From positions 744,001 to 808,000 of the forward strand of contig CANMYO010000002.1 in NCBI GenBank assembly GCA_947502145.1: a stretch of DNA of 64,000 bases, written 5' to 3'. Each line of letters starts with the position of its first letter. The stretch's first letter is position 1. Under the pieces are notes generated by a model. That model did no database searches. It worked only from the letters and a program-made list of their open reading frames with translations, and was not told where the DNA came from. Below are positions 1-64,000 of this stretch, in pieces. Source of the DNA: an uncultured Paracoccaceae bacterium (GTDB lineage Bacteria; Pseudomonadota; Alphaproteobacteria; Rhodobacterales; Rhodobacteraceae). The position numbers and the translations under genes are program-made.

Positions 1-720
1 CTGGCGGCTGACAAGACTGAATTCAAAGAGGGTGAAACCGCCAGCTACTTTGACGGCTGCCTGCCGATCGAAGTCATGGCAGAACGGGGTCGGGAAACAC
101 TGCGATTTGGCCCGATGAAGCCGGTCGGTCTGACGAACGCCTATGATCCCGAAAACAAGGCCTATGCCGTTGTGCAGCTGCGCCGGGACAATGCCCTTGG
201 AACGCTTTACAATATTGTCGGCTTTCAGACGAAGATGAAGTACGGCGCGCAAAAAGATGTTTTCAAACGTATTCCGGGCCTTGAGAATGCCGAATTTGCA
301 CGTCTTGGCGGCATTCACCGCAACACATTCATCAACTCTCCGACGCTGCTGGATGAGCAGATGCGATTGCGCTCAAAGCCCCATATCCGGTTCGCGGGCC
401 AGATCACAGGGGTTGAGGGCTATGTGGAAAGTGCAGCAATGGGATTGCTTGCCGGCCGGATGGCGGTTGCAGAGCTGCGCGGCACCCCCCTCGCGCCGGT
501 TCCGCATACCACGGCAATGGGCGCGCTTGTGACCCATATCACCGGCGGGGCGGACGCAAAGACGTTCCAGCCGATGAACGTGAATTTTGGGCTGTTTCCG
601 CCGCTTGACGGCATGCGTGGCGGGCGCAAGGGACGCAAGGAACGCTACAAAGGCTATACGGATCGCGCCAAACAGGATTGGCAGGACTGGCTGGACGGTA
701 TGAAAGTAGACGCCGCCTAA
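1..720 (+). CDS. trmFO: Methylenetetrahydrofolate-tRNA-(uracil-5-)-methyltransferase TrmFO, C-terminal part (5' truncated by window edge)
   Basis: Frame 1 is open from base 1 ([44 protein letters not shown]...), typical TrmFO residues including [20 protein letters not shown]. Confidence 0.95.
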
Positions 721-741
721 GTCGCCGCGCTATGCTGGGAC

Positions 742-1353
742 ATGACAGACAAAACCCTGAAAACCGGCCTTTGGACGCCGCGCAGCCCCGAAGAGACGCA
801 AGCGCTATATCGGGATTGGGCGGTGGACTATGACGCTGATGTACTGGATTCAGGCTATGTGACGCCGACCCGGGTTGCTTCTGCGCTGGCAAATGTGATC
901 CCAAAGACAGTCCGGATCATAGACTTTGGCTGCGGCACAGGCCTGTCCGGTCAGGCTCTCTATGACATTGGGTTCAAGGATCTGGACGGAACCGACGTGA
1001 CACAAGAAATGCTGAGTATCGCCAAGGAACGCGGCATCTACAAGAAAACCTGGTTGTCAGACATTGGTGAGATGAGCTTTGGGCGCGGTGCTTATGGGGC
1101 GATTGTTGCCTGCGGTGTTGTCAGTCTGGGCGCGGCCCCCGCCAGCACGCTTGGCCAATTGGTCGCCAAGCTTGAAACCGGGGGTGTTTTGGCGCTCTCT
1201 TTCAACGATCCTACACTGCAGGACGACAGCTATAGCGATGCGCTGGTGGCCGAGATCGCCAACGGAAGGGCCGAGGTGCTGTTTCGCGAACATGGGCCGC
1301 ACCTGCCGGGCAAGGGCATGGGGTCTGATGTCATCGTGTTGCGCCGCCGGTGA
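742..1353 (+). CDS. Class I SAM-dependent methyltransferase
   Basis: 203 aa ORF with motif I IIDFGCGTGLSG. Confidence 0.85.
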   Translation: MTDKTLKTGLWTPRSPEETQALYRDWAVDYDADVLDSGYVTPTRVASALANVIPKTVRIIDFGCGTGLSGQALYDIGFKDLDGTDVTQEMLSIAKERGIYKKTWLSDIGEMSFGRGAYGAIVACGVVSLGAAPASTLGQLVAKLETGGVLALSFNDPTLQDDSYSDALVAEIANGRAEVLFREHGPHLPGKGMGSDVIVLRRR

Positions 1354-2183
1354 TCACCCGCTTTGCGCCGTCGCCGACCGGGCCCTTGCACCTTGGTCAC
1401 GCCTATTCGGCATTGCTGGCATTTGATGCCGCACGCGCTGCCGGTGGCAAATTCCTGTTGCGGATTGAGGATATCGACCAGTCCCGGTCACGTCCGGACT
1501 GGGAAGCCCGGATTTATGATGATCTGCATTGGCTTGGCCTGTCCTGGCCCACCCCGGTGATGCGTCAGTCGGATCGCAGTGGCGTCTACGCCAAGGCCCT
1601 TGATGCGCTTTGGGCAAAGGGATGGCTGTTTCCGTGCACCTGTGGCCGCAAGGACATCATCGCCGCGGTGAGCGCACCGCAAGAAGGCGCGCCGATGGGG
1701 CCGGACGGGGTGATCTATCCCGGCACCTGCCGTGACCGGCCACGCCCGGATCACCGGCCCAACGATGTGCCGCTGCGGCTTAATATGCAACGGGTGGCGC
1801 GTGATCTGAGCTATGTCGAAACCGGGATCGCGCCCCTGCAGGATTGCACCGCGAAGGCGCTGATCAACGCGATTGGCGACGTGGTCCTGGCCCGCCGCGA
1901 TATGGGTACATCCTACCACCTGTCAGTCGTTCTGGATGACGCAGCGCAGGGTGTTACCGAAGTGATCCGCGGGGCCGATCTGGCAGCGGCCACGCCGATT
2001 CATGTTCTGCTGCAAGATCTGCTTGGCTTGCCTCAGCCGCAGTATCACCACCACAAGCTGATCCGTGATGAAACGGGCAAGCGTCTGGCAAAGCGTGATG
2101 ACGCACGCGCCATCGCAAAGTACCGGTCCGAGGGCGCAACGCCCAAAGATATCAGGCGTCTTGTTGGTCTTCCTGCGGATTGA
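1350..2183 (+). CDS. gluQRS: Glutamyl-Q tRNA(Asp) synthetase
   Basis: RFAPSPTGPLHLGHAYSAL HIGH-type motif, LLRIEDID, short class Ic GluRS-like length, KRLAKRDDA; GTG start overlaps previous stop. Confidence 0.93.
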   Translation: MITRFAPSPTGPLHLGHAYSALLAFDAARAAGGKFLLRIEDIDQSRSRPDWEARIYDDLHWLGLSWPTPVMRQSDRSGVYAKALDALWAKGWLFPCTCGRKDIIAAVSAPQEGAPMGPDGVIYPGTCRDRPRPDHRPNDVPLRLNMQRVARDLSYVETGIAPLQDCTAKALINAIGDVVLARRDMGTSYHLSVVLDDAAQGVTEVIRGADLAAATPIHVLLQDLLGLPQPQYHHHKLIRDETGKRLAKRDDARAIAKYRSEGATPKDIRRLVGLPAD

Positions 2184-2520
2184 CAACCTCTTCGCCGTCT
2201 TTCACTTCGGTGAAGAAGCAGGTCCGCCGCCCGGTATGACATGCTGCCCCCACCTGTACGACCTCCATCAGGATGCAGTCCCGGTCGCAGTCAACGCGGA
2301 ATTCGACAAGCGCCTGGGTGTGGCCCGATGTCGCACCCTTGACCCAGAACTCCTGCCGCGACCGCGACCAATAGGTGACCTGCCTCGTCTCAAGCGTGCG
2401 GGTCACAGCCTCGGCGTTCATCCATGCCATCATCAGCACTTCGCCCGAGTTGGCGTCCTGCGCGATGGCCGGGATCAAGCCGTTTGCATCAAACTTCAGT
2501 GTGGCGGGATCGAACGGCAT
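2152..2520 (-). CDS. hisI: Phosphoribosyl-AMP cyclohydrolase
   Basis: MPFDPATLKFDANGLIPAIAQDANSGEVLMMAWMN...YWSRSRQEFWVKGATSGHTQ...DCDRDCILMEVVQVGAACHTGRRTCFF; start moved to internal ATG at 2520. Confidence 0.94.
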   Translation of the reverse strand: MPFDPATLKFDANGLIPAIAQDANSGEVLMMAWMNAEAVTRTLETRQVTYWSRSRQEFWVKGATSGHTQALVEFRVDCDRDCILMEVVQVGAACHTGRRTCFFTEVKDGEEVVNPQEDQQDA

Positions 2521-2586
2521 GGGCGGCCCTTTGCATCTGGTGGTGTTGGCCCTATCTAGGGGGCTGACAGCAAAAGGGCAAACCAC

Positions 2587-3033
2587 ATGCCGGACAACGC
2601 AGACCTGATGAAGCTTTATTCGCAGCGAATCCTCGCGCTGGCTGCGGACATGCCCCATGCGACCCGGTTGCCCGCCCCGAATGCAACCGCCAAGCGACGC
2701 TCGCCGCTGTGTGGGTCAACCGTGACGGTCGACCTGTCAGTTGAAGGCGATATCGTGACCGGCTTTGGTCAGGACGTAAAAGCCTGCGCCCTGGGTCAGG
2801 CTGCCGCTGCTGTCGTGGGGGCGCAGATTATCGGACTGGATCGCGCAACGATCGCAAAGGGCCGCGACCAGCTAAAGGCGATGCTGACGTCCAATGGCCC
2901 GGTACCGGATGCCCCCTTTGACGGGCTCGAAGTGCTGCAACCGGCAAGGGACTACAAAAACCGGCACGATTCAATCATGCTGGCCCTGCAGGCAACGCTT
3001 GACGCCTTCGAACAGGTCAAAGTGACAAACTGA
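2587..3033 (+). CDS. Iron-sulfur cluster assembly scaffold (IscU/NifU N-terminal-like) protein
   Basis: 148 aa; PLCGSTVTVDL and VKACALGQAAAAVV cysteine motifs of IscU-like scaffolds. Confidence 0.8.
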   Translation: MPDNADLMKLYSQRILALAADMPHATRLPAPNATAKRRSPLCGSTVTVDLSVEGDIVTGFGQDVKACALGQAAAAVVGAQIIGLDRATIAKGRDQLKAMLTSNGPVPDAPFDGLEVLQPARDYKNRHDSIMLALQATLDAFEQVKVTN

Positions 3034-3049
3034 CGCCCCATTTCGCAAA

Positions 3050-3087
3050 GAAAAAACCGCCGCACATCCGGGACGGGATGGCGGCGG
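3050..3087 (-). terminator. Rho-independent terminator (minus strand)
   Basis: Minus strand CCGCCGCCATCCCGTCCCGGATGTGCGGCGG followed by TTTTTTC; no T-run on the plus side. Confidence 0.7.
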
Positions 3088-3222
3088 CAGGAAGTGCATC
3101 CAGGGGTTTTCAGGCGATCTGTGCGGGCAGGCAAACCCGGTTCAGATATCGGACAGGCAGGTCTTAGGGTTATTGCGATGTGGGACAGTGCAACAACGCG
3201 CCCGAAACTGGATGCGAGGCAA

Positions 3223-3345
3223 TCAGATCATCCCAGGCAAGGACAATCCGACAAACAGCATCACAACCAAAGCAACAGCCCCCAAAGCGTCGGCGATCAG
3301 CGTCTCGTGCGCGTTTGCAACGATCTGTTTGATATCCTTGGCCAT
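3223..3345 (-). CDS. 40-aa putative single-pass membrane small protein
   Basis: MAKDIKQIVANAHETLIADALGAVALVVMLFVGLSLPGMI; AGGAG SD upstream, terminator downstream; below the ORF-track cutoff. Confidence 0.65.
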   Translation of the reverse strand: MAKDIKQIVANAHETLIADALGAVALVVMLFVGLSLPGMI

Positions 3346-3453
3346 TGTGGTGTCTCCTGCTTCGTTCGTTTTGTTGCCCCTTTGTTCTCATATGGTTAAC
3401 CATGTGTAAAGAACTTTTTGAGAACATTTGTGAACAAAATGACACGAGCGCTG

Positions 3454-7822
<4,369 letters not shown>

Positions 7823-7850
7823 AATTCAATGATCTAGGTTTAGTTGACGG

Positions 7851-8564
7851 TCAGGCACCCACGGCGATCTGCGCCGTATCCTCGACGGGTTCCGGATCAC
7901 GCAGCACATAACCACGCCCCCAGACCGTTTCGATGAAATTCTCGCCACCTGTCGCCTCGCTCAGTTTCTTGCGCAACTTGCAGATGAATACATCAATGAT
8001 CTTGAGCTCTGGCTCGTCCATGCCGCCATAAAGATGGTTGAGGAACATTTCTTTCGTCAGGGTTGTGCCCTTGCGCAGGCTCAGCAGCTCAAGCATCTGG
8101 TATTCCTTGCCGGTCAGATGCACCGTCTGTCCGCCCACTTCAACGGTTTTGGCGTCAAGGTTCACCGCGACAGAACCTGTCTTGATAATGGATTGCGCAT
8201 GTCCCTTGGACCGGCGGATAATTGCGTGAATGCGGGCCACGAGTTCTTCACGATGGAATGGTTTTGTCAGATAATCGTCCGCCCCAAAGCCAAAGCCCTT
8301 CAACTTGCTTTCGGTATCATCGGCACCGGAAAGAATCAGGATTGGGGTGTCAATACGGGCCAGACGCAGTTGCCGCAGCACTTCGTGACCGGTCATATCG
8401 GGAAGGTTGAGGTCCAGCAGGATCAGGTCATAGTCGTAGAGCTTGGCCAGATCGATCCCTTCTTCTCCCATGTCTGTCGAATAGACATTCAGGTTTGCGT
8501 GGCTCAGCATCAATTCAATGCTTTTCGAGGTCGTTGGGTCGTCTTCCACAAGCAATACGCGCAT
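7851..8564 (-). CDS. ctrA: Response regulator CtrA (cell-cycle master regulator family)
   Basis: [67 protein letters not shown]..., OmpR-type C-terminus [14 protein letters not shown]; start at internal ATG 8564. Confidence 0.96.
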
Positions 8565-8613
8565 CAGAGTTCTCTCCGCTTGAATTCGTTGAGCCAACCT
8601 AGACGCCCAATGG

Positions 8614-8628
8614 TTAACCACCCGTTAC
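8614..8628 (-). promoter_or_regulatory. CtrA-box-like site upstream of ctrA
   Basis: TTAA-CCACCCG-TTAC, one mismatch to TTAA-N7-TTAA, 50 bp upstream of the ctrA ATG. Confidence 0.5.
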
Positions 8629-8656
8629 CGGTTCTTCAATTTTATGCCATTTCTAC

Positions 8657-8935
8657 CTATAGTTGTCTATACCGCTGAATTGCGGTGGTTTTCAGCGCAT
8701 CCCTGCCGTGCGTTCGGATCGCGGTTTCCCATTCGGTGAACTCATCATCTGACAGTGCATAGGTCTCAAGCGCGGCCTCTCGGGTCAGGAGCCCGTGGAA
8801 TACCGCCTGCACCACCGCTTCTTTGCGCGAAGCGACCCATCGTCGGGTGCGCGGCGAGGGCAAATCAGCCCGGGTCAATATATTGCCATCCGGAAGCGTC
8901 ACCGACCGCGGCCCGTCCACTTTGCGAAGATACAT
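8657..8935 (-). CDS. sciP: DUF1153 family protein, SciP-like CtrA inhibitor
   Basis: 92 aa; GNILTRADLPSPRTRRWVASRKEAVVQAVFHGLLTREAALETYALSDDEFTEWETAIRTHGRDALKTTAIQRYR; adjacent to ctrA. Confidence 0.85.
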   Translation of the reverse strand: MYLRKVDGPRSVTLPDGNILTRADLPSPRTRRWVASRKEAVVQAVFHGLLTREAALETYALSDDEFTEWETAIRTHGRDALKTTAIQRYRQL

Positions 8936-9065
8936 CTGTCGCGCCTTTCAAAATCATCTTTCGGCCTTGATGACTGAAATCGCTTAATGACTGGTATAAG
9001 GGCCGGGTTGGATATAGATCGCATTTTCCTATATTTGATTTGTATCTGCAAACTCTGGTCGCGAA

Positions 9066-10205
9066 ATGCCGCTTGATCCCGCTCTGAATTCACTTGGTTT
9101 TGCCAAAAGCCCCGCCGAAACGCGGGTAGTCGTTGCCATGTCTGGCGGCGTTGACAGCTCTGTTGTGGCAGCACAACTTGCCGAAGAAGGCTATGACGTC
9201 GTGGGGGTCACGTTGCAGCTGTATGATCACGGTGCGGCCCTTGCAAAAAAGGGCGCATGCTGCGCAGGTCGCGACATCCACGATGCCCGCCGGGTCGCCG
9301 AGGAAATGGGCTTTCCCCATTACGTGCTGGATTACGAAAATACATTTCGCGAGGCGGTGATCGACGAATTTGCCGACAGCTATCTGGCCGGTGCCACCCC
9401 CGTCCCCTGCATCCGCTGCAATGAGCGGGTCAAGTTCAAGGACCTGCTGGAAACAGCCAAGGATCTGGACGCGGACTGCATGGCCACAGGTCATTACATC
9501 CAACGCAAGATGGGTCTGAACGGCGCAGAGCTGCATTCGGCGGCCGATGCGAATCGCGATCAAAGCTATTTCCTGTTCTCGACCACGGCGCAGCAGCTTG
9601 ATTACTTGCGCTTCCCGCTGGGACATCTGCCGTCAAAGGACGCCACCCGCGCCCTGGCCGCAAAATACGGGCTGAGTGTGGCGGACAAACCGGACAGCCA
9701 GGACATCTGCTTTGTGCCCAATGGCAACTACGCTGCGGTCATTGAGAAATTGCGCCCCGGTGCCGCAGAACCAGGCGATATTGTCGACACGGACGGGCGG
9801 GTTCTGGCGCAGCACAATGGCGTCATTCACTACACCATCGGGCAACGCCGGGGCCTTGGCATCGGCGGGCTCAGCGATCCCCTCTACGTCGTGAAACTGG
9901 ACGTCGACAATAAACAGGTGATCGTCGGGCCAAAAACCATGCTGGCAACGCGGCGCGTGCCGCTGCGCGAAATCAACTGGATCGGCGACGGCGACTTCTT
10001 CGACGGAGGAGAGCGTGAGATCTCCGTCAAGGTCCGGTCAACCCGCCCCCCCACGGATGCGATACTGCGGCCGATCTCAGCGACCGAGGCGGAAGTGGAA
10101 TTGCTGGTCGCAGAGGAAGGTGTCTCTCCCGGTCAGGCCTGCGTGTTTTATGACCCTGACAGCCCTCGCGTTCTGGGTGGCGGCTGGATTTGGCGTGGTC
10201 GTTGA
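9066..10205 (+). CDS. mnmA: tRNA-specific 2-thiouridylase
   Basis: [66 protein letters not shown]. Confidence 0.97.
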
Positions 10206-10252
10206 CCCATTGACGCAGGTCAAAGACGATCGGCGCGGTTAACGTCAAAATG

Positions 10253-10269
10253 CCTCCGAAAGACGGAGG
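10253..10269 (+). promoter_or_regulatory. SD-sequestering hairpin at ppk2 start
   Basis: CCTCCG-AAAGA-CGGAGG; the 3' arm contains GGAGG, 5 nt before ATG 10275. Confidence 0.55.
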
Positions 10270-10274
10270 ATCGC

Positions 10275-11162
10275 ATGCCAACAGCCAAACCCGCGACACA
10301 AGCCACCACAAACGACCGCGGCGCTGCCATCACCGGTTTTGAACAGGGCGAATACCCCTACCAAAACCGCCTTAGCCGAAAGGAATATGAGGCCGAAAAG
10401 GCCGCGCTGCAGGTTGAACTTCTGAAAGTGCAGCATTGGGTGCAGGACAGTAATCAGAAGTTCGTCATGCTGTTTGAAGGCCGTGACGCGGCTGGCAAGG
10501 GTGGTACGATCAAGCGGTTTACCGAACACCTCAACCCTCGGACGGCCCGCGTGGTGGCGCTGAACAAACCGACGGATGAAGAGCGCGGCCAATGGTTTTT
10601 CCAGCGCTACATCAAGCATCTTCCAACCGCGGGTGAAATCGTGCTGTATGACCGGTCTTGGTATAATCGCGCAGGCGTTGAGCGGGTGATGAATTTCTGC
10701 AAACCAAATGAGTACCTCGAATTCATGCGCCAGACGCCCGAGTTTGAACGCATGTTGGTGCGCAGCGGCATCCGCCTGTTCAAATACTGGTTCTCGGTCA
10801 CGCGCGACGAACAACGCCTGCGGTTCAATTCGCGCGAAACCGATCCGCTGAAAATGTGGAAACTCTCACCGATTGATCGCGCCAGCCTGGACAAATGGGA
10901 CGATTACACAGAAGCCAAAGAGGCGATGTTCTTTTACACCAACACCGCTGATGCCCCCTGGACGGTGATCCGCTCAAACGACAAGAAGCGCGCGCGCCTC
11001 AACTGCATGAAACACTTTCTGTCGCAGCTTGATTATCCTGACAAGGATATCGCGGTTGCCCAAGCCCCCGATCCCAAGATCGTCCTGCAGGCCGACAGCG
11101 TGATCCAAAAGGCAGATCATATCCTTGCCGCCTCTTTGCACCCTGAGACTCGCAAGTCGTAA
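10275..11162 (+). CDS. ppk2: Polyphosphate kinase 2 family protein
   Basis: FVMLFEGRDAAGKGGTIKRFTEHLNPR, GQWFFQRYIKHLPTAGEIVLYDRSWYNRAGVERVMNFC. Confidence 0.95.
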   Translation: MPTAKPATQATTNDRGAAITGFEQGEYPYQNRLSRKEYEAEKAALQVELLKVQHWVQDSNQKFVMLFEGRDAAGKGGTIKRFTEHLNPRTARVVALNKPTDEERGQWFFQRYIKHLPTAGEIVLYDRSWYNRAGVERVMNFCKPNEYLEFMRQTPEFERMLVRSGIRLFKYWFSVTRDEQRLRFNSRETDPLKMWKLSPIDRASLDKWDDYTEAKEAMFFYTNTADAPWTVIRSNDKKRARLNCMKHFLSQLDYPDKDIAVAQAPDPKIVLQADSVIQKADHILAASLHPETRKS

Positions 11163-11242
11163 AGATCACAAAAGACCAAGAAATTCAGTGCCGGGGCAAA
11201 TTTCCGCTAGAACAACTTGCCCCCGCACCCTAGGCAGGGCGC

Positions 11243-12106
11243 ATGATTTACGCTTCTGCCTCTGATTGGTTGAATGCCCCGCAAAAGCGTGTCCTGCTGT
11301 TTGCGATGTCGGGGCTTGGCAAGACCTACCTGTCCAACATGCTGCGCGCGCAGGGGGATTGGTTCCACTACTCCATCGACTACCGGATTGGCACCCGCTA
11401 CATGGGCGAGCTGATCGCCGACAATGCCAAGCGCGAAGCGATGAAGGTGCCGTTCCTGCGGGATCTCTTACGGTCGGATTCGATCTATATCGGCTCGAAC
11501 ATCTCGTTTAACGATCTGCGCCCGATGTCGTCCTACCTTGGCAAGCCCGGAGATGAATCAAAGGGGGGGCTGCCCTGGGATGAATACACCCGCCGTCAGG
11601 ACCTGTTTCAGCGCGCCGAAGTCGCAGCCCTGCGCGACACCAAGCACTTCATCGAACGGTCCACGGCGCTCTATCAATATCCCAACTTCGTTTGCGATAC
11701 CGGCGGGTCGATCTGTGAATGGGTCGATGCCAATGATCCGAACGATCCGATCCTGACCGACCTGTCGGCCCATACGTTGATGGTCTGGATCGAAGGCACT
11801 GAGGCACATACCGCCGAACTGATCCGCCGGTTCGACAAGGAACCAAAGCCAATGTCCTACGACCCGGCCTTCCTGCTGGCGACATGGCAGAATTATCTGA
11901 CCGAATTTGACGTCGCGCCTGACAAGGTTGACCCTGATGATTTCATCCGCTGGGCCTTTGCCAAGGCACTGGCGCACCGCCAGCCGCGCTATCGGGCGAT
12001 GGCTGACAATTGGGGTCTGACGATCCCGCAACACGTCGTTCAAGGCGTCAAAGATACGGAGGGCTTTGTTGGCATGATCGCTGACGCCCTTGAGATGCGC
12101 AGCTAG
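11243..12106 (+). CDS. ATP-binding protein of unknown function
   Basis: 287 aa; N-terminal P-loop-like [18 protein letters not shown]. Confidence 0.7.
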
Positions 12107-12146
12107 GCCGCCTATCTCTTTTCCCTTATCTGACTGGACCGATCCC

Positions 12147-13061
12147 ATGCCGATCAAATTACCCGCCACCCTTCCCGCTTATGACGTGCTGAACCGCGAA
12201 GGCGTCATGGTGCTTGACGATGTGACTGCTGGCACACAGGACATTCGCCCGCTGCGCATTGCACTGTTGAACCTGATGCCCAAGAAAATTCAGACCGAAA
12301 ACCAATTTGCGCGACTGATCGGTGCAACCCCGCTGCAAATCGAATTCAGCCTGATCCGAATGAGCGAACACCAGACCAAGAATACCGCTGCCGAACACAT
12401 GGCCGAATTCTACCGTCCGTTTCAGGACGTGAAGGACGAAAAATTTGACGGGCTGATCATTACCGGCGCCCCCATTGAACACCTGCCGTTTGAAGAGGTC
12501 AGCTATTGGGACGAACTGCGCGAGGTCTTTGACTGGACCCAGACCAATGTGCATTCAACCTTTGGCGTCTGCTGGGGCGGCATGGCGATGATCAATTACT
12601 TCCACGGAGTCAGAAAGCACATGCTGGATCACAAGCAGTTTGGCTGCTTCCGGCATCACAACATGGCCCCAGCGTCACCCTATTTGCGTGGTTTTTCAGA
12701 TGATTGCGTGATCCCTGTCAGCCGCTGGACGGAAATGCGCCAGGACGAGATTGACGCCGCCGGGTTGCAGACGCTGATCACCTCTGACGAGGCCGGGCCC
12801 TGTCTGGTTGAAGATCCGCAACGCCGGGCACTCTATATCTTCAATCATTTTGAATATGACAGCGGTACGCTCAAGCAGGAATATGACAGGGACGTGGCCA
12901 ACGGCACGCCGATCAATGTGCCGATGAACTATTATCCCGACGATGACCCGACGAAAACACCGCAAAACCGGTGGAGAAGTCACGCGCACCTTCTATATGG
13001 AAACTGGATAAACGAGATTTACCAGACCACGAAGTATGACCTGAATGCCATCGGTAACTAA
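12147..13061 (+). CDS. metA: Homoserine O-acyltransferase
   Basis: [20 protein letters not shown]..., [51 protein letters not shown]; start at 12147. Confidence 0.95.
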
Positions 13062-14043
13062 AGCACTGACCATCTCTGCCCTCGTCGCCGGTGCCTGCGC
13101 TGTCGCGACCGCTACGATGTCACATCGCCAGACAACCGCGGCAGAGGCGGATTTTCCGCCCATTGGTGACTTTGTTACCGTGACAGGGGGAAAGGTGCAT
13201 TACGTGCAAGACGGCTCCGGCCCCCATGTGGTTCTGCTGCATGGCGCGGGAAGCAATCTGCGCGAGTTCACTTTTCACCTGATGGGGCAATTGACAGATC
13301 GCTACACCGTGACTGCATTTGATCGGCCCGGACTGGGCTACACTGATCGTGTGCCCGGGGTGGATCAGGGTGCCTTTGCGACCGAGGGGGATGCGCCAAT
13401 GGCGCAGGCGGCCATGTTGCGCGAAGCGGCGGCGGCCCTTGGTGTCAGCAATCCGATTGTCGTTGGCCATAGCTTCGGCGGCGCCGTGGGGCTGGCCTGG
13501 GCGAACCTTGGGCTGGATCAGCAGGCCCCTGAAAACGCAGCCGCGATGGTGTCCTACGCCGGGGTAGCGATGCCCTGGCCCGGTGATCTGGGGTGGTATT
13601 ACACACTGAACGGTTCCGCCTTTGGCGGTGCGGTCACCGTGCCGCTGATCGCCGCCTGGGTGCCTGAAAGCCTTGTGGACAAGGCGGTCAGCGATACCTT
13701 TGCACCGCAAACACCGCCCGAGGGTTATTCAGACTACCTTGGCGCGCCGCTCACGCTTCGTGTGGATAGTTTCCGCGCCAACACACGGCAGGTGCGCACC
13801 CTGCGCCCGCATGTGGTGGAAATGGCCAAACGTTATCCTGAGCTGACCCTGCCGATTGAAATCCTGCATGGGACAGCGGACCAGACCGTGCCGTCACGTG
13901 TGCACAGCGAAGAACTCATCAAGTTGGTGCCATCGGCCAGGCTGACGATGCTCGACGGTGTTGGGCATATGCTGCATCAGAACGACCCAGAGGCCGCAGT
14001 TGCCGCAATTGACCGCGCGGCAGCCCGCGCCGGATTGCGCTAA
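13045..14043 (+). CDS. Alpha/beta hydrolase
   Basis: [42 protein letters not shown]-terminal signal-like segment; overlaps metA 3' end by 17 bp. Confidence 0.85.
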
Positions 14044-14087
14044 ACTCTCCAAGCCCCTAGGTATATCAGAGGGATAAAGGATATTGC

Positions 14088-14957
14088 ATGGACAAGCCTT
14101 TTGATGGTGGCATCAGCCGCTACTACGAAGAGGACGCGCCACAGGATGTGCGCGATCGGATCAAATCCGCCCAAAAAGGGCAGATCCTGAACCCAACCTA
14201 TCCCTATGACCGCCGCTGGGACCGCAAGGACTATGAAAAGGCGCTTGCGGCGCTGCAAATCGAATTGGTGAAACTGCAGGCTGCGGCCCGCGAAGACGGA
14301 CAAAGAATCGTCATTGTCTTTGAAGGCCGCGATGCCGCTGGCAAGGGCGGGACAATCGCGCGATTTCGCGAACACCTGAACCCGCGTCATGCCAACGTCG
14401 TGGCCCTGTCCAAACCGACGGACCTGGAACAGACGCAATGGTATTTCCAGCGCTACATCGACCATATGCCGGCTGCGGGCGAAATCGTTTTCTTTGACCG
14501 CTCCTGGTACAATCGCGGCGTGGTGGAACATGTTTTTGGGTTTTGCACAGAACAACAGCGCCAAAAGTGGTTTGCCCAGGTCAGCGAATTTGAACGCCTG
14601 CTGATCGAGGACGGCATCCAGCTTTTCAAGGTCTGGCTCAACGTGGGCCGCGCCACGCAGCTCAAACGCTTCCTTGATCGCGAGGATGATCCGCTCAAAC
14701 AGTGGAAACTCAGCTGGATTGACGTTGAAGGCCTGTCCAAGTGGGACGCCTATACAGATGCCATTGATGAAACGCTCAACAAGACCCACAGTGATCACGC
14801 GCCCTGGCTGATTGTGCGCTCTGACGACAAACGGCGCGCGCGTGTCAACACGGTGCGGGCTGTGCTGGATCGGCTCAGCTATGCGCGCAAGGATGCAAAG
14901 GCCATCGGCGCGGTTGACGCCAAAGTCGCAGGAGGCCCGGACCTCTGGCATGCCTAA
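14088..14957 (+). CDS. ppk2: Polyphosphate kinase 2 family protein (second paralog)
   Basis: IVIVFEGRDAAGKGGTIARFREHLNPRHANVVALSKPT, FFDRSWYNRGVVEHVFGFC. Confidence 0.95.
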   Translation: MDKPFDGGISRYYEEDAPQDVRDRIKSAQKGQILNPTYPYDRRWDRKDYEKALAALQIELVKLQAAAREDGQRIVIVFEGRDAAGKGGTIARFREHLNPRHANVVALSKPTDLEQTQWYFQRYIDHMPAAGEIVFFDRSWYNRGVVEHVFGFCTEQQRQKWFAQVSEFERLLIEDGIQLFKVWLNVGRATQLKRFLDREDDPLKQWKLSWIDVEGLSKWDAYTDAIDETLNKTHSDHAPWLIVRSDDKRRARVNTVRAVLDRLSYARKDAKAIGAVDAKVAGGPDLWHA

Positions 14958-15567
14958 ACGCGGTTATCATCACGGCAATCTGAAAGAGGCGCTGGTCAAC
15001 GGCTGTCTGAAACTGATCGAGGCGAAGGGCCCAACCGGGTTTACCCTGTCCGAAGCCGCCCGCGAGGCCGGCGTGACCCCTGCCGCCGTCTACCGCCACT
15101 TTGAAGGTCGCGAAGACCTGATCGCAGAGGCTGCGCGCCAAGGTTATGAAATCTTTGGTGATTTGATGGAGCATGCCTATGACAAAGGTCAGCCATCGGC
15201 GCTTTCTGCCTTTGAATCCACCGGCCGCGCCTACCTTGCCTTTGCACGTAAGTTTCCCGGCCATTACGTGGCGATGTTTGAATCGGGTATCTCGATCAAT
15301 CGCAATCCCGAGCTGAATGCAGCCGCGACCCGCGCGCTGGGTGTTCTGGAAAAGGCGGCTGAGGATCTGTCACAACATATCCCTGCGGACAAACGGCCAC
15401 CGCCCGCGATGTTCTCGGCCCATATCTGGGCCCTGTCCCATGGCGTGGTAGAACTTTTTGCCCGCGGCAGCCCCGGAACGATCAGCCCCTACCCGCCCGA
15501 AGACCTGCTTGAAACCGGCATCGGTGTGTATCTGCGCGGCCTCGGTCTGATCTCGCCCGACGCATAG
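14950..15567 (+). CDS. TetR/AcrR family transcriptional regulator
   Basis: HGNLKEALVNGCLKLIEAKGPTGFTLSEAAREAGVTPAAVYRHFEGREDLIAEAA; ATG overlaps ppk2 stop. Confidence 0.92.
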   Translation: MPKRGYHHGNLKEALVNGCLKLIEAKGPTGFTLSEAAREAGVTPAAVYRHFEGREDLIAEAARQGYEIFGDLMEHAYDKGQPSALSAFESTGRAYLAFARKFPGHYVAMFESGISINRNPELNAAATRALGVLEKAAEDLSQHIPADKRPPPAMFSAHIWALSHGVVELFARGSPGTISPYPPEDLLETGIGVYLRGLGLISPDA

Positions 15568-15627
15568 CTGGTTGCAAAGCCGGACCCAGCCTGCCAGTTT
15601 TTGCCAAACAACGATTGCAGGCATCCT

Positions 15628-16143
15628 ATGGACGGCACACTTGCGGCGATTTTTATCATCGCATCGCTTACAGATATGACCTTGAACGATTGCCCGACGG
15701 GCTGTCTGACCCGCTCAGATGCCCCTGCACGTCTTGTGCTGCAAGGCGCCGCTGTCGAATTTGATTCCGAAATCATCGGGTCGGAACTGTCCGTCGGATA
15801 TGACTTTGGCAGCAGTTACGGCCCGTTTCAGCCCGCGGTTCTGGCCTCGCTGACCGATTCCGGGCGGATATGGGTGGGTGCTGGCGCACGTTGGGAAAAG
15901 GCACTGACGCAGGATGGTGGGTTTTATGTCGATGCCGCGTTGATGCCCGGAGTTGATATTGGCGGCTCTGGCCCTGATCTGGGCGGCAATCTGCAGTTCC
16001 GCGCCTCTGTGGGGGTCGGTTATGCCTTTGACAATGGCGCGCGGCTTACGTTGTCCTACGATCACAGATCCAACGGGGACATCCGCGCCCTGAACCCCGG
16101 GCTTGAAACAATTTCAGCCCGCTATGCAATCACGCTCGATTAG
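15628..16143 (+). CDS. Acyloxyacyl hydrolase / lipid A 3-O-deacylase (PagL-like)
   Basis: C-terminal LTLSYDHRSNGDIRALNPGLETISARYAI matches the PagL H-x-S-N region; outer-membrane barrel-like strands. Start uncertain (15601 possible). Confidence 0.75.
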   Translation: MDGTLAAIFIIASLTDMTLNDCPTGCLTRSDAPARLVLQGAAVEFDSEIIGSELSVGYDFGSSYGPFQPAVLASLTDSGRIWVGAGARWEKALTQDGGFYVDAALMPGVDIGGSGPDLGGNLQFRASVGVGYAFDNGARLTLSYDHRSNGDIRALNPGLETISARYAITLD

Positions 16144-17213
16144 AACGGCACAAGCGCCCGTTCGTCCCAACCCACTCGCGCATGATCTCCGATTTCGAGA
16201 ACCGGGCGACCGATCATGTTTTTCATAGCGATTGTAATTGGTTCTGCGACGTCTTTGATGCACATGTGATAATAGGTCATGTCGCCATAATAGACCACCT
16301 CATCAACCGTGGCCGGCACCGTATGACGGGGCGCAACCTCTCCCTCAAACAGCACACTCAGCGTTTCTGGCCGGATACCAACGGCTGAAATCTTTGAGGC
16401 GGCAATCCCGTCGGGCTGTGGAACCTCACATTGCCCCAGCCCTGCGACCTGCAATGTCACAACCGCCCCGTCAGTCAGAACCTGGGCGTCAAGAAAGTTC
16501 ATCTTGCCGATAAATTCTGCCACTTGCCGTGAATTCGGACGCCGGTACAGGGTTTCGGGATCAGCCAATTGCCCGATCCTGCCTTCAAACATGACCGCGA
16601 TGCGATCTGACATCACCAGCGCCTCTTCTTGATCATGGGTGACCAGAATGAAGGTGATCCCAACGGCGCGCTGCAAGCGGATCAGTTCAACCTGCATATG
16701 TTCGCGCATCTTCTTGTCCAGCGCTGACAGCGGCTCGTCCAGCAGCAGAACCTTGGGTTTCAGGATCAGTGCGCGCGCAAGGGCAACCCGTTGCCGCTGC
16801 CCGCCAGACAGGGCGTGCGCGGCGCGTTTTTCGTAGCCCGCAAGCCCGACCATATCCAATGCCTCTGCCACCGCTGCGGCCCGTTCGGTCCGTGACAACC
16901 CCGCTTTGCGCAGACCAAAGGAGACGTTTTCGCCGACGCTCAGATGGGGGAATATCGCGTAGGACTGAAATACCATGTTTGTGGGGCGAAGATTGGCCGC
17001 AACACCCGCCATATTCTGCCCTGCCAGCATCACAACGCCGTCCGACACATCCTCAAACCCGGCGATCACGCGCAACAGCGTGGTTTTGCCGCACCCTGAC
17101 GGCCCCAGCAGGGAAAAGAACTCACCCGCGTTGATGATCAGATTGATGTCGCGCAGCGCGTGGTAGTCACCATAGTATTTCTGCACGTTTGTCAGTTGGA
17201 TCAGCCCGCTCAC
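16140..17213 (-). CDS. potA: Spermidine/putrescine-type ABC transporter ATP-binding protein
   Basis: FFSLLGPSGCGKTTLLRVIAGFE, LSGGQRQRVALARAL, LLLDEPLSALD; GTG start at 17213 overlapping the upstream stop. Confidence 0.88.
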   Translation of the reverse strand: MSGLIQLTNVQKYYGDYHALRDINLIINAGEFFSLLGPSGCGKTTLLRVIAGFEDVSDGVVMLAGQNMAGVAANLRPTNMVFQSYAIFPHLSVGENVSFGLRKAGLSRTERAAAVAEALDMVGLAGYEKRAAHALSGGQRQRVALARALILKPKVLLLDEPLSALDKKMREHMQVELIRLQRAVGITFILVTHDQEEALVMSDRIAVMFEGRIGQLADPETLYRRPNSRQVAEFIGKMNFLDAQVLTDGAVVTLQVAGLGQCEVPQPDGIAASKISAVGIRPETLSVLFEGEVAPRHTVPATVDEVVYYGDMTYYHMCIKDVAEPITIAMKNMIGRPVLEIGDHARVGWDERALVPF

Positions 17214-18010
17214 AAAAAGCCCCCTATGTCGGATTTCCCGGCTCTGCGCACGCCACGGCGACGCAACATTTCTGCAATGCTGAGCAGCACAATCGACAGC
17301 GCAACAAGGATCGTGCCAAGTGCCATGACGATGGGAAGCTGCGCGGGAAAGCGCAACAGCCCCCAGATATAGACCGGCAAGGTTGGCTGCGTTCCACTCA
17401 GGAAAAACGCGATGATGAATTCGTCCAGGCTGATGGTGAAGCCAATCAGCATGGAGGCGATGATCCCCGGCATAACAAGCGGCAAGGTGACAAGCCGAAA
17501 CGCCGACCATCGGCTTTCGCCCAGGTCCATCGCCGCCTCTTCCATGGATGGATCAAGGCTCTGAAAAGCCCCGTTAAGGATGGCGATGGAAAACGGCGTG
17601 CTGATCAAGACATGTGCCGCCACAATGGTCCAGATCGACAAGTCCACGTCCAACACCTGCCGTAGCACCACCAAAAGCGATACCGCCACGATAATCTCGG
17701 GCAAGACCAGCGGCAGCATCACAAACCCGATGACCCCGCCCTTGCCGGGAAAATGCGCCATGGTACCGGCCCGGGCAGCACAGAGCCCCAGCACCGTCGA
17801 CAAGACTGCAGTTGAAAACGCAATGATCGCCGAATTTTTCAACGCAACCTGCATCGATCTATTGTCAGCCAGCGCAGTGAACCATTCGGTGGTGAAACCG
17901 GCCAGCGGAAAGGCAATGATCGTTGCATCGTTGAAGGCGAACAACGGCAGCAGAACGATCGGTGCATAGAGGAACACCAGATACATCACGGCATAAATGC
18001 GCAGGGTCAT
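17210..18010 (-). CDS. potC: ABC transporter permease (PotC-like)
   Basis: 266 aa; multi-TM, EAAMDLGESRWSAFRLVTLPLVMPGI EAA loop, SLDEFIIAFF. Confidence 0.88.
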   Translation of the reverse strand: MTLRIYAVMYLVFLYAPIVLLPLFAFNDATIIAFPLAGFTTEWFTALADNRSMQVALKNSAIIAFSTAVLSTVLGLCAARAGTMAHFPGKGGVIGFVMLPLVLPEIIVAVSLLVVLRQVLDVDLSIWTIVAAHVLISTPFSIAILNGAFQSLDPSMEEAAMDLGESRWSAFRLVTLPLVMPGIIASMLIGFTISLDEFIIAFFLSGTQPTLPVYIWGLLRFPAQLPIVMALGTILVALSIVLLSIAEMLRRRGVRRAGKSDIGGFL

Positions 18011-18873
18011 TGGCGTCTCCGCAACCAGCGCCGGTTCAGCAGTACAAACACCACGGAAATCGCTGTGACACTCAGCATCGCGACAATGGCAAGGGCGGCC
18101 CCAAGCGGCGCATTGTTCAGCTCGCGAAACTGGATCTGTATGATATTGGAGATCAGCTTGCCCCCGGCACCACCCATCAGCTCCGGCGTCACATAGTCAC
18201 CAATTGTCGGAATAAAGACGATCAGGACCGCGCCGACAACACCGGGCATCGAAAGGGGCAGCGTGACCCGGAAAAATGTGCGCAGCTTGCCTTCGCCAAG
18301 GTCCTGACTGGCCTCAAGCAACGACCGGTCGATCTTTTCCAGTGCCACAAAGATCGGCAGGATCGCAAAGGGCGCAAAGGCATGCGCCAATGTGATGATG
18401 ACGGCATTCACGTTATAAAGGATGAAGGTCAGCGGCTCGTCGATCAGGCCGGCAGAGATCAGGCCAGAATTGATGACACCATTATAGCCCAGAATGACCT
18501 TCCACAGGAAAACCCGCACCAGATAGCTGGTCCAGAATGGAACCGTGATCAGAAACAGCCAAAGCGATTTGCGCCCGGGATCCACCTTAAATGACACATA
18601 ATAAGCGATCGGATAGGCAAGGATGACGGTTACTGCGGTCACGCAGGCAGAGACCATGATCGAGCGCTGCAGCAATGCGCCATAGATCGGTTTATCGCGG
18701 ATTTCCCGATAGTTATCCAATGTCCAGGTCGTATCTACGGTCACAAAATCCTGCGTCCAGAAACTGAACAACACGATCGCCATCAAGGGTGCGGCAAGCA
18801 GGATCAGCGCGTAGCCCGCGGGCGGAAACAAAAGCAGCATACTGCGCCGTTGCGCGCGTGTTGGGGTGCGCAT
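18007..18873 (-). CDS. potB: ABC transporter permease (PotB-like)
   Basis: 288 aa; EASQDLGEGKLRTFFRVTLPLSMPGVVGAVLIVFIPTIGDYVTPELMGG. Confidence 0.88.
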   Translation of the reverse strand: MRTPTRAQRRSMLLLFPPAGYALILLAAPLMAIVLFSFWTQDFVTVDTTWTLDNYREIRDKPIYGALLQRSIMVSACVTAVTVILAYPIAYYVSFKVDPGRKSLWLFLITVPFWTSYLVRVFLWKVILGYNGVINSGLISAGLIDEPLTFILYNVNAVIITLAHAFAPFAILPIFVALEKIDRSLLEASQDLGEGKLRTFFRVTLPLSMPGVVGAVLIVFIPTIGDYVTPELMGGAGGKLISNIIQIQFRELNNAPLGAALAIVAMLSVTAISVVFVLLNRRWLRRRQ

Positions 18874-18979
18874 GACATCTCCGCCTGATGCCCGGTGACT
18901 GGGCCATGAACCTCTCGATTGTTTGTCGGGCGGAACACCGGGCTTGTCAATTTGCCTTATTGACGTCGGAGGGGCCGGA

Positions 18980-19345
18980 TCACACCGCGCGTTGGACCGA
19001 CTCCAGCGTCAGCGTCCATTGATTTGCTGCTGCCCTGCTTGGTTCGACCTTGGTCACCTTGCCGGAAATGCCAAATTTGCGACCCGCCGTATCCGTCATC
19101 GACAGCATGATAATCTTGACTTGCGATGGCACGAGGCTCTGCGCAGTCGCCCTGTCAACGCCGTCCAGCTGCAATGTGACGGGCTGCCCGGGGTTTTGCT
19201 GGACCACATGTGTCAACTCATGGGCCAGCAGCGCTTTCCCCTGTCGCTGGCCAATGCCGCGATCAACGGTGATTGATCCACAGGTTCCAATCTCCTTGCG
19301 GTCCACGGTCAGCGAAACGCTGCCGCCGTTCGATTTCAGGTCCAT
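18980..19345 (-). CDS. Small HExxH (HELTH) DUF4157-like protein
   Basis: 120 aa from ATG 19345 with GGAGGG SD: MDLKSNGG...GKALLAHELTHVVQQNPGQPVTLQLDGV.... Confidence 0.7.
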   Translation of the reverse strand: MDLKSNGGSVSLTVDRKEIGTCGSITVDRGIGQRQGKALLAHELTHVVQQNPGQPVTLQLDGVDRATAQSLVPSQVKIIMLSMTDTAGRKFGISGKVTKVEPSRAAANQWTLTLESVQRAV

Positions 19346-19416
19346 GACATCCCTCCGCATTGCATCGCAAATTACCACAACTCGGGTGATTCTGCAGTAT
19401 CGGCCCGCCCGGTCGG

Positions 19417-20166
19417 TCAGGAGGTTCTGTTTAACCAATCTTCGCAAAGGTCATAAAACTGTTCGTCAGCGGCGAACCATCTGGCAAGATTTGCGCGGGC
19501 CTTTTCGGACAACTCAGGGATTTCGCCATAATCCCTGACCCGCGTTTGCACCGGATCAGTCGATATCTGAACCGCGACATCAAGATTAAGTTTGTCACAT
19601 AACACGCTGATATCATTTGAAAGATGCTCCTGCCGCAGGATATGGACAGGGGGGCGCAGGTCCAACATATGTCCAGACAGGGCAAACCAATCGACCTGAT
19701 GCTGCGCGGTGTGGCGGATCGTCACCATCGCCGCCAGGGCCGCCGCGCCATCTGCGCCGGGTGCATATAGCGCCTCAGCCAGATCATTGGCATGTTCAAA
19801 CCGCTGAAACACCAGCCTTTCATCCGCGCTCCACGGGATTTCCCGCAGCGGGCGACCCTCTGCCTTGCGGTGATAGAAACCCGATTTGAAACGGCTGGCC
19901 GGGCGACGGATCGAAAAGAAGAATTCTGCCGTTGCGGGAAGGTGGCGCAACATGACCTCGTGACTATGTGGCACGATGCGGACCCTGGATTTCCCCGCGT
20001 CCAATTGCTGCGCGATGTTGCGCACCTGTGTCCCGGCATTCTTTCCAATATGCAGGAAGTGGACCACCCGGCCGCCCTTGGCCGGCCTGGGATTTCGGAC
20101 CCGCAACGGGTGAATACCCAGTGACTGGGACGCATTCATCGCCAGCTTTCGCAGTTGTGCCCTCAC
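19417..20166 (-). CDS. Sulfotransferase-like protein
   Basis: 249 aa; VVHFLHIGKNAGTQVRN (PAPS 5'-loop-like), FFFSIRRPASRFKSGFYHR, ILRQEHLSNDI. Confidence 0.7.
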   Translation of the reverse strand: MRAQLRKLAMNASQSLGIHPLRVRNPRPAKGGRVVHFLHIGKNAGTQVRNIAQQLDAGKSRVRIVPHSHEVMLRHLPATAEFFFSIRRPASRFKSGFYHRKAEGRPLREIPWSADERLVFQRFEHANDLAEALYAPGADGAAALAAMVTIRHTAQHQVDWFALSGHMLDLRPPVHILRQEHLSNDISVLCDKLNLDVAVQISTDPVQTRVRDYGEIPELSEKARANLARWFAADEQFYDLCEDWLNRTS

Positions 20167-20221
20167 AAATCGGCCCCCTTCAACGTCCCTGCCCCACCCT
20201 AGCCCGGCCCAACCGGTGTGA

Positions 20222-20252
20222 CAAAAGAAGAAGGGCCCGGCGAACCGGACCC
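20222..20252 (-). terminator. Rho-independent terminator downstream of rpsI
   Basis: Minus strand GGGTCCGG-TTCG-CCGGGCCC then TTCTTCTTTT; 8-bp stem with UUCG tetraloop. Confidence 0.92.
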
Positions 20253-20277
20253 CCCAATACGTGTTGTCGCAAACGTC

Positions 20278-20784
20278 TTAACGCTTGGAGAACTGGAAGC
20301 TCTTACGGGCCTTGGCCTTACCGTACTTTTTACGTTCAACCACACGGCTGTCACGTGTCAGGAAGCCAGCGGCTTTCAATGCGGCGCGCAGGGTCGGATC
20401 ATAAAGCTGCAGCGCTTTTGAAATGCCATGCTTGACCGCGCCAGCCTGACCGGACAGGCCACCACCGGCAACCGTTGCCATCACGTCGAACTGGTCAACA
20501 ACACCGGCAACCTGAAATGGCTGACGCAGGATCATTTGCAGCACGGGACGTGCAAAATAGACCGGCATGTCCTTGCCGTTCACGGTGACCTTGCCAGAGC
20601 CTGGCTTGATCCAGACGCGGGCAACCGCATCCTTCCGCTTACCAGTCGCATAGGACCGGCCCAGCTCGTCGCGGACGGGCTCACGGGTGATTTCAGGCTC
20701 GGCAACAGCAGCGGGCGCATCCGCAACGGCGACGCCTTCGGCGACTTGGCCCAGCTCTTCGAGGGAATTGACTTGATCGGCCAT
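20278..20784 (-). CDS. rpsI: 30S ribosomal protein S9 (N-terminally extended)
   Basis: [27 protein letters not shown]...[24 protein letters not shown]-type C-terminus. Confidence 0.97.
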
Positions 20785-21245
20785 TATGCAGTCCTCGTAT
20801 TCTTCTTGTTCATGGACTTCACGTCCAGAACTTCCGGCTTCTGGGCGTCCATGCCATGCTCTGTGCCTGCGAAAACCCGCAGGTGAGTCATTTGCTGACG
20901 GCTCAGTTTGCCACCGGGCAGCATGCGCTGAACGGCTTTCATGACGACACGCTCGGGATGCGCGCCTTCCAGGATTTCGCCCTTGGTCTTGGACTTGATC
21001 CCGCCGGGGTGGCCGGTGTGCCAGTAGTAGTTTTCGTCACGCTTCTTGCCAGTCATCTGGATTTTTTCAGCGTTGATTACGATCACGTTGTCGCCCATGT
21101 CCATGTGCGGGGTGAACGATGGCTTGTGCTTGCCGCGCAAGCGCATGGCGATGATCGAGGCAAGACGGCCCAGAACAACGCCTTCGGCGTCAATCAGGAT
21201 CCATTTCTTGTCGATATCCGCCGGGGTAGCGGTAAAGGTTTTCAT
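20784..21245 (-). CDS. rplM: 50S ribosomal protein L13
   Basis: [55 protein letters not shown]. Confidence 0.97.
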
Positions 21246-21393
21246 ATCTCACCTAGAAAGGTAGGGGGGCCCTTGCGGGCCCGTCATTCGGATGGGTGGC
21301 TTATAAAGGGCGGCCCGTAACAGTCAAGCATAGTCACGGCGAAATTATTGTTTGATTCCAATGCTATACAAAATAGGTATTATTTTACCCCAT

Positions 21394-22794
21394 CTAACCG
21401 TCGATTGTGCTCTCCGGATTGGCCAAAAGCATGTTCATATCCTCAAGCGCGCGCAGAAACCGGGCTTCATCGCTGCAAGTATTTACGCCAAGACGTACCG
21501 CATTGGGGGCTCGATCCCCCGAAAGCACGAACTCATCAACGCCGCGGATGGTAATCCCGCGCCTTTCACAAGCCATGACAAAGCTTGAGGCCCGCCAGCC
21601 GTTTGGCATGTTCAGCAGCACGAACGGCGCGTCTTCCCGCCATTTCAGATCCCAGCCACCCAGCCGATTTACGGTGGCCCGCACCCTTGCAGCCGTGTGG
21701 ACCTGAACCTTGTCGCGAATCGCCCGCGCATCGCCCGAGGTCAACAAATCGGTGCAGACATCCAGGATCGGCTGTGCGACGCCGTAAAACGAGCTCTGTG
21801 CAATCTGCCGCAATGCCCGGCCGCGATCCTCCGGCGCAACAATAAAGCCAAAGCGCAGCGCGCCACTGACCGATTTGGTCAAGGACGAAACGTAGTAGCT
21901 CTGTTTGGGCAGGATCGCCCGATATCCGGGCACCTCCGTTTGGGAGGTACAGTGACAATCATCCTCGATAATCGTCAGGCCGTATCGTTCCGCCAGCGCC
22001 GCGATCTCCTTCTTGCGTCGCAGACTTGTCTTGACCGTTGTTGGGCTGTGAACCTCTGCCGCGGTCAACAGAACCTGACCGCCGTGTTTGCGATAGGCTT
22101 CTGCCAGCCCTTCGGGCGTGATGCCCTCGTCATCCATTGGCAGGCCAACCACTTCGGCCCGCAACATGCGCGCCGCGTGGCGCACGCCGGGATAGGCAAG
22201 CTCTTCGGTCAGGATCACCGGATGTGCTCCGTGCAAGATGGCCTGCAGCGCAATGATGCAGCAGTTCTGCGCGCCATTGCCCAGAACCACGTCATCCGCG
22301 TCAAAGCCCCCCAGCCGCGCGGCCCCGATCCAGTCAACAACGGCGGCGCGGGCCGCAAAATCGGTTTCCGCGGTCGGATAATTGATGTGCCTGCGTCGGT
22401 GGGACTGCCCCAGGCGGATAAAGGCGGCATCAATCAACCGCCCCTGCCCGACATCGGGCACCCGGCTGCTGCGGAAATCGGCGGTGCGTTCATCGACGGT
22501 CTGGATCAGTGGTTGCTCAACGGGCCGGTCCTTGGTCAGGGTTCCCGCGACATAGGTGCCACGCCCGACCTCGGCGACCAACCGCCCTTCATTGGTCAAA
22601 ACACCATAGGCGCGGGCAACTGTCCCCGGCGTTACCCCAACCTGATAGGCCAGATCACGCACTGTCGGCAGACGTGTTCCCGCGCGCAGGACGCCATTTG
22701 CAATTCCGTCCCGGATTGCCTGCGCCAGGGCCTTGTATTTGGATCGACCTGCGCCCGACAAATCGGGACGCCATTTTGTATCAGGTACAATCAT
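21394..22794 (-). CDS. MocR-type (GntR HTH + aminotransferase I fold) transcriptional regulator
   Basis: N-terminal GntR wHTH RLPTVRDLAYQVGVTPGTVARAYGVL; C-terminal PLP fold with SSLTKSVSGALRFGFIVAP. Confidence 0.92.
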   Translation of the reverse strand: MIVPDTKWRPDLSGAGRSKYKALAQAIRDGIANGVLRAGTRLPTVRDLAYQVGVTPGTVARAYGVLTNEGRLVAEVGRGTYVAGTLTKDRPVEQPLIQTVDERTADFRSSRVPDVGQGRLIDAAFIRLGQSHRRRHINYPTAETDFAARAAVVDWIGAARLGGFDADDVVLGNGAQNCCIIALQAILHGAHPVILTEELAYPGVRHAARMLRAEVVGLPMDDEGITPEGLAEAYRKHGGQVLLTAAEVHSPTTVKTSLRRKKEIAALAERYGLTIIEDDCHCTSQTEVPGYRAILPKQSYYVSSLTKSVSGALRFGFIVAPEDRGRALRQIAQSSFYGVAQPILDVCTDLLTSGDARAIRDKVQVHTAARVRATVNRLGGWDLKWREDAPFVLLNMPNGWRASSFVMACERRGITIRGVDEFVLSGDRAPNAVRLGVNTCSDEARFLRALEDMNMLLANPESTIDG

Positions 22795-22880
22795 TTCCTA
22801 GACCAGTACATTCCCACATTGTATCAATAATAGGTAACATGTCGTTGCATTGTGTCAATACAATTTAGAGGAGTTGTCCC

Positions 22881-23108
22881 ATGTCACATTCGCTCCACGT
22901 CGCGCATCTTGCGCAGTTGAACAGTCAGAATCGCCTGCCGTCACTGGCGCGCATTCTAGTCTCGCTGGCCGTCGTGGTGACCAAATGGGACATGCGCCAA
23001 AAGTCACGTCGCACCTTGCTGGCCCTGGATCCGCACGAACTTGACGATATTGGCGTTTCGCCAAGCGCCGCCTTGCGCGAAAGCGAGAAACCGTTCTGGA
23101 AGGATTGA
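22881..23108 (+). CDS. DUF1127 domain protein
   Basis: 75 aa; KWDMRQKSRRTLLALDPHELDDIGVSPSAALRESEKPFW. Confidence 0.88.
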   Translation: MSHSLHVAHLAQLNSQNRLPSLARILVSLAVVVTKWDMRQKSRRTLLALDPHELDDIGVSPSAALRESEKPFWKD

Positions 23109-23130
23109 CCGATCATCCCTCTTCCTGACT

Positions 23131-23160
23131 GGGCCGGACATGTTCCGGCCCCCTTTTTTA
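23131..23160 (+). terminator. Rho-independent terminator downstream of the DUF1127 gene
   Basis: GGGCCGGA-CATGT-TCCGGCCC followed by CCTTTTTTA. Confidence 0.92.
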
Positions 23161-23580
23161 TCAACGCGGTGGGATTGAATAGGTCAACGTGGCACGCGCC
23201 ACCGGTGCCGCCTGCCCCTCGCTGAAGATCAGCACATCGCCCACTGCGAGGGATCGCCCCAGTTTGAGCAATCGCGCCTCCGCCAGCAGATCCGCGCCCG
23301 CTGCCGGCTTGCGCATGAAATCAATGCTGCAGTTGGTGGTGACGGCCAGGGCCACCGGACCGATCCGCGACAGGATCGCCAGATATACTGCCACATCCGC
23401 AAGACCAAACATGCTGGGGCCGGAAATTGTACCACCGGGACGCAAATGCTGCTCACCTACGTGCAGCCGCATCACCACGCCCTCCGGCGTCAGGGTCTCT
23501 GTCTTGAACGTTTCTGACACCTGCGGAAATTCCCGCGTCATGAAATCATCAAGCGCGGCCACATCCATCGCCGTTTCCAT
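23161..23580 (-). CDS. PaaI family thioesterase (hotdog fold)
   Basis: RPGGTISGPSMFGLADVAVYLAIL, TNCSIDFMRKP. Confidence 0.85.
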   Translation of the reverse strand: METAMDVAALDDFMTREFPQVSETFKTETLTPEGVVMRLHVGEQHLRPGGTISGPSMFGLADVAVYLAILSRIGPVALAVTTNCSIDFMRKPAAGADLLAEARLLKLGRSLAVGDVLIFSEGQAAPVARATLTYSIPPR

Positions 23581-23631
23581 CCTGGCCCCTCTCGTCTAAA
23601 GCTTGGGGAAACGGAACATGCGGGGGCGTAA

Positions 23632-24417
23632 ATGACAATCCTCAGCCGGTCCGACGCGGACCATATCGCAACCTTGACACTCAGCGCTCCGGCGCGGCTG
23701 AACGCGCTGTCAGATGAGATGATCGCCGCGCTGCAGTCTGCGCTGGATGACATCGCCGCATCACCGGAAATCCGCGTGGTTATTATTGCGGGCGGTGAAA
23801 AGGCGTTCTGCGCCGGCCACGACCTGCGCGAAATGCAAGCCAAACGCGACGCGCCCGATGGTGGGCAGGCCGCGATCAAGGATCTGTTTGACCGCTGTAC
23901 CGCCCTGATGTTGCGCATTCAGTCCCTGCCCCAACCGGTGATTGCGCAGGTGCGCGGCGTCGCGGTTGCAGCAGGTTGCCAATTGGTCGCGACCTGCGAC
24001 CTTGCCGTGGCCAGCGATGATGCACGATTTGGGGTCAACGGCGTCAATATCGGGTTGTTCTGTTCAACCCCGATGGTTGCCCTGACCCGTAACATCCCGC
24101 GCAAGGCGGCCTTTGAAATGCTGACGACGGGCCGGCTTATCAACGCGGAGGAGGCACAGGCGCTGGGGCTTATCAACAAGAGCGTACCGCCAGACTCACT
24201 GGCCGATCAGGCCCGTGCGCTGGCCGCAACGATCGCATCAAAACTGCAAAGCGCTGTGCGCACCGGCAAATCAACCTTTTATGCGCAGGCGCCCATGTCC
24301 ACGCAAGACGCCTATGCGCTCGCTGGCGCTGCCATGGTCAGGAACATGGCCAACCCCGATACGGATGAGGGGATTACCGCATTCCTCGACAAACGCCCGC
24401 CGGACTGGCGGGACTAG
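23632..24417 (+). CDS. Enoyl-CoA hydratase/isomerase family protein
   Basis: VVIIAGGEKAFCAGHDLREM, QVRGVAVAAGCQLVATCDLAVASDDARFG. Confidence 0.9.
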   Translation: MTILSRSDADHIATLTLSAPARLNALSDEMIAALQSALDDIAASPEIRVVIIAGGEKAFCAGHDLREMQAKRDAPDGGQAAIKDLFDRCTALMLRIQSLPQPVIAQVRGVAVAAGCQLVATCDLAVASDDARFGVNGVNIGLFCSTPMVALTRNIPRKAAFEMLTTGRLINAEEAQALGLINKSVPPDSLADQARALAATIASKLQSAVRTGKSTFYAQAPMSTQDAYALAGAAMVRNMANPDTDEGITAFLDKRPPDWRD

Positions 24418-24483
24418 GCCCCATGCGCCCGCGCGGCAGCGCCGCGCGTCACACATGATGTGCGGCGCAGCCGCTCCTTTGGA

Positions 24484-25953
24484 TCACAGCCCGTAAATTG
24501 CAGAGAACTTCGCCTCAAGGTAATCCAGCAGCGGGGCCACCGTTGGCGCCGCACCCGTGGCGCGCGTAATGACCTCTGTGGGTGTGTAAAGCCCGCCATG
24601 GCGTTGCACGTTCTCTCGCAGCCATGAGGTTGCGCGCCCGGTCTCGCCCTTTGCCAGATCAGCATCCAGATCACTGACGTCGCGGCGCAGGGCTGCATGC
24701 AGGCAACCGGCATAGACATTGCCCAAGGAATAGGTCGGGAAATATCCAAACAGACCCTCTGACCAATGCACATCCTGCAATACACCGTGCGACGGCTTAT
24801 CCACTGCAAAACCGAAATCTGCAGCAAAGCGATCGTTCCAGGCCGCCTCCAGATCACCGACCGCAAGATCACCGGACACCAGCGCCCGCTCCAGATCAAA
24901 ACGCAGCAGAACATGCAGGTTGTATTGCACCTCGTCCGCCTCGGTGCGGATATAACCATCGCTGAGCCGATTGACACAGGCATAAAATGCCTCCGCATCC
25001 GCCAGCCCCAGGTCCCCAAACGTCGCCGTCATCTGATCGTAAAGCCAGCCGGTAAACGCCCGCCCCCGGCCAAGCTGGTTCTCGTAAATCCGGCTTTGGC
25101 TCTCATGCACCCCCATCGACACGCCTGCCCCCAGCGGTGTCAAAAGGTACTTGCGATCAATCCCCTGCTCATAGGCGGCATGACCAACTTCGTGAATTGT
25201 CGAATAGAAACAGTTGAAGGGATCTGTTGGCGTGGTGCGGGTGGTGATCCGCACATCCAGACCCGACCCGCTGGAGAACGGGTGAATCGCCTTGTCGATG
25301 CGCCCATGTGCAAAGTCATAGCCAAAAGCCTGCGCCAGCGTGGTTGACAGGGCCAACTGCCCTGCTTCGTCAAAGGTGCCCTGCAACCCCTGCGGTGCTG
25401 GCTTTTCCAGAATGGCTGCGCGCAGGGCCACGAGGCGCGGCCGCAAGGAATCAAACATTGCCGCGATATCGGCTCCCGTTGCGCCGGGCTCATAATCATC
25501 GAGCAGTGCATCATAGGGATCCGCATCACCGGCGATTGCAGCCGCCTCTGCCCGACGCAGATCCAGCACCTCCGACAAGATCGGCAGGAATGCAGCGACA
25601 TCTTCGTCGGCGCGCGCCTGTGCCCAAATCCGATGGGCGCGTGACGTGGTCTTGGCCAATGCAGCGGTCAAGGCGGCTGGCACCTTGGTGGCGCGATCGA
25701 AATCCCGCTTGATATGGCGCAGGTTGGCCAAGGCGACCTCATCATCGGCCTGCGCGGTCGCAAGCCAGTCTCCCACGCGGGGGTCAACGCGCCGATCATG
25801 CAGCATCGCAGCCATGGCACCGTGTTCCTCGGCCCGTTGTTCGACCGCACCGTCGGGCATCATGGTTTCCTGGTCCCACCCCAACCGGCCGGCAACCTGG
25901 CCCATTGCGACGGTATCCCGCGTAAAAGTCATCAAATCGTCGTATGCGGACAT
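24484..25953 (-). CDS. Carboxypeptidase M32
   Basis: 489 aa; STIHEVGHAAYEQG metal site, GVHESQSRIYENQLGR. Confidence 0.93.
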   Translation of the reverse strand: MSAYDDLMTFTRDTVAMGQVAGRLGWDQETMMPDGAVEQRAEEHGAMAAMLHDRRVDPRVGDWLATAQADDEVALANLRHIKRDFDRATKVPAALTAALAKTTSRAHRIWAQARADEDVAAFLPILSEVLDLRRAEAAAIAGDADPYDALLDDYEPGATGADIAAMFDSLRPRLVALRAAILEKPAPQGLQGTFDEAGQLALSTTLAQAFGYDFAHGRIDKAIHPFSSGSGLDVRITTRTTPTDPFNCFYSTIHEVGHAAYEQGIDRKYLLTPLGAGVSMGVHESQSRIYENQLGRGRAFTGWLYDQMTATFGDLGLADAEAFYACVNRLSDGYIRTEADEVQYNLHVLLRFDLERALVSGDLAVGDLEAAWNDRFAADFGFAVDKPSHGVLQDVHWSEGLFGYFPTYSLGNVYAGCLHAALRRDVSDLDADLAKGETGRATSWLRENVQRHGGLYTPTEVITRATGAAPTVAPLLDYLEAKFSAIYGL

Positions 25954-25954
25954 A

Positions 25955-27094
25955 TCAGGTATTCCTTACAGATTGAGGATGGGGGAACCGCGCGAGGAAC
26001 CGCGCGCGCAGCACAAGGACCCACAGGATCACCGCCCCGGCCTGATGCACAATCGCAATGTGCCAGGGTGCCGAATAGATCACCGCCACGATTCCCAGCA
26101 ACATTTGCATCAGCATCATCGCCAGCACCATGTTAAAGGCAAAGCGGGTGCGCAGGTTCGCCACTGCGCGCGCGCGCCACCAGACGAACAGCCCCAAAAG
26201 CAACAGCGCATAGCCGGTCATCCGGTGCATGAACTGCACAAGGCCCGCATCCTCGAAAAAGTTACGCCAGACCGGTGACAATCCCAGCGGATCAGGAGGC
26301 AGGAAACCGCCGGCCATCAACGGCCAGTCCGGATAGGCACGTCCCGCATCAATACCGGCCACTAGCGCGCCAAGGACAATCTGCAAAAAGGTCAGCACCA
26401 TCAGCACACTGGCCAATGTCCACATCGCGGCATCACCAGACCGGCGCGCCTGCAGCAGATCGGCAGATCGGCGCGACAGACGCAGAATATACCAGGCGAT
26501 GAAACCAAAGATGACAAAGGCAAGCCCCAGGTGAATCGCCAGTCGGTAGGACGCCACATCCAACATGCCGGGGCGCAGGCCAGAGGCCACCATCCACCAG
26601 CCGATGGCCCCCTGCAGGCCACCCAGAGCCCCCAGAAACAACAGCCGCCCGGTCCAGCCTGTGGGGATTTTCCTGCGCGCCCAGAAATAGACAAAGCCCA
26701 ATGCCCAGACCAGACCGATCACCCGTCCCAGCTGACGATGGCCCCATTCCCACCAGTAGATCGACTTGAACTCGGCTAGGGTCATGCCCTTGTTTTGCAA
26801 CTCATATTCGGGGATGGCCCGGTATTTGTCGAAGGCCTCACCCCAGGCCGCGCCATTCAGCGGCGGCATCGCCCCGGTCACCGGCGCCCATTCGGTGATG
26901 GACAGGCCGGAATCCGTCAGTCGCGTCAGCCCACCGACCGCAATCATGACGGCCACCAGCGCAAACAGGATCATCAGCCAAAGCCGTATTGCCCCCCTTG
27001 CGCCATCACCACCCCGATCAATGCCACCGGGTTGCGCGACCTGCTTTTCAGCGGTGCCGACTTCTTCGAAAATGCTGCGGGGTTTGGTTGCCAT
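25955..27094 (-). CDS. ctaA: Heme A synthase
   Basis: VGGLTRLTDSGLSITEWAPVTGAMPPLNGAAWGEAFDKYRAIPEYELQNKGMTLAEFKSIYWWEWGHRQLGR; start at internal ATG 27094. Confidence 0.95.
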   Translation of the reverse strand: MATKPRSIFEEVGTAEKQVAQPGGIDRGGDGARGAIRLWLMILFALVAVMIAVGGLTRLTDSGLSITEWAPVTGAMPPLNGAAWGEAFDKYRAIPEYELQNKGMTLAEFKSIYWWEWGHRQLGRVIGLVWALGFVYFWARRKIPTGWTGRLLFLGALGGLQGAIGWWMVASGLRPGMLDVASYRLAIHLGLAFVIFGFIAWYILRLSRRSADLLQARRSGDAAMWTLASVLMVLTFLQIVLGALVAGIDAGRAYPDWPLMAGGFLPPDPLGLSPVWRNFFEDAGLVQFMHRMTGYALLLLGLFVWWRARAVANLRTRFAFNMVLAMMLMQMLLGIVAVIYSAPWHIAIVHQAGAVILWVLVLRARFLARFPHPQSVRNT

Positions 27095-27213
27095 CAACGG
27101 GTCTCCTGTCGTCTTGCCGCAACCTATGTCTGCACGCGCACCGGGGCAAGCACAGCCTACGACAGGTTCACGCTTGACGCGCGACAGGGCGCCGCATAGG
27201 TGATCCCTGTGAT

Positions 27214-27287
27214 GCGGGTATGGTGAAAAGGTATCACGAAAGCTTCCCAAGCTTCAGTTACGGGTTCGATTCCCGTTACCCGCTCCA
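27214..27287 (+). tRNA. tRNA-Gly(CCC), CCA end encoded
   Basis: Acceptor GCGGGTA/TACCCGC, D-arm GTGA..TCAC, anticodon loop TTCCCAA (CCC at 27246-27248), T-arm ACGGGTTCGATTCCCGT, then TCCA. Confidence 0.92.
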
Positions 27288-27314
27288 CCCATTTTCCCAA
27301 AACAGGACACCAAG

Positions 27315-27662
27315 ATGACCGATATCACCCGTATCGACAGCGGCGCACGCATGTCGCAATGCGTTATTCACAATGGGATCGCCTATCTGGCCGGTCAGGT
27401 CGCCGCCGAAGGCGCCTCGGTCACTGATCAGACCAATGGGATTCTGGCCAAGATCGCGGCATTGCTGGACAAGGCCGGCACCGACAAAACCCGACTGCTG
27501 ACAGCGCAAATCTGGGTGGCGGATATGGCCGATTTCGCTGAGATGAATGCCGCATGGGATGCCTGGGTGGCCCCGGGTCACGCGCCCGCCCGCTGGACCG
27601 GTGAAGCGAAACTCGCCAAGCCCGGTTTCCTGGTCGAGATCATCGTGACCGCGGCCGTTTAG
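27315..27662 (+). CDS. RidA family protein
   Basis: MSQCVIHNGIAYLAGQVA, LLDKAGTDKTRLLTAQIWVADMADFAEMNAAWDAWV. Confidence 0.9.
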   Translation: MTDITRIDSGARMSQCVIHNGIAYLAGQVAAEGASVTDQTNGILAKIAALLDKAGTDKTRLLTAQIWVADMADFAEMNAAWDAWVAPGHAPARWTGEAKLAKPGFLVEIIVTAAV

Positions 27663-27671
27663 ACCCTGCGT

Positions 27672-28130
27672 CTAGAAAAGGAAAAGCCCGGCCAGCCCTG
27701 TCACCGCGATGGGGATGGCCAAGGGGATGATGCGCTTGGCAAGGACGGTCCAACTGCTGTCCTCGCCGCCCCACATGCTGCGGGCCAGACCCGACAGGAA
27801 CCCGGTGGCAAAAATCCCGGCCAGCAGGATCAACCCCAATGTGCCAATCCAGTCCAGCGGCATGAACAGGGCCGTGACACCGGCCAGTTTGACCGCACCC
27901 GCGCCAAAGGCGCCCGCTGCAAACAGGGCAAAACCGCCGACAAAGACGCAGACGGCAAAAACGATCTGCCAGATTAGATCAACGCTTTGCGGAAACAACA
28001 CAACTTTGGCGACGAATAGCGCCGCCAGCACCAGCACCAGCCAGTTCGGAATCCGCGACATCTTGGTGTCCATCACCGCAGCCACGACCAGCAACGCGCC
28101 CACGGCGTATGAAATCCATTCAATTTGCAT
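27672..28130 (-). CDS. A24 family prepilin peptidase-like (CpaA/TadV-like) protein
   Basis: Multi-TM; AVMDTKMSRIPNWLV first Asp motif; GAGAVKL in place of the usual GxGDxKL. Confidence 0.75.
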   Translation of the reverse strand: MQIEWISYAVGALLVVAAVMDTKMSRIPNWLVLVLAALFVAKVVLFPQSVDLIWQIVFAVCVFVGGFALFAAGAFGAGAVKLAGVTALFMPLDWIGTLGLILLAGIFATGFLSGLARSMWGGEDSSWTVLAKRIIPLAIPIAVTGLAGLFLF

Positions 28131-28175
28131 CTGCTCTGCCCTTGTTTTTTGGGCAGATTAGCCGGTCATTGCGGC

Positions 28176-29780
28176 TCAGACACCGTGCTTTTGCAGAAAT
28201 TCCACCAGTGCGACAGTTGAGCCATCCTTGTCCGCCGCGCTGTCCTGTCCTTCCACAACGGGTTGCAGGGCCGTGGCAAGTTCCTTGCCCAGTTCCACGC
28301 CCCATTGGTCATAGGAATTGATGCCCAGCACTGCCCCTTCGACAAATACACGATGTTCATAAAGCGCGATGATCTGGCCCAATACAAATGGCGTCAGCTG
28401 CGGATAGCTGATCGTCACCGAAGGGCGATTGCCCGGAAATACCCGGTGCGCGGCTTGCCGTTCCAGCTCTGCTCCGGTGAACTTGTCCGCGACCTTGGCG
28501 CGGGCCTCGTCAAGGCTGCGCCCTTTCATCAAGGCTTCTGACTGGGCCAGACAATTGGCCACAAGCAACTGATGCTGATGATGCAGCGCGTCCTCGTGCC
28601 CTCGCGCGGCGACAAGGAATTCACATGGCACGACGCGGGTGCCCTGGTGGATCAACTGGTAAAACGCATGCTGCCCATTTGTGCCCGGCTCGCCCCAGAC
28701 AACCGGCCCCGATGGCACGTCCAGGGACGACCCATCCATCCGCACACCCTTGCCGTTGCTCTCCATTTCAAGTTGTTGAAGATAGGCCGGTAATCGCATG
28801 AGAAGATTATCATACGGCAGCACTGCACGGGTCGCATACCCGCAAATCTGGTTGTGCCAAATGCCTACCAGGGCAAGTAGCGCAGGCAGGTTTTCATGCC
28901 ATTCAGCGGCGCGGAAATGCCGGTCCATCGCCTGGCCCCCGCGCAGGAACGCGCGAAAGCTGTCCCCGCCAACAGCCAACATCAGGGACAGGCCAATCGG
29001 CCCCCACAGGGAATAGCGCCCGCCGACCCAATCCTCAAAACCAAAGACCCGCTTGGGCGAGATACCAAAGGCCGTGGTCCTGTCTTCGGCCGTGGATAGC
29101 GCCGCAAACTGTGCGGCGGGGTCGCTGACGGCCTCGCTCATCCACGCCTTTGCGGTGCGGGCATTGGTCATGGTTTCGATGGTGGTAAAGGTCTTGGAGG
29201 CGACAATCACCAGCGTCGTTTCAGGGTTAAGGCTGCGCAGCACCCCGGCGATATCAGCCGGATCGACGTTTGAAACAAAGTGACACCTTGGCCCGTCATG
29301 ATAGGGGGCGAGCGCCTTAACCGCCATCGCCGGCCCAAGGTCAGAGCCCCCGATCCCGATATTCACAACATCCGTGTATTTGCCGCCCTGCCCTTCGATC
29401 GTGCCGTTGCGAACAGCTTTGGCAAAGGTCTCCATCCGCGTCAGCGTCGCGTGAACCGCAGGCATGACATCCGCGCCATCCACGACAACCGGATCGCCAT
29501 CCAGATTGCGCAATGCGGTGTGCAGCACCGCGCGTCCTTCGGTTTCGTTGATCGCCGCACCGGCAAACATCGCGTTCCGTTTGGCTGCGACACCCGCCGT
29601 TTCAAGCAACTCAAACAGTAGATCGCGTCCGGTGACATCAATATTCGTCTTGGCATAATCAAGCCGCATGTCACCGGCGGTCGCGGCAAAATCAGCCGCC
29701 CGCGTGGCATCCAGCATGTCAATGAAACGGCGGTCCTTGACCGTATCATGATGCGCGCGCAGTTTATCCCACATGGTCAA
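28176..29780 (-). CDS. pgi: Glucose-6-phosphate isomerase
   Basis: [60 protein letters not shown]. Confidence 0.96.
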
Positions 29781-30448
29781 CTTTCCGCCCAGTGCACGGT
29801 CGATCCGGGCAGGATCGCGGCGACCGGGGCCTCTTCGGGGGTAAGATGGCGGGCCCGTTCAAGCGCCTCGCGCTTTTCAAGCCCCACGATGACTATATGG
29901 CGCTGCATCGCATCATTGATGACCTTGGCCGACAGGGTGATCCGCGGCTCGGGCGCGCCCGCTGCGCGCATCGCCACCAAGAGGTCATCGCCATGAAGGG
30001 CCGTGTCCAGTTTGTCGGCGCCGGGAAAAATACTGGCAGTGTGCATATCCGTGCCCATGCCCAGCAACATCACCGATACGGGCAGCCTGTCAGCGACCTG
30101 CGCCTGCAGTTGGTCCAGCCCGTCTTCTGGCGTGGGCGCATCCGCATAAAGCGGCTGATAATTTGCCATTGCAGCCGGTCCCACCAGCAGCCTTTCGCGC
30201 AACAGCCGGGTGTTGGACCGGTCAGAGGTTTCAGGCACCCAGCGTTCATCGGTCAGCATGACGCTGACCCGCTGCCAATCCAGATGCACAGCGGACATGC
30301 TGTCAAAAATCGGACCCGGCGTTGTTCCACCGGGCACCGCCAGCGTCGCTGTGTCCTGCGTCAAAAGCACATTCTCCAGCTCGCTGATCAAAGTGTCAGC
30401 AAGGTCCATCATCATCATTTCGCTGTCTGGATATTCCTTGAACTCCAT
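29777..30448 (-). CDS. pgl: 6-phosphogluconolactonase
   Basis: [50 protein letters not shown]; start at internal ATG 30448. Confidence 0.94.
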
Positions 30449-30452
30449 CGTG

Positions 30453-31907
30453 CTATCCTTTGATTTCACGCCACTTTCGACCATCACGATGCATCAGCAT
30501 CAGCGAATCCTCCGGGCCCGCCGATCCCGCTTCGTAATGTTTGGGAACATCATTGCGCGCCTCCCAGCCCTCGATCAGCGGATCGGTCCATTGCCAGGCC
30601 GCCTCGACCTCATCACCGCGCATGAACAGTGTCTGGTTGCCCCGGATCACATCCATGATCAGACGTTCATAAGCATCCGTGGCTTGATCAACATCATCGC
30701 CAAGCGCCTCCGCAAATGTCATGTCCAGGGGCACGTCGATCAGGCGCATCCCGCCCGGTCCCGGCTCCTTGATCGTCACTTGCAGGTCCATGCCCTCATT
30801 GGGCTGCAGCCGGATTGACAATACATTGCGGTGGCGCGCCGTGTCACCTTCGAAAATCGAATGGCCAAGGTCCTTGAACACGACATCAATCGTCGACACC
30901 CGTTCTTTCAGCTTCTTGCCGGTGCGCAGATAAAACGGAACCCCCGCCCACCGCCAGTTGGAAATCTCGCACCGCATCGCGATGAAACTCTCGGTAAAGG
31001 ACCGTGGGTTTTCAACATCGTCGCGATACCCCGGCGAATCCCCGTCGGGATCGTATTGACCCCGAACGATGTGATGCGGCTCGACGGGCTGTAGCGCGCG
31101 GATCACTTTCAGCTTTTCGTCGCGCACCTCATCGGCGCCAAACTGGCTGGGAGGTTCCATCGCCGTCAGGCACAGTAGCTGCATCAGGTGGTTCTGCACC
31201 ATGTCACGCATCGCGCCAGAACGGTCGTAATACGCGCCACGCCCGCCTACACCAACGGTTTCAGCTACGGTTATCTGGATGTGGTCAATGTAATGGTTGT
31301 TCCAAAGCGGCTCAAACAGCACGTTGCCAAAGCGCACGGCCATCAGATTCTGCACCGTTTCTTTGCCAAGATAATGGTCGATGCGATAGATCTGCTTTTC
31401 CGAAAAATGTGCCGCCAGTGTGGCGTTCAACGCCTGCGCTGATTCAAGGTCGCGGCCAAAGGGCTTTTCAACCACGATCCGGCTGTTCTCATCGGCTATC
31501 TTGTGCTTGTGTAAACGCTCGGCAAGGTCGCCAAACAGCGAAGGACCCACCGAGAAGTAAAAGGCGCGCACGACGTTCTTGCGCATCAGCTTGGCCAGTT
31601 CACGCCAGCCGCCGTCGCCCTTCGCATCAATCGCGATATAGTCCAGTTGCGCCAGAAACGCCTTGAGGCTGGTGGCGTCTTTCTTTTCGGGACCGCCAAA
31701 TTCGGCAATCGCATCCTTGATCATCTTGCGATATCCCGCTGCGTCCAGATCAGAGCGCGCAGCCCCGATAATCCGGCTTTCAGCAGGCATTTGCCCGGCG
31801 ATGAAGCGGCGGAACAATCCGGGCAGAATTTTGCGGCGGGCCAGATCACCCGTTCCCCCAAAAATCACGAGGTCGAAGTTGTTCACAGGGATAACGCGGC
31901 TGACCAT
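30453..31907 (-). CDS. zwf: Glucose-6-phosphate 1-dehydrogenase
   Basis: IFGGTGDLARRKILPGLF, YRIDHYLGKETVQNLMAVRFGN, RTGKKLKERV. Confidence 0.96.
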   Translation of the reverse strand: MVSRVIPVNNFDLVIFGGTGDLARRKILPGLFRRFIAGQMPAESRIIGAARSDLDAAGYRKMIKDAIAEFGGPEKKDATSLKAFLAQLDYIAIDAKGDGGWRELAKLMRKNVVRAFYFSVGPSLFGDLAERLHKHKIADENSRIVVEKPFGRDLESAQALNATLAAHFSEKQIYRIDHYLGKETVQNLMAVRFGNVLFEPLWNNHYIDHIQITVAETVGVGGRGAYYDRSGAMRDMVQNHLMQLLCLTAMEPPSQFGADEVRDEKLKVIRALQPVEPHHIVRGQYDPDGDSPGYRDDVENPRSFTESFIAMRCEISNWRWAGVPFYLRTGKKLKERVSTIDVVFKDLGHSIFEGDTARHRNVLSIRLQPNEGMDLQVTIKEPGPGGMRLIDVPLDMTFAEALGDDVDQATDAYERLIMDVIRGNQTLFMRGDEVEAAWQWTDPLIEGWEARNDVPKHYEAGSAGPEDSLMLMHRDGRKWREIKG

Positions 31908-31926
31908 AGGATGCTCCGTCGATTTA

Positions 31927-31940
31927 CGTTAGCGCTAACG
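31927..31940. promoter_or_regulatory. Perfect 14-bp palindrome, LacI-family-operator-like
   Basis: CGTTAGCGCTAACG in the zwf 5' region. Confidence 0.6.
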
Positions 31941-31957
31941 CCCTCTTAGCAGACCGT

Positions 31958-31973
31958 CGCTAGATGTCTAGCG
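31958..31973. promoter_or_regulatory. Second palindrome upstream of zwf
   Basis: CGCTAGA-TG-TCTAGCG, 7-bp inverted repeat, 32 bp centre-to-centre from the first. Confidence 0.45.
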
Positions 31974-32085
31974 TTCACCGGCCCGGATCAGCTGCATTGC
32001 GGTTGTCGCTCGTGCTGGCGAGACTATCCCATCGCGGGGCTGCAAATGGCAAGTGTGGCGACCGTTAGGCCCAGTCTCGGCGGGA

Positions 32086-32676
32086 TCAAGCGTCCAGTTC
32101 TGCATCCCAGTACAGGAAATCCATCCAGCTTTCATGCATGTAATTTGGTGGAAACTTGCGGCCCATGTTGCGCAGCTCTTCAGCCATCGGTTGGCGGGGC
32201 TTGCGGTTCAGCGACAGGCCGGATTGTTTCAGCAACCGCGATCCTTTGCGCAGGTTGCAGGGGCTGCAGGCGGCGACAACATTTTCCCATGACGTAATGC
32301 CGCCGCGGGCGCGCGGTACAACATGGTCAAAGGTCAGATCGCCGCGGGCGCCGCAGTACTGGCAGCAGAATTCATCGCGCAGGAATAAATTAAAGCGCGT
32401 GAAGGCCACGCGCTTTTGAGGTTTCACATAATCTTTCAGGACCACCACACTCGGGATCCTGATCTCGGTTGAGGGGGATCGCACAACCTCTTGATATTCC
32501 GATACAATATCAACACGATCCAGCCAGGCCGCTTTCACTGCCTCTTGCCAGGGCCACAGGCTCAGCGGGTAGTAGGACAAAGGCCGGTAGTCCGCATTCA
32601 GGACCAATGCAGGGAAATGTTTGAGTGCTCCGGGCTCTCTGACAAATTCCGATCTAAAGTCGCCGTCCATCCGCAA
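32086..32676 (-). CDS. HNH endonuclease
   Basis: CQYCGARGDLTFDHVVPRARGGITSWENVVAACSPCNLRKGSR. Confidence 0.92.
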   Translation of the reverse strand: MRMDGDFRSEFVREPGALKHFPALVLNADYRPLSYYPLSLWPWQEAVKAAWLDRVDIVSEYQEVVRSPSTEIRIPSVVVLKDYVKPQKRVAFTRFNLFLRDEFCCQYCGARGDLTFDHVVPRARGGITSWENVVAACSPCNLRKGSRLLKQSGLSLNRKPRQPMAEELRNMGRKFPPNYMHESWMDFLYWDAELDA

Positions 32677-32834
32677 AAGTTCCCCTGCTCTGTCGCCAGC
32701 TGCCGGCCGCAGAGCGGGAGCCCCGCTCCGGCCGCTTAGGTTGACTATATCTAGTGTCCGTCAAAGGGCAATTCATAAATGTGCACTATATGTCGCAGAG
32801 TTAACAAACCTCTGTGACAGGACCGTGACGGCGA

Positions 32835-33605
32835 TCATCCAACGCTTTTCATCGGCGCGGCCTCAGCGGCTTCGGCATCTCCAAAGCTGTTAAAGCACCG
32901 CAGTTGCGCCCGCCCCGCTGCCTTGGCCTGATACAGCGCGTGATCGGCCTGTCGCAAAAGCGCGTTCACGTCGATCTGGTCACTGATCGCCGTGGCCCCA
33001 ACAGAGGTTGTGACATGCAATACCTGCGTGCGGTCATGCAGGGCAAAACGCACCCCCTGCGCAACCTGAGCGCCACAATGGGCAACAACATCTTCCGCGT
33101 CCTGCTGCAACAGGACGCCAAATTCCTCACCGCCAAGCCTGGCAACGAAGTCATCCTCGTTGACGATATGGCGCAGCTGTTGCGCCATCGCATGCAGGCA
33201 GGCATCCCCGACCGCATGGCCATAGGTGTCATTCACACGTTTGAAATGATCGATATCCACCATCAACAGGGTTCCGGCCGATTTTGCCTGCCGCGCCTCC
33301 AGCGCGGCCATAAAGGCCCGCCTGTTGGGCAATTGGGTCAGCAAATCCGTGCTTGCCAGATGGATCAGACGCAGTTGCAAGCGGTGGAGATGCCCCACCA
33401 GCACCAGCGCAAAGACGCAAAAAGGCAGCCCGACAAAAGTTGCTTCATATAGATTGACGTAGAAAGGGCTCGCCTCCGGCCCATGTTCCAGCGTGTCGCG
33501 CAGGTAATTCAACCCACCGATCGGCAGCAGAAACAAAAAGGTCTTCAGCACAACATCCCATGTGTTGCGTGGCGCAACCAGCCTGACGATCCATTCCAAT
33601 GCCAT
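32835..33605 (-). CDS. GGDEF-domain diguanylate cyclase
   Basis: DLLTQLPNRRAFMAAL, MVDIDHFKRVNDTYGHAVGD, ARLGGEEFGVLL. Confidence 0.93.
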   Translation of the reverse strand: MALEWIVRLVAPRNTWDVVLKTFLFLLPIGGLNYLRDTLEHGPEASPFYVNLYEATFVGLPFCVFALVLVGHLHRLQLRLIHLASTDLLTQLPNRRAFMAALEARQAKSAGTLLMVDIDHFKRVNDTYGHAVGDACLHAMAQQLRHIVNEDDFVARLGGEEFGVLLQQDAEDVVAHCGAQVAQGVRFALHDRTQVLHVTTSVGATAISDQIDVNALLRQADHALYQAKAAGRAQLRCFNSFGDAEAAEAAPMKSVG

Positions 33606-33658
33606 GCCCTCATGTTTCGGGGCATCATGACCGCAAAGCGTGAAACTTGGGTTAAATC

Positions 33659-34327
33659 CTAGCCCAGGCCAAGGCGGTCCCGCATGAAGGCCAACGCGAT
33701 CTGCAATCCGTCAGGGGCGATCCCGTGACCGGTGCCTTTCATCACATGGGCATAGACCTCTTTCCAGCCCGCGCCCTGCAAGGCCTCTGCCGCTTGCGGC
33801 AGGCTTTGCGGCGGCACCACATCGTCCTGATCACCATGAATCAGCAGGACCGGCGGGCGACAGACCACCTCGTCTGCCAACAGCTCGGGCTGCATCATGC
33901 GGCCCGAAAAGGCGACCAGCCCGGCAACTTCATCCTCGCGCCGGGGCAATACGTGCAATCCCATCATCGTGCCTTGCGAAAAGCCAAGCACCATCACCTG
34001 TTCGGGCAACAGGTCCTCGTCCACCATCACCCCGTCCAGAAAGGCGTTCAGATCATCCGAGGCGCGCAACAAACCGGCGTTTGCCTCTTCTTCGGATGAC
34101 CCGTCAATCCAGGGGATCGGAAACCACTGATAGCCCATCGGCGCACCGGCGCAGGCCTCTGGCGCATCGGGGGCCAGAAACAGCGTGTCCGGCATATGTT
34201 CTGCCAACGGATCGGCCAGTCCCAAAAGGTCGGCCCCATTGGCGCCATATCCGTGCAAGAACACCACGGCAGAGCGCATTTCGCCCGATACTGGTTCCTT
34301 GCGGCCTGCTTGCAATGCGCGTGTCAT
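33659..34327 (-). CDS. Phospholipase/carboxylesterase (alpha/beta hydrolase)
   Basis: VFLHGYGANGADLLGL, VLGFSQGTMMGLH, HGDQDDVVPPQSL. Confidence 0.9.
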   Translation of the reverse strand: MTRALQAGRKEPVSGEMRSAVVFLHGYGANGADLLGLADPLAEHMPDTLFLAPDAPEACAGAPMGYQWFPIPWIDGSSEEEANAGLLRASDDLNAFLDGVMVDEDLLPEQVMVLGFSQGTMMGLHVLPRREDEVAGLVAFSGRMMQPELLADEVVCRPPVLLIHGDQDDVVPPQSLPQAAEALQGAGWKEVYAHVMKGTGHGIAPDGLQIALAFMRDRLGLG

Positions 34328-34953
34328 CTGATGCCCTCACGTTTCTTGTCCTGCGCGTAGTACGCCCAGAGCAGTCGCGCTGCAACCGACCGCCACGGCG
34401 ACCATTGCGCAGACATCTGCCGCAGCTGCCTTTCCGTGGGGCGTTCGGGCAGTGCAAGCACCAGTCGGGCACCCTCTTGCAGGGCCAGATCGCCGGGCGC
34501 AAATACATCCGCACGGCCCAGCGAGAACATCGCGTAAATCTCGGCCGTCCAGACTCCGACGCCCGTCACCGCTGTCAGGGTCTTGATGACTGCGTCAGTA
34601 TCCGAATGACGCAATCCATCAAAATCTATCCCGGCATCCGCCAGGGCCAATGCATAGCGCGCCTTTTGGCGGCTCAGCCCCAGCGCACGCAGGTCGTCGG
34701 CGGAAACCGCCGCCACAGCCGCCGCAGAGGTCATGCCCGCCGTCTCCAGCCGGGCCCAGATCGCATTGGCGGATGCGACGCTGACCTGCTGGCTGACGAT
34801 GGCGCTCAGTAACTGTGCAAACCCATCCGGTTTCAGACGCAGCGGCAAAGGGCCCACCTCCTCCAGCGCCGCCGCAAAGCGCGGATCATGTGCCGCAAGC
34901 CAGGCTGCCCCTTCGGCGACGCAGGCCTCTGACCGGATGATCCGTTCGCTCAT
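34324..34953 (-). CDS. DNA-3-methyladenine glycosylase II-like (HhH-GPD)
   Basis: AQLLSAIVSQQVSVASANAIWARL, LTAVTGVGVWTAEIYAMFSLGRADVFAPGDLALQ; ATG 34953 overlaps cobK stop. Confidence 0.9.
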   Translation of the reverse strand: MSERIIRSEACVAEGAAWLAAHDPRFAAALEEVGPLPLRLKPDGFAQLLSAIVSQQVSVASANAIWARLETAGMTSAAAVAAVSADDLRALGLSRQKARYALALADAGIDFDGLRHSDTDAVIKTLTAVTGVGVWTAEIYAMFSLGRADVFAPGDLALQEGARLVLALPERPTERQLRQMSAQWSPWRSVAARLLWAYYAQDKKREGIR

Positions 34954-35678
34954 TGGGATCTTGCCCATGCAATTGCATCGGCCACAGTGTCAACAATCTG
35001 CGCCTTGGGCGGGGGCGGACGGCGGATCATCAGCACAGGAATCCCTAACTCCCGCGCGGCCGTCAGCTTGGTGCGGCTGGCCGCGCCACCGGCATTCTTG
35101 ACGACGATCCAATCAACGCCCAACGCCTCGAAAAGCTCTTTTTCCTGCGCCACAGGAAACGGAGGGCGCCCGATCAGGAATTCGCCCCCCTCAAAGGGAA
35201 ATGGCGCAGTGGGCGGGTCAATCTGACGGCAGATCACACGGCACCCCTCAAGGTTCCTGAACCGGTCCAGCGTTTGCCGCCCGGTGCCAAGAAAGACGGT
35301 CTGCCCCGGCGTCACATGACTGGCGGCCTGTTCTTCGCGATCAATCGCCGTCCAATTGTCGCCGGCCTGTGCAAACCAGGGTGGCCGCAGGTGATACAGG
35401 TAGGGAATGCCATCCGCGTGGCAAATCTGCGCTGTCCGCGCGGTAATATCAGCGGCAAAGGGATGGGTTGCGTCCAGAACCGCGGTGATCCCCGCCTCGT
35501 TGAGATAGGCGCGGAACCCGTCAGCGCCACCAAACCCGCCGTGGCGGGTCGGCACTGGCAGGGGATCGGGATCGCGTGTTGCACCGGCCAGTGAAGCGAC
35601 AACCTCGACCCCGGTGTCAACCAGCCCCCAGGCGATGCGCTTGGCATCGCCCGATCCTGCCAGCAACAGCAGCGTCAT
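34950..35678 (-). CDS. cobK: Precorrin-6A/cobalt-precorrin-6A reductase
   Basis: LLLAGSGDAKRIAWGLV, AVLDATHPFAADITARTAQIC, LIGRPPFPVAQEKELFEALGVDWIVVKNAGG. Confidence 0.92.
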   Translation of the reverse strand: MTLLLLAGSGDAKRIAWGLVDTGVEVVASLAGATRDPDPLPVPTRHGGFGGADGFRAYLNEAGITAVLDATHPFAADITARTAQICHADGIPYLYHLRPPWFAQAGDNWTAIDREEQAASHVTPGQTVFLGTGRQTLDRFRNLEGCRVICRQIDPPTAPFPFEGGEFLIGRPPFPVAQEKELFEALGVDWIVVKNAGGAASRTKLTAARELGIPVLMIRRPPPPKAQIVDTVADAIAWARSQ

Positions 35679-36715
35679 GGGCCCACATGGGCCAGAATGC
35701 TGCCCGCCCGATCAATCACCACGATGTCAAACGCCATTCCCCCGTAGCGGCTCCTCAGCTGTGCCAATGCGGCCTCTGCCACGCGCGGTGCAATCTGCGG
35801 CGCGATTTGCTGGGCTTCAAGGGCCGTATTGGCCTGCGCCACCTGCGGATTTTCTGCCAACAGCGCAAGTGCTGCAAAATCAACCTGGGACCGGCCCGAG
35901 TGCAGATCAACCGCGCCCTGGGCCAGTTTGGTGATCTTGCCGATGCCGCCGCCGATCGTGACGCGGGCGACGGGATGTTTTGCCAGATATTTTAGCATCC
36001 CACCGGCAAAGTCGCCCATGTCCAGCATCGCGTGATCCGGCAATCCGTGTAGCGCCTGCACCACCCGTTCGCTTGTCGCACCGGTGCACCCGGCGACATG
36101 CGGCGTACCCTCGGCACGTGCCACATCAATGCCGCGGTGGATCGAGGCGATCCACGCCGCGCATGAAAACGGGCGCACCACGCCGGTGGTGCCAAGGATC
36201 GACAAGCCCCCGGTGATACCAAGTCGCGGGTTCCAGGTCTTTTGCGCGAGTGCCTCTCCGTCTGGGATCGAAACGGTGATTTCAACAGTGGCCGGCTGCC
36301 CGAAGGCGGCGGCCTGTTCGGCCACAACGGCCTGCATCATCTGCCGTGGCACCGGGTTGATCGCCGGTTCGCCCACGCCAATGGGCAAGCCCGCCTTGGT
36401 TACGGTGCCTACGCCTGCGCCTGCACGAAAGATGATCCCCGCTGTCGCACGGCGCACCCGCACCACGATCAGCGCGCCATGCGTGACGTCAGGGTCATCG
36501 CCGGCATCCTTGGTGATGCCGACCTCGGCCCAATCCGGCCCGGCCTCGGCCAGCGCCAGCGGGAAGACCGGCGTTTCCCCTTTTGGCAGCGTGATCTGCA
36601 CCTCAGCCGGGAACGCGCCGCCCCACAGACGCGACAACGCCGCCTTGGTGGCGGCGGTCGCACATGCGCCCGTGGTCCAGCCACGGCGCAGGTCTTGGAT
36701 AGGCTTGCGTGTCAT
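35675..36715 (-). CDS. cbiD: Cobalt-precorrin-5B (C1)-methyltransferase
   Basis: RRGWTTGACATAATKAALSRLW, GAGVGTVTKAGLPIGVGEPAINPVPRQMM, LGITGGLSILGTTGVVRPFS; start at 36715, supplied ORF too long. Confidence 0.94.
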   Translation of the reverse strand: MTRKPIQDLRRGWTTGACATAATKAALSRLWGGAFPAEVQITLPKGETPVFPLALAEAGPDWAEVGITKDAGDDPDVTHGALIVVRVRRATAGIIFRAGAGVGTVTKAGLPIGVGEPAINPVPRQMMQAVVAEQAAAFGQPATVEITVSIPDGEALAQKTWNPRLGITGGLSILGTTGVVRPFSCAAWIASIHRGIDVARAEGTPHVAGCTGATSERVVQALHGLPDHAMLDMGDFAGGMLKYLAKHPVARVTIGGGIGKITKLAQGAVDLHSGRSQVDFAALALLAENPQVAQANTALEAQQIAPQIAPRVAEAALAQLRSRYGGMAFDIVVIDRAGSILAHVGP

Positions 36716-36811
36716 TGGCGCGACTATAACAGCCACCGTGATGCCGCCAAGTCGCTTTGCTGCGTCGCTTGATGGGTTTTCGAACGCGCCGGCTTGGTGC
36801 ATATCAGGGTC

Positions 36812-37663
36812 ATGGATTCTTCGCTTTCCCTTCCCGGACAGGAATGGCCCCGGCTTGAACCGGGCTGGGTCTGGCTGTGTGGTGCAGGCCCCGGCGATCC
36901 CGGCCTGCTGACGCTGCATGCGCTGAACGCGCTGCGTCAGGCCGATGTGGTGATCTACGACGCGCTGGTGCAAGAGGCGATTCTGGACTGGGCCCCGCAG
37001 GCCGAACATATCTACGCCGGAAAGCGCGGCGGAAAACCTTCCGCGAAACAACGCGATATTTCGCTGCGGCTGGTTGATCTGGCCAAGGCGGGCAAACGGG
37101 TGCTGCGGCTTAAAGGGGGCGATCCCTTTGTCTTTGGGCGCGGCGGCGAAGAGGCGCAGACGCTGGTGCAGCATGACGTGCCGGTGCGGATCATCCCGGG
37201 CATCAGCGCCGGGATTGGCGGGCTGGCCTATGCCGGGATCCCGGTGACCCATCGCGACGTGAACCAGTCCGTCACTTTTGTGACCGGCCATGACCAGAGC
37301 GGCAACACACCGCAATCCCTGAACTGGAAGGCGATTTCGCAAGGAAGCCAGGTTCTTGTGATCTACATGGGCATGAAACATATCGCGCAGATTGCATCGC
37401 AACTGCTGGACGCGGGGCGGGCTAAAGACGAACCCGTCGCCATCGTCACCTCAGCCACGACCGGCGCACAGCAAGTGCTGGAAACCACCCTGTCGATGAT
37501 GGCCGCCGATATCGCAGCCGCAGGTCTCGCCCCACCTGCCATCATCTGCGTCGGACGCTCTGTCCTGATGCGGCAGGTGCTGGACTGGCAGGGCATGGCC
37601 GCTGGTGAGACACCGCGCAACCTTGATCCGCTTGGCCGGGGCCGCCCGGCCGAATCTGCCTAA
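36812..37663 (+). CDS. cobA: Uroporphyrinogen-III C-methyltransferase
   Basis: VWLCGAGPGDPGLLTLHALNALRQADVVIYDALV, RLKGGDPFVFGRGGEEA, GIPVTHRDVNQSVTFVTGH. Confidence 0.95.
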   Translation: MDSSLSLPGQEWPRLEPGWVWLCGAGPGDPGLLTLHALNALRQADVVIYDALVQEAILDWAPQAEHIYAGKRGGKPSAKQRDISLRLVDLAKAGKRVLRLKGGDPFVFGRGGEEAQTLVQHDVPVRIIPGISAGIGGLAYAGIPVTHRDVNQSVTFVTGHDQSGNTPQSLNWKAISQGSQVLVIYMGMKHIAQIASQLLDAGRAKDEPVAIVTSATTGAQQVLETTLSMMAADIAAAGLAPPAIICVGRSVLMRQVLDWQGMAAGETPRNLDPLGRGRPAESA

Positions 37664-37693
37664 GATGCCGCGGCGCAGCGGGGCTGTTGCGGT

Positions 37694-38956
37694 ATGAGCC
37701 TGATTATTTCCGCGCCCGCGTCCGGCAGTGGCAAAACAACTGTGACACTTGGCATTCTGCGCGCATTGACCCGGCAGGGACATGCGCTGCGCGGCGCGAA
37801 GTCCGGGCCTGATTACATCGATACGCGATTTCACAGCGCCGCCACCGGATTGCCCTGTCTCAACCTGGATGCCTGGGCCATGCCGGATGATCTGATCCGG
37901 GCCCGCGCCGGGGGCACAACGCCACTGATCATCGAAGGTGCCATGGGGCTGTTTGACGGCGCACCACCCAAGGGCAAAGGCGCAACGGCTGATCTTGCGC
38001 GGCTCTTGCGCCTGCCGGTGATACTTGTGGTTGATGCGGCGCGCATGGCGCAGTCTGTCGCCCCGATCGTGCGGGGCTTTGCCAGCCATGATCAGGCGAT
38101 ACAGATCGCCGGGGTGATCCTGAACAAGGTTGGCTCTGACCGGCACGCGGGGATGCTGCGGGATGCCTTGGCGCCGCTTGAAATCCCGGTGCTGGGGGCG
38201 ATCCCCCGCGCCGCAGCGCTGCAAATGCCATCGCGTCATCTTGGGCTGGTGCAGGCCGGAGAGCATCCCGATCTGCACGCCTTTCTGGAATGCGCGGCAG
38301 ATGTGATCGACCGCCATGTCAATCTGGCCCCGATCGCCGCCCTGCTCAGCCCCCTGCCCGCCAGCGCGGTTCCGCGCGTGCCGCCGCCCGCACAGGTCAT
38401 CAGCATTGCCCAAGATGCGGCATTTGCCTTCGCCTATCCGCATATGTTGCGGGATTGGCAGGCCGCGGGCGCAACCTTGCAAGTCTTTTCACCGCTCGCC
38501 GATCAGCCCGCCCCCGCGGCTGACCTGATCTTTCTGCCCGGCGGCTATCCAGAGCTTCATGCAGGTCAGCTTGCCGCCGCCGGGACATGCTTAAGCTCTT
38601 TGCGCGACGCGGCGGAGACAACTGACATCTATGGTGAATGCGGTGGCTACATGACGCTGGGCGAAACCCTGACGGATGCCGACGGCCACCGCCACAAGAT
38701 GGCGGGGCTCCTGCCGCTGCAAACCTCCTTTGCACAGCGCAAGCTGCATCTGGGCTACCGCGACCTGCAGGCAACATCCGGGCCACTGGCCGGGGCCTGG
38801 AAAGGACACGAGTTTCACTACGCCACAACGGTCAAGGCAAAAGGGACGCCGCTGTTTGCAGCCCATGATGCGACCGGCACTGCCCTGCCCGACATGGGGT
38901 TGATCATGGGTAAGGTCTCGGGCTCTTTCGCCCACATCATTGATCGCGCACCATAG
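37694..38956 (+). CDS. cobB: Cobyrinate a,c-diamide synthase
   Basis: IISAPASGSGKTTVTLGILRAL, GPDYIDTRFH, FLPGGYPELHAGQL, YGECGGYMTLGETL. Confidence 0.95.
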   Translation: MSLIISAPASGSGKTTVTLGILRALTRQGHALRGAKSGPDYIDTRFHSAATGLPCLNLDAWAMPDDLIRARAGGTTPLIIEGAMGLFDGAPPKGKGATADLARLLRLPVILVVDAARMAQSVAPIVRGFASHDQAIQIAGVILNKVGSDRHAGMLRDALAPLEIPVLGAIPRAAALQMPSRHLGLVQAGEHPDLHAFLECAADVIDRHVNLAPIAALLSPLPASAVPRVPPPAQVISIAQDAAFAFAYPHMLRDWQAAGATLQVFSPLADQPAPAADLIFLPGGYPELHAGQLAAAGTCLSSLRDAAETTDIYGECGGYMTLGETLTDADGHRHKMAGLLPLQTSFAQRKLHLGYRDLQATSGPLAGAWKGHEFHYATTVKAKGTPLFAAHDATGTALPDMGLIMGKVSGSFAHIIDRAP

Positions 38957-38995
38957 ACCATTGAACGTGCCACGCAGCTTGGTTACGGATCCGTC

Positions 38996-40264
38996 ATGGA
39001 ATACATCAACGACCGCCGCGCGAAACGCAATGTCATCGTCCTGGTGCTGGCGCAGGCCATCCTGGGCGCCCAGATGCCAATGATCTTCGTGATTGGTGGC
39101 CTTGCCGGGGGCATGCTGACCACTAATCCCTGTCTTGCGACCCTGCCGATCAGCTTTATCGTCTTTGGATCGATGACCACCGCACCCTGGCTGTCGCCGC
39201 TGATGCAAAGACGCGGGCGGCGCTTTGGGTTCTTTCTGGGGGCAATATCCGGCGCAATCGGCGCGCTGGTTGCCGCCTATGGGCTTTATCTTGGATCATT
39301 TACAATCCTGCTGATGGGGTCGTTCCTGACCGGGATCTACATGTCCGCGCAGGGGTTTTATCGCTTTGCGGCCACGGATACGGCTTCGGACACGTTCCGC
39401 CCCAAGGCGATTTCCTATGTGATGGCGGGCGGTTTGCTGGCTGCGATTGTCGGACCCCAGCTCAACAAGCTGGTGCAAGAGGCCTTCGTGGTGCCCTTCC
39501 TGGGCACCTATCTGGCCGTTGCCGCCCTGAACCTTGTCGGCATGATGCTGTTCTTTGCGCTTGATCTGCCCAAGGGCAACCTGAATGAGCCGGCCCCGGT
39601 GAACACGGCCCCCGCCCGCAGCCGCGCCGCCCTGCTGCGCGATCCGCAAATCCTGGTCGCGATCATCTGCGGCATGGTGGCCTATTCGCTGATGAATCTG
39701 GTGATGACCTCAACCCCGCTGGCCGTTGTCGGCTGTGGCTATACCACCAATAACGCCAATGACATCGTCTCTGCGCATGTCCTCGCGATGTTTGTGCCCA
39801 GCTTCTTTACCGGTCACCTGATTGCCCGGTTTGGCGTCGAAAAGATCCTTGCGGCCGGGCTTGTGATCCTGACCGGTGCCGGCCTTGCGGCGATCCTCGG
39901 GGTGCAGATGGGTGCGGTGACCACCCCCCCGGCTGATCCTTCGTTCAGCGGATTGATCAATTTCTACCTGGTGCTGATCCTGCTTGGCGTGGGCTGGAAC
40001 TTTGGTTTCATCGGCGCAACCACGATGCTAGCAGGGGCGCATGCGTCCAGCGAACGCGGCGTGGTGCAGGGTATGAATGACATGATCGTCTTTGGCATGG
40101 TGACCGTGGCGTCCCTTGCGTCGGGCGGGCTGATGAATTGCTCGGGCGGCACCCCGGTCGAAGGCTGGACAGCGGTGAACCTCGCCATGCTGCCGTTCCT
40201 GATCCTTGCCGGTGGGGCGCTGATCTGGCTTGTCATGCGCCCGCGGACCGCACCTGTGGGCTAG
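38996..40264 (+). CDS. MFS transporter
   Basis: 422 aa, about 12 hydrophobic segments; LMQRRGRRFGFFLGA loop 2-3-like motif. Confidence 0.85.
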   Translation: MEYINDRRAKRNVIVLVLAQAILGAQMPMIFVIGGLAGGMLTTNPCLATLPISFIVFGSMTTAPWLSPLMQRRGRRFGFFLGAISGAIGALVAAYGLYLGSFTILLMGSFLTGIYMSAQGFYRFAATDTASDTFRPKAISYVMAGGLLAAIVGPQLNKLVQEAFVVPFLGTYLAVAALNLVGMMLFFALDLPKGNLNEPAPVNTAPARSRAALLRDPQILVAIICGMVAYSLMNLVMTSTPLAVVGCGYTTNNANDIVSAHVLAMFVPSFFTGHLIARFGVEKILAAGLVILTGAGLAAILGVQMGAVTTPPADPSFSGLINFYLVLILLGVGWNFGFIGATTMLAGAHASSERGVVQGMNDMIVFGMVTVASLASGGLMNCSGGTPVEGWTAVNLAMLPFLILAGGALIWLVMRPRTAPVG

Positions 40265-41028
40265 CGCCACCATCCCAGCGTGGACACCGTCAACAACCGC
40301 GCCGTATCCGCCAGCGCACTGGGGGCAAGCGTCCCTGCCGCAGCCGCCTTTGGCTGGGCGGCAGCCTTCGCCAGAACGGGCTTCGCCTGCCAGCCTGCGA
40401 TCAGGGCCGCACCCGCCGCGCCCGAGATGTCGCGCCGCGATTTGACCGCCGCACCGCGCCGCGCCAGTGCCTTCCTCGCCAGCGCTTGCACGCCTGCCGC
40501 CGTGCCATCGACAAGTGGCTTGTGGCCGCGCGCCTCCAGTTCCGGCACCGCCCGCAGCAGATTGGCAACGCCGACACCATAGGCAAAATCGCGCACGGGG
40601 GATTGCGCCGCCGGGCCCAGCAGACGCGCCGCCGTCCAGATCAGATGGCCCGCGGTCGCATCAACATATTCATCCAGATGGGCTGCGTCTTCGAAGGCGT
40701 CCGTGTAGATGTCCCAACGGCGCGCCGCGACAAGCCCGTCAAGACATTGCGCCGCCTCTACGTCAAGCACATCGGCCAGCGCATCAACAACGTCATGCCT
40801 GCGCGCGCCGTCACCTGCGGCAATCTCCTGCAGGGCATCGCGCCACCATTGCAGACGCATTTCCGCAATCATCGCCTCTGCCGTGACCCAGGGCGCGCGG
40901 CTGACCTCGACGTTGAAGGCATAAAGCGGGAACAGCACCCGGCGTGCCGCAACCGGCGCGGCCATCGTGGCGCGGAACCGGATCGGATCAGCCCGTTCAA
41001 CCAGCGCCGCGCAGGCCGCCAGACTCAT
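40261..41028 (-). CDS. Squalene/phytoene synthase family protein, NDUFAF6-like
   Basis: RRVLFPLYAFNVEVSRAPWVTAEAMIAEMRLQWWRDALQEI; family fold but the first Asp-rich motif is replaced. Confidence 0.8.
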   Translation of the reverse strand: MSLAACAALVERADPIRFRATMAAPVAARRVLFPLYAFNVEVSRAPWVTAEAMIAEMRLQWWRDALQEIAAGDGARRHDVVDALADVLDVEAAQCLDGLVAARRWDIYTDAFEDAAHLDEYVDATAGHLIWTAARLLGPAAQSPVRDFAYGVGVANLLRAVPELEARGHKPLVDGTAAGVQALARKALARRGAAVKSRRDISGAAGAALIAGWQAKPVLAKAAAQPKAAAAGTLAPSALADTARLLTVSTLGWWR

Positions 41029-41738
41029 AGCGGTTTCACCACGCAAAGCAGATAGCCGGTCTCGGCCTTCGCGGTCTGCCACTGGCTGATTTCGCGCCGC
41101 CCGTCGTCAAGCGACTTGGCCAGCTCGGCATCAGCTTCCGCATCGGGCGCAAGCGCGGCAATACGTGCAGCCATCGGATCATGATACGCCGCCCAGGCGT
41201 CATCGCTCAGCGGGCGCGCCGCCAACAGCTTGAACCCGGCCATGGCGATCTGAGTTGCCAGCGCCGGTTTGCTGGGGATGTCACCTTCGCCCTCCCAAAA
41301 TGCAATGGCCGCATCCGAGGGATCAGGCGTGAAATAACATGGCGCGGAAAAGGCGATCGCCCCGCCCTTTTTCAGACTGCGCCGCCAGCTGCGCAGGGCC
41401 GGCCCAACGCCCAGAAAATAGATTGCGCCAGCGCACCAGATCAGATCAAAGGGGCCTTGCAGGCGGGCCATATCGGCCACTTCAAATCGTGCGCGGGCCT
41501 CGCCTTTGTGGCGCGTGCATGCCGCGTCAATGAAATGCTCTGTCTTGTCGCACCCGAGGACAAACCCCTCGGGGCAGGCAGCCAGCAGTGCCTTGACATC
41601 ATCACCCGGCCCACAGGCCACATCACAGATCATCGCATCCGCAGGTGTGCCCGCGATATCCACCGCCCAGGCGACATCTTCGGGCACGCCCGGCCCTTCG
41701 CGCGGCAGATCCCGATGCAGGGTGAAAAAGGCCTCCAT
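41025..41738 (-). CDS. SAM-dependent methyltransferase
   Basis: MICDVACGPGDDVKALLAACPEG motif I region, FDLIWCAGAIYFLG. Confidence 0.85.
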   Translation of the reverse strand: MEAFFTLHRDLPREGPGVPEDVAWAVDIAGTPADAMICDVACGPGDDVKALLAACPEGFVLGCDKTEHFIDAACTRHKGEARARFEVADMARLQGPFDLIWCAGAIYFLGVGPALRSWRRSLKKGGAIAFSAPCYFTPDPSDAAIAFWEGEGDIPSKPALATQIAMAGFKLLAARPLSDDAWAAYHDPMAARIAALAPDAEADAELAKSLDDGRREISQWQTAKAETGYLLCVVKPL

Positions 41739-43360
41739 CAGGACTTGGCCCCATCGCGGATCAGTTTCCAGTTAATCGCATCAATCAGCGCATCAAAGCT
41801 GGCGTCAACGATGTTGGCGCTGACCCCAACCGTGGACCAGCGGCGGCCCTTGCCATCCTCACTGTCGATAATGACCCGTGTTACCGCTTCGGTGCCGCCA
41901 TCCGTGATCCGCACCTTGAAATCGACCAGCCGCATGTCAGCGATGTAATCTTGGTAAGGCCCCAGATCCTTGGCCAGCGCCCGGCTCAACGCGTTCACCG
42001 GACCCCGGTCAGATCCATCCGGCCCCATGCTTTCGCTGACGTTGAGGAACTTCTTGCCGTGCACCTTGGTCACAACCACGGCCTCGGACAGCGACACCAT
42101 CCGCCCGCGCTTGTTGCGTCGCCGTTCGACCGTGACGCGATAGCGTTTGACCTCAAAGAACGCCGGCAGGCTGCCCAATTCCGCCCGCGCCAACAACTCA
42201 AACGAGGCCTGCGCCGTGTCGTAGGAATAGCCGCGCGCCTCGCGGTCCTTGATCCGTTCCAGAATGCGCGACAGGGCCGGATCGCCCTTTTCGACCGTAA
42301 GCCCGGCCTGCACCAGCCGTTCGCGCAGATTGGATTGTCCGGCCTGATTGGACATCGGCACGATGCGGCTGTTGCCGACCACGGTGGGGTCGATGTGTTC
42401 GTAGGTTGTCGGATCCTTGGCAATCGCGCTGGCGTGCAGCCCGGCCTTGTGGGCAAAGGCACTGGCCCCGACGTAGGGGGCCTGTTTGGCGGGCACCCGG
42501 TTCAGGATGTCATCCAGCATCCGGCTGGCCTTGCGCAACCCTTTGAGCGCATCAAGGCTTACCCCGGTCTCGAACTGGCTGGCATAGGGTTCCTTCAACA
42601 GCAGCGTCGGGATGATCGTTGTCAGGTTGGCATTGCCGCAACGCTCGCCCAGCCCGTTCAGCGTCCCCTGGATCTGACGACAGCCCGCCATCACCGCCGC
42701 CAGCGAATTGGCAACGGCGTTTTCGGTGTCATTGTGGGTATGAATCCCCAGATGGGTGCCCGGGATGCCGCTGGCGATCACCTTGGTGACAATCTCGCTG
42801 ACTTCATGGGGCAGCGTGCCACCATTGGTATCGCACAGCACAATCCATCGCGCCCCCGCGTCAAAGGCGGCGTGGATCGCCTCAAGCGCGTAATCGGGGT
42901 TGGCCTTGAACCCGTCAAAGAAATGCTCTGCGTCAAACAGCGCCTCGCGCCCCTCTGCCACCAGATGCGCGAAGGATGCGCGCAGGTTCTCGGTGTTTTC
43001 CGCCAGCGTGATCCCAAGCGCGGTTTCCACATGGAACGGGTGGCTTTTGCCAACCAGACAAACCGCAGGCGTTTTTGCATTCAGCACCGCCGCAAGGACG
43101 TCATCGTTTGCAGCAGAGCGCCCAGAACGTTTGGTCATGCCAAAGGCGGTCATCGTAGCGCTGGTGCTGACGTCAGCCTCAAAAAACTCTGAATCTGTCG
43201 GATTGGCACCGGGCCAGCCGCCTTCGATGTAATCAAGGCCCAGACTGTCCAGCGTGCGCGCGATCTGGACCTTTTCAGAGGTGGCAAACTGCACGCCTTG
43301 CGTCTGCTGCCCGTCGCGCAGCGTGGTATCAAACAGGAAAAGCCGTTCCTTGCCCATCAC
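41738..43360 (-). CDS. cimA: Citramalate synthase
   Basis: [71 protein letters not shown]. Confidence 0.95.
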
Positions 43361-44790
43361 AGGTCTCCCAGTTTTGCGGCGTCAAAATCGGGGCCGGGTT
43401 GCCAGGTGGCCTGCCCGCCCAAATCCGTCACCTGTACCCCGGCGGCATTCAGCAGGTCGCGCAACTCATCCGCGCGCGCCCAGTCCTTGCCTGCGCGGGC
43501 CGCGGCTCGGGCCGCCAGCAAGGCATCCACCCGCGCTGCCACGTCCGGCGTCACCGCAGTCCCGGCCTCACCGCCGTCAAACTGCGGGATCGCAGCCCAG
43601 TCGTTCACCAGCCCCAGCATCTGCAACCCATAGGCAAAGCCTGCCAGTGTTGTTGGCGTCTTGCCCTTGGCCAGGACATGCAAACGCGCCAATGCGCCTG
43701 AGGTGTTCAGATCATTGGCCAGGACGCCAAGGAACTCCGCATCCGGCTGCCATTTGCCCTCAGCCTTCAATGCGCGGATCAGATCGGGGCGAAATCCGTG
43801 GCCATGCAATATCCCGTACCAGCGCCGCAGCGTCGTTTCCGCCTCGGCACGTTTGGTTTCGGTCCAATCCATGGTCTTGCTGTAATGGGTTGTCAGGAAC
43901 ACCAGGCGGATCACTTCACCCGGAACGCCCTGGTCAAGCAAATCACGCACGGTAAAGAAGTTGCCCAGCGACTTGGACATCTTCTTGCCCTCGACCTGCA
44001 GCATGTCGTTATGCAGCCAGACCCGCGCATAATCACCTTCGGGATGGGCGCATTTGGACTGTGCCAGCTCATTCTCGTGGTGCGGGAACTGCAGATCATT
44101 GCCGCCACCATGGATGTCAAATGTCTCGCCCAAAATGGCGCGGCTCATCGCGGAGCACTCGATGTGCCAGCCGGGCCGACCATAGCCAAAGGGGCTATCC
44201 CACCCCGGCACGCCATCGGGTGACGGCTTCCACAGCACGAAATCCATCGGGTTGCGCTTGTAGGGGGCGACTTCGACCCGCGCGCCGGCAATCATGTCAT
44301 CCACCGAACGACCTGACAGGCGACCGTAGTCGGGAAAACTTTCGACCGAAAACAACACATGGCCCTCGGCCTCGTAGGCGTGACCATCGGCGACCAGCTT
44401 GCCAATCATCGCGACCATGTCCGCGATATGCGCGGTTGCGCGCGGTTCGTGCGTCGGGCGCTGCGCCCCCAACGCATCCATGTCATCATGATACCACTGG
44501 ATCGTTTCCGCGGTGATATCGCCGATTTCGCGCCCGGTCTCTGCTGCCCGCGCGTTGATCTTGTCTTCAACATCGGTGAAATTGCGCACATAGGTCACGT
44601 TGCCCGCGCCGTAGATCTCTTTCATCAGCCGAAACAGCACATCAAACATCAGCACATTGCGGGCATTGCCCAGATGGGCGCGGTCATAGACCGTCGGGCC
44701 ACACAGATACATGCCGACCTTGCCGGGGATGACCGGTTCAAAGTCCTCTTTGCGACGGGACATCGAATTATGGAAACGGATCTTTGTCAT
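43357..44790 (-). CDS. cysS: Cysteinyl-tRNA synthetase
   Basis: [59 protein letters not shown]. Confidence 0.97.
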
Positions 44791-44799
44791 AGCGCCTCA

Positions 44800-44879
44800 C
44801 GCACGGGTTTTCCCTGCGGGCTTAGCGAAATCAAGGATCAGGTGAAACGTGAAAAAGCGGCCCGCTGGAATTCAGCAGG
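44800..44879 (-). promoter_or_regulatory. Candidate attenuator: mutually exclusive hairpins between leader ORF and cysS
   Basis: Minus strand: CCTGCTG-AATTC-CAGCGGG (44861-44879); alternative GCGGGC (44860-44865) with GCCCGC (44816-44821); CGCAGGG-AAAA-CCCGTGCG (44800-44818) just before SD TGAGG and the cysS ATG. Confidence 0.5.
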
Positions 44880-44916
44880 AAATAATGCAGCAGATAATGA
44901 TGCAGGTCTTTTTCAT
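44872..44916 (-). CDS. 14-aa Cys/Ile-rich leader peptide upstream of cysS-cimA
   Basis: ATG AAA AAG ACC TGC ATC ATT ATC TGC TGC ATT ATT TCC TGC TGA = MKKTCIIICCIISC. Confidence 0.7.
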   Translation of the reverse strand: MKKTCIIICCIISC

Positions 44917-44934
44917 GGGGCCGCAATAGCAGCC

Positions 44935-45480
44935 CTAACTCCCGCTGTCGAGCATTTCTGTCAGCGTGATGATGGTGTTGAGGTTGCGGGCGGTGAACTC
45001 CGTACCGGTAATGACCTTGTCGATTCGCGCCATCAGCTTGGATCGTCCGACCCCCTCGGGTGCATTAAACCACACCGTCTGCCCGACCACCGCCAGCCGT
45101 TCGGTTGCCGAAATCCAGCGATCCCGCACCTCGGTGTCAATGACCGGCGGTTGGGTGCAAAAGAAGCCATGCACCGCCTTTCCACTGTCGCGATCAAAGG
45201 GACAGCCCTGCAATGTCGTCGACATCGCCGCGCTGGAAAGCACCAGCACCGGCACATCGACATTCATCTGTTCGCGCAAGCCTTGCGCCAGTTGCGCAGA
45301 TAGCGACTCAGCACGGCCAGCTGCGGCAAACACAAGGTTCCCCGATGCGATGTAGCTCTGCACATCCTGCCAGCCAAACCCGTTGGCCATGGCGCGAAAT
45401 GCGGCCATCGGCACCTTGTTGTGTCCGCCCACATTCACACCGCGCAGCAGGGCAACCCATCTTGTCATTTCTGCCGTCAT
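44935..45480 (-). CDS. DUF1697 family protein
   Basis: MTRWVALLRGVNVGGHNKVPMAAFRAMANGFGWQDVQSYIASGNLVF. Confidence 0.88.
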   Translation of the reverse strand: MTAEMTRWVALLRGVNVGGHNKVPMAAFRAMANGFGWQDVQSYIASGNLVFAAAGRAESLSAQLAQGLREQMNVDVPVLVLSSAAMSTTLQGCPFDRDSGKAVHGFFCTQPPVIDTEVRDRWISATERLAVVGQTVWFNAPEGVGRSKLMARIDKVITGTEFTARNLNTIITLTEMLDSGS

Positions 45481-45496
45481 GCCGCACGATCCCTCC

Positions 45497-45832
45497 ATGT
45501 CACGCAAAATCGTAAATGAAATCTGTAAGGCGTATCCGGGCGCTACGCTAGATCACAACCTTGGCGAAGGGCACGACAGCTGGAAGGTCGGCGGCAAGCT
45601 TTTTGCGATCACCGGCAGTCTGGGCGACAGCGTGTCGGTCAAGACAGACAGCATCGAAACCGCGCAGATGCTGATTGACGCAGGCGTCGGCAGCAAGGCC
45701 CGTTACCTGCACCGGTCGTGGATCGCGATCCCGCTGGACATTGACCCCGACGAACTGCGCCATCGGATCAATGTCTCTTACGAGCTGATCAAATCCAGCC
45801 TGTCCAAAAAGGCTCAGGCCGCCTTGGCATAG
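45497..45832 (+). CDS. MmcQ/YjbR family DNA-binding protein
   Basis: PGATLDHNLGEGHDSWKVGGKLFAI, YLHRSWIAIPLD, SYELIKSSLSKKAQAAL. Confidence 0.82.
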   Translation: MSRKIVNEICKAYPGATLDHNLGEGHDSWKVGGKLFAITGSLGDSVSVKTDSIETAQMLIDAGVGSKARYLHRSWIAIPLDIDPDELRHRINVSYELIKSSLSKKAQAALA

Positions 45833-46587
45833 GCGATCATCGCCTCCGGCAACCAGGATGAGAATCTTGGCGCAAGCCGCTCGTATCTTGCGATAAAATC
45901 TGGATGCGACTGGTACAGTTGCGCCAACCCGGCATAGGCCGCGGGTGGGCAGTCCCGACCCCAAAGCTCTGCGATCAGCGCGCGATGTGAATCCAGCGTC
46001 GTATGGTTCGCGGTCACGTCAGGCGGGTGGCCCGCGTTGAAAAGCGCCACCAGCGCCGTTTCCAGCGATTTCAGCCGCGTCATGGCCGCGGCAAGGCCAC
46101 CCGCCATTTCGGAAATGGCCTGTTTTGACGTGCTGATGCTGGCGGCCATGTCGGGCCCGTAGGTGTCAATCAACCAGGTTTCATGGGCCGTCTGCGTCGC
46201 CGCATCAAAGGGGGTGTAAAGTTCGCGATCCTGCATGTTGTGTTTTCCTTTCAGTGAAAGGATCGTCGCATCCAGCGTCTCCAGCAGGCGCTCCACCCGC
46301 CTCGCCTCCTCCGCCAGCTTGTCGCGATGGGCGGTGAGACGGGCAATAGGATCGACCTGCGCTGACAGAACCTCGGCAATGTCGGTCAGCGACAGGCCAA
46401 AGGCGCGGTAGAACAGGATTTCCTGCAACCGCAACGCCTCTGCCCGGCCATAGCTGCGATAACCGTTCAATGCGACATGCGCAGGCCGCAGCAACCCAAT
46501 GGCATCATAATGATGCAGCGTGCGCACCGTGACGCCAGACAGGCGGGCCAATTCGCCAACGGAATATTCTGTGATTCGATGATCCAT
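45814..46587 (-). CDS. MerR family regulator with TipAS-like C-terminal domain
   Basis: YSVGELARLSGVTVRTLHHYDAIGLLRPAHVALNGYRSYG; C-terminal half of TipAS type; convergent overlap with previous CDS. Confidence 0.87.
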   Translation of the reverse strand: MDHRITEYSVGELARLSGVTVRTLHHYDAIGLLRPAHVALNGYRSYGRAEALRLQEILFYRAFGLSLTDIAEVLSAQVDPIARLTAHRDKLAEEARRVERLLETLDATILSLKGKHNMQDRELYTPFDAATQTAHETWLIDTYGPDMAASISTSKQAISEMAGGLAAAMTRLKSLETALVALFNAGHPPDVTANHTTLDSHRALIAELWGRDCPPAAYAGLAQLYQSHPDFIARYERLAPRFSSWLPEAMIAYAKAA

Positions 46588-46620
46588 ACCCGCCTTTTGC
46601 CGTCTCACGCCGCGTCAGGG

Positions 46621-47010
46621 TCAAGCGTAGCTGACAACTTCGATCTCGACACCGTTATCTTCATGGAAATAGAACCGCCGCCCCGGCTCATAATCCGCGT
46701 GATTGATGGTCTTGTAGCCCTTCGCCTCGATCTTGGCCTGTGTTGCGTCCAGATCATCCACAACAACGGCCAGATGATTCAGCGCCCCGCGGGTTTCATA
46801 ACTGGCATCAGCACTGGGCACGGTCTGTTTGGGATCGGTCCCGGAATAAAGCGCCAGATAACTGCGGTCATTGCCAACATGCACGGTATAGCCCGCACCG
46901 TTCATCGCTGCCCCCTCCCAGCGGGTGTGCCAGTCAAACAGGTCTGACAACAGGGCCGCTGTCGCGCGCGGGTCAGCGACGGTGATGTTTGCGTGTTCAA
47001 GATATGCCAT
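46621..47010 (-). CDS. VOC superfamily (glyoxalase-like) protein
   Basis: YLEHANITVADPRATAALLSDLFDWHTRWEG, GALNHLAVVVDDLDATQAKIEAKGY. Confidence 0.87.
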   Translation of the reverse strand: MAYLEHANITVADPRATAALLSDLFDWHTRWEGAAMNGAGYTVHVGNDRSYLALYSGTDPKQTVPSADASYETRGALNHLAVVVDDLDATQAKIEAKGYKTINHADYEPGRRFYFHEDNGVEIEVVSYA

Positions 47011-47013
47011 GGG

Positions 47014-47193
47014 TCAGGTCCTTTTGATGAATTTGCGGGTGAGACGGGCCAATGGGCCCGGTCTCCGGGTCAGTGTTTCAGTTTGAAAACAGCCACAATC
47101 TACGTCGTGCCCCCAGCCCATGCCATCGCGGCGCAGCGCGGCCAAAGCATCAGGATCAGCGCAATAGCGGGTGGTTGGGATGTAAGCCATCAT
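47014..47193 (-). CDS. 59-aa small protein in the soxR divergon
   Basis: MMAYIPTTRYCADPDALAALRRDGMGWGHDVDCGCFQTETLTRRPGPLARLTRKFIKRT; AGGAAA before ATG; stop 3 nt from the VOC gene ATG. Confidence 0.6.
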   Translation of the reverse strand: MMAYIPTTRYCADPDALAALRRDGMGWGHDVDCGCFQTETLTRRPGPLARLTRKFIKRT

Positions 47194-47234
47194 AATTTCC
47201 TCTTTGCTAACGTCTTCCGAATCTGTTTCTAATT

Positions 47235-47252
47235 CCTCAAGTGCACTTTAGA
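47235..47252. promoter_or_regulatory. SoxR-box-like palindrome
   Basis: CCTCAAGTGCACTTTAGA, 14/18 to CCTCAAGTTAACTTGAGG, between divergent soxR and small ORF/VOC genes. Confidence 0.65.
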
Positions 47253-47266
47253 TCAAGGGATTTCTC

Positions 47267-47701
47267 ATGGAACAGGGACTCACCATTGGCGACCTCGCCA
47301 CCCGCACCGGTCTTGCGGTGTCGGCGATCCGGTTTTACGAAACCCACGGTATCGTGCATCCAGTGCGCAACGCTGGCGGTCACCGGCGCTACGCCCGTGC
47401 GGACATCCGACGCCTGTCCTTTGTGATGGCCGCGCAGAAATTTGGCTTTCCGTTGGCGGAGATTGCAGCGCATATGGCCCACCTGCCCGCCCACAAGGCC
47501 CCGACCAAGGCCGATTGGGGTCGCATTTCAAAGCATTTTCGCCGCGAGATTGACAACCGGATCGCCGCGCTTGAGACGCTGCGCGATCGTCTGGACGGCT
47601 GCATCGGTTGTGGTTGCCTCAGCCTCAAGTCCTGCGCGCTTTACAACCCGAACGATACGCTGGCCAAGGATGGTCCGGGCCCCCGCAATCTGCTGACTTG
47701 A
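47267..47701 (+). CDS. soxR: Redox-sensitive transcriptional activator SoxR
   Basis: MerR HTH with CIGCGCLSLKSCALYNPND [2Fe-2S] cysteine motif. Confidence 0.95.
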   Translation: MEQGLTIGDLATRTGLAVSAIRFYETHGIVHPVRNAGGHRRYARADIRRLSFVMAAQKFGFPLAEIAAHMAHLPAHKAPTKADWGRISKHFRREIDNRIAALETLRDRLDGCIGCGCLSLKSCALYNPNDTLAKDGPGPRNLLT

Positions 47702-47732
47702 CGCGCCCTGAATGCGGTGGTCCAGATGGCGC

Positions 47733-48914
47733 ATGAAGTTATCGCATCGCATCACCCAGATCACCGGCGGCGGCTCTGACGGCTGGGACGTCTTTTACAA
47801 AGCCAAGCAAATGATTGCGGATGGCGTGCCCGTGCTTGAACTCACGCAGGGCGAACACGATATCGGCACCGCACGCCCGATTCTTGATGCGATGCATGAT
47901 GCGGCTACGGGTGGGAACACTGGCTATTCCCCCGTACAGGGTGCGCTTGATCTGCGCCGGGCGGTCGCAGCCCGTATCCAGTCCCGCACCGGGGTGGCGA
48001 CAACCGCAGACAATATCCTGATCACCCCCGGCGGACAGGCCGGGCTTTTTGCCGCGCACCATGCGGTGATCGATGACGGCGACACGGCACTGTTTATTGA
48101 TCCCTATTATGCCACTTACCCCGGCACGCTGCGCGCTGTCGGGGCGGTGCCAAAACCCGTTGTAACCCGGGCAGAGGATAATTTTCAGCCACAGGCGGCA
48201 GCACTGAACGCGCTCGCACCGGGGGCGAAATCCCTGCTGATCAATACGCCCAACAATCCAACTGGTGTGATCTATGACGCGCAAACGCTTGGTAATATTG
48301 TGCAAACCTGCACGGACCATGACCTCTGGCTGATCTCTGACGAGGTTTACGACACCCAGGTCTGGGACGGCACGCATATCACGCCACGCAGCCTGCCGGG
48401 CATGTTGGAGCGAACGATTGTCGTGAATTCAATGTCCAAAAGCCACGCGATGACTGGCAGCCGCATCGGCTGGATCTGCGCCCCGGCAGAGGTTATCCGC
48501 CATATTTTCAACCTTGCCAACACCACCACCTATGGCGTTTCGGGCTACATTCAGGACGCCGCTTTGTTTGCACTGGGTCAAGGTGCGGGACCCGAAGAAC
48601 GGGTCGCTGCACCGTTCCGGCGGCGGCGTGCGATCTCGCTGGACCTTTTGAAGGATCAAAACGTGGTGAAACCCGTGCCCGCGCAGGGCGCGATGTACAT
48701 GATGCTGGATATCCGCGCCACGGGTATGCAGGGCGAGGAATTCGCATTTGCGCTGCTTGCAGCGCATCATGTCGCGGTCATGCCGGGGGAAAGCTTTGGC
48801 ACGGCCGCGGCCGGTCACATTCGCATTGCGATGACGGTGGCTGATGATGAATATGCCGCCGCGCTCAGAACTTTGATTGCATTTGCTAATGACCGGGCCG
48901 CAGCAAATGCCTGA
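47733..48914 (+). CDS. Pyridoxal phosphate-dependent aminotransferase (class I/II)
   Basis: LINTPNNPTGVIYD, LISDEVYDTQVW, NSMSKSHAMTGSRIGWICAP. Confidence 0.92.
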   Translation: MKLSHRITQITGGGSDGWDVFYKAKQMIADGVPVLELTQGEHDIGTARPILDAMHDAATGGNTGYSPVQGALDLRRAVAARIQSRTGVATTADNILITPGGQAGLFAAHHAVIDDGDTALFIDPYYATYPGTLRAVGAVPKPVVTRAEDNFQPQAAALNALAPGAKSLLINTPNNPTGVIYDAQTLGNIVQTCTDHDLWLISDEVYDTQVWDGTHITPRSLPGMLERTIVVNSMSKSHAMTGSRIGWICAPAEVIRHIFNLANTTTYGVSGYIQDAALFALGQGAGPEERVAAPFRRRRAISLDLLKDQNVVKPVPAQGAMYMMLDIRATGMQGEEFAFALLAAHHVAVMPGESFGTAAAGHIRIAMTVADDEYAAALRTLIAFANDRAAANA

Positions 48915-48979
48915 CCTTCTTTGAAATAGACGCCCGAATTCTGGCAGCATCATTGCAGGGAATCGCATAGCCTGACCGC

Positions 48980-50047
48980 ATGTTGTTTACCTTGCCCGAT
49001 CACGACACGCTCTACGCCGCCCTGCTGGCCCGCGATTCCGCCTATGACGGACGCGCCTTTGTCTGCGTCAGCAGCACAGGCGTGTTCTGCCGCATGACCT
49101 GTCCGGCCCGCAAACCGCGCCGTGAAAACTGCACGTTTCATGATCAGATCGCGACCTGTCTCGCGGCGGGGTTCCGGCCCTGCAAGCGCTGCAAACCGCT
49201 TGCCCACGCGGGCGAGGATGACCCGGCCGTGCGCAGGCTCCTGACCGCGCTGGAGGCCGACCCGTCGCGGCGCTGGCGTGAATGTGACATCACCGCGCTT
49301 GGGCTTGATCCATCAACCGTGCGGCGCAGTTTCAAGCGGCTCTTTGGCGTGACATTCCTTGACATGGCCCGGCAGCAGCGGATCGGCGCAGGCTTTACCG
49401 CGCTGGCGCAGGGTGATCGGGTGATTGATGCTCAGACGGATGCCGGCTTTGACAGCCCGCAGGCGTTTCGCGACGCGTTCCACCGTCGCATCGGCTTGCC
49501 GCCGGCCGCCCTGCGTCGCAATGGCCGGATTGGCATCGACTGGATCGACAGCCCGCTTGGCCCGCTGATCGTGGCCGCCGACAACACGCATTTGCACCTG
49601 TTGGAGTTCATTGACCGCAAGGCCCTGCCCGCAGAGATGCGCAAGCTCGCCCAATTGGCAAGGGGCGACATCGGCTTTGGCCGCAGCGCCACCACCGACC
49701 GGGCAGAACGGGCGCTCGGGCATTACTTTGCCAAAGAATCCGCGGCGTTTGATATCCCGCTGGCGCTGCACGGCACGCCGTTCATGCAAAAGGTCTGGCG
49801 CGCCCTTCAAACCATCCCGCCGGGCGAAACCCGCAGCTACGCGGCCCTAGCACAAGACATCGGCCAGCCCAACGCCACCCGCGCTGTTGCCCGCGCCAAC
49901 GGAGCCAATCAAATCGCGATCCTGATCCCCTGTCACCGGGTGATCGGCGCTGACGGCACCCTGACCGGTTACGGCGGCGGCCTCTGGCGCAAGGACAAGC
50001 TCATTTCAATCGAAAACGCCTATGCAAGACAAAGGACCCTATCATGA
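48980..50047 (+). CDS. ada: Ada: transcriptional regulator / O6-methylguanine-DNA methyltransferase
   Basis: Zn-Cys4 N-terminus GVFCRMTCPARKPRRENCTFH...CKRCKP, AraC HTH, LIPCHRVIGADG. Confidence 0.95.
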   Translation: MLFTLPDHDTLYAALLARDSAYDGRAFVCVSSTGVFCRMTCPARKPRRENCTFHDQIATCLAAGFRPCKRCKPLAHAGEDDPAVRRLLTALEADPSRRWRECDITALGLDPSTVRRSFKRLFGVTFLDMARQQRIGAGFTALAQGDRVIDAQTDAGFDSPQAFRDAFHRRIGLPPAALRRNGRIGIDWIDSPLGPLIVAADNTHLHLLEFIDRKALPAEMRKLAQLARGDIGFGRSATTDRAERALGHYFAKESAAFDIPLALHGTPFMQKVWRALQTIPPGETRSYAALAQDIGQPNATRAVARANGANQIAILIPCHRVIGADGTLTGYGGGLWRKDKLISIENAYARQRTLS

Positions 50048-50844
50048 CCCAATCATTTCGCGCATTGCACCAGCCCGGCGATCCCTGCCTGATGGTCAAC
50101 GTCTGGGACGCGGGCACCGCCAAGATGATGGCACAGCTTGGGGCAAAGGCGCTTGCCACATCCTCTGCCGCACATGCCTATACGCTGGGGCGGCCCGATG
50201 GGGGCACGATCACGCGGGACGAAGCGCTGACCCATGCGCAGGACATCGTCAGCGCCACGCCGCTGCCGGTGCAGGGTGATTTCGAAAACGGCTTTGGCGA
50301 CAGCCCGGACACCTGCGCGGAAACGGTGCGCCTTGCCGCAGAAGTCGGACTGGCCGGGATCTGCATCGAAGACACCATCCTGAACGGCGATGGCTCTTAT
50401 GACGCAGGGCTCGCCGCAGAACGAATCCGCGCTGCCGCTGCGGCGGCACGCGCCCTGCCCATCGACTTTGTGCTGACCGCGCGCGCCGATGGGGTACTTG
50501 CAGGAAGCTATGACACCGACGAGGCGATCCGCCGGGTACAGGCGTTTGATGAAGCGGGGGCCGATTGCATCTACGTGCCGCTGCCGCCCAGCATGGATGA
50601 TCTGGGGCGGATCGTCGCGGCCACCGACAAACCGGTCAATGCGCTTATCGCCGGGCCCTTCGCCAATCACAACCGCACCGCCTTTGCCGCCCTTGGCGTG
50701 GCCCGCCTGTCAATCGGGTCATCGCTGGCCCGTGTGGTCCAGCAGGTGATGCTGCAAGCGGGTCAGGCGATGATCGCAGAGGGTGATTTCAGCGCCCTGA
50801 CCAATGCGGCCAATGGCGCCAAGATCGACGCGCTGCTTGGATGA
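50044..50844 (+). CDS. Isocitrate lyase/PEP mutase family protein
   Basis: CLMVNVWDAGTAKMMAQLGAKALATSSAA, VQGDFENGFGD, GICIEDTI; ATGA overlap with ada. Confidence 0.9.
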   Translation: MTQSFRALHQPGDPCLMVNVWDAGTAKMMAQLGAKALATSSAAHAYTLGRPDGGTITRDEALTHAQDIVSATPLPVQGDFENGFGDSPDTCAETVRLAAEVGLAGICIEDTILNGDGSYDAGLAAERIRAAAAAARALPIDFVLTARADGVLAGSYDTDEAIRRVQAFDEAGADCIYVPLPPSMDDLGRIVAATDKPVNALIAGPFANHNRTAFAALGVARLSIGSSLARVVQQVMLQAGQAMIAEGDFSALTNAANGAKIDALLG

Positions 50845-50850
50845 CCGAAA

Positions 50851-50877
50851 GGGGCCGGAACAGTGGCGTCCGGCCCC
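50851..50877. terminator. Terminator-like hairpin between convergent genes
   Basis: GGGGCCGGA-ACAGTGGCG-TCCGGCCCC, 9-bp perfect stem; only short T-runs flank it. Confidence 0.75.
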
Positions 50878-50886
50878 CTTCTCCCC

Positions 50887-51495
50887 TTAAAACGTAAAGC
50901 CGACCCGCACAGCGGCGGTTGTCGCCTCGATATCGGTGCCGCCACCGTTAAAGTCATCAAACTGATGGCGCAGGACTTCGGCACCGACGCGGATGTTTTC
51001 GCTGACCGCATAGTCAACACCAACACCGCCAAAGTATCCGGTGTCATCAGCCTCTAACCCGCCAGAGGTATAGGCCTGCGCCACACCGGCGGTGACATAG
51101 GGCAGGAATGCACCGGCATCGTAACCGGCGCGCACCTTGGCGCGGGCAACACCGTCAATGTTGATGCCTGTTGCGGCGTCGGTGATTTCCGTGGCGTCGT
51201 ATTCCAGTTCCGCACCCAGTACGAAATTGCCCAGATCGTGCAGATAGCCAATATGCGCACCATAGGTGTAATCCTCGGTGTCATCGGCAAATCCATCGGC
51301 ATCCACCTGGCCGTAGCCAAGGCTTGCACCAGCGTAAAAGCCGGACCAGTCGGCACCGATATAAACCGGCGCGGGCGCCACGGCCACTGGCGCGGGTTGC
51401 GGGGCGACGACAGGCTCTGTCAGGCCACCGGCAAATGCAGCGGTTGTCCCCGATATGACAAGGGCCGTTGTGGTCGCGATAAGGCGGGTGTTCAT
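50887..51495 (-). CDS. Outer membrane beta-barrel protein
   Basis: Signal peptide MNTRLIATTTALVISGTTAAFAG, YIGADWSGFYAGASLGYG, C-terminal ATTAAVRVGFTF. Confidence 0.9.
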   Translation of the reverse strand: MNTRLIATTTALVISGTTAAFAGGLTEPVVAPQPAPVAVAPAPVYIGADWSGFYAGASLGYGQVDADGFADDTEDYTYGAHIGYLHDLGNFVLGAELEYDATEITDAATGINIDGVARAKVRAGYDAGAFLPYVTAGVAQAYTSGGLEADDTGYFGGVGVDYAVSENIRVGAEVLRHQFDDFNGGGTDIEATTAAVRVGFTF

Positions 51496-51948
51496 TTTTC
51501 ACTCCATTCTTGGATGTTTGCGTATGCCCCCATTACCTGCGTGCGCTCCGGCGCTTTTCCAAGGGCCTCACACAGAGGTGAGCGAAAAAATGCGGTAAAT
51601 TAAACGTGTAAGATCAGCGTATTGGCGAAAAATGGCGCAGTACGGCCGTGACCGGCGATGTTTCGCAAATCGTGATCGGCAAAATGCGGTTTTCCGCCAA
51701 TTCGGCGTGATCAGGTCTTGAAATCGCGATGTCGCAAACAGGTGCTGATGTCGCTCCCGGACAAGACCGCCCAGCCACCCCGCCCATGATGGCTCAACAA
51801 CATCAAAGGGATCTCATGCGCAGCGATCTGGTTCAACTTGCCCGCATTCGCCGCACCATCGGGGCGCGGCGCGGGCGTGCCGCACGGGGCAGACCGGGCG
51901 AAAACCTCGACTGAACCTCTCCCTTCCCGTTGTTTTGAAAGTTCCGAT

Positions 51949-53496
51949 ATGACTGACACCCGCTCTGGCCGTCCCACGCGTTCCGGTGGCCGTGCCGCAC
52001 GCACTGCCGCCCGTGCCGCCCCACTGGAAGAGGCGCTCCGCCCGATCCGCGCTGGCATGTCCGGGGGGCGGTATCGCCCGCTCACCGACGCCGATGTCAC
52101 CGCGATCCACAACGCGGCACTGACCGCGTTGGAGGAGATCGGCCTCGCTGACGCCCCCCCTTCGGGCATTGAATATCTGACCCGTGCCGGGGCAAATCTT
52201 GGCGATGATGGCCGCATCCGCATCCCCCGCGCGCTTGTTGAGGATATGCTGGCACTGGCCTGCACTGACCTGACGCTCTGTGGGCGGGATCCGGCCTATG
52301 ATCTGCAGTTGAACGGCACCCGCGTGCACTATGGCACCGCCGGTGCGGCTGTGCATATGGTCGACGTTGACGGGCGCAACTACCGCGAAAGCACCGTGCA
52401 GGATCTGCATGATGCGGCGCGGATCGTGCAGCAGCTCGACAACATCCACTTTTTGCAACGTCCGATGGTGGCCCGTGACATCACCGACAACAAAGAGATG
52501 GACCTCAACACGATCTATGCCTCCTGTGCCGGGACGTTGAAACACGTTGGCACCTCGTTTACCGAGCCCAGCTTTGTCCCCGACGCGCTGGAGATGCTGC
52601 AGATGATTGCGGGGGATGAGGCGACATGGCGCGCGCGGCCCTTCGTATCCAACTCCAATTGCTTTGTGGTACCGCCGATGAAATTCGCCACCGAAAGCTG
52701 TCAGGTGATGGAGGCCTGCATCGCGGGCGGAATGCCGGTGCTGTTGCTCTCGGCCGGTCAGGCCGGGGCCACTGCGCCCGCGCCGATTGCCGGGGCCATC
52801 GTGCAGGCCGTGGCCGAATGTCTGGCTGGCGTGGTCTATGTCAACAGTATCGCGCCGGGTCATCCGGCGATCTTCGGGACCTGGCCCTTTGTCTCTGACC
52901 TGCGCACCGGGGCAATGTCAGGTGGTTCTGGCGAACAGGCCCTGCTGACGGCAGGATGCGCACAGATGCACCGGTTTTACGGCCTGCCCGGCGGGGCGGC
53001 GGCAGGGATTGCCGATTCAAAGCTGCCTGACATGCAGGCGGGCTGGGAACAGATGTGCTCCAATGTGATGGCCGGCCTCGCGGGGCTGAACATGGTTTAC
53101 GAGGCCGCGGGCATGCATGCCTCCTTGCTGGGGTTCTGCCATGAAAGCCTGATTCTCGGGGATGATCTGCTGGGGCAGGCGATGCGCTGCGTACGCGGGA
53201 TCGAGGTCAACGACAGCACCATCGGGCTTGAGACGATGCGCGATGTCTGCCTGAATGGTCCGGGGCACTACCTTGGCTCTGACCAGACCCTGGCCCTGAT
53301 GCAGACCGAATATGTCTACCCCAGCACGGCTGACCGCTCCTCACCCAAGGAATGGGAAGAGAATGGCAAGCCTGATCTGCTGCGCAACGCCATTGCCCGC
53401 AAAGAGATGATCCTGGCCGAACGCTCCGCCGCGCGGTTCGATCCGGCGCTGGATCAGGCCCTTCGGGAACGGTTCAACATCCATTTGCCCGCTTAG
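51949..53496 (+). CDS. Trimethylamine methyltransferase (MttB) family protein, non-pyrrolysine type
   Basis: 515 aa continuous ORF: GGRYRPLTDADVTAIHNAALTALEEIGLADAPPSGIEYLTRAGA..., MLLLSAGQAGATAPAPIAGAIVQAVAE-like region. Confidence 0.88.
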   Translation: MTDTRSGRPTRSGGRAARTAARAAPLEEALRPIRAGMSGGRYRPLTDADVTAIHNAALTALEEIGLADAPPSGIEYLTRAGANLGDDGRIRIPRALVEDMLALACTDLTLCGRDPAYDLQLNGTRVHYGTAGAAVHMVDVDGRNYRESTVQDLHDAARIVQQLDNIHFLQRPMVARDITDNKEMDLNTIYASCAGTLKHVGTSFTEPSFVPDALEMLQMIAGDEATWRARPFVSNSNCFVVPPMKFATESCQVMEACIAGGMPVLLLSAGQAGATAPAPIAGAIVQAVAECLAGVVYVNSIAPGHPAIFGTWPFVSDLRTGAMSGGSGEQALLTAGCAQMHRFYGLPGGAAAGIADSKLPDMQAGWEQMCSNVMAGLAGLNMVYEAAGMHASLLGFCHESLILGDDLLGQAMRCVRGIEVNDSTIGLETMRDVCLNGPGHYLGSDQTLALMQTEYVYPSTADRSSPKEWEENGKPDLLRNAIARKEMILAERSAARFDPALDQALRERFNIHLPA

Positions 53497-53505
53497 CCCG
53501 TTCGA

Positions 53506-54603
53506 TCAGGGTTTTGGATGGCTCAGGGTGCCGCCGGACACGGCGGCGCGCACTCCGGTTGTGCCGCTGCAGGAGGTGGGCAGACCGCGCGCAACACGCA
53601 CCGCCAGGTAGGCAAAGGCCTGCGCCTCAAGCATGTCACCATCCAGACCGGCATCCTCAACCGGCCTGACCGGACAGGCAAGCGTTGCGCCAAGCATCTT
53701 CATCAGCGTTCGGTTATGTCGCCCGCCGCCCGTGACCCAGATGGTGCTTGGCGGCTCCGGGCAATGCGGCATCCCCTCACCCACGCTCAGCGCGATGGCG
53801 GCGGACAGCGTTGCCGCTGCGTCTGCGTCCGACAGGGTATCGCATTCTGCGACCAATCCGGCAAAATCGTCCCGGTCCAGCGATTTGGGCGGCATCCGAA
53901 AGAAATAGGGCCGCGCAAGGAACCGCGTCACAATCGCCTCATCCGCCTGCCCTTTGGCCGCGAGCTTGCCTCCGGCGTCATATGGCTGACCCAGACGCCG
54001 CTGCATCATGTCGCTCAGCGGTGCGTTCGCAGGGCCGGTGTCAAAGGCCAACAGCGCCCCGTCAGCCTCTGGAGCATCCTTGCGCGGATCAATCCAGGTC
54101 AGATTGCCAACCCCGCCCAGATTAAGGAACGCCAGCGGCGCATCTGCCTTCATCCAGCGGGCCAGCGCCCAGTGATAGAACGGCGCAAGCGGCGCGCCCT
54201 GCCCGCCCAACTCTATATCAGCGCTGCGAAAATCCCAGACGACCGGCACACCAAGGGCTGCCGCCAGCGTGGCACCATCCCCCAGTTGGTGGCTGCCACG
54301 ACCGCCCGGTTCATGCGCCAGGGTCTGGCCATGAAACCCGATCAGGTCGGCCCCCTCAATCTCGGCCAGGGTGATTTCATGCGCCTTGGCAATCACGCCC
54401 TCAGCCGCGGCAAGGTCTTCTCCCGGCCAACGCCCCAATGCTGCGCGCAGCACTGCCCGCTCGCGGTCCGAATATTCGCGATAAGCGCTTTCGCCAAAGC
54501 CCGAAATCGTGACACCATCGGTGACAAGCACCGCCGCATCCACACCGTCCAGCGACGTCCCCGACATGGCCCCAAGGGCACGCACCGGTCCTTTGATCTT
54601 CAT
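53506..54603 (-). CDS. anmK: Anhydro-N-acetylmuramic acid kinase
   Basis: [60 protein letters not shown]. Confidence 0.95.
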
Positions 54604-54665
54604 ACTCTTTCCCTTGCCTCACCCGGCGCTTATAGAGTGCCCCGACAGACAGCCAGGAACAAGCC

Positions 54666-55916
54666 ATGACCTATCACCCCAAGTCCGAATTCGTCACTGT
54701 GATGATGCAGCGCGGCTTTCTTGCCGATTGCACGGACTATCAGGGCCTGGACGAGGCATTGTCCAAGGGCGTCGTGCCCGCCTACATCGGTTTTGATGCC
54801 ACCGCATCATCGCTGCATGTCGGGTCGCTGATCCAGATCATGATGCTGCGCTGGTTGCAAAAAACCGGACACAAGCCAATCACCCTGATGGGCGGCGGCA
54901 CCACCAAGGTGGGCGATCCGTCGTTCCGGGCCGACGAACGCCCGCTGCTCAGCCCGGACCAGATCGACGCCAATATCACAGGCATCCAAAAGGACTTTGC
55001 CGCCTATCTGACCTATGACGACAGTCAGACCGGAGCGATGATGATCAACAATGCCGAATGGCTGGACGGGTTGAACTACCTCGACTTCCTGCGCGACATC
55101 GGGCGGCACTTCTCGATCAATCGCATGTTGTCGTTCGAAAGCGTGAAATCCCGGCTGGATCGGGAACAATCGTTGTCGTTCCTCGAATTTAACTACATGA
55201 TTCTGCAGGCCTATGACTTTCTTGAACTGAACCGCCGCTATGGCTGTCTGCTGCAAATGGGCGGCAGCGATCAATGGGGCAATATCGTCAACGGGATCGA
55301 CCTGACCCGCCGGGTGCTGGATCACGAAATCTTTGGGCTGACCTCGCCGCTGCTGACCACCTCGGATGGCAGGAAGATGGGCAAGTCGCAATCCGGCGCG
55401 GTCTGGCTGAATGCCGATCTGTGCAGCCCTTACGAGTTTTGGCAATTCTGGCGGAATACAACGGATGCGGACACCGGGCGGTTCCTCAAACTCTATACAG
55501 AACTGCCCGTCGCTGAATGCGACCGACTTGGCGCGCTTGCGGGGTCAGAGATCAACGCCGCAAAAATCATCCTCGCCAATGAGGTTACAACCCTGCTGCA
55601 CGGTGCCGCGGCCGCCGCCGCAGCCGAGGCCACAGCGCGTGAGGTATTTGAAAAGGGCGGGATTGGCGATGATCTGCCCACGCTGACGCTGTCTGCGGGT
55701 GACTTGGGCGATGGCGTGTCGATCGTGCAATTGATCGTCAAGGCGGGTCTTGCCGGGTCCGGCAAAGAGGCAAAGCGCCTGATTGCCGAAAACGGCGCCA
55801 AGCTGAATGATGAACCACTGAGCAATGCAGGGTTGATGGTGGATGCGGGCATGCTGGCCACACCGATCAAGCTGTCGGCAGGCAAAAAGCGGCACGCATT
55901 GGTGCAACTGGGCTAA
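54666..55916 (+). CDS. tyrS: Tyrosyl-tRNA synthetase
   Basis: [52 protein letters not shown]-terminal S4 domain. Confidence 0.97.
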
Positions 55917-56041
55917 GTCAGCAGCGCCAGCAACAACCAGACTGGCAGCGCCAGAACGCAGGCGATTGATGTCAGCGACAGAAGGGTTAAACGTGGCCCC
56001 GGTGCATAGATTCCGGCCACGCCTTTTTTGCGGTGTTTCAT
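55913..56041 (-). CDS. 42-aa putative single-pass membrane small protein
   Basis: [42 protein letters not shown]; stop overlaps tyrS stop; no clear SD. Confidence 0.4.
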
Positions 56042-56087
56042 TTGCGCAGTTAACCACGCTTTAGGTTTCTGATGGCTTAACGGAGGC

Positions 56088-56939
56088 ATGTTGATGTCCC
56101 CGTCAATTTCCGCTGTCGATGCGCTGCCGCTCCAGCAAAGCCCGGCCTATGCGCGCACCCTACGCGCCTTGGGGCGCCACACGGATATGGTGCAGCAACA
56201 GGGTGTCGGGCGCATGTTGATGACCGGGATGCAAACCCGATTTGGCCTTCTGCGGATGACCGGACGCGGCCCGCTTTGGGACGGTGATGACGCTTCCGCA
56301 CAGGCGGGTTTTCTGCGCCGTTACCGGCCGATGATCATCAATGATGAGGCCAGCGATCCCGCGGTTTTGCGCCGGGCGGGATATGTGCAGGTGATGACGC
56401 CAGCGCATCTTGCCGTCCTGCCGCTCACGGGTGATCCGATTGGTCGCGCCAGCCAGAAATGGCGCAATGCCTGGCGGCGGGCTGGGCGCGCCGGGCTTAC
56501 AATCAAGTCTGACGTCTATGACTGTGCCCGCGACAGCTGGATCACGGCGCTGGACCAGGCGCAGCAGCGGATCAAGGGATTTCGCGGCTATCCGCTTCAT
56601 TTCACGGCTGAATTTGCGCGTCTCAACCCGCAAGAGGTACTGACCTACGTCGCCTATGACGGGGGCGAGCCGCTGGCCGCGATGATCTTTCTGCTGCATT
56701 GGCCCTCTGCGACCTATCACATCGGCTGGACTGGCGAAGACGGGCGGCGCACCGCCGCGCATCACCGGATTCTGATCACCGCTGCGCAGGATTTTGCAGC
56801 CCGCGGGCTCACCTGCCTTGACCTGGGGCAGATCGACACCCAGACGGCACCCGGCCTCGCGCGCTTTAAGCTTGGGGCCGGGGCTGTCCCCAAACGGCTT
56901 GGCGGCACCTGGATCAAATTGCGCGGTTGGAAAGGCTAA
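56088..56939 (+). CDS. GNAT/FemAB-like acetyltransferase
   Basis: 283 aa; GGEPLAAMIFLLHWPSATYHIGWTGEDGRRTAAHHRILITAAQDFAARGLTCLDLG. Confidence 0.75.
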   Translation: MLMSPSISAVDALPLQQSPAYARTLRALGRHTDMVQQQGVGRMLMTGMQTRFGLLRMTGRGPLWDGDDASAQAGFLRRYRPMIINDEASDPAVLRRAGYVQVMTPAHLAVLPLTGDPIGRASQKWRNAWRRAGRAGLTIKSDVYDCARDSWITALDQAQQRIKGFRGYPLHFTAEFARLNPQEVLTYVAYDGGEPLAAMIFLLHWPSATYHIGWTGEDGRRTAAHHRILITAAQDFAARGLTCLDLGQIDTQTAPGLARFKLGAGAVPKRLGGTWIKLRGWKG

Positions 56940-56983
56940 TTCGCACGTGATAGGCATCTGCCAAAGATGCAAGGAACCGCCCC

Positions 56984-58234
56984 ATGACCGTGTTGCAATT
57001 GGCAAGCCTTCTGATCGTGCTGGCAGGTGCATTCGGGGCGATCAACTACCTGTTTTTGAAACTCCCCCCCGCGATTGGCATTCTTGTGGTCGCACTGCTC
57101 GCCTCCTTCGCGGTGATGGGCATTGACCTCTTGCTGCCAGCGCTGGGAATTGTCGAAACAGTGCGCGCGGCGGTGCTTGACATCGAATTTTCCGACGCCC
57201 TGCTTGAAGGCATGTTGGGGCTGTTGCTGTTTGCAGGCGCGTTGCATGTAAAACTGGGGGATCTGCGGGCACAGTGGATTCCGGTCGCCCTGATGGCCAC
57301 CATTGGCATTGCCCTGTCCACCGTGATCATCGGCTACGGATTTTCCTGGGTGACCGGCATGCCGATCCTGATTGCGCTGGTCTTTGGGGCCCTGATTTCG
57401 CCCACCGATCCGGTTGCTGTTCTTGGTGTGCTGCGCGACGCCGATCTTGAAAAATCCCTTGAAACCAAGATCGCGGGCGAAAGCCTGTTCAACGACGGTG
57501 TTGGCTATGTGGTGTTTCTGATCCTGGTTGGGCTGGCCTTTCCACATGGCGATCACCATGCCAGCGGCCTGTCCGGCGCGGCCCGGCTGTTTGTGCAAGA
57601 GGCGATTGGCGGCGCTCTGTTGGGGATCGTGCTGGGCTGGCTCACCTTCCGGGTCATGCGGCGGATTGACGATTACAGCCTTGAGGTGCTGCTGACCCTT
57701 GGCTTGGCATTTGGCGGTTACGAACTGGCGGTCTGGCTGCATGTCTCGGCCCCGATCATGGCCGTTTGCGCCGGGCTGCTGATTGGTGATATCGGTGCCA
57801 AGAAGGGCATGTCCGAAGAAACCCGCCGCTATGTTGATGCATTCTGGAAGCTGATCGACGAGATCCTCAACGCGGTTCTGTTCCTGATGATCGGGGTCGA
57901 GGTTTTCGCCATCGCCTTTGACATCGCCTATGTCACCGCCGGGTTGATCAGCATCGCCATCGCACTGCTTGGCCGCCTTGCAGCGGTTGCGATACCGATC
58001 CTGATCCTGCGCCCATTTCGCGCCTTTAGCGCGGGGGTGACGCCCATCATGACATGGGGCGGCCTCAAGGGCGGGATATCCGTGGCGCTCGCCCTGTCCC
58101 TGCCAGAGAGTGAATGGAAACCCGTGATCCTGACGGCAACCTATATGGTTGTGGTGTTTTCGATCATCGTTCAGGGTCTTACCATCGCAAAACTGGCCGA
58201 ACGTGTCGGTCGCCAGCCAGAGCTTTTGCCATGA
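56984..58234 (+). CDS. Sodium:proton antiporter (CPA1 family)
   Basis: FGALISPTDPVAVLGVLRDADLEKSLETKIAGESLFNDGVGYVVF, TWGGLKGGISVALALSLPES. Confidence 0.93.
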   Translation: MTVLQLASLLIVLAGAFGAINYLFLKLPPAIGILVVALLASFAVMGIDLLLPALGIVETVRAAVLDIEFSDALLEGMLGLLLFAGALHVKLGDLRAQWIPVALMATIGIALSTVIIGYGFSWVTGMPILIALVFGALISPTDPVAVLGVLRDADLEKSLETKIAGESLFNDGVGYVVFLILVGLAFPHGDHHASGLSGAARLFVQEAIGGALLGIVLGWLTFRVMRRIDDYSLEVLLTLGLAFGGYELAVWLHVSAPIMAVCAGLLIGDIGAKKGMSEETRRYVDAFWKLIDEILNAVLFLMIGVEVFAIAFDIAYVTAGLISIAIALLGRLAAVAIPILILRPFRAFSAGVTPIMTWGGLKGGISVALALSLPESEWKPVILTATYMVVVFSIIVQGLTIAKLAERVGRQPELLP

Positions 58235-59079
58235 CTGCATACCTCGTCTACGACGTCTTCACCGACACGCCATTCTGTGGCAATCAACTGGCGATCTTTC
58301 CCGATGCGCGCGATCTGCCGCAGGACAAACTGCAGGCGATTACGGCCGAGTTCAAATTCGCGGAAACGACCTTTGTCTACCCACCGGAGAATCCAGACCA
58401 TACCGCGCGGGTGCGGATCTTCACGCCGACAACCGAAATCCCCTTCGCCGGGCACCCGATTATCGGGACCGCTTTTGCGCTGCGTGACCTTGGGCGCGGA
58501 GATCAGCAGACGCTGGAGCTTGGGGTCGGACCGATCCGCTGCACATTTGACGGCGATGCTGCCTCCTTCACCACGCCCGCCGCGCTGGAACGGGTTGCAA
58601 CGCCGGATCCGGCGCTTGTGGCGCGCGCATTGGGGCTTGCTCCCGGCGATATCCGCATGGACACGCATGCCCCCGTGCAGGCGACGCTGGGTCTGCATTT
58701 TGTCATCACTGAACTGCGCGACCGTGCCACGCTTGCCGCCTGTCAGCCTGATGCGGCCGCCATGCGCGAAGGCGCGGCGCGACACCCCGCCGGGCTCGAC
58801 TTTGCACAGTTTGCCTATGTGCGCGACGGCAGCAGGATTGATGCCCGCATGTTCGCGCCGCTTGACAACATTCCCGAAGACCCCGCCACCGGCAGCGCCT
58901 GTGCCACGCTGGCGGCGCTCTTACGGGACGAACTTGGCACCGATCAGACCCTGTCGATCCTGCAGGGCGAAGACATGGGGCGCCCCTCCCGCATTCAGGC
59001 CCGCACCAGCGGCAATCCTGTGGCCATCACCATCACCGGTCAGGCCGTCCCGGTGATGGCAGGACAGCTGACCCTCTAG
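58231..59079 (+). CDS. PhzF family isomerase-like protein
   Basis: [64 protein letters not shown] overlap with antiporter. Confidence 0.92.
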
Positions 59080-59399
59080 GTGACACGGCGCAGTTCACGT
59101 CGCGGTCGGGCACACGAGTCCCACCGCCCGCCATCGGCGGTTCCGTCCGTGTGACCGGTCATTCCGCCGCGCATTACAAACGCGCAGCAGCTGACTCACC
59201 CGGCTATCAAGGTTGCAAACCCAGTGGCTGTTGCCCAGCCACACATCATCATTACAAAACGCATCTGACATCCCCATGTCACTTATCAACGCCATCATCT
59301 TCGCCAATCGTAAGGATTTCACCAATGGCGGTTTTCCAGACTTCTTTCCTTTCCGCCCCAGCCGCTGTATCGCCTTCGTGAACCAAGGGATTCCCAGTG

Positions 59400-61609
<2,210 letters not shown>

Positions 61610-61697
61610 TCCCGCGCCGCGCCCCCCACGCGCGCGCCGCAACATTGGCGATGTCCCTGACCGGGCATCGCCACCCAACGCCAGTGGACCTCCGGCC

Positions 61698-62120
61698 GTG
61701 ACCGCGGATCAGATCATCGCGCAGCTTGACCTGAGCCCGCATCCCGAAGGCGGCTATTTCCGCCAGACCTGGGCCGCTGAAAATCAGGGGCGACCCACCG
61801 CGACCTGCATCTATTTTCTACTCAAAGCGGGCGAAAGCAGCCATTGGCATCGGGTTGATGCCGCTGAAATCTGGCTGTTCCATGCCGGGGCACCGCTGAT
61901 CCTGTCGCGCGCGGCCAGTGCTGACGGACCGGCGAGCGAGGCGCTGCTGGGCCCCGATCTGGCGGTCGGGCAACATCCGCAACTGATCGTTGAACCTGAT
62001 CACTGGCAGGCCGCGCGGACCACCGGGGACTGGACGCTGGTCAGCTGCGCCGTCTCGCCGGGGTTCAGCTTTGATGGCTTCACCCTTGCGCCGGCAGATT
62101 TCGACATTCCACGCCGCTAG
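61698..62120 (+). CDS. Cupin (DUF985) protein
   Basis: LDLSPHPEGGYFRQTW, ATCIYFLLKAGESSHWHRVDAAEIWLFHAGAPL. Confidence 0.9.
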   Translation: MTADQIIAQLDLSPHPEGGYFRQTWAAENQGRPTATCIYFLLKAGESSHWHRVDAAEIWLFHAGAPLILSRAASADGPASEALLGPDLAVGQHPQLIVEPDHWQAARTTGDWTLVSCAVSPGFSFDGFTLAPADFDIPRR

Positions 62121-62184
62121 CTGTCTGGACAAGGGCCTGTGACCCTCCTAGCAAGTCAGCCATGAAACGCGTGACTGAAATTTC

Positions 62185-62889
62185 ATGAACGAGGTCCTGC
62201 AGGGATTGCTGGAAGGCGCGCGCCTTCTGGTCACGCTTGATGCGGACCTGGTTGAAATCAGTCTGCGGTCACTGCAGGTCAGCCTGACTGCCCTGTTGAT
62301 TGCCAGTGTGATCGCCTTTCCGCTTGGCACCTTGCTGGCGCTGCAACGGTTCCGGTTTCGCCGCACCGTGATTGCGGTGCTCAACGCGCTGATGGGCTTG
62401 CCGCCGGTTGTCGTGGGGCTGATCGTCTACCTGCTGCTCAGCCGCTCAGGCCCGTTTGGCGTGCTTGGCCTGCTGTTCACCCCCACGGCCATGATCATCG
62501 CCCAGGTGATTATCATCACACCGCTGATTGCCTCGATCACCCATCAGGCCATGCGCGAACTCTGGGCCGAATACCATGACCTGCTGATCTCACTCAACAC
62601 CACCAAGCGGCAGCGCATGTGGACCCTGATCCGGGACGGGCGCCGCGCCCTGCTGACGGCAGCACTTGCCGGTTTTGGCCGCGCCATTGGCGAGGTCGGT
62701 GCAATCATGATCGTCGGTGGCAACATCGACCACGCAACACGGGTGCTGACAACGGCGATCGCACTGGAAACCGGCAAGGGCGATTTTGCACTGGCACTGG
62801 GGCTTGGCTTTGTGCTGATCCTGCTGGCGATCCTCGTCAATATCGCGATCCACGCGCTGTCGCGCACTGAAACCTCGGGGCGCTGGTGA
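62185..62889 (+). CDS. tupB: Tungstate-type ABC transporter permease
   Basis: LQVSLTALLIASVIAFPLGTLLALQRFR, LMGLPPVVVGLIVYLLLSRSGPFGVLGLLFTP, GFGRAIGEVGAIMIVGGNI. Confidence 0.88.
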   Translation: MNEVLQGLLEGARLLVTLDADLVEISLRSLQVSLTALLIASVIAFPLGTLLALQRFRFRRTVIAVLNALMGLPPVVVGLIVYLLLSRSGPFGVLGLLFTPTAMIIAQVIIITPLIASITHQAMRELWAEYHDLLISLNTTKRQRMWTLIRDGRRALLTAALAGFGRAIGEVGAIMIVGGNIDHATRVLTTAIALETGKGDFALALGLGFVLILLAILVNIAIHALSRTETSGRW

Positions 62890-63590
62890 TGTTGCCGCTG
62901 ACCCTCTCCGGCGTCACGGTGCGACGCAAGGGCAAGGTGTTGCTCGGCCCGGTTGATCACGTGCTGGACGGCCCCGGCCTGACCGCCGTGATCGGCCCCA
63001 ATGGTGCGGGCAAATCAACGCTGCTGCGCTTGATGCATGGGGTCGAACGCCTCTCTGAAGGTCACACGGACTGGGCGGTGCCCTTGGCAGAGGCGCGCGC
63101 GCAGCAAAGCTTTGTGTTCCAATCGCCGGTGCTGCTGCGCCGCACTGTCGCCGGCAATCTCAGCTATCCGCTGCAATTGCAGGGCGTGCCCAAGGCCGAG
63201 CTTCCCGAAAGGGTTCGCACCGCTGCTAAGGCCGCCGGGCTGCAAGACCTGACCCACCTGCCCGCCAACCGCCTCTCCGGGGGAGAGCGGCAAAAGATGG
63301 CCCTGGCCCGTGCCCTGATCACCCGGCCCAAGGTGCTGTTTCTAGATGAACCCTGCGCTAACCTAGACGGCCACGCCACCCGCGAAATCGAGGGCCTGCT
63401 GCGCAATGCGCTGGACGCTGGCACCCGGATCATTCTGGCCACCCATGACATGGGTCAGGTCCGGCGTCTGGCCAGCGACATCATTTTTCTGCTGCACGGC
63501 AAGGTCGCGGCCAAGGGCCCCGCTGCGATGCTGCAGACACCTGATAATATACAACTTTCTGCCTTCCTGAACGGGGATATCATCACGTGA
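62886..63590 (+). CDS. tupC: Tungstate-type ABC transporter ATP-binding protein
   Basis: AVIGPNGAGKSTLLRLMHGVE, LSGGERQKMALARALITRPKVLFLDEPCANLD. Confidence 0.88.
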   Translation: MMLPLTLSGVTVRRKGKVLLGPVDHVLDGPGLTAVIGPNGAGKSTLLRLMHGVERLSEGHTDWAVPLAEARAQQSFVFQSPVLLRRTVAGNLSYPLQLQGVPKAELPERVRTAAKAAGLQDLTHLPANRLSGGERQKMALARALITRPKVLFLDEPCANLDGHATREIEGLLRNALDAGTRIILATHDMGQVRRLASDIIFLLHGKVAAKGPAAMLQTPDNIQLSAFLNGDIIT

Positions 63591-64000
63591 AACACCTCAT
63601 CCTCATCGCCGCGCTGCTCACGTCACCGGCGCAGGCCGACACGCTGAAACTGGCGGTGACGACTTCGTTTGAAAACGCAGGCCTGGCCGAGGTTCTCCTG
63701 CCCGAAATCGCCGCTGATACCGGGATCGACGTGCAATTGCTGGTCGTGGGCACCGGTCAGGCGCTGCGCCTGGGTGAAGCGGGTGATGTTGACGCCATAT
63801 TGGTGCACGCCAAATCCGCCGAAGAGGCTTTTATCGCCGCCGGTCATGCCACCCACCGCAGAGAGATCATGCATAATGACTTTGTCCTGATCGGTCCCGG
63901 TTCCGATCCGGCAAACGTGCGTGGTCGTGACAGTGCGACGCAGGCCCTCGGCGCGATAGCAGAGGCCGAAGCCCCCTTTGTCAGCCGTGGCGATGAGTCC
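63587..64000 (+). CDS. tupA: Tungstate-type ABC transporter substrate-binding protein (3' truncated by window)
   Basis: GTG start at 63587 overlapping tupC stop: VKHLILIAALLTSPAQADTLKLAVTTSFENAGLAEVLLPEIAADTGIDVQLLVVGTGQALRLGEAGDVDAILVHAKSAEEAFI...; not in ORF track. Confidence 0.87.
   Translation, partial: MKHLILIAALLTSPAQADTLKLAVTTSFENAGLAEVLLPEIAADTGIDVQLLVVGTGQALRLGEAGDVDAILVHAKSAEEAFIAAGHATHRREIMHNDFVLIGPGSDPANVRGRDSATQALGAIAEAEAPFVSRGDES

Follow-up and report, generated by a model that had tools for sequence, protein, structure and literature searches.

The locus considered here raises the question of how a gene for a tRNA synthetase and a gene for amino acid biosynthesis might be controlled together, and of which amino acids would be read in doing so. 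The window, i.e. the whole stretch of 64,000 nucleotides that was analysed, carries cysS followed by cimA, and the cimA start overlaps the cysS stop by 4 nt. A first-pass annotation had pointed to a short ORF rich in Cys and Ile codons before cysS, and had named pairing arms for its RNA (1:2, 2:3 and a hairpin beside the cysS Shine-Dalgarno sequence, SD). The ORF is there, on the minus strand at 44916..44872, with 14 codons of which 4 are Cys (all TGC) and 5 are Ile, and all of the arms are present in the sequence. The features are the following.

44935-45507, minus strand: DUF1697-like ORF, upstream of the leader ORF.
44926..44951, minus strand: promoter-like elements TCGACA (44951-44946) and TGCTAT (44931-44926), from the sequence and an ATG-anchored logo.
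44872..44916, minus strand: leader ORF MKKTCIIICCIISC, 14 codons and TGA, from the sequence; kept in 5/5 same-genus genomes and in 117/130 family genera.
44878..44889, minus strand: putative control codons -5 to -2 (Cys10, Ile11, Ile12, Ser13), from the masking model and codon conservation; stalls here are predicted to favour 2:3.
44873..44879, minus strand: arm 1, CCTGCTG, overlapping the last codons and the stop; 83% of cells paired in 57 genera.
44861..44867, minus strand: arm 2, CAGCGGG (GCGGGC at 44865-44860), followed by a U-rich tract.
44816..44821, minus strand: arm 3, GCCCGC; the 2:3 helix is paired and covarying.
44794..44821, minus strand: 3:4 hairpin, from arm 3 to just past the cysS SD (GAGG, 44798-44795).
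43357..44790, minus strand: cysS, cysteinyl-tRNA synthetase; TIGR00435 (NCBIfam), 434.5 bits, cut-off 340.
41738..43360, minus strand: cimA, citramalate synthase; TIGR00977 (NCBIfam), 580.7 bits, cut-off 450.

The window leader reads ATG AAA AAG ACC TGC ATC ATT ATC TGC TGC ATT ATT TCC TGC TGA, with the tandem Cys codons TGC TGC as codons 9-10. The leader region is single-copy in the genome and no Rfam 15 family matches it at the gathering threshold. The fold of the lone window sequence is unexceptional (z -1.45), and support for the element must therefore come from comparison. Elsewhere in the window the Rfam model PYLIS_3 (pyrrolysine insertion sequence of mttB) matches positions 53008-53107 on the plus strand with 43.7 bits, which is above gathering. 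The match sits inside an ORF (51838-53496) which reads through it; since this ORF has no in-frame stop it is probably an MttB-like gene of the non-pyrrolysine kind that resembles the PYLIS_3 model in sequence, rather than a Pyl site.

For the comparison cysS loci were sampled from one genome per Rhodobacteraceae genus, with the addition of the window's genus and of named genomes. Among named relatives, those closest to the window in their cysS protein belong to Rhodobacterales, e.g. Oceaniglobus. Orthologous cysS upstream regions had been expected to carry a Cys-rich short ORF with conserved pairing, and this is what was found: the ORF is present in 117 of the 130 Rhodobacteraceae genera sampled, and the pairing is conserved. 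The leaders of the family mostly have 13-14 codons and a stop 75-100 nt upstream of cysS. All 5 of the 5 other species of the genus (~83% cysS identity) have MKKTCIIICCIIPC or a near variant, followed by the same downstream arms. A chance origin of the element was rejected on account of its conservation across genera. Within the genus, the end of the DUF1697-like gene is present upstream of the leader in L114-L116; in L112 and L113 the sequence before the leader differs, and leader and arms are unchanged. To judge from these sequences the element travels with cysS-cimA and not with the upstream gene.

As in trp-type attenuators, the leader is rich in codons for the amino acids that would be regulated. 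Over the 117 genera 33% of the body codons are Ile and 20% are Cys, against ~6% and ~3% predicted by nucleotide shuffling of the same codons, the percentages being somewhat inflated since these leaders were chosen by a Cys+Ile score. Leu, Val and Phe make up 1.9%, 0.8% and 0.7% of the body codons (26, 11 and 9 of 1342 leader codons). The codon at position -3 is Ile in 92-94% of the Rhodobacteraceae leaders, and positions -5 and -4 are Cys in 68% and 63%. Tandem Cys codons occur in 81 of the 117 leaders, in 75 of these 81 beginning at codon 8-10 from the conserved AUG. At codons -7 and -8 the Ile wobble base is free, with ATT and ATC both in use, which points to selection at the level of the amino acid. 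Of the 108 Ile codons at -3, 101 are ATT and 7 are ATC, and cysS itself mostly uses ATC. Part of the conservation could thus be at the RNA level; the bias could reflect a preference for the slower wobble-read codon or an RNA constraint.

The link to the second amino acid comes from cimA. In Rhodobacteraceae the leader is found in 114 of 122 loci in which cimA adjoins cysS, against 1 of 11 in which cimA is absent or elsewhere (Fisher p 1.3e-9, a Cys-only leader being counted as present and kinship not being corrected for). In Hyphomicrobiales, where the layout is the same, the corresponding numbers are 77 of 89 loci with cimA downstream and 0 of 8 without (p 8.7e-7, again not corrected for kinship). 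The cases are drawn from many genera, and no recognised leader was seen in 8 of the 122 Rhodobacteraceae and 12 of the 89 Hyphomicrobiales loci that have cimA. In Falsigemmobacter cimA lies on another contig and the leader is also absent. In one genus, that of genome G106, cimA is missing in 3/3 species (L010, L251, L252) and the leader is kept, as MDWICCLCRA, MDWICCLCRA and MEWICCPC: the Cys codons remain, Ile is down to one, and codon -3 is no longer Ile. These peptides look like what dual sensing predicts, and not like what a Cys-only sensor for cysS predicts. The three loci also share a GATGACTTGCTAAGCCGCGCTCA-like segment before cysS. Taken together, the Ile codon content, the leader-cimA association and the Cys-only leaders of the G106 genus give strong comparative support to the early idea of a dual Cys/Ile sensor tied to cimA.

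Rhizobium, Ensifer and Mesorhizobium, with a leader and no cimA within 1.9 kb, were considered as counter-examples and dropped, as cimA is found 2.4-3.2 kb downstream on the same strand. The interval holds extra same-strand genes (L092, L100, L102, L104, L106), among them, in L100 and L104, one for a protein with the motif CHCRMCQK, probably of the GFA/formaldehyde-activating type; L092 has an ORF there that resembles proline iminopeptidases. Five genomes which seemingly have a leader and no cimA (G115, G159, G183, G196, G303) were left out; their contigs break off within cysS or shortly behind it. How many Ile codons a leader has is unrelated to the size of the gap between cysS and cimA (rho -0.03, p 0.79).

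The named Rhizobiales loci have different but analogous leaders, e.g. MKTVICIICRKIIR and MKTSFAICGICIIG, and their arms are of the type GCTAGC, GCTGGCC and GCCCCGGCC. In a survey of 120 Hyphomicrobiales genomes short ATG ORFs were picked by a TTGAC at about -36, with no criterion for the peptide. This promoter-only selection is free of the Cys+Ile score bias and its result agrees: the 66 ORFs found have 26% Ile and 10% Cys codons. Ile stands at codon -3 in 97% and at codon -4 in 82% of them, with both ATT and ATC in use, and in this order Ile appears to be the more conserved signal of the two.

The first-pass annotation had also noted that no strong SD precedes the leader ATG. The observation stands, and our correction is that it is a class-wide trait of a probably leaderless ORF. 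SD-like motifs are found before the leader ATG in 18 of 117 genera, which is about chance by our estimate, and before cysS in 106 of 117. A logo of the same 117 genera anchored at the ATG shows conserved bases at -36..-33 (T T G G), at -12/-11 (T or A, then A) and at -1 (C, 85%); in the window the TA at 44928-44927 is at -12/-11 from the A of the leader ATG. Hyphomicrobiales have CTTGAC and a -10-like ATAA at the same spacing. The window promoter was not picked up by a generic sigma-70 scan, and the promoter call rests on the logo. Since promoter-like bases are placed at a fixed distance from the AUG and an SD is lacking, the mRNA is probably leaderless, the transcript starting at the A of the AUG.

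The pairings were analysed in an alignment of 57 genera. The 2:3 helix is 88.6% paired, with changes on both sides in 4 of 7 pairs, one of which is G-C in 18 and C-G in 17 genera; its covariation score exceeds all 500 shuffles, and registers slid along the alignment fall to 27-48% paired. The 1:2 helix is 83% paired against 29-48% when slid. Its covariation is weak, consisting mostly of one-sided U-G/C-G changes, and pairs changed on both sides do not exceed the shuffles. When each species' own arms were compared with arms from other species over 110 genera, the own arms paired better for 2:3 (p 9e-6), 3:4 (p 1e-5) and 1:2 (p 0.008), it being noted that these swap controls, like the shuffles, leave relatedness in. 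The probability that the SD pairs with arm 3 is 0.45 for own and 0.38 for swapped arms (p 6e-4), and the 3:4 region is weakly more stable than its shuffles (mean z -0.50). RNAalifold returned no consensus structure for an alignment of 115 sequences, as expected since the alternative pairings overlap and the spacing is uneven; arm-swap tests and counts of hand-specified pairs were used in its place. The U-tract as mainly an arm of 2:3 was dropped, as an extension of 2:3 into it is unsupported (own versus swapped p 0.41). With compensatory changes in 2:3 and better pairing within species for all three helices, the test of conserved pairing came out on the side of the first-pass annotation: mutually exclusive 1:2, 2:3 and 3:4 pairings are conserved across species, as in trp-type attenuators.

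How a stalled ribosome might choose between these pairings was analysed with a masking model, in which everything up to 13 nt past the start of the A-site codon is hidden. It had been proposed that stalling at the Cys codons of the leader favours 2:3, and the model agrees for stalls at codons -5 to -2. In Rhodobacteraceae the mean P(2:3) is 0.46-0.54 at codons -5 to -2 versus 0.21 at the stop and 0.17 for ribosome-free RNA. The window gives 0.47-0.69 at codons -5 to -3 versus 0.06 at the stop and 0.00 ribosome-free, and Hyphomicrobiales 0.44-0.47 at codons -4 to -2, where the codons are Ile, versus 0.15 and 0.13. The placement of the sensor codons thus coincides with the modelled structural switch in two orders. 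The mean change in modelled SD accessibility is small, from 0.39 to 0.43; the window shows a larger one, with 0.24 for a ribosome at the stop and 0.64 for one at -4/-3.

Our main reading, to which we give a probability of roughly 0.7, is that the element is a ribosome-mediated attenuator of the cysS-cimA operon sensing both Cys-tRNA(Cys) and Ile-tRNA(Ile). Transcription would start at or next to the leader AUG, as the conserved bases suggest, and the peptide would be translated from a leaderless mRNA whose Cys and Ile codons, as comparison indicates, are concentrated just upstream of arm 1. According to the folding model a ribosome whose A site holds one of the codons -5 to -2 would cover arm 1, so that arm 2 pairs with arm 3; with the ribosome at the stop, or with none, arm 3 would be free to fold around the cysS ribosome-binding site. 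The 2:3 form would be ON and the 3:4 form OFF, acting in Rhodobacteraceae mainly on cysS translation, and the effect would reach cimA by coupling or polarity. A shortage of either Cys or Ile would then raise cysteinyl-tRNA synthetase together with citramalate synthase, the entry to isoleucine synthesis.

A motif called uORFC-8-2 has been described (Brewer et al., 2021, RNA Biol, PMC8632094); its 145 examples all lie before cysS, and all come from Rhodobacterales. The motif has tandem Cys codons (mostly UGC), two stems, the first of which contains the Cys codons, and a U-run at the end which was read as an intrinsic terminator; transcription attenuation was proposed (PMC8632094). The window element likewise lies upstream of cysS in Rhodobacterales and has an AUG-started uORF, tandem UGC codons and a U-rich tract, and it is very probably a member of uORFC-8-2. 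The tandem Cys codons of the published motif are "usually at positions 14 and 15" of the peptide (PMC8632094) by that paper's numbering, whereas those of the window are codons 9-10 when counting starts at the conserved AUG. The name uORFC-8-2 was not found in the other literature searched. The claim of a Cys attenuator is thus not new, having been proposed in 2021 (PMC8632094). Isoleucine, citramalate, cimA, leaderless translation and Rhizobiales do not occur in the text of that paper. The class to which the window element belongs goes beyond the published motif in its Ile codons, its dependence on cimA, its occurrence in Hyphomicrobiales and its probable leaderless start, and in having the arms of 2:3 and 3:4 past the U-run described there. 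Within the literature searched, the proposed sensing of Ile, the dependence on cimA, the probable leaderless start and the occurrence in Hyphomicrobiales appear to be new.

The published proposal is also the rival that has to be weighed with most care. It would make the 1:2 hairpin and the U-tract a terminator, which a ribosome stalling on the Cys-Cys pair would block, with Ile incidental. The first-pass annotation had seen no long U-run after 3:4; there is none, but a short U-tract does exist after arm 2, and in a terminator scan the sole terminator-like site is the window hairpin with five U at this place (CCGCTTTTTC). The minimum free energy fold of the window also has one stem that holds the Cys codons, and a 1:2 stem followed by five U. 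The U fraction is 0.4-0.63 at 3-13 nt past the arm 2 core in most genera, and the frequency of tandem Cys codons fits as well. The tract would nevertheless make a poor terminator, as its longest U run is 2-4 in 101 of 107 genera and it begins ~3 nt past the stem core, and since the hairpin contains the stop codon a terminating ribosome would cover it too. Past the proposed terminator there are further conserved arms, 3 and 4; conservation is at least as high for Ile as for Cys; and genomes that have lost cimA and retain cysS nearly always lack the leader. A Cys-only transcription attenuator is for these reasons unlikely. Nor does 3:4 appear to be an intrinsic terminator in Rhodobacteraceae, because it ends at the cysS SD and no T-run follows arm 3 (five or more T in 0 of 110 genera); arm 3 lies 31-39 nt from the cysS ATG in the middle half of the loci. 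The element may work like the trp attenuator, but we do not file it as a trp-type transcription attenuator. Sequestration of the cysS start site from translation is the output that we favour in Rhodobacteraceae, and since the mean modelled SD release is small it is an output that we infer. Unlike Rhodobacteraceae, the Rhizobiaceae-type locus L283 has six consecutive T behind arm 3, ~60 nt before cysS; the output in that lineage may be termination, and may differ between lineages.

Two further readings keep the leader and change what follows from it. The output could be termination by Rho within the untranslated stretch that separates cysS from the stop of the leader, a stretch that 2:3 would expose or hide. 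The part up to arm 3 is pyrimidine-rich, but the whole stretch is just ~80-90 nt, which is short for Rho loading, and the 3:4 arms contact the SD. This makes a Rho output improbable, even if Rho has been proposed for terminator-less Cys leaders of Mycobacterium (PMC1262725). Alternatively the hydrophobic Cys/Ile peptide might itself be the product, through nascent-chain arrest or in trans, codon decoding not being the signal. Such trans-acting leader peptides are known in this class of bacteria (peTrpL, PMC7298713). Here Ile is used nearly to the exclusion of Val, Leu and Phe, the residues differ in order and number between leaders, and in two bacterial orders the conserved codons fall where the model places the switch, and we regard a peptide acting as product as very improbable.

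The dual sensor may be compared with other leaders. The Sinorhizobium meliloti trpL attenuator (peTrpL, rnTrpL) is also an alphaproteobacterial amino-acid attenuator with a leaderless leader ORF, of 14 amino acids and starting at the AUG (PMC7298713, PMC10117765). It differs in sensing Trp, not Cys or Ile, and in controlling trpE(G) by transcription termination. Mycobacteria have leaderless Cys-rich uORFs (PMC4633059) and actinobacteria have Cys leaders (PMC1262725) that are similarly short and leaderless, with Cys codons near the stop and before cysteine genes, and some are without terminators. They belong to another phylum and precede cysA2 or cys operons, not cysS-cimA, and the consulted parts of these two sources do not report Ile. 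Homology with these leaders is not expected.

In the enterobacterial ilvGMEDA, ilvB and thr leaders one peptide senses several amino acids; these are products of one pathway, whereas the cysS-cimA leader would combine the substrate of a tRNA synthetase (Cys) with the end product of another pathway (Ile). A link between the two is plausible since in E. coli threonine deaminase is inhibited by excess cysteine, which disturbs the isoleucine supply, and this enzyme is not needed on the citramalate route. We consider it likely that Rhodobacterales and Hyphomicrobiales share an ancient attenuator in which one leaderless mini-gene reads Cys and Ile, amino acids unrelated to each other, for cysS and cimA as an operon of two pathways, with Ile the more conserved and the codons re-tuned upon loss of the target gene. 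If so, the published reading (Cys only, Rhodobacterales only, transcription termination) would be incomplete. The present finding corrects and extends the motif uORFC-8-2 and supplies an order-wide sequence collection, and the G106 genus, with cimA and the Ile codons both lost, provides a natural experiment in the re-tuning of an attenuator. If the dual sensor is true, a single sensor read by the ribosome would tie the tRNA synthetase for one amino acid to the pathway that makes another, and one would have to ask why the supplies of Cys and Ile are co-regulated in Alphaproteobacteria.
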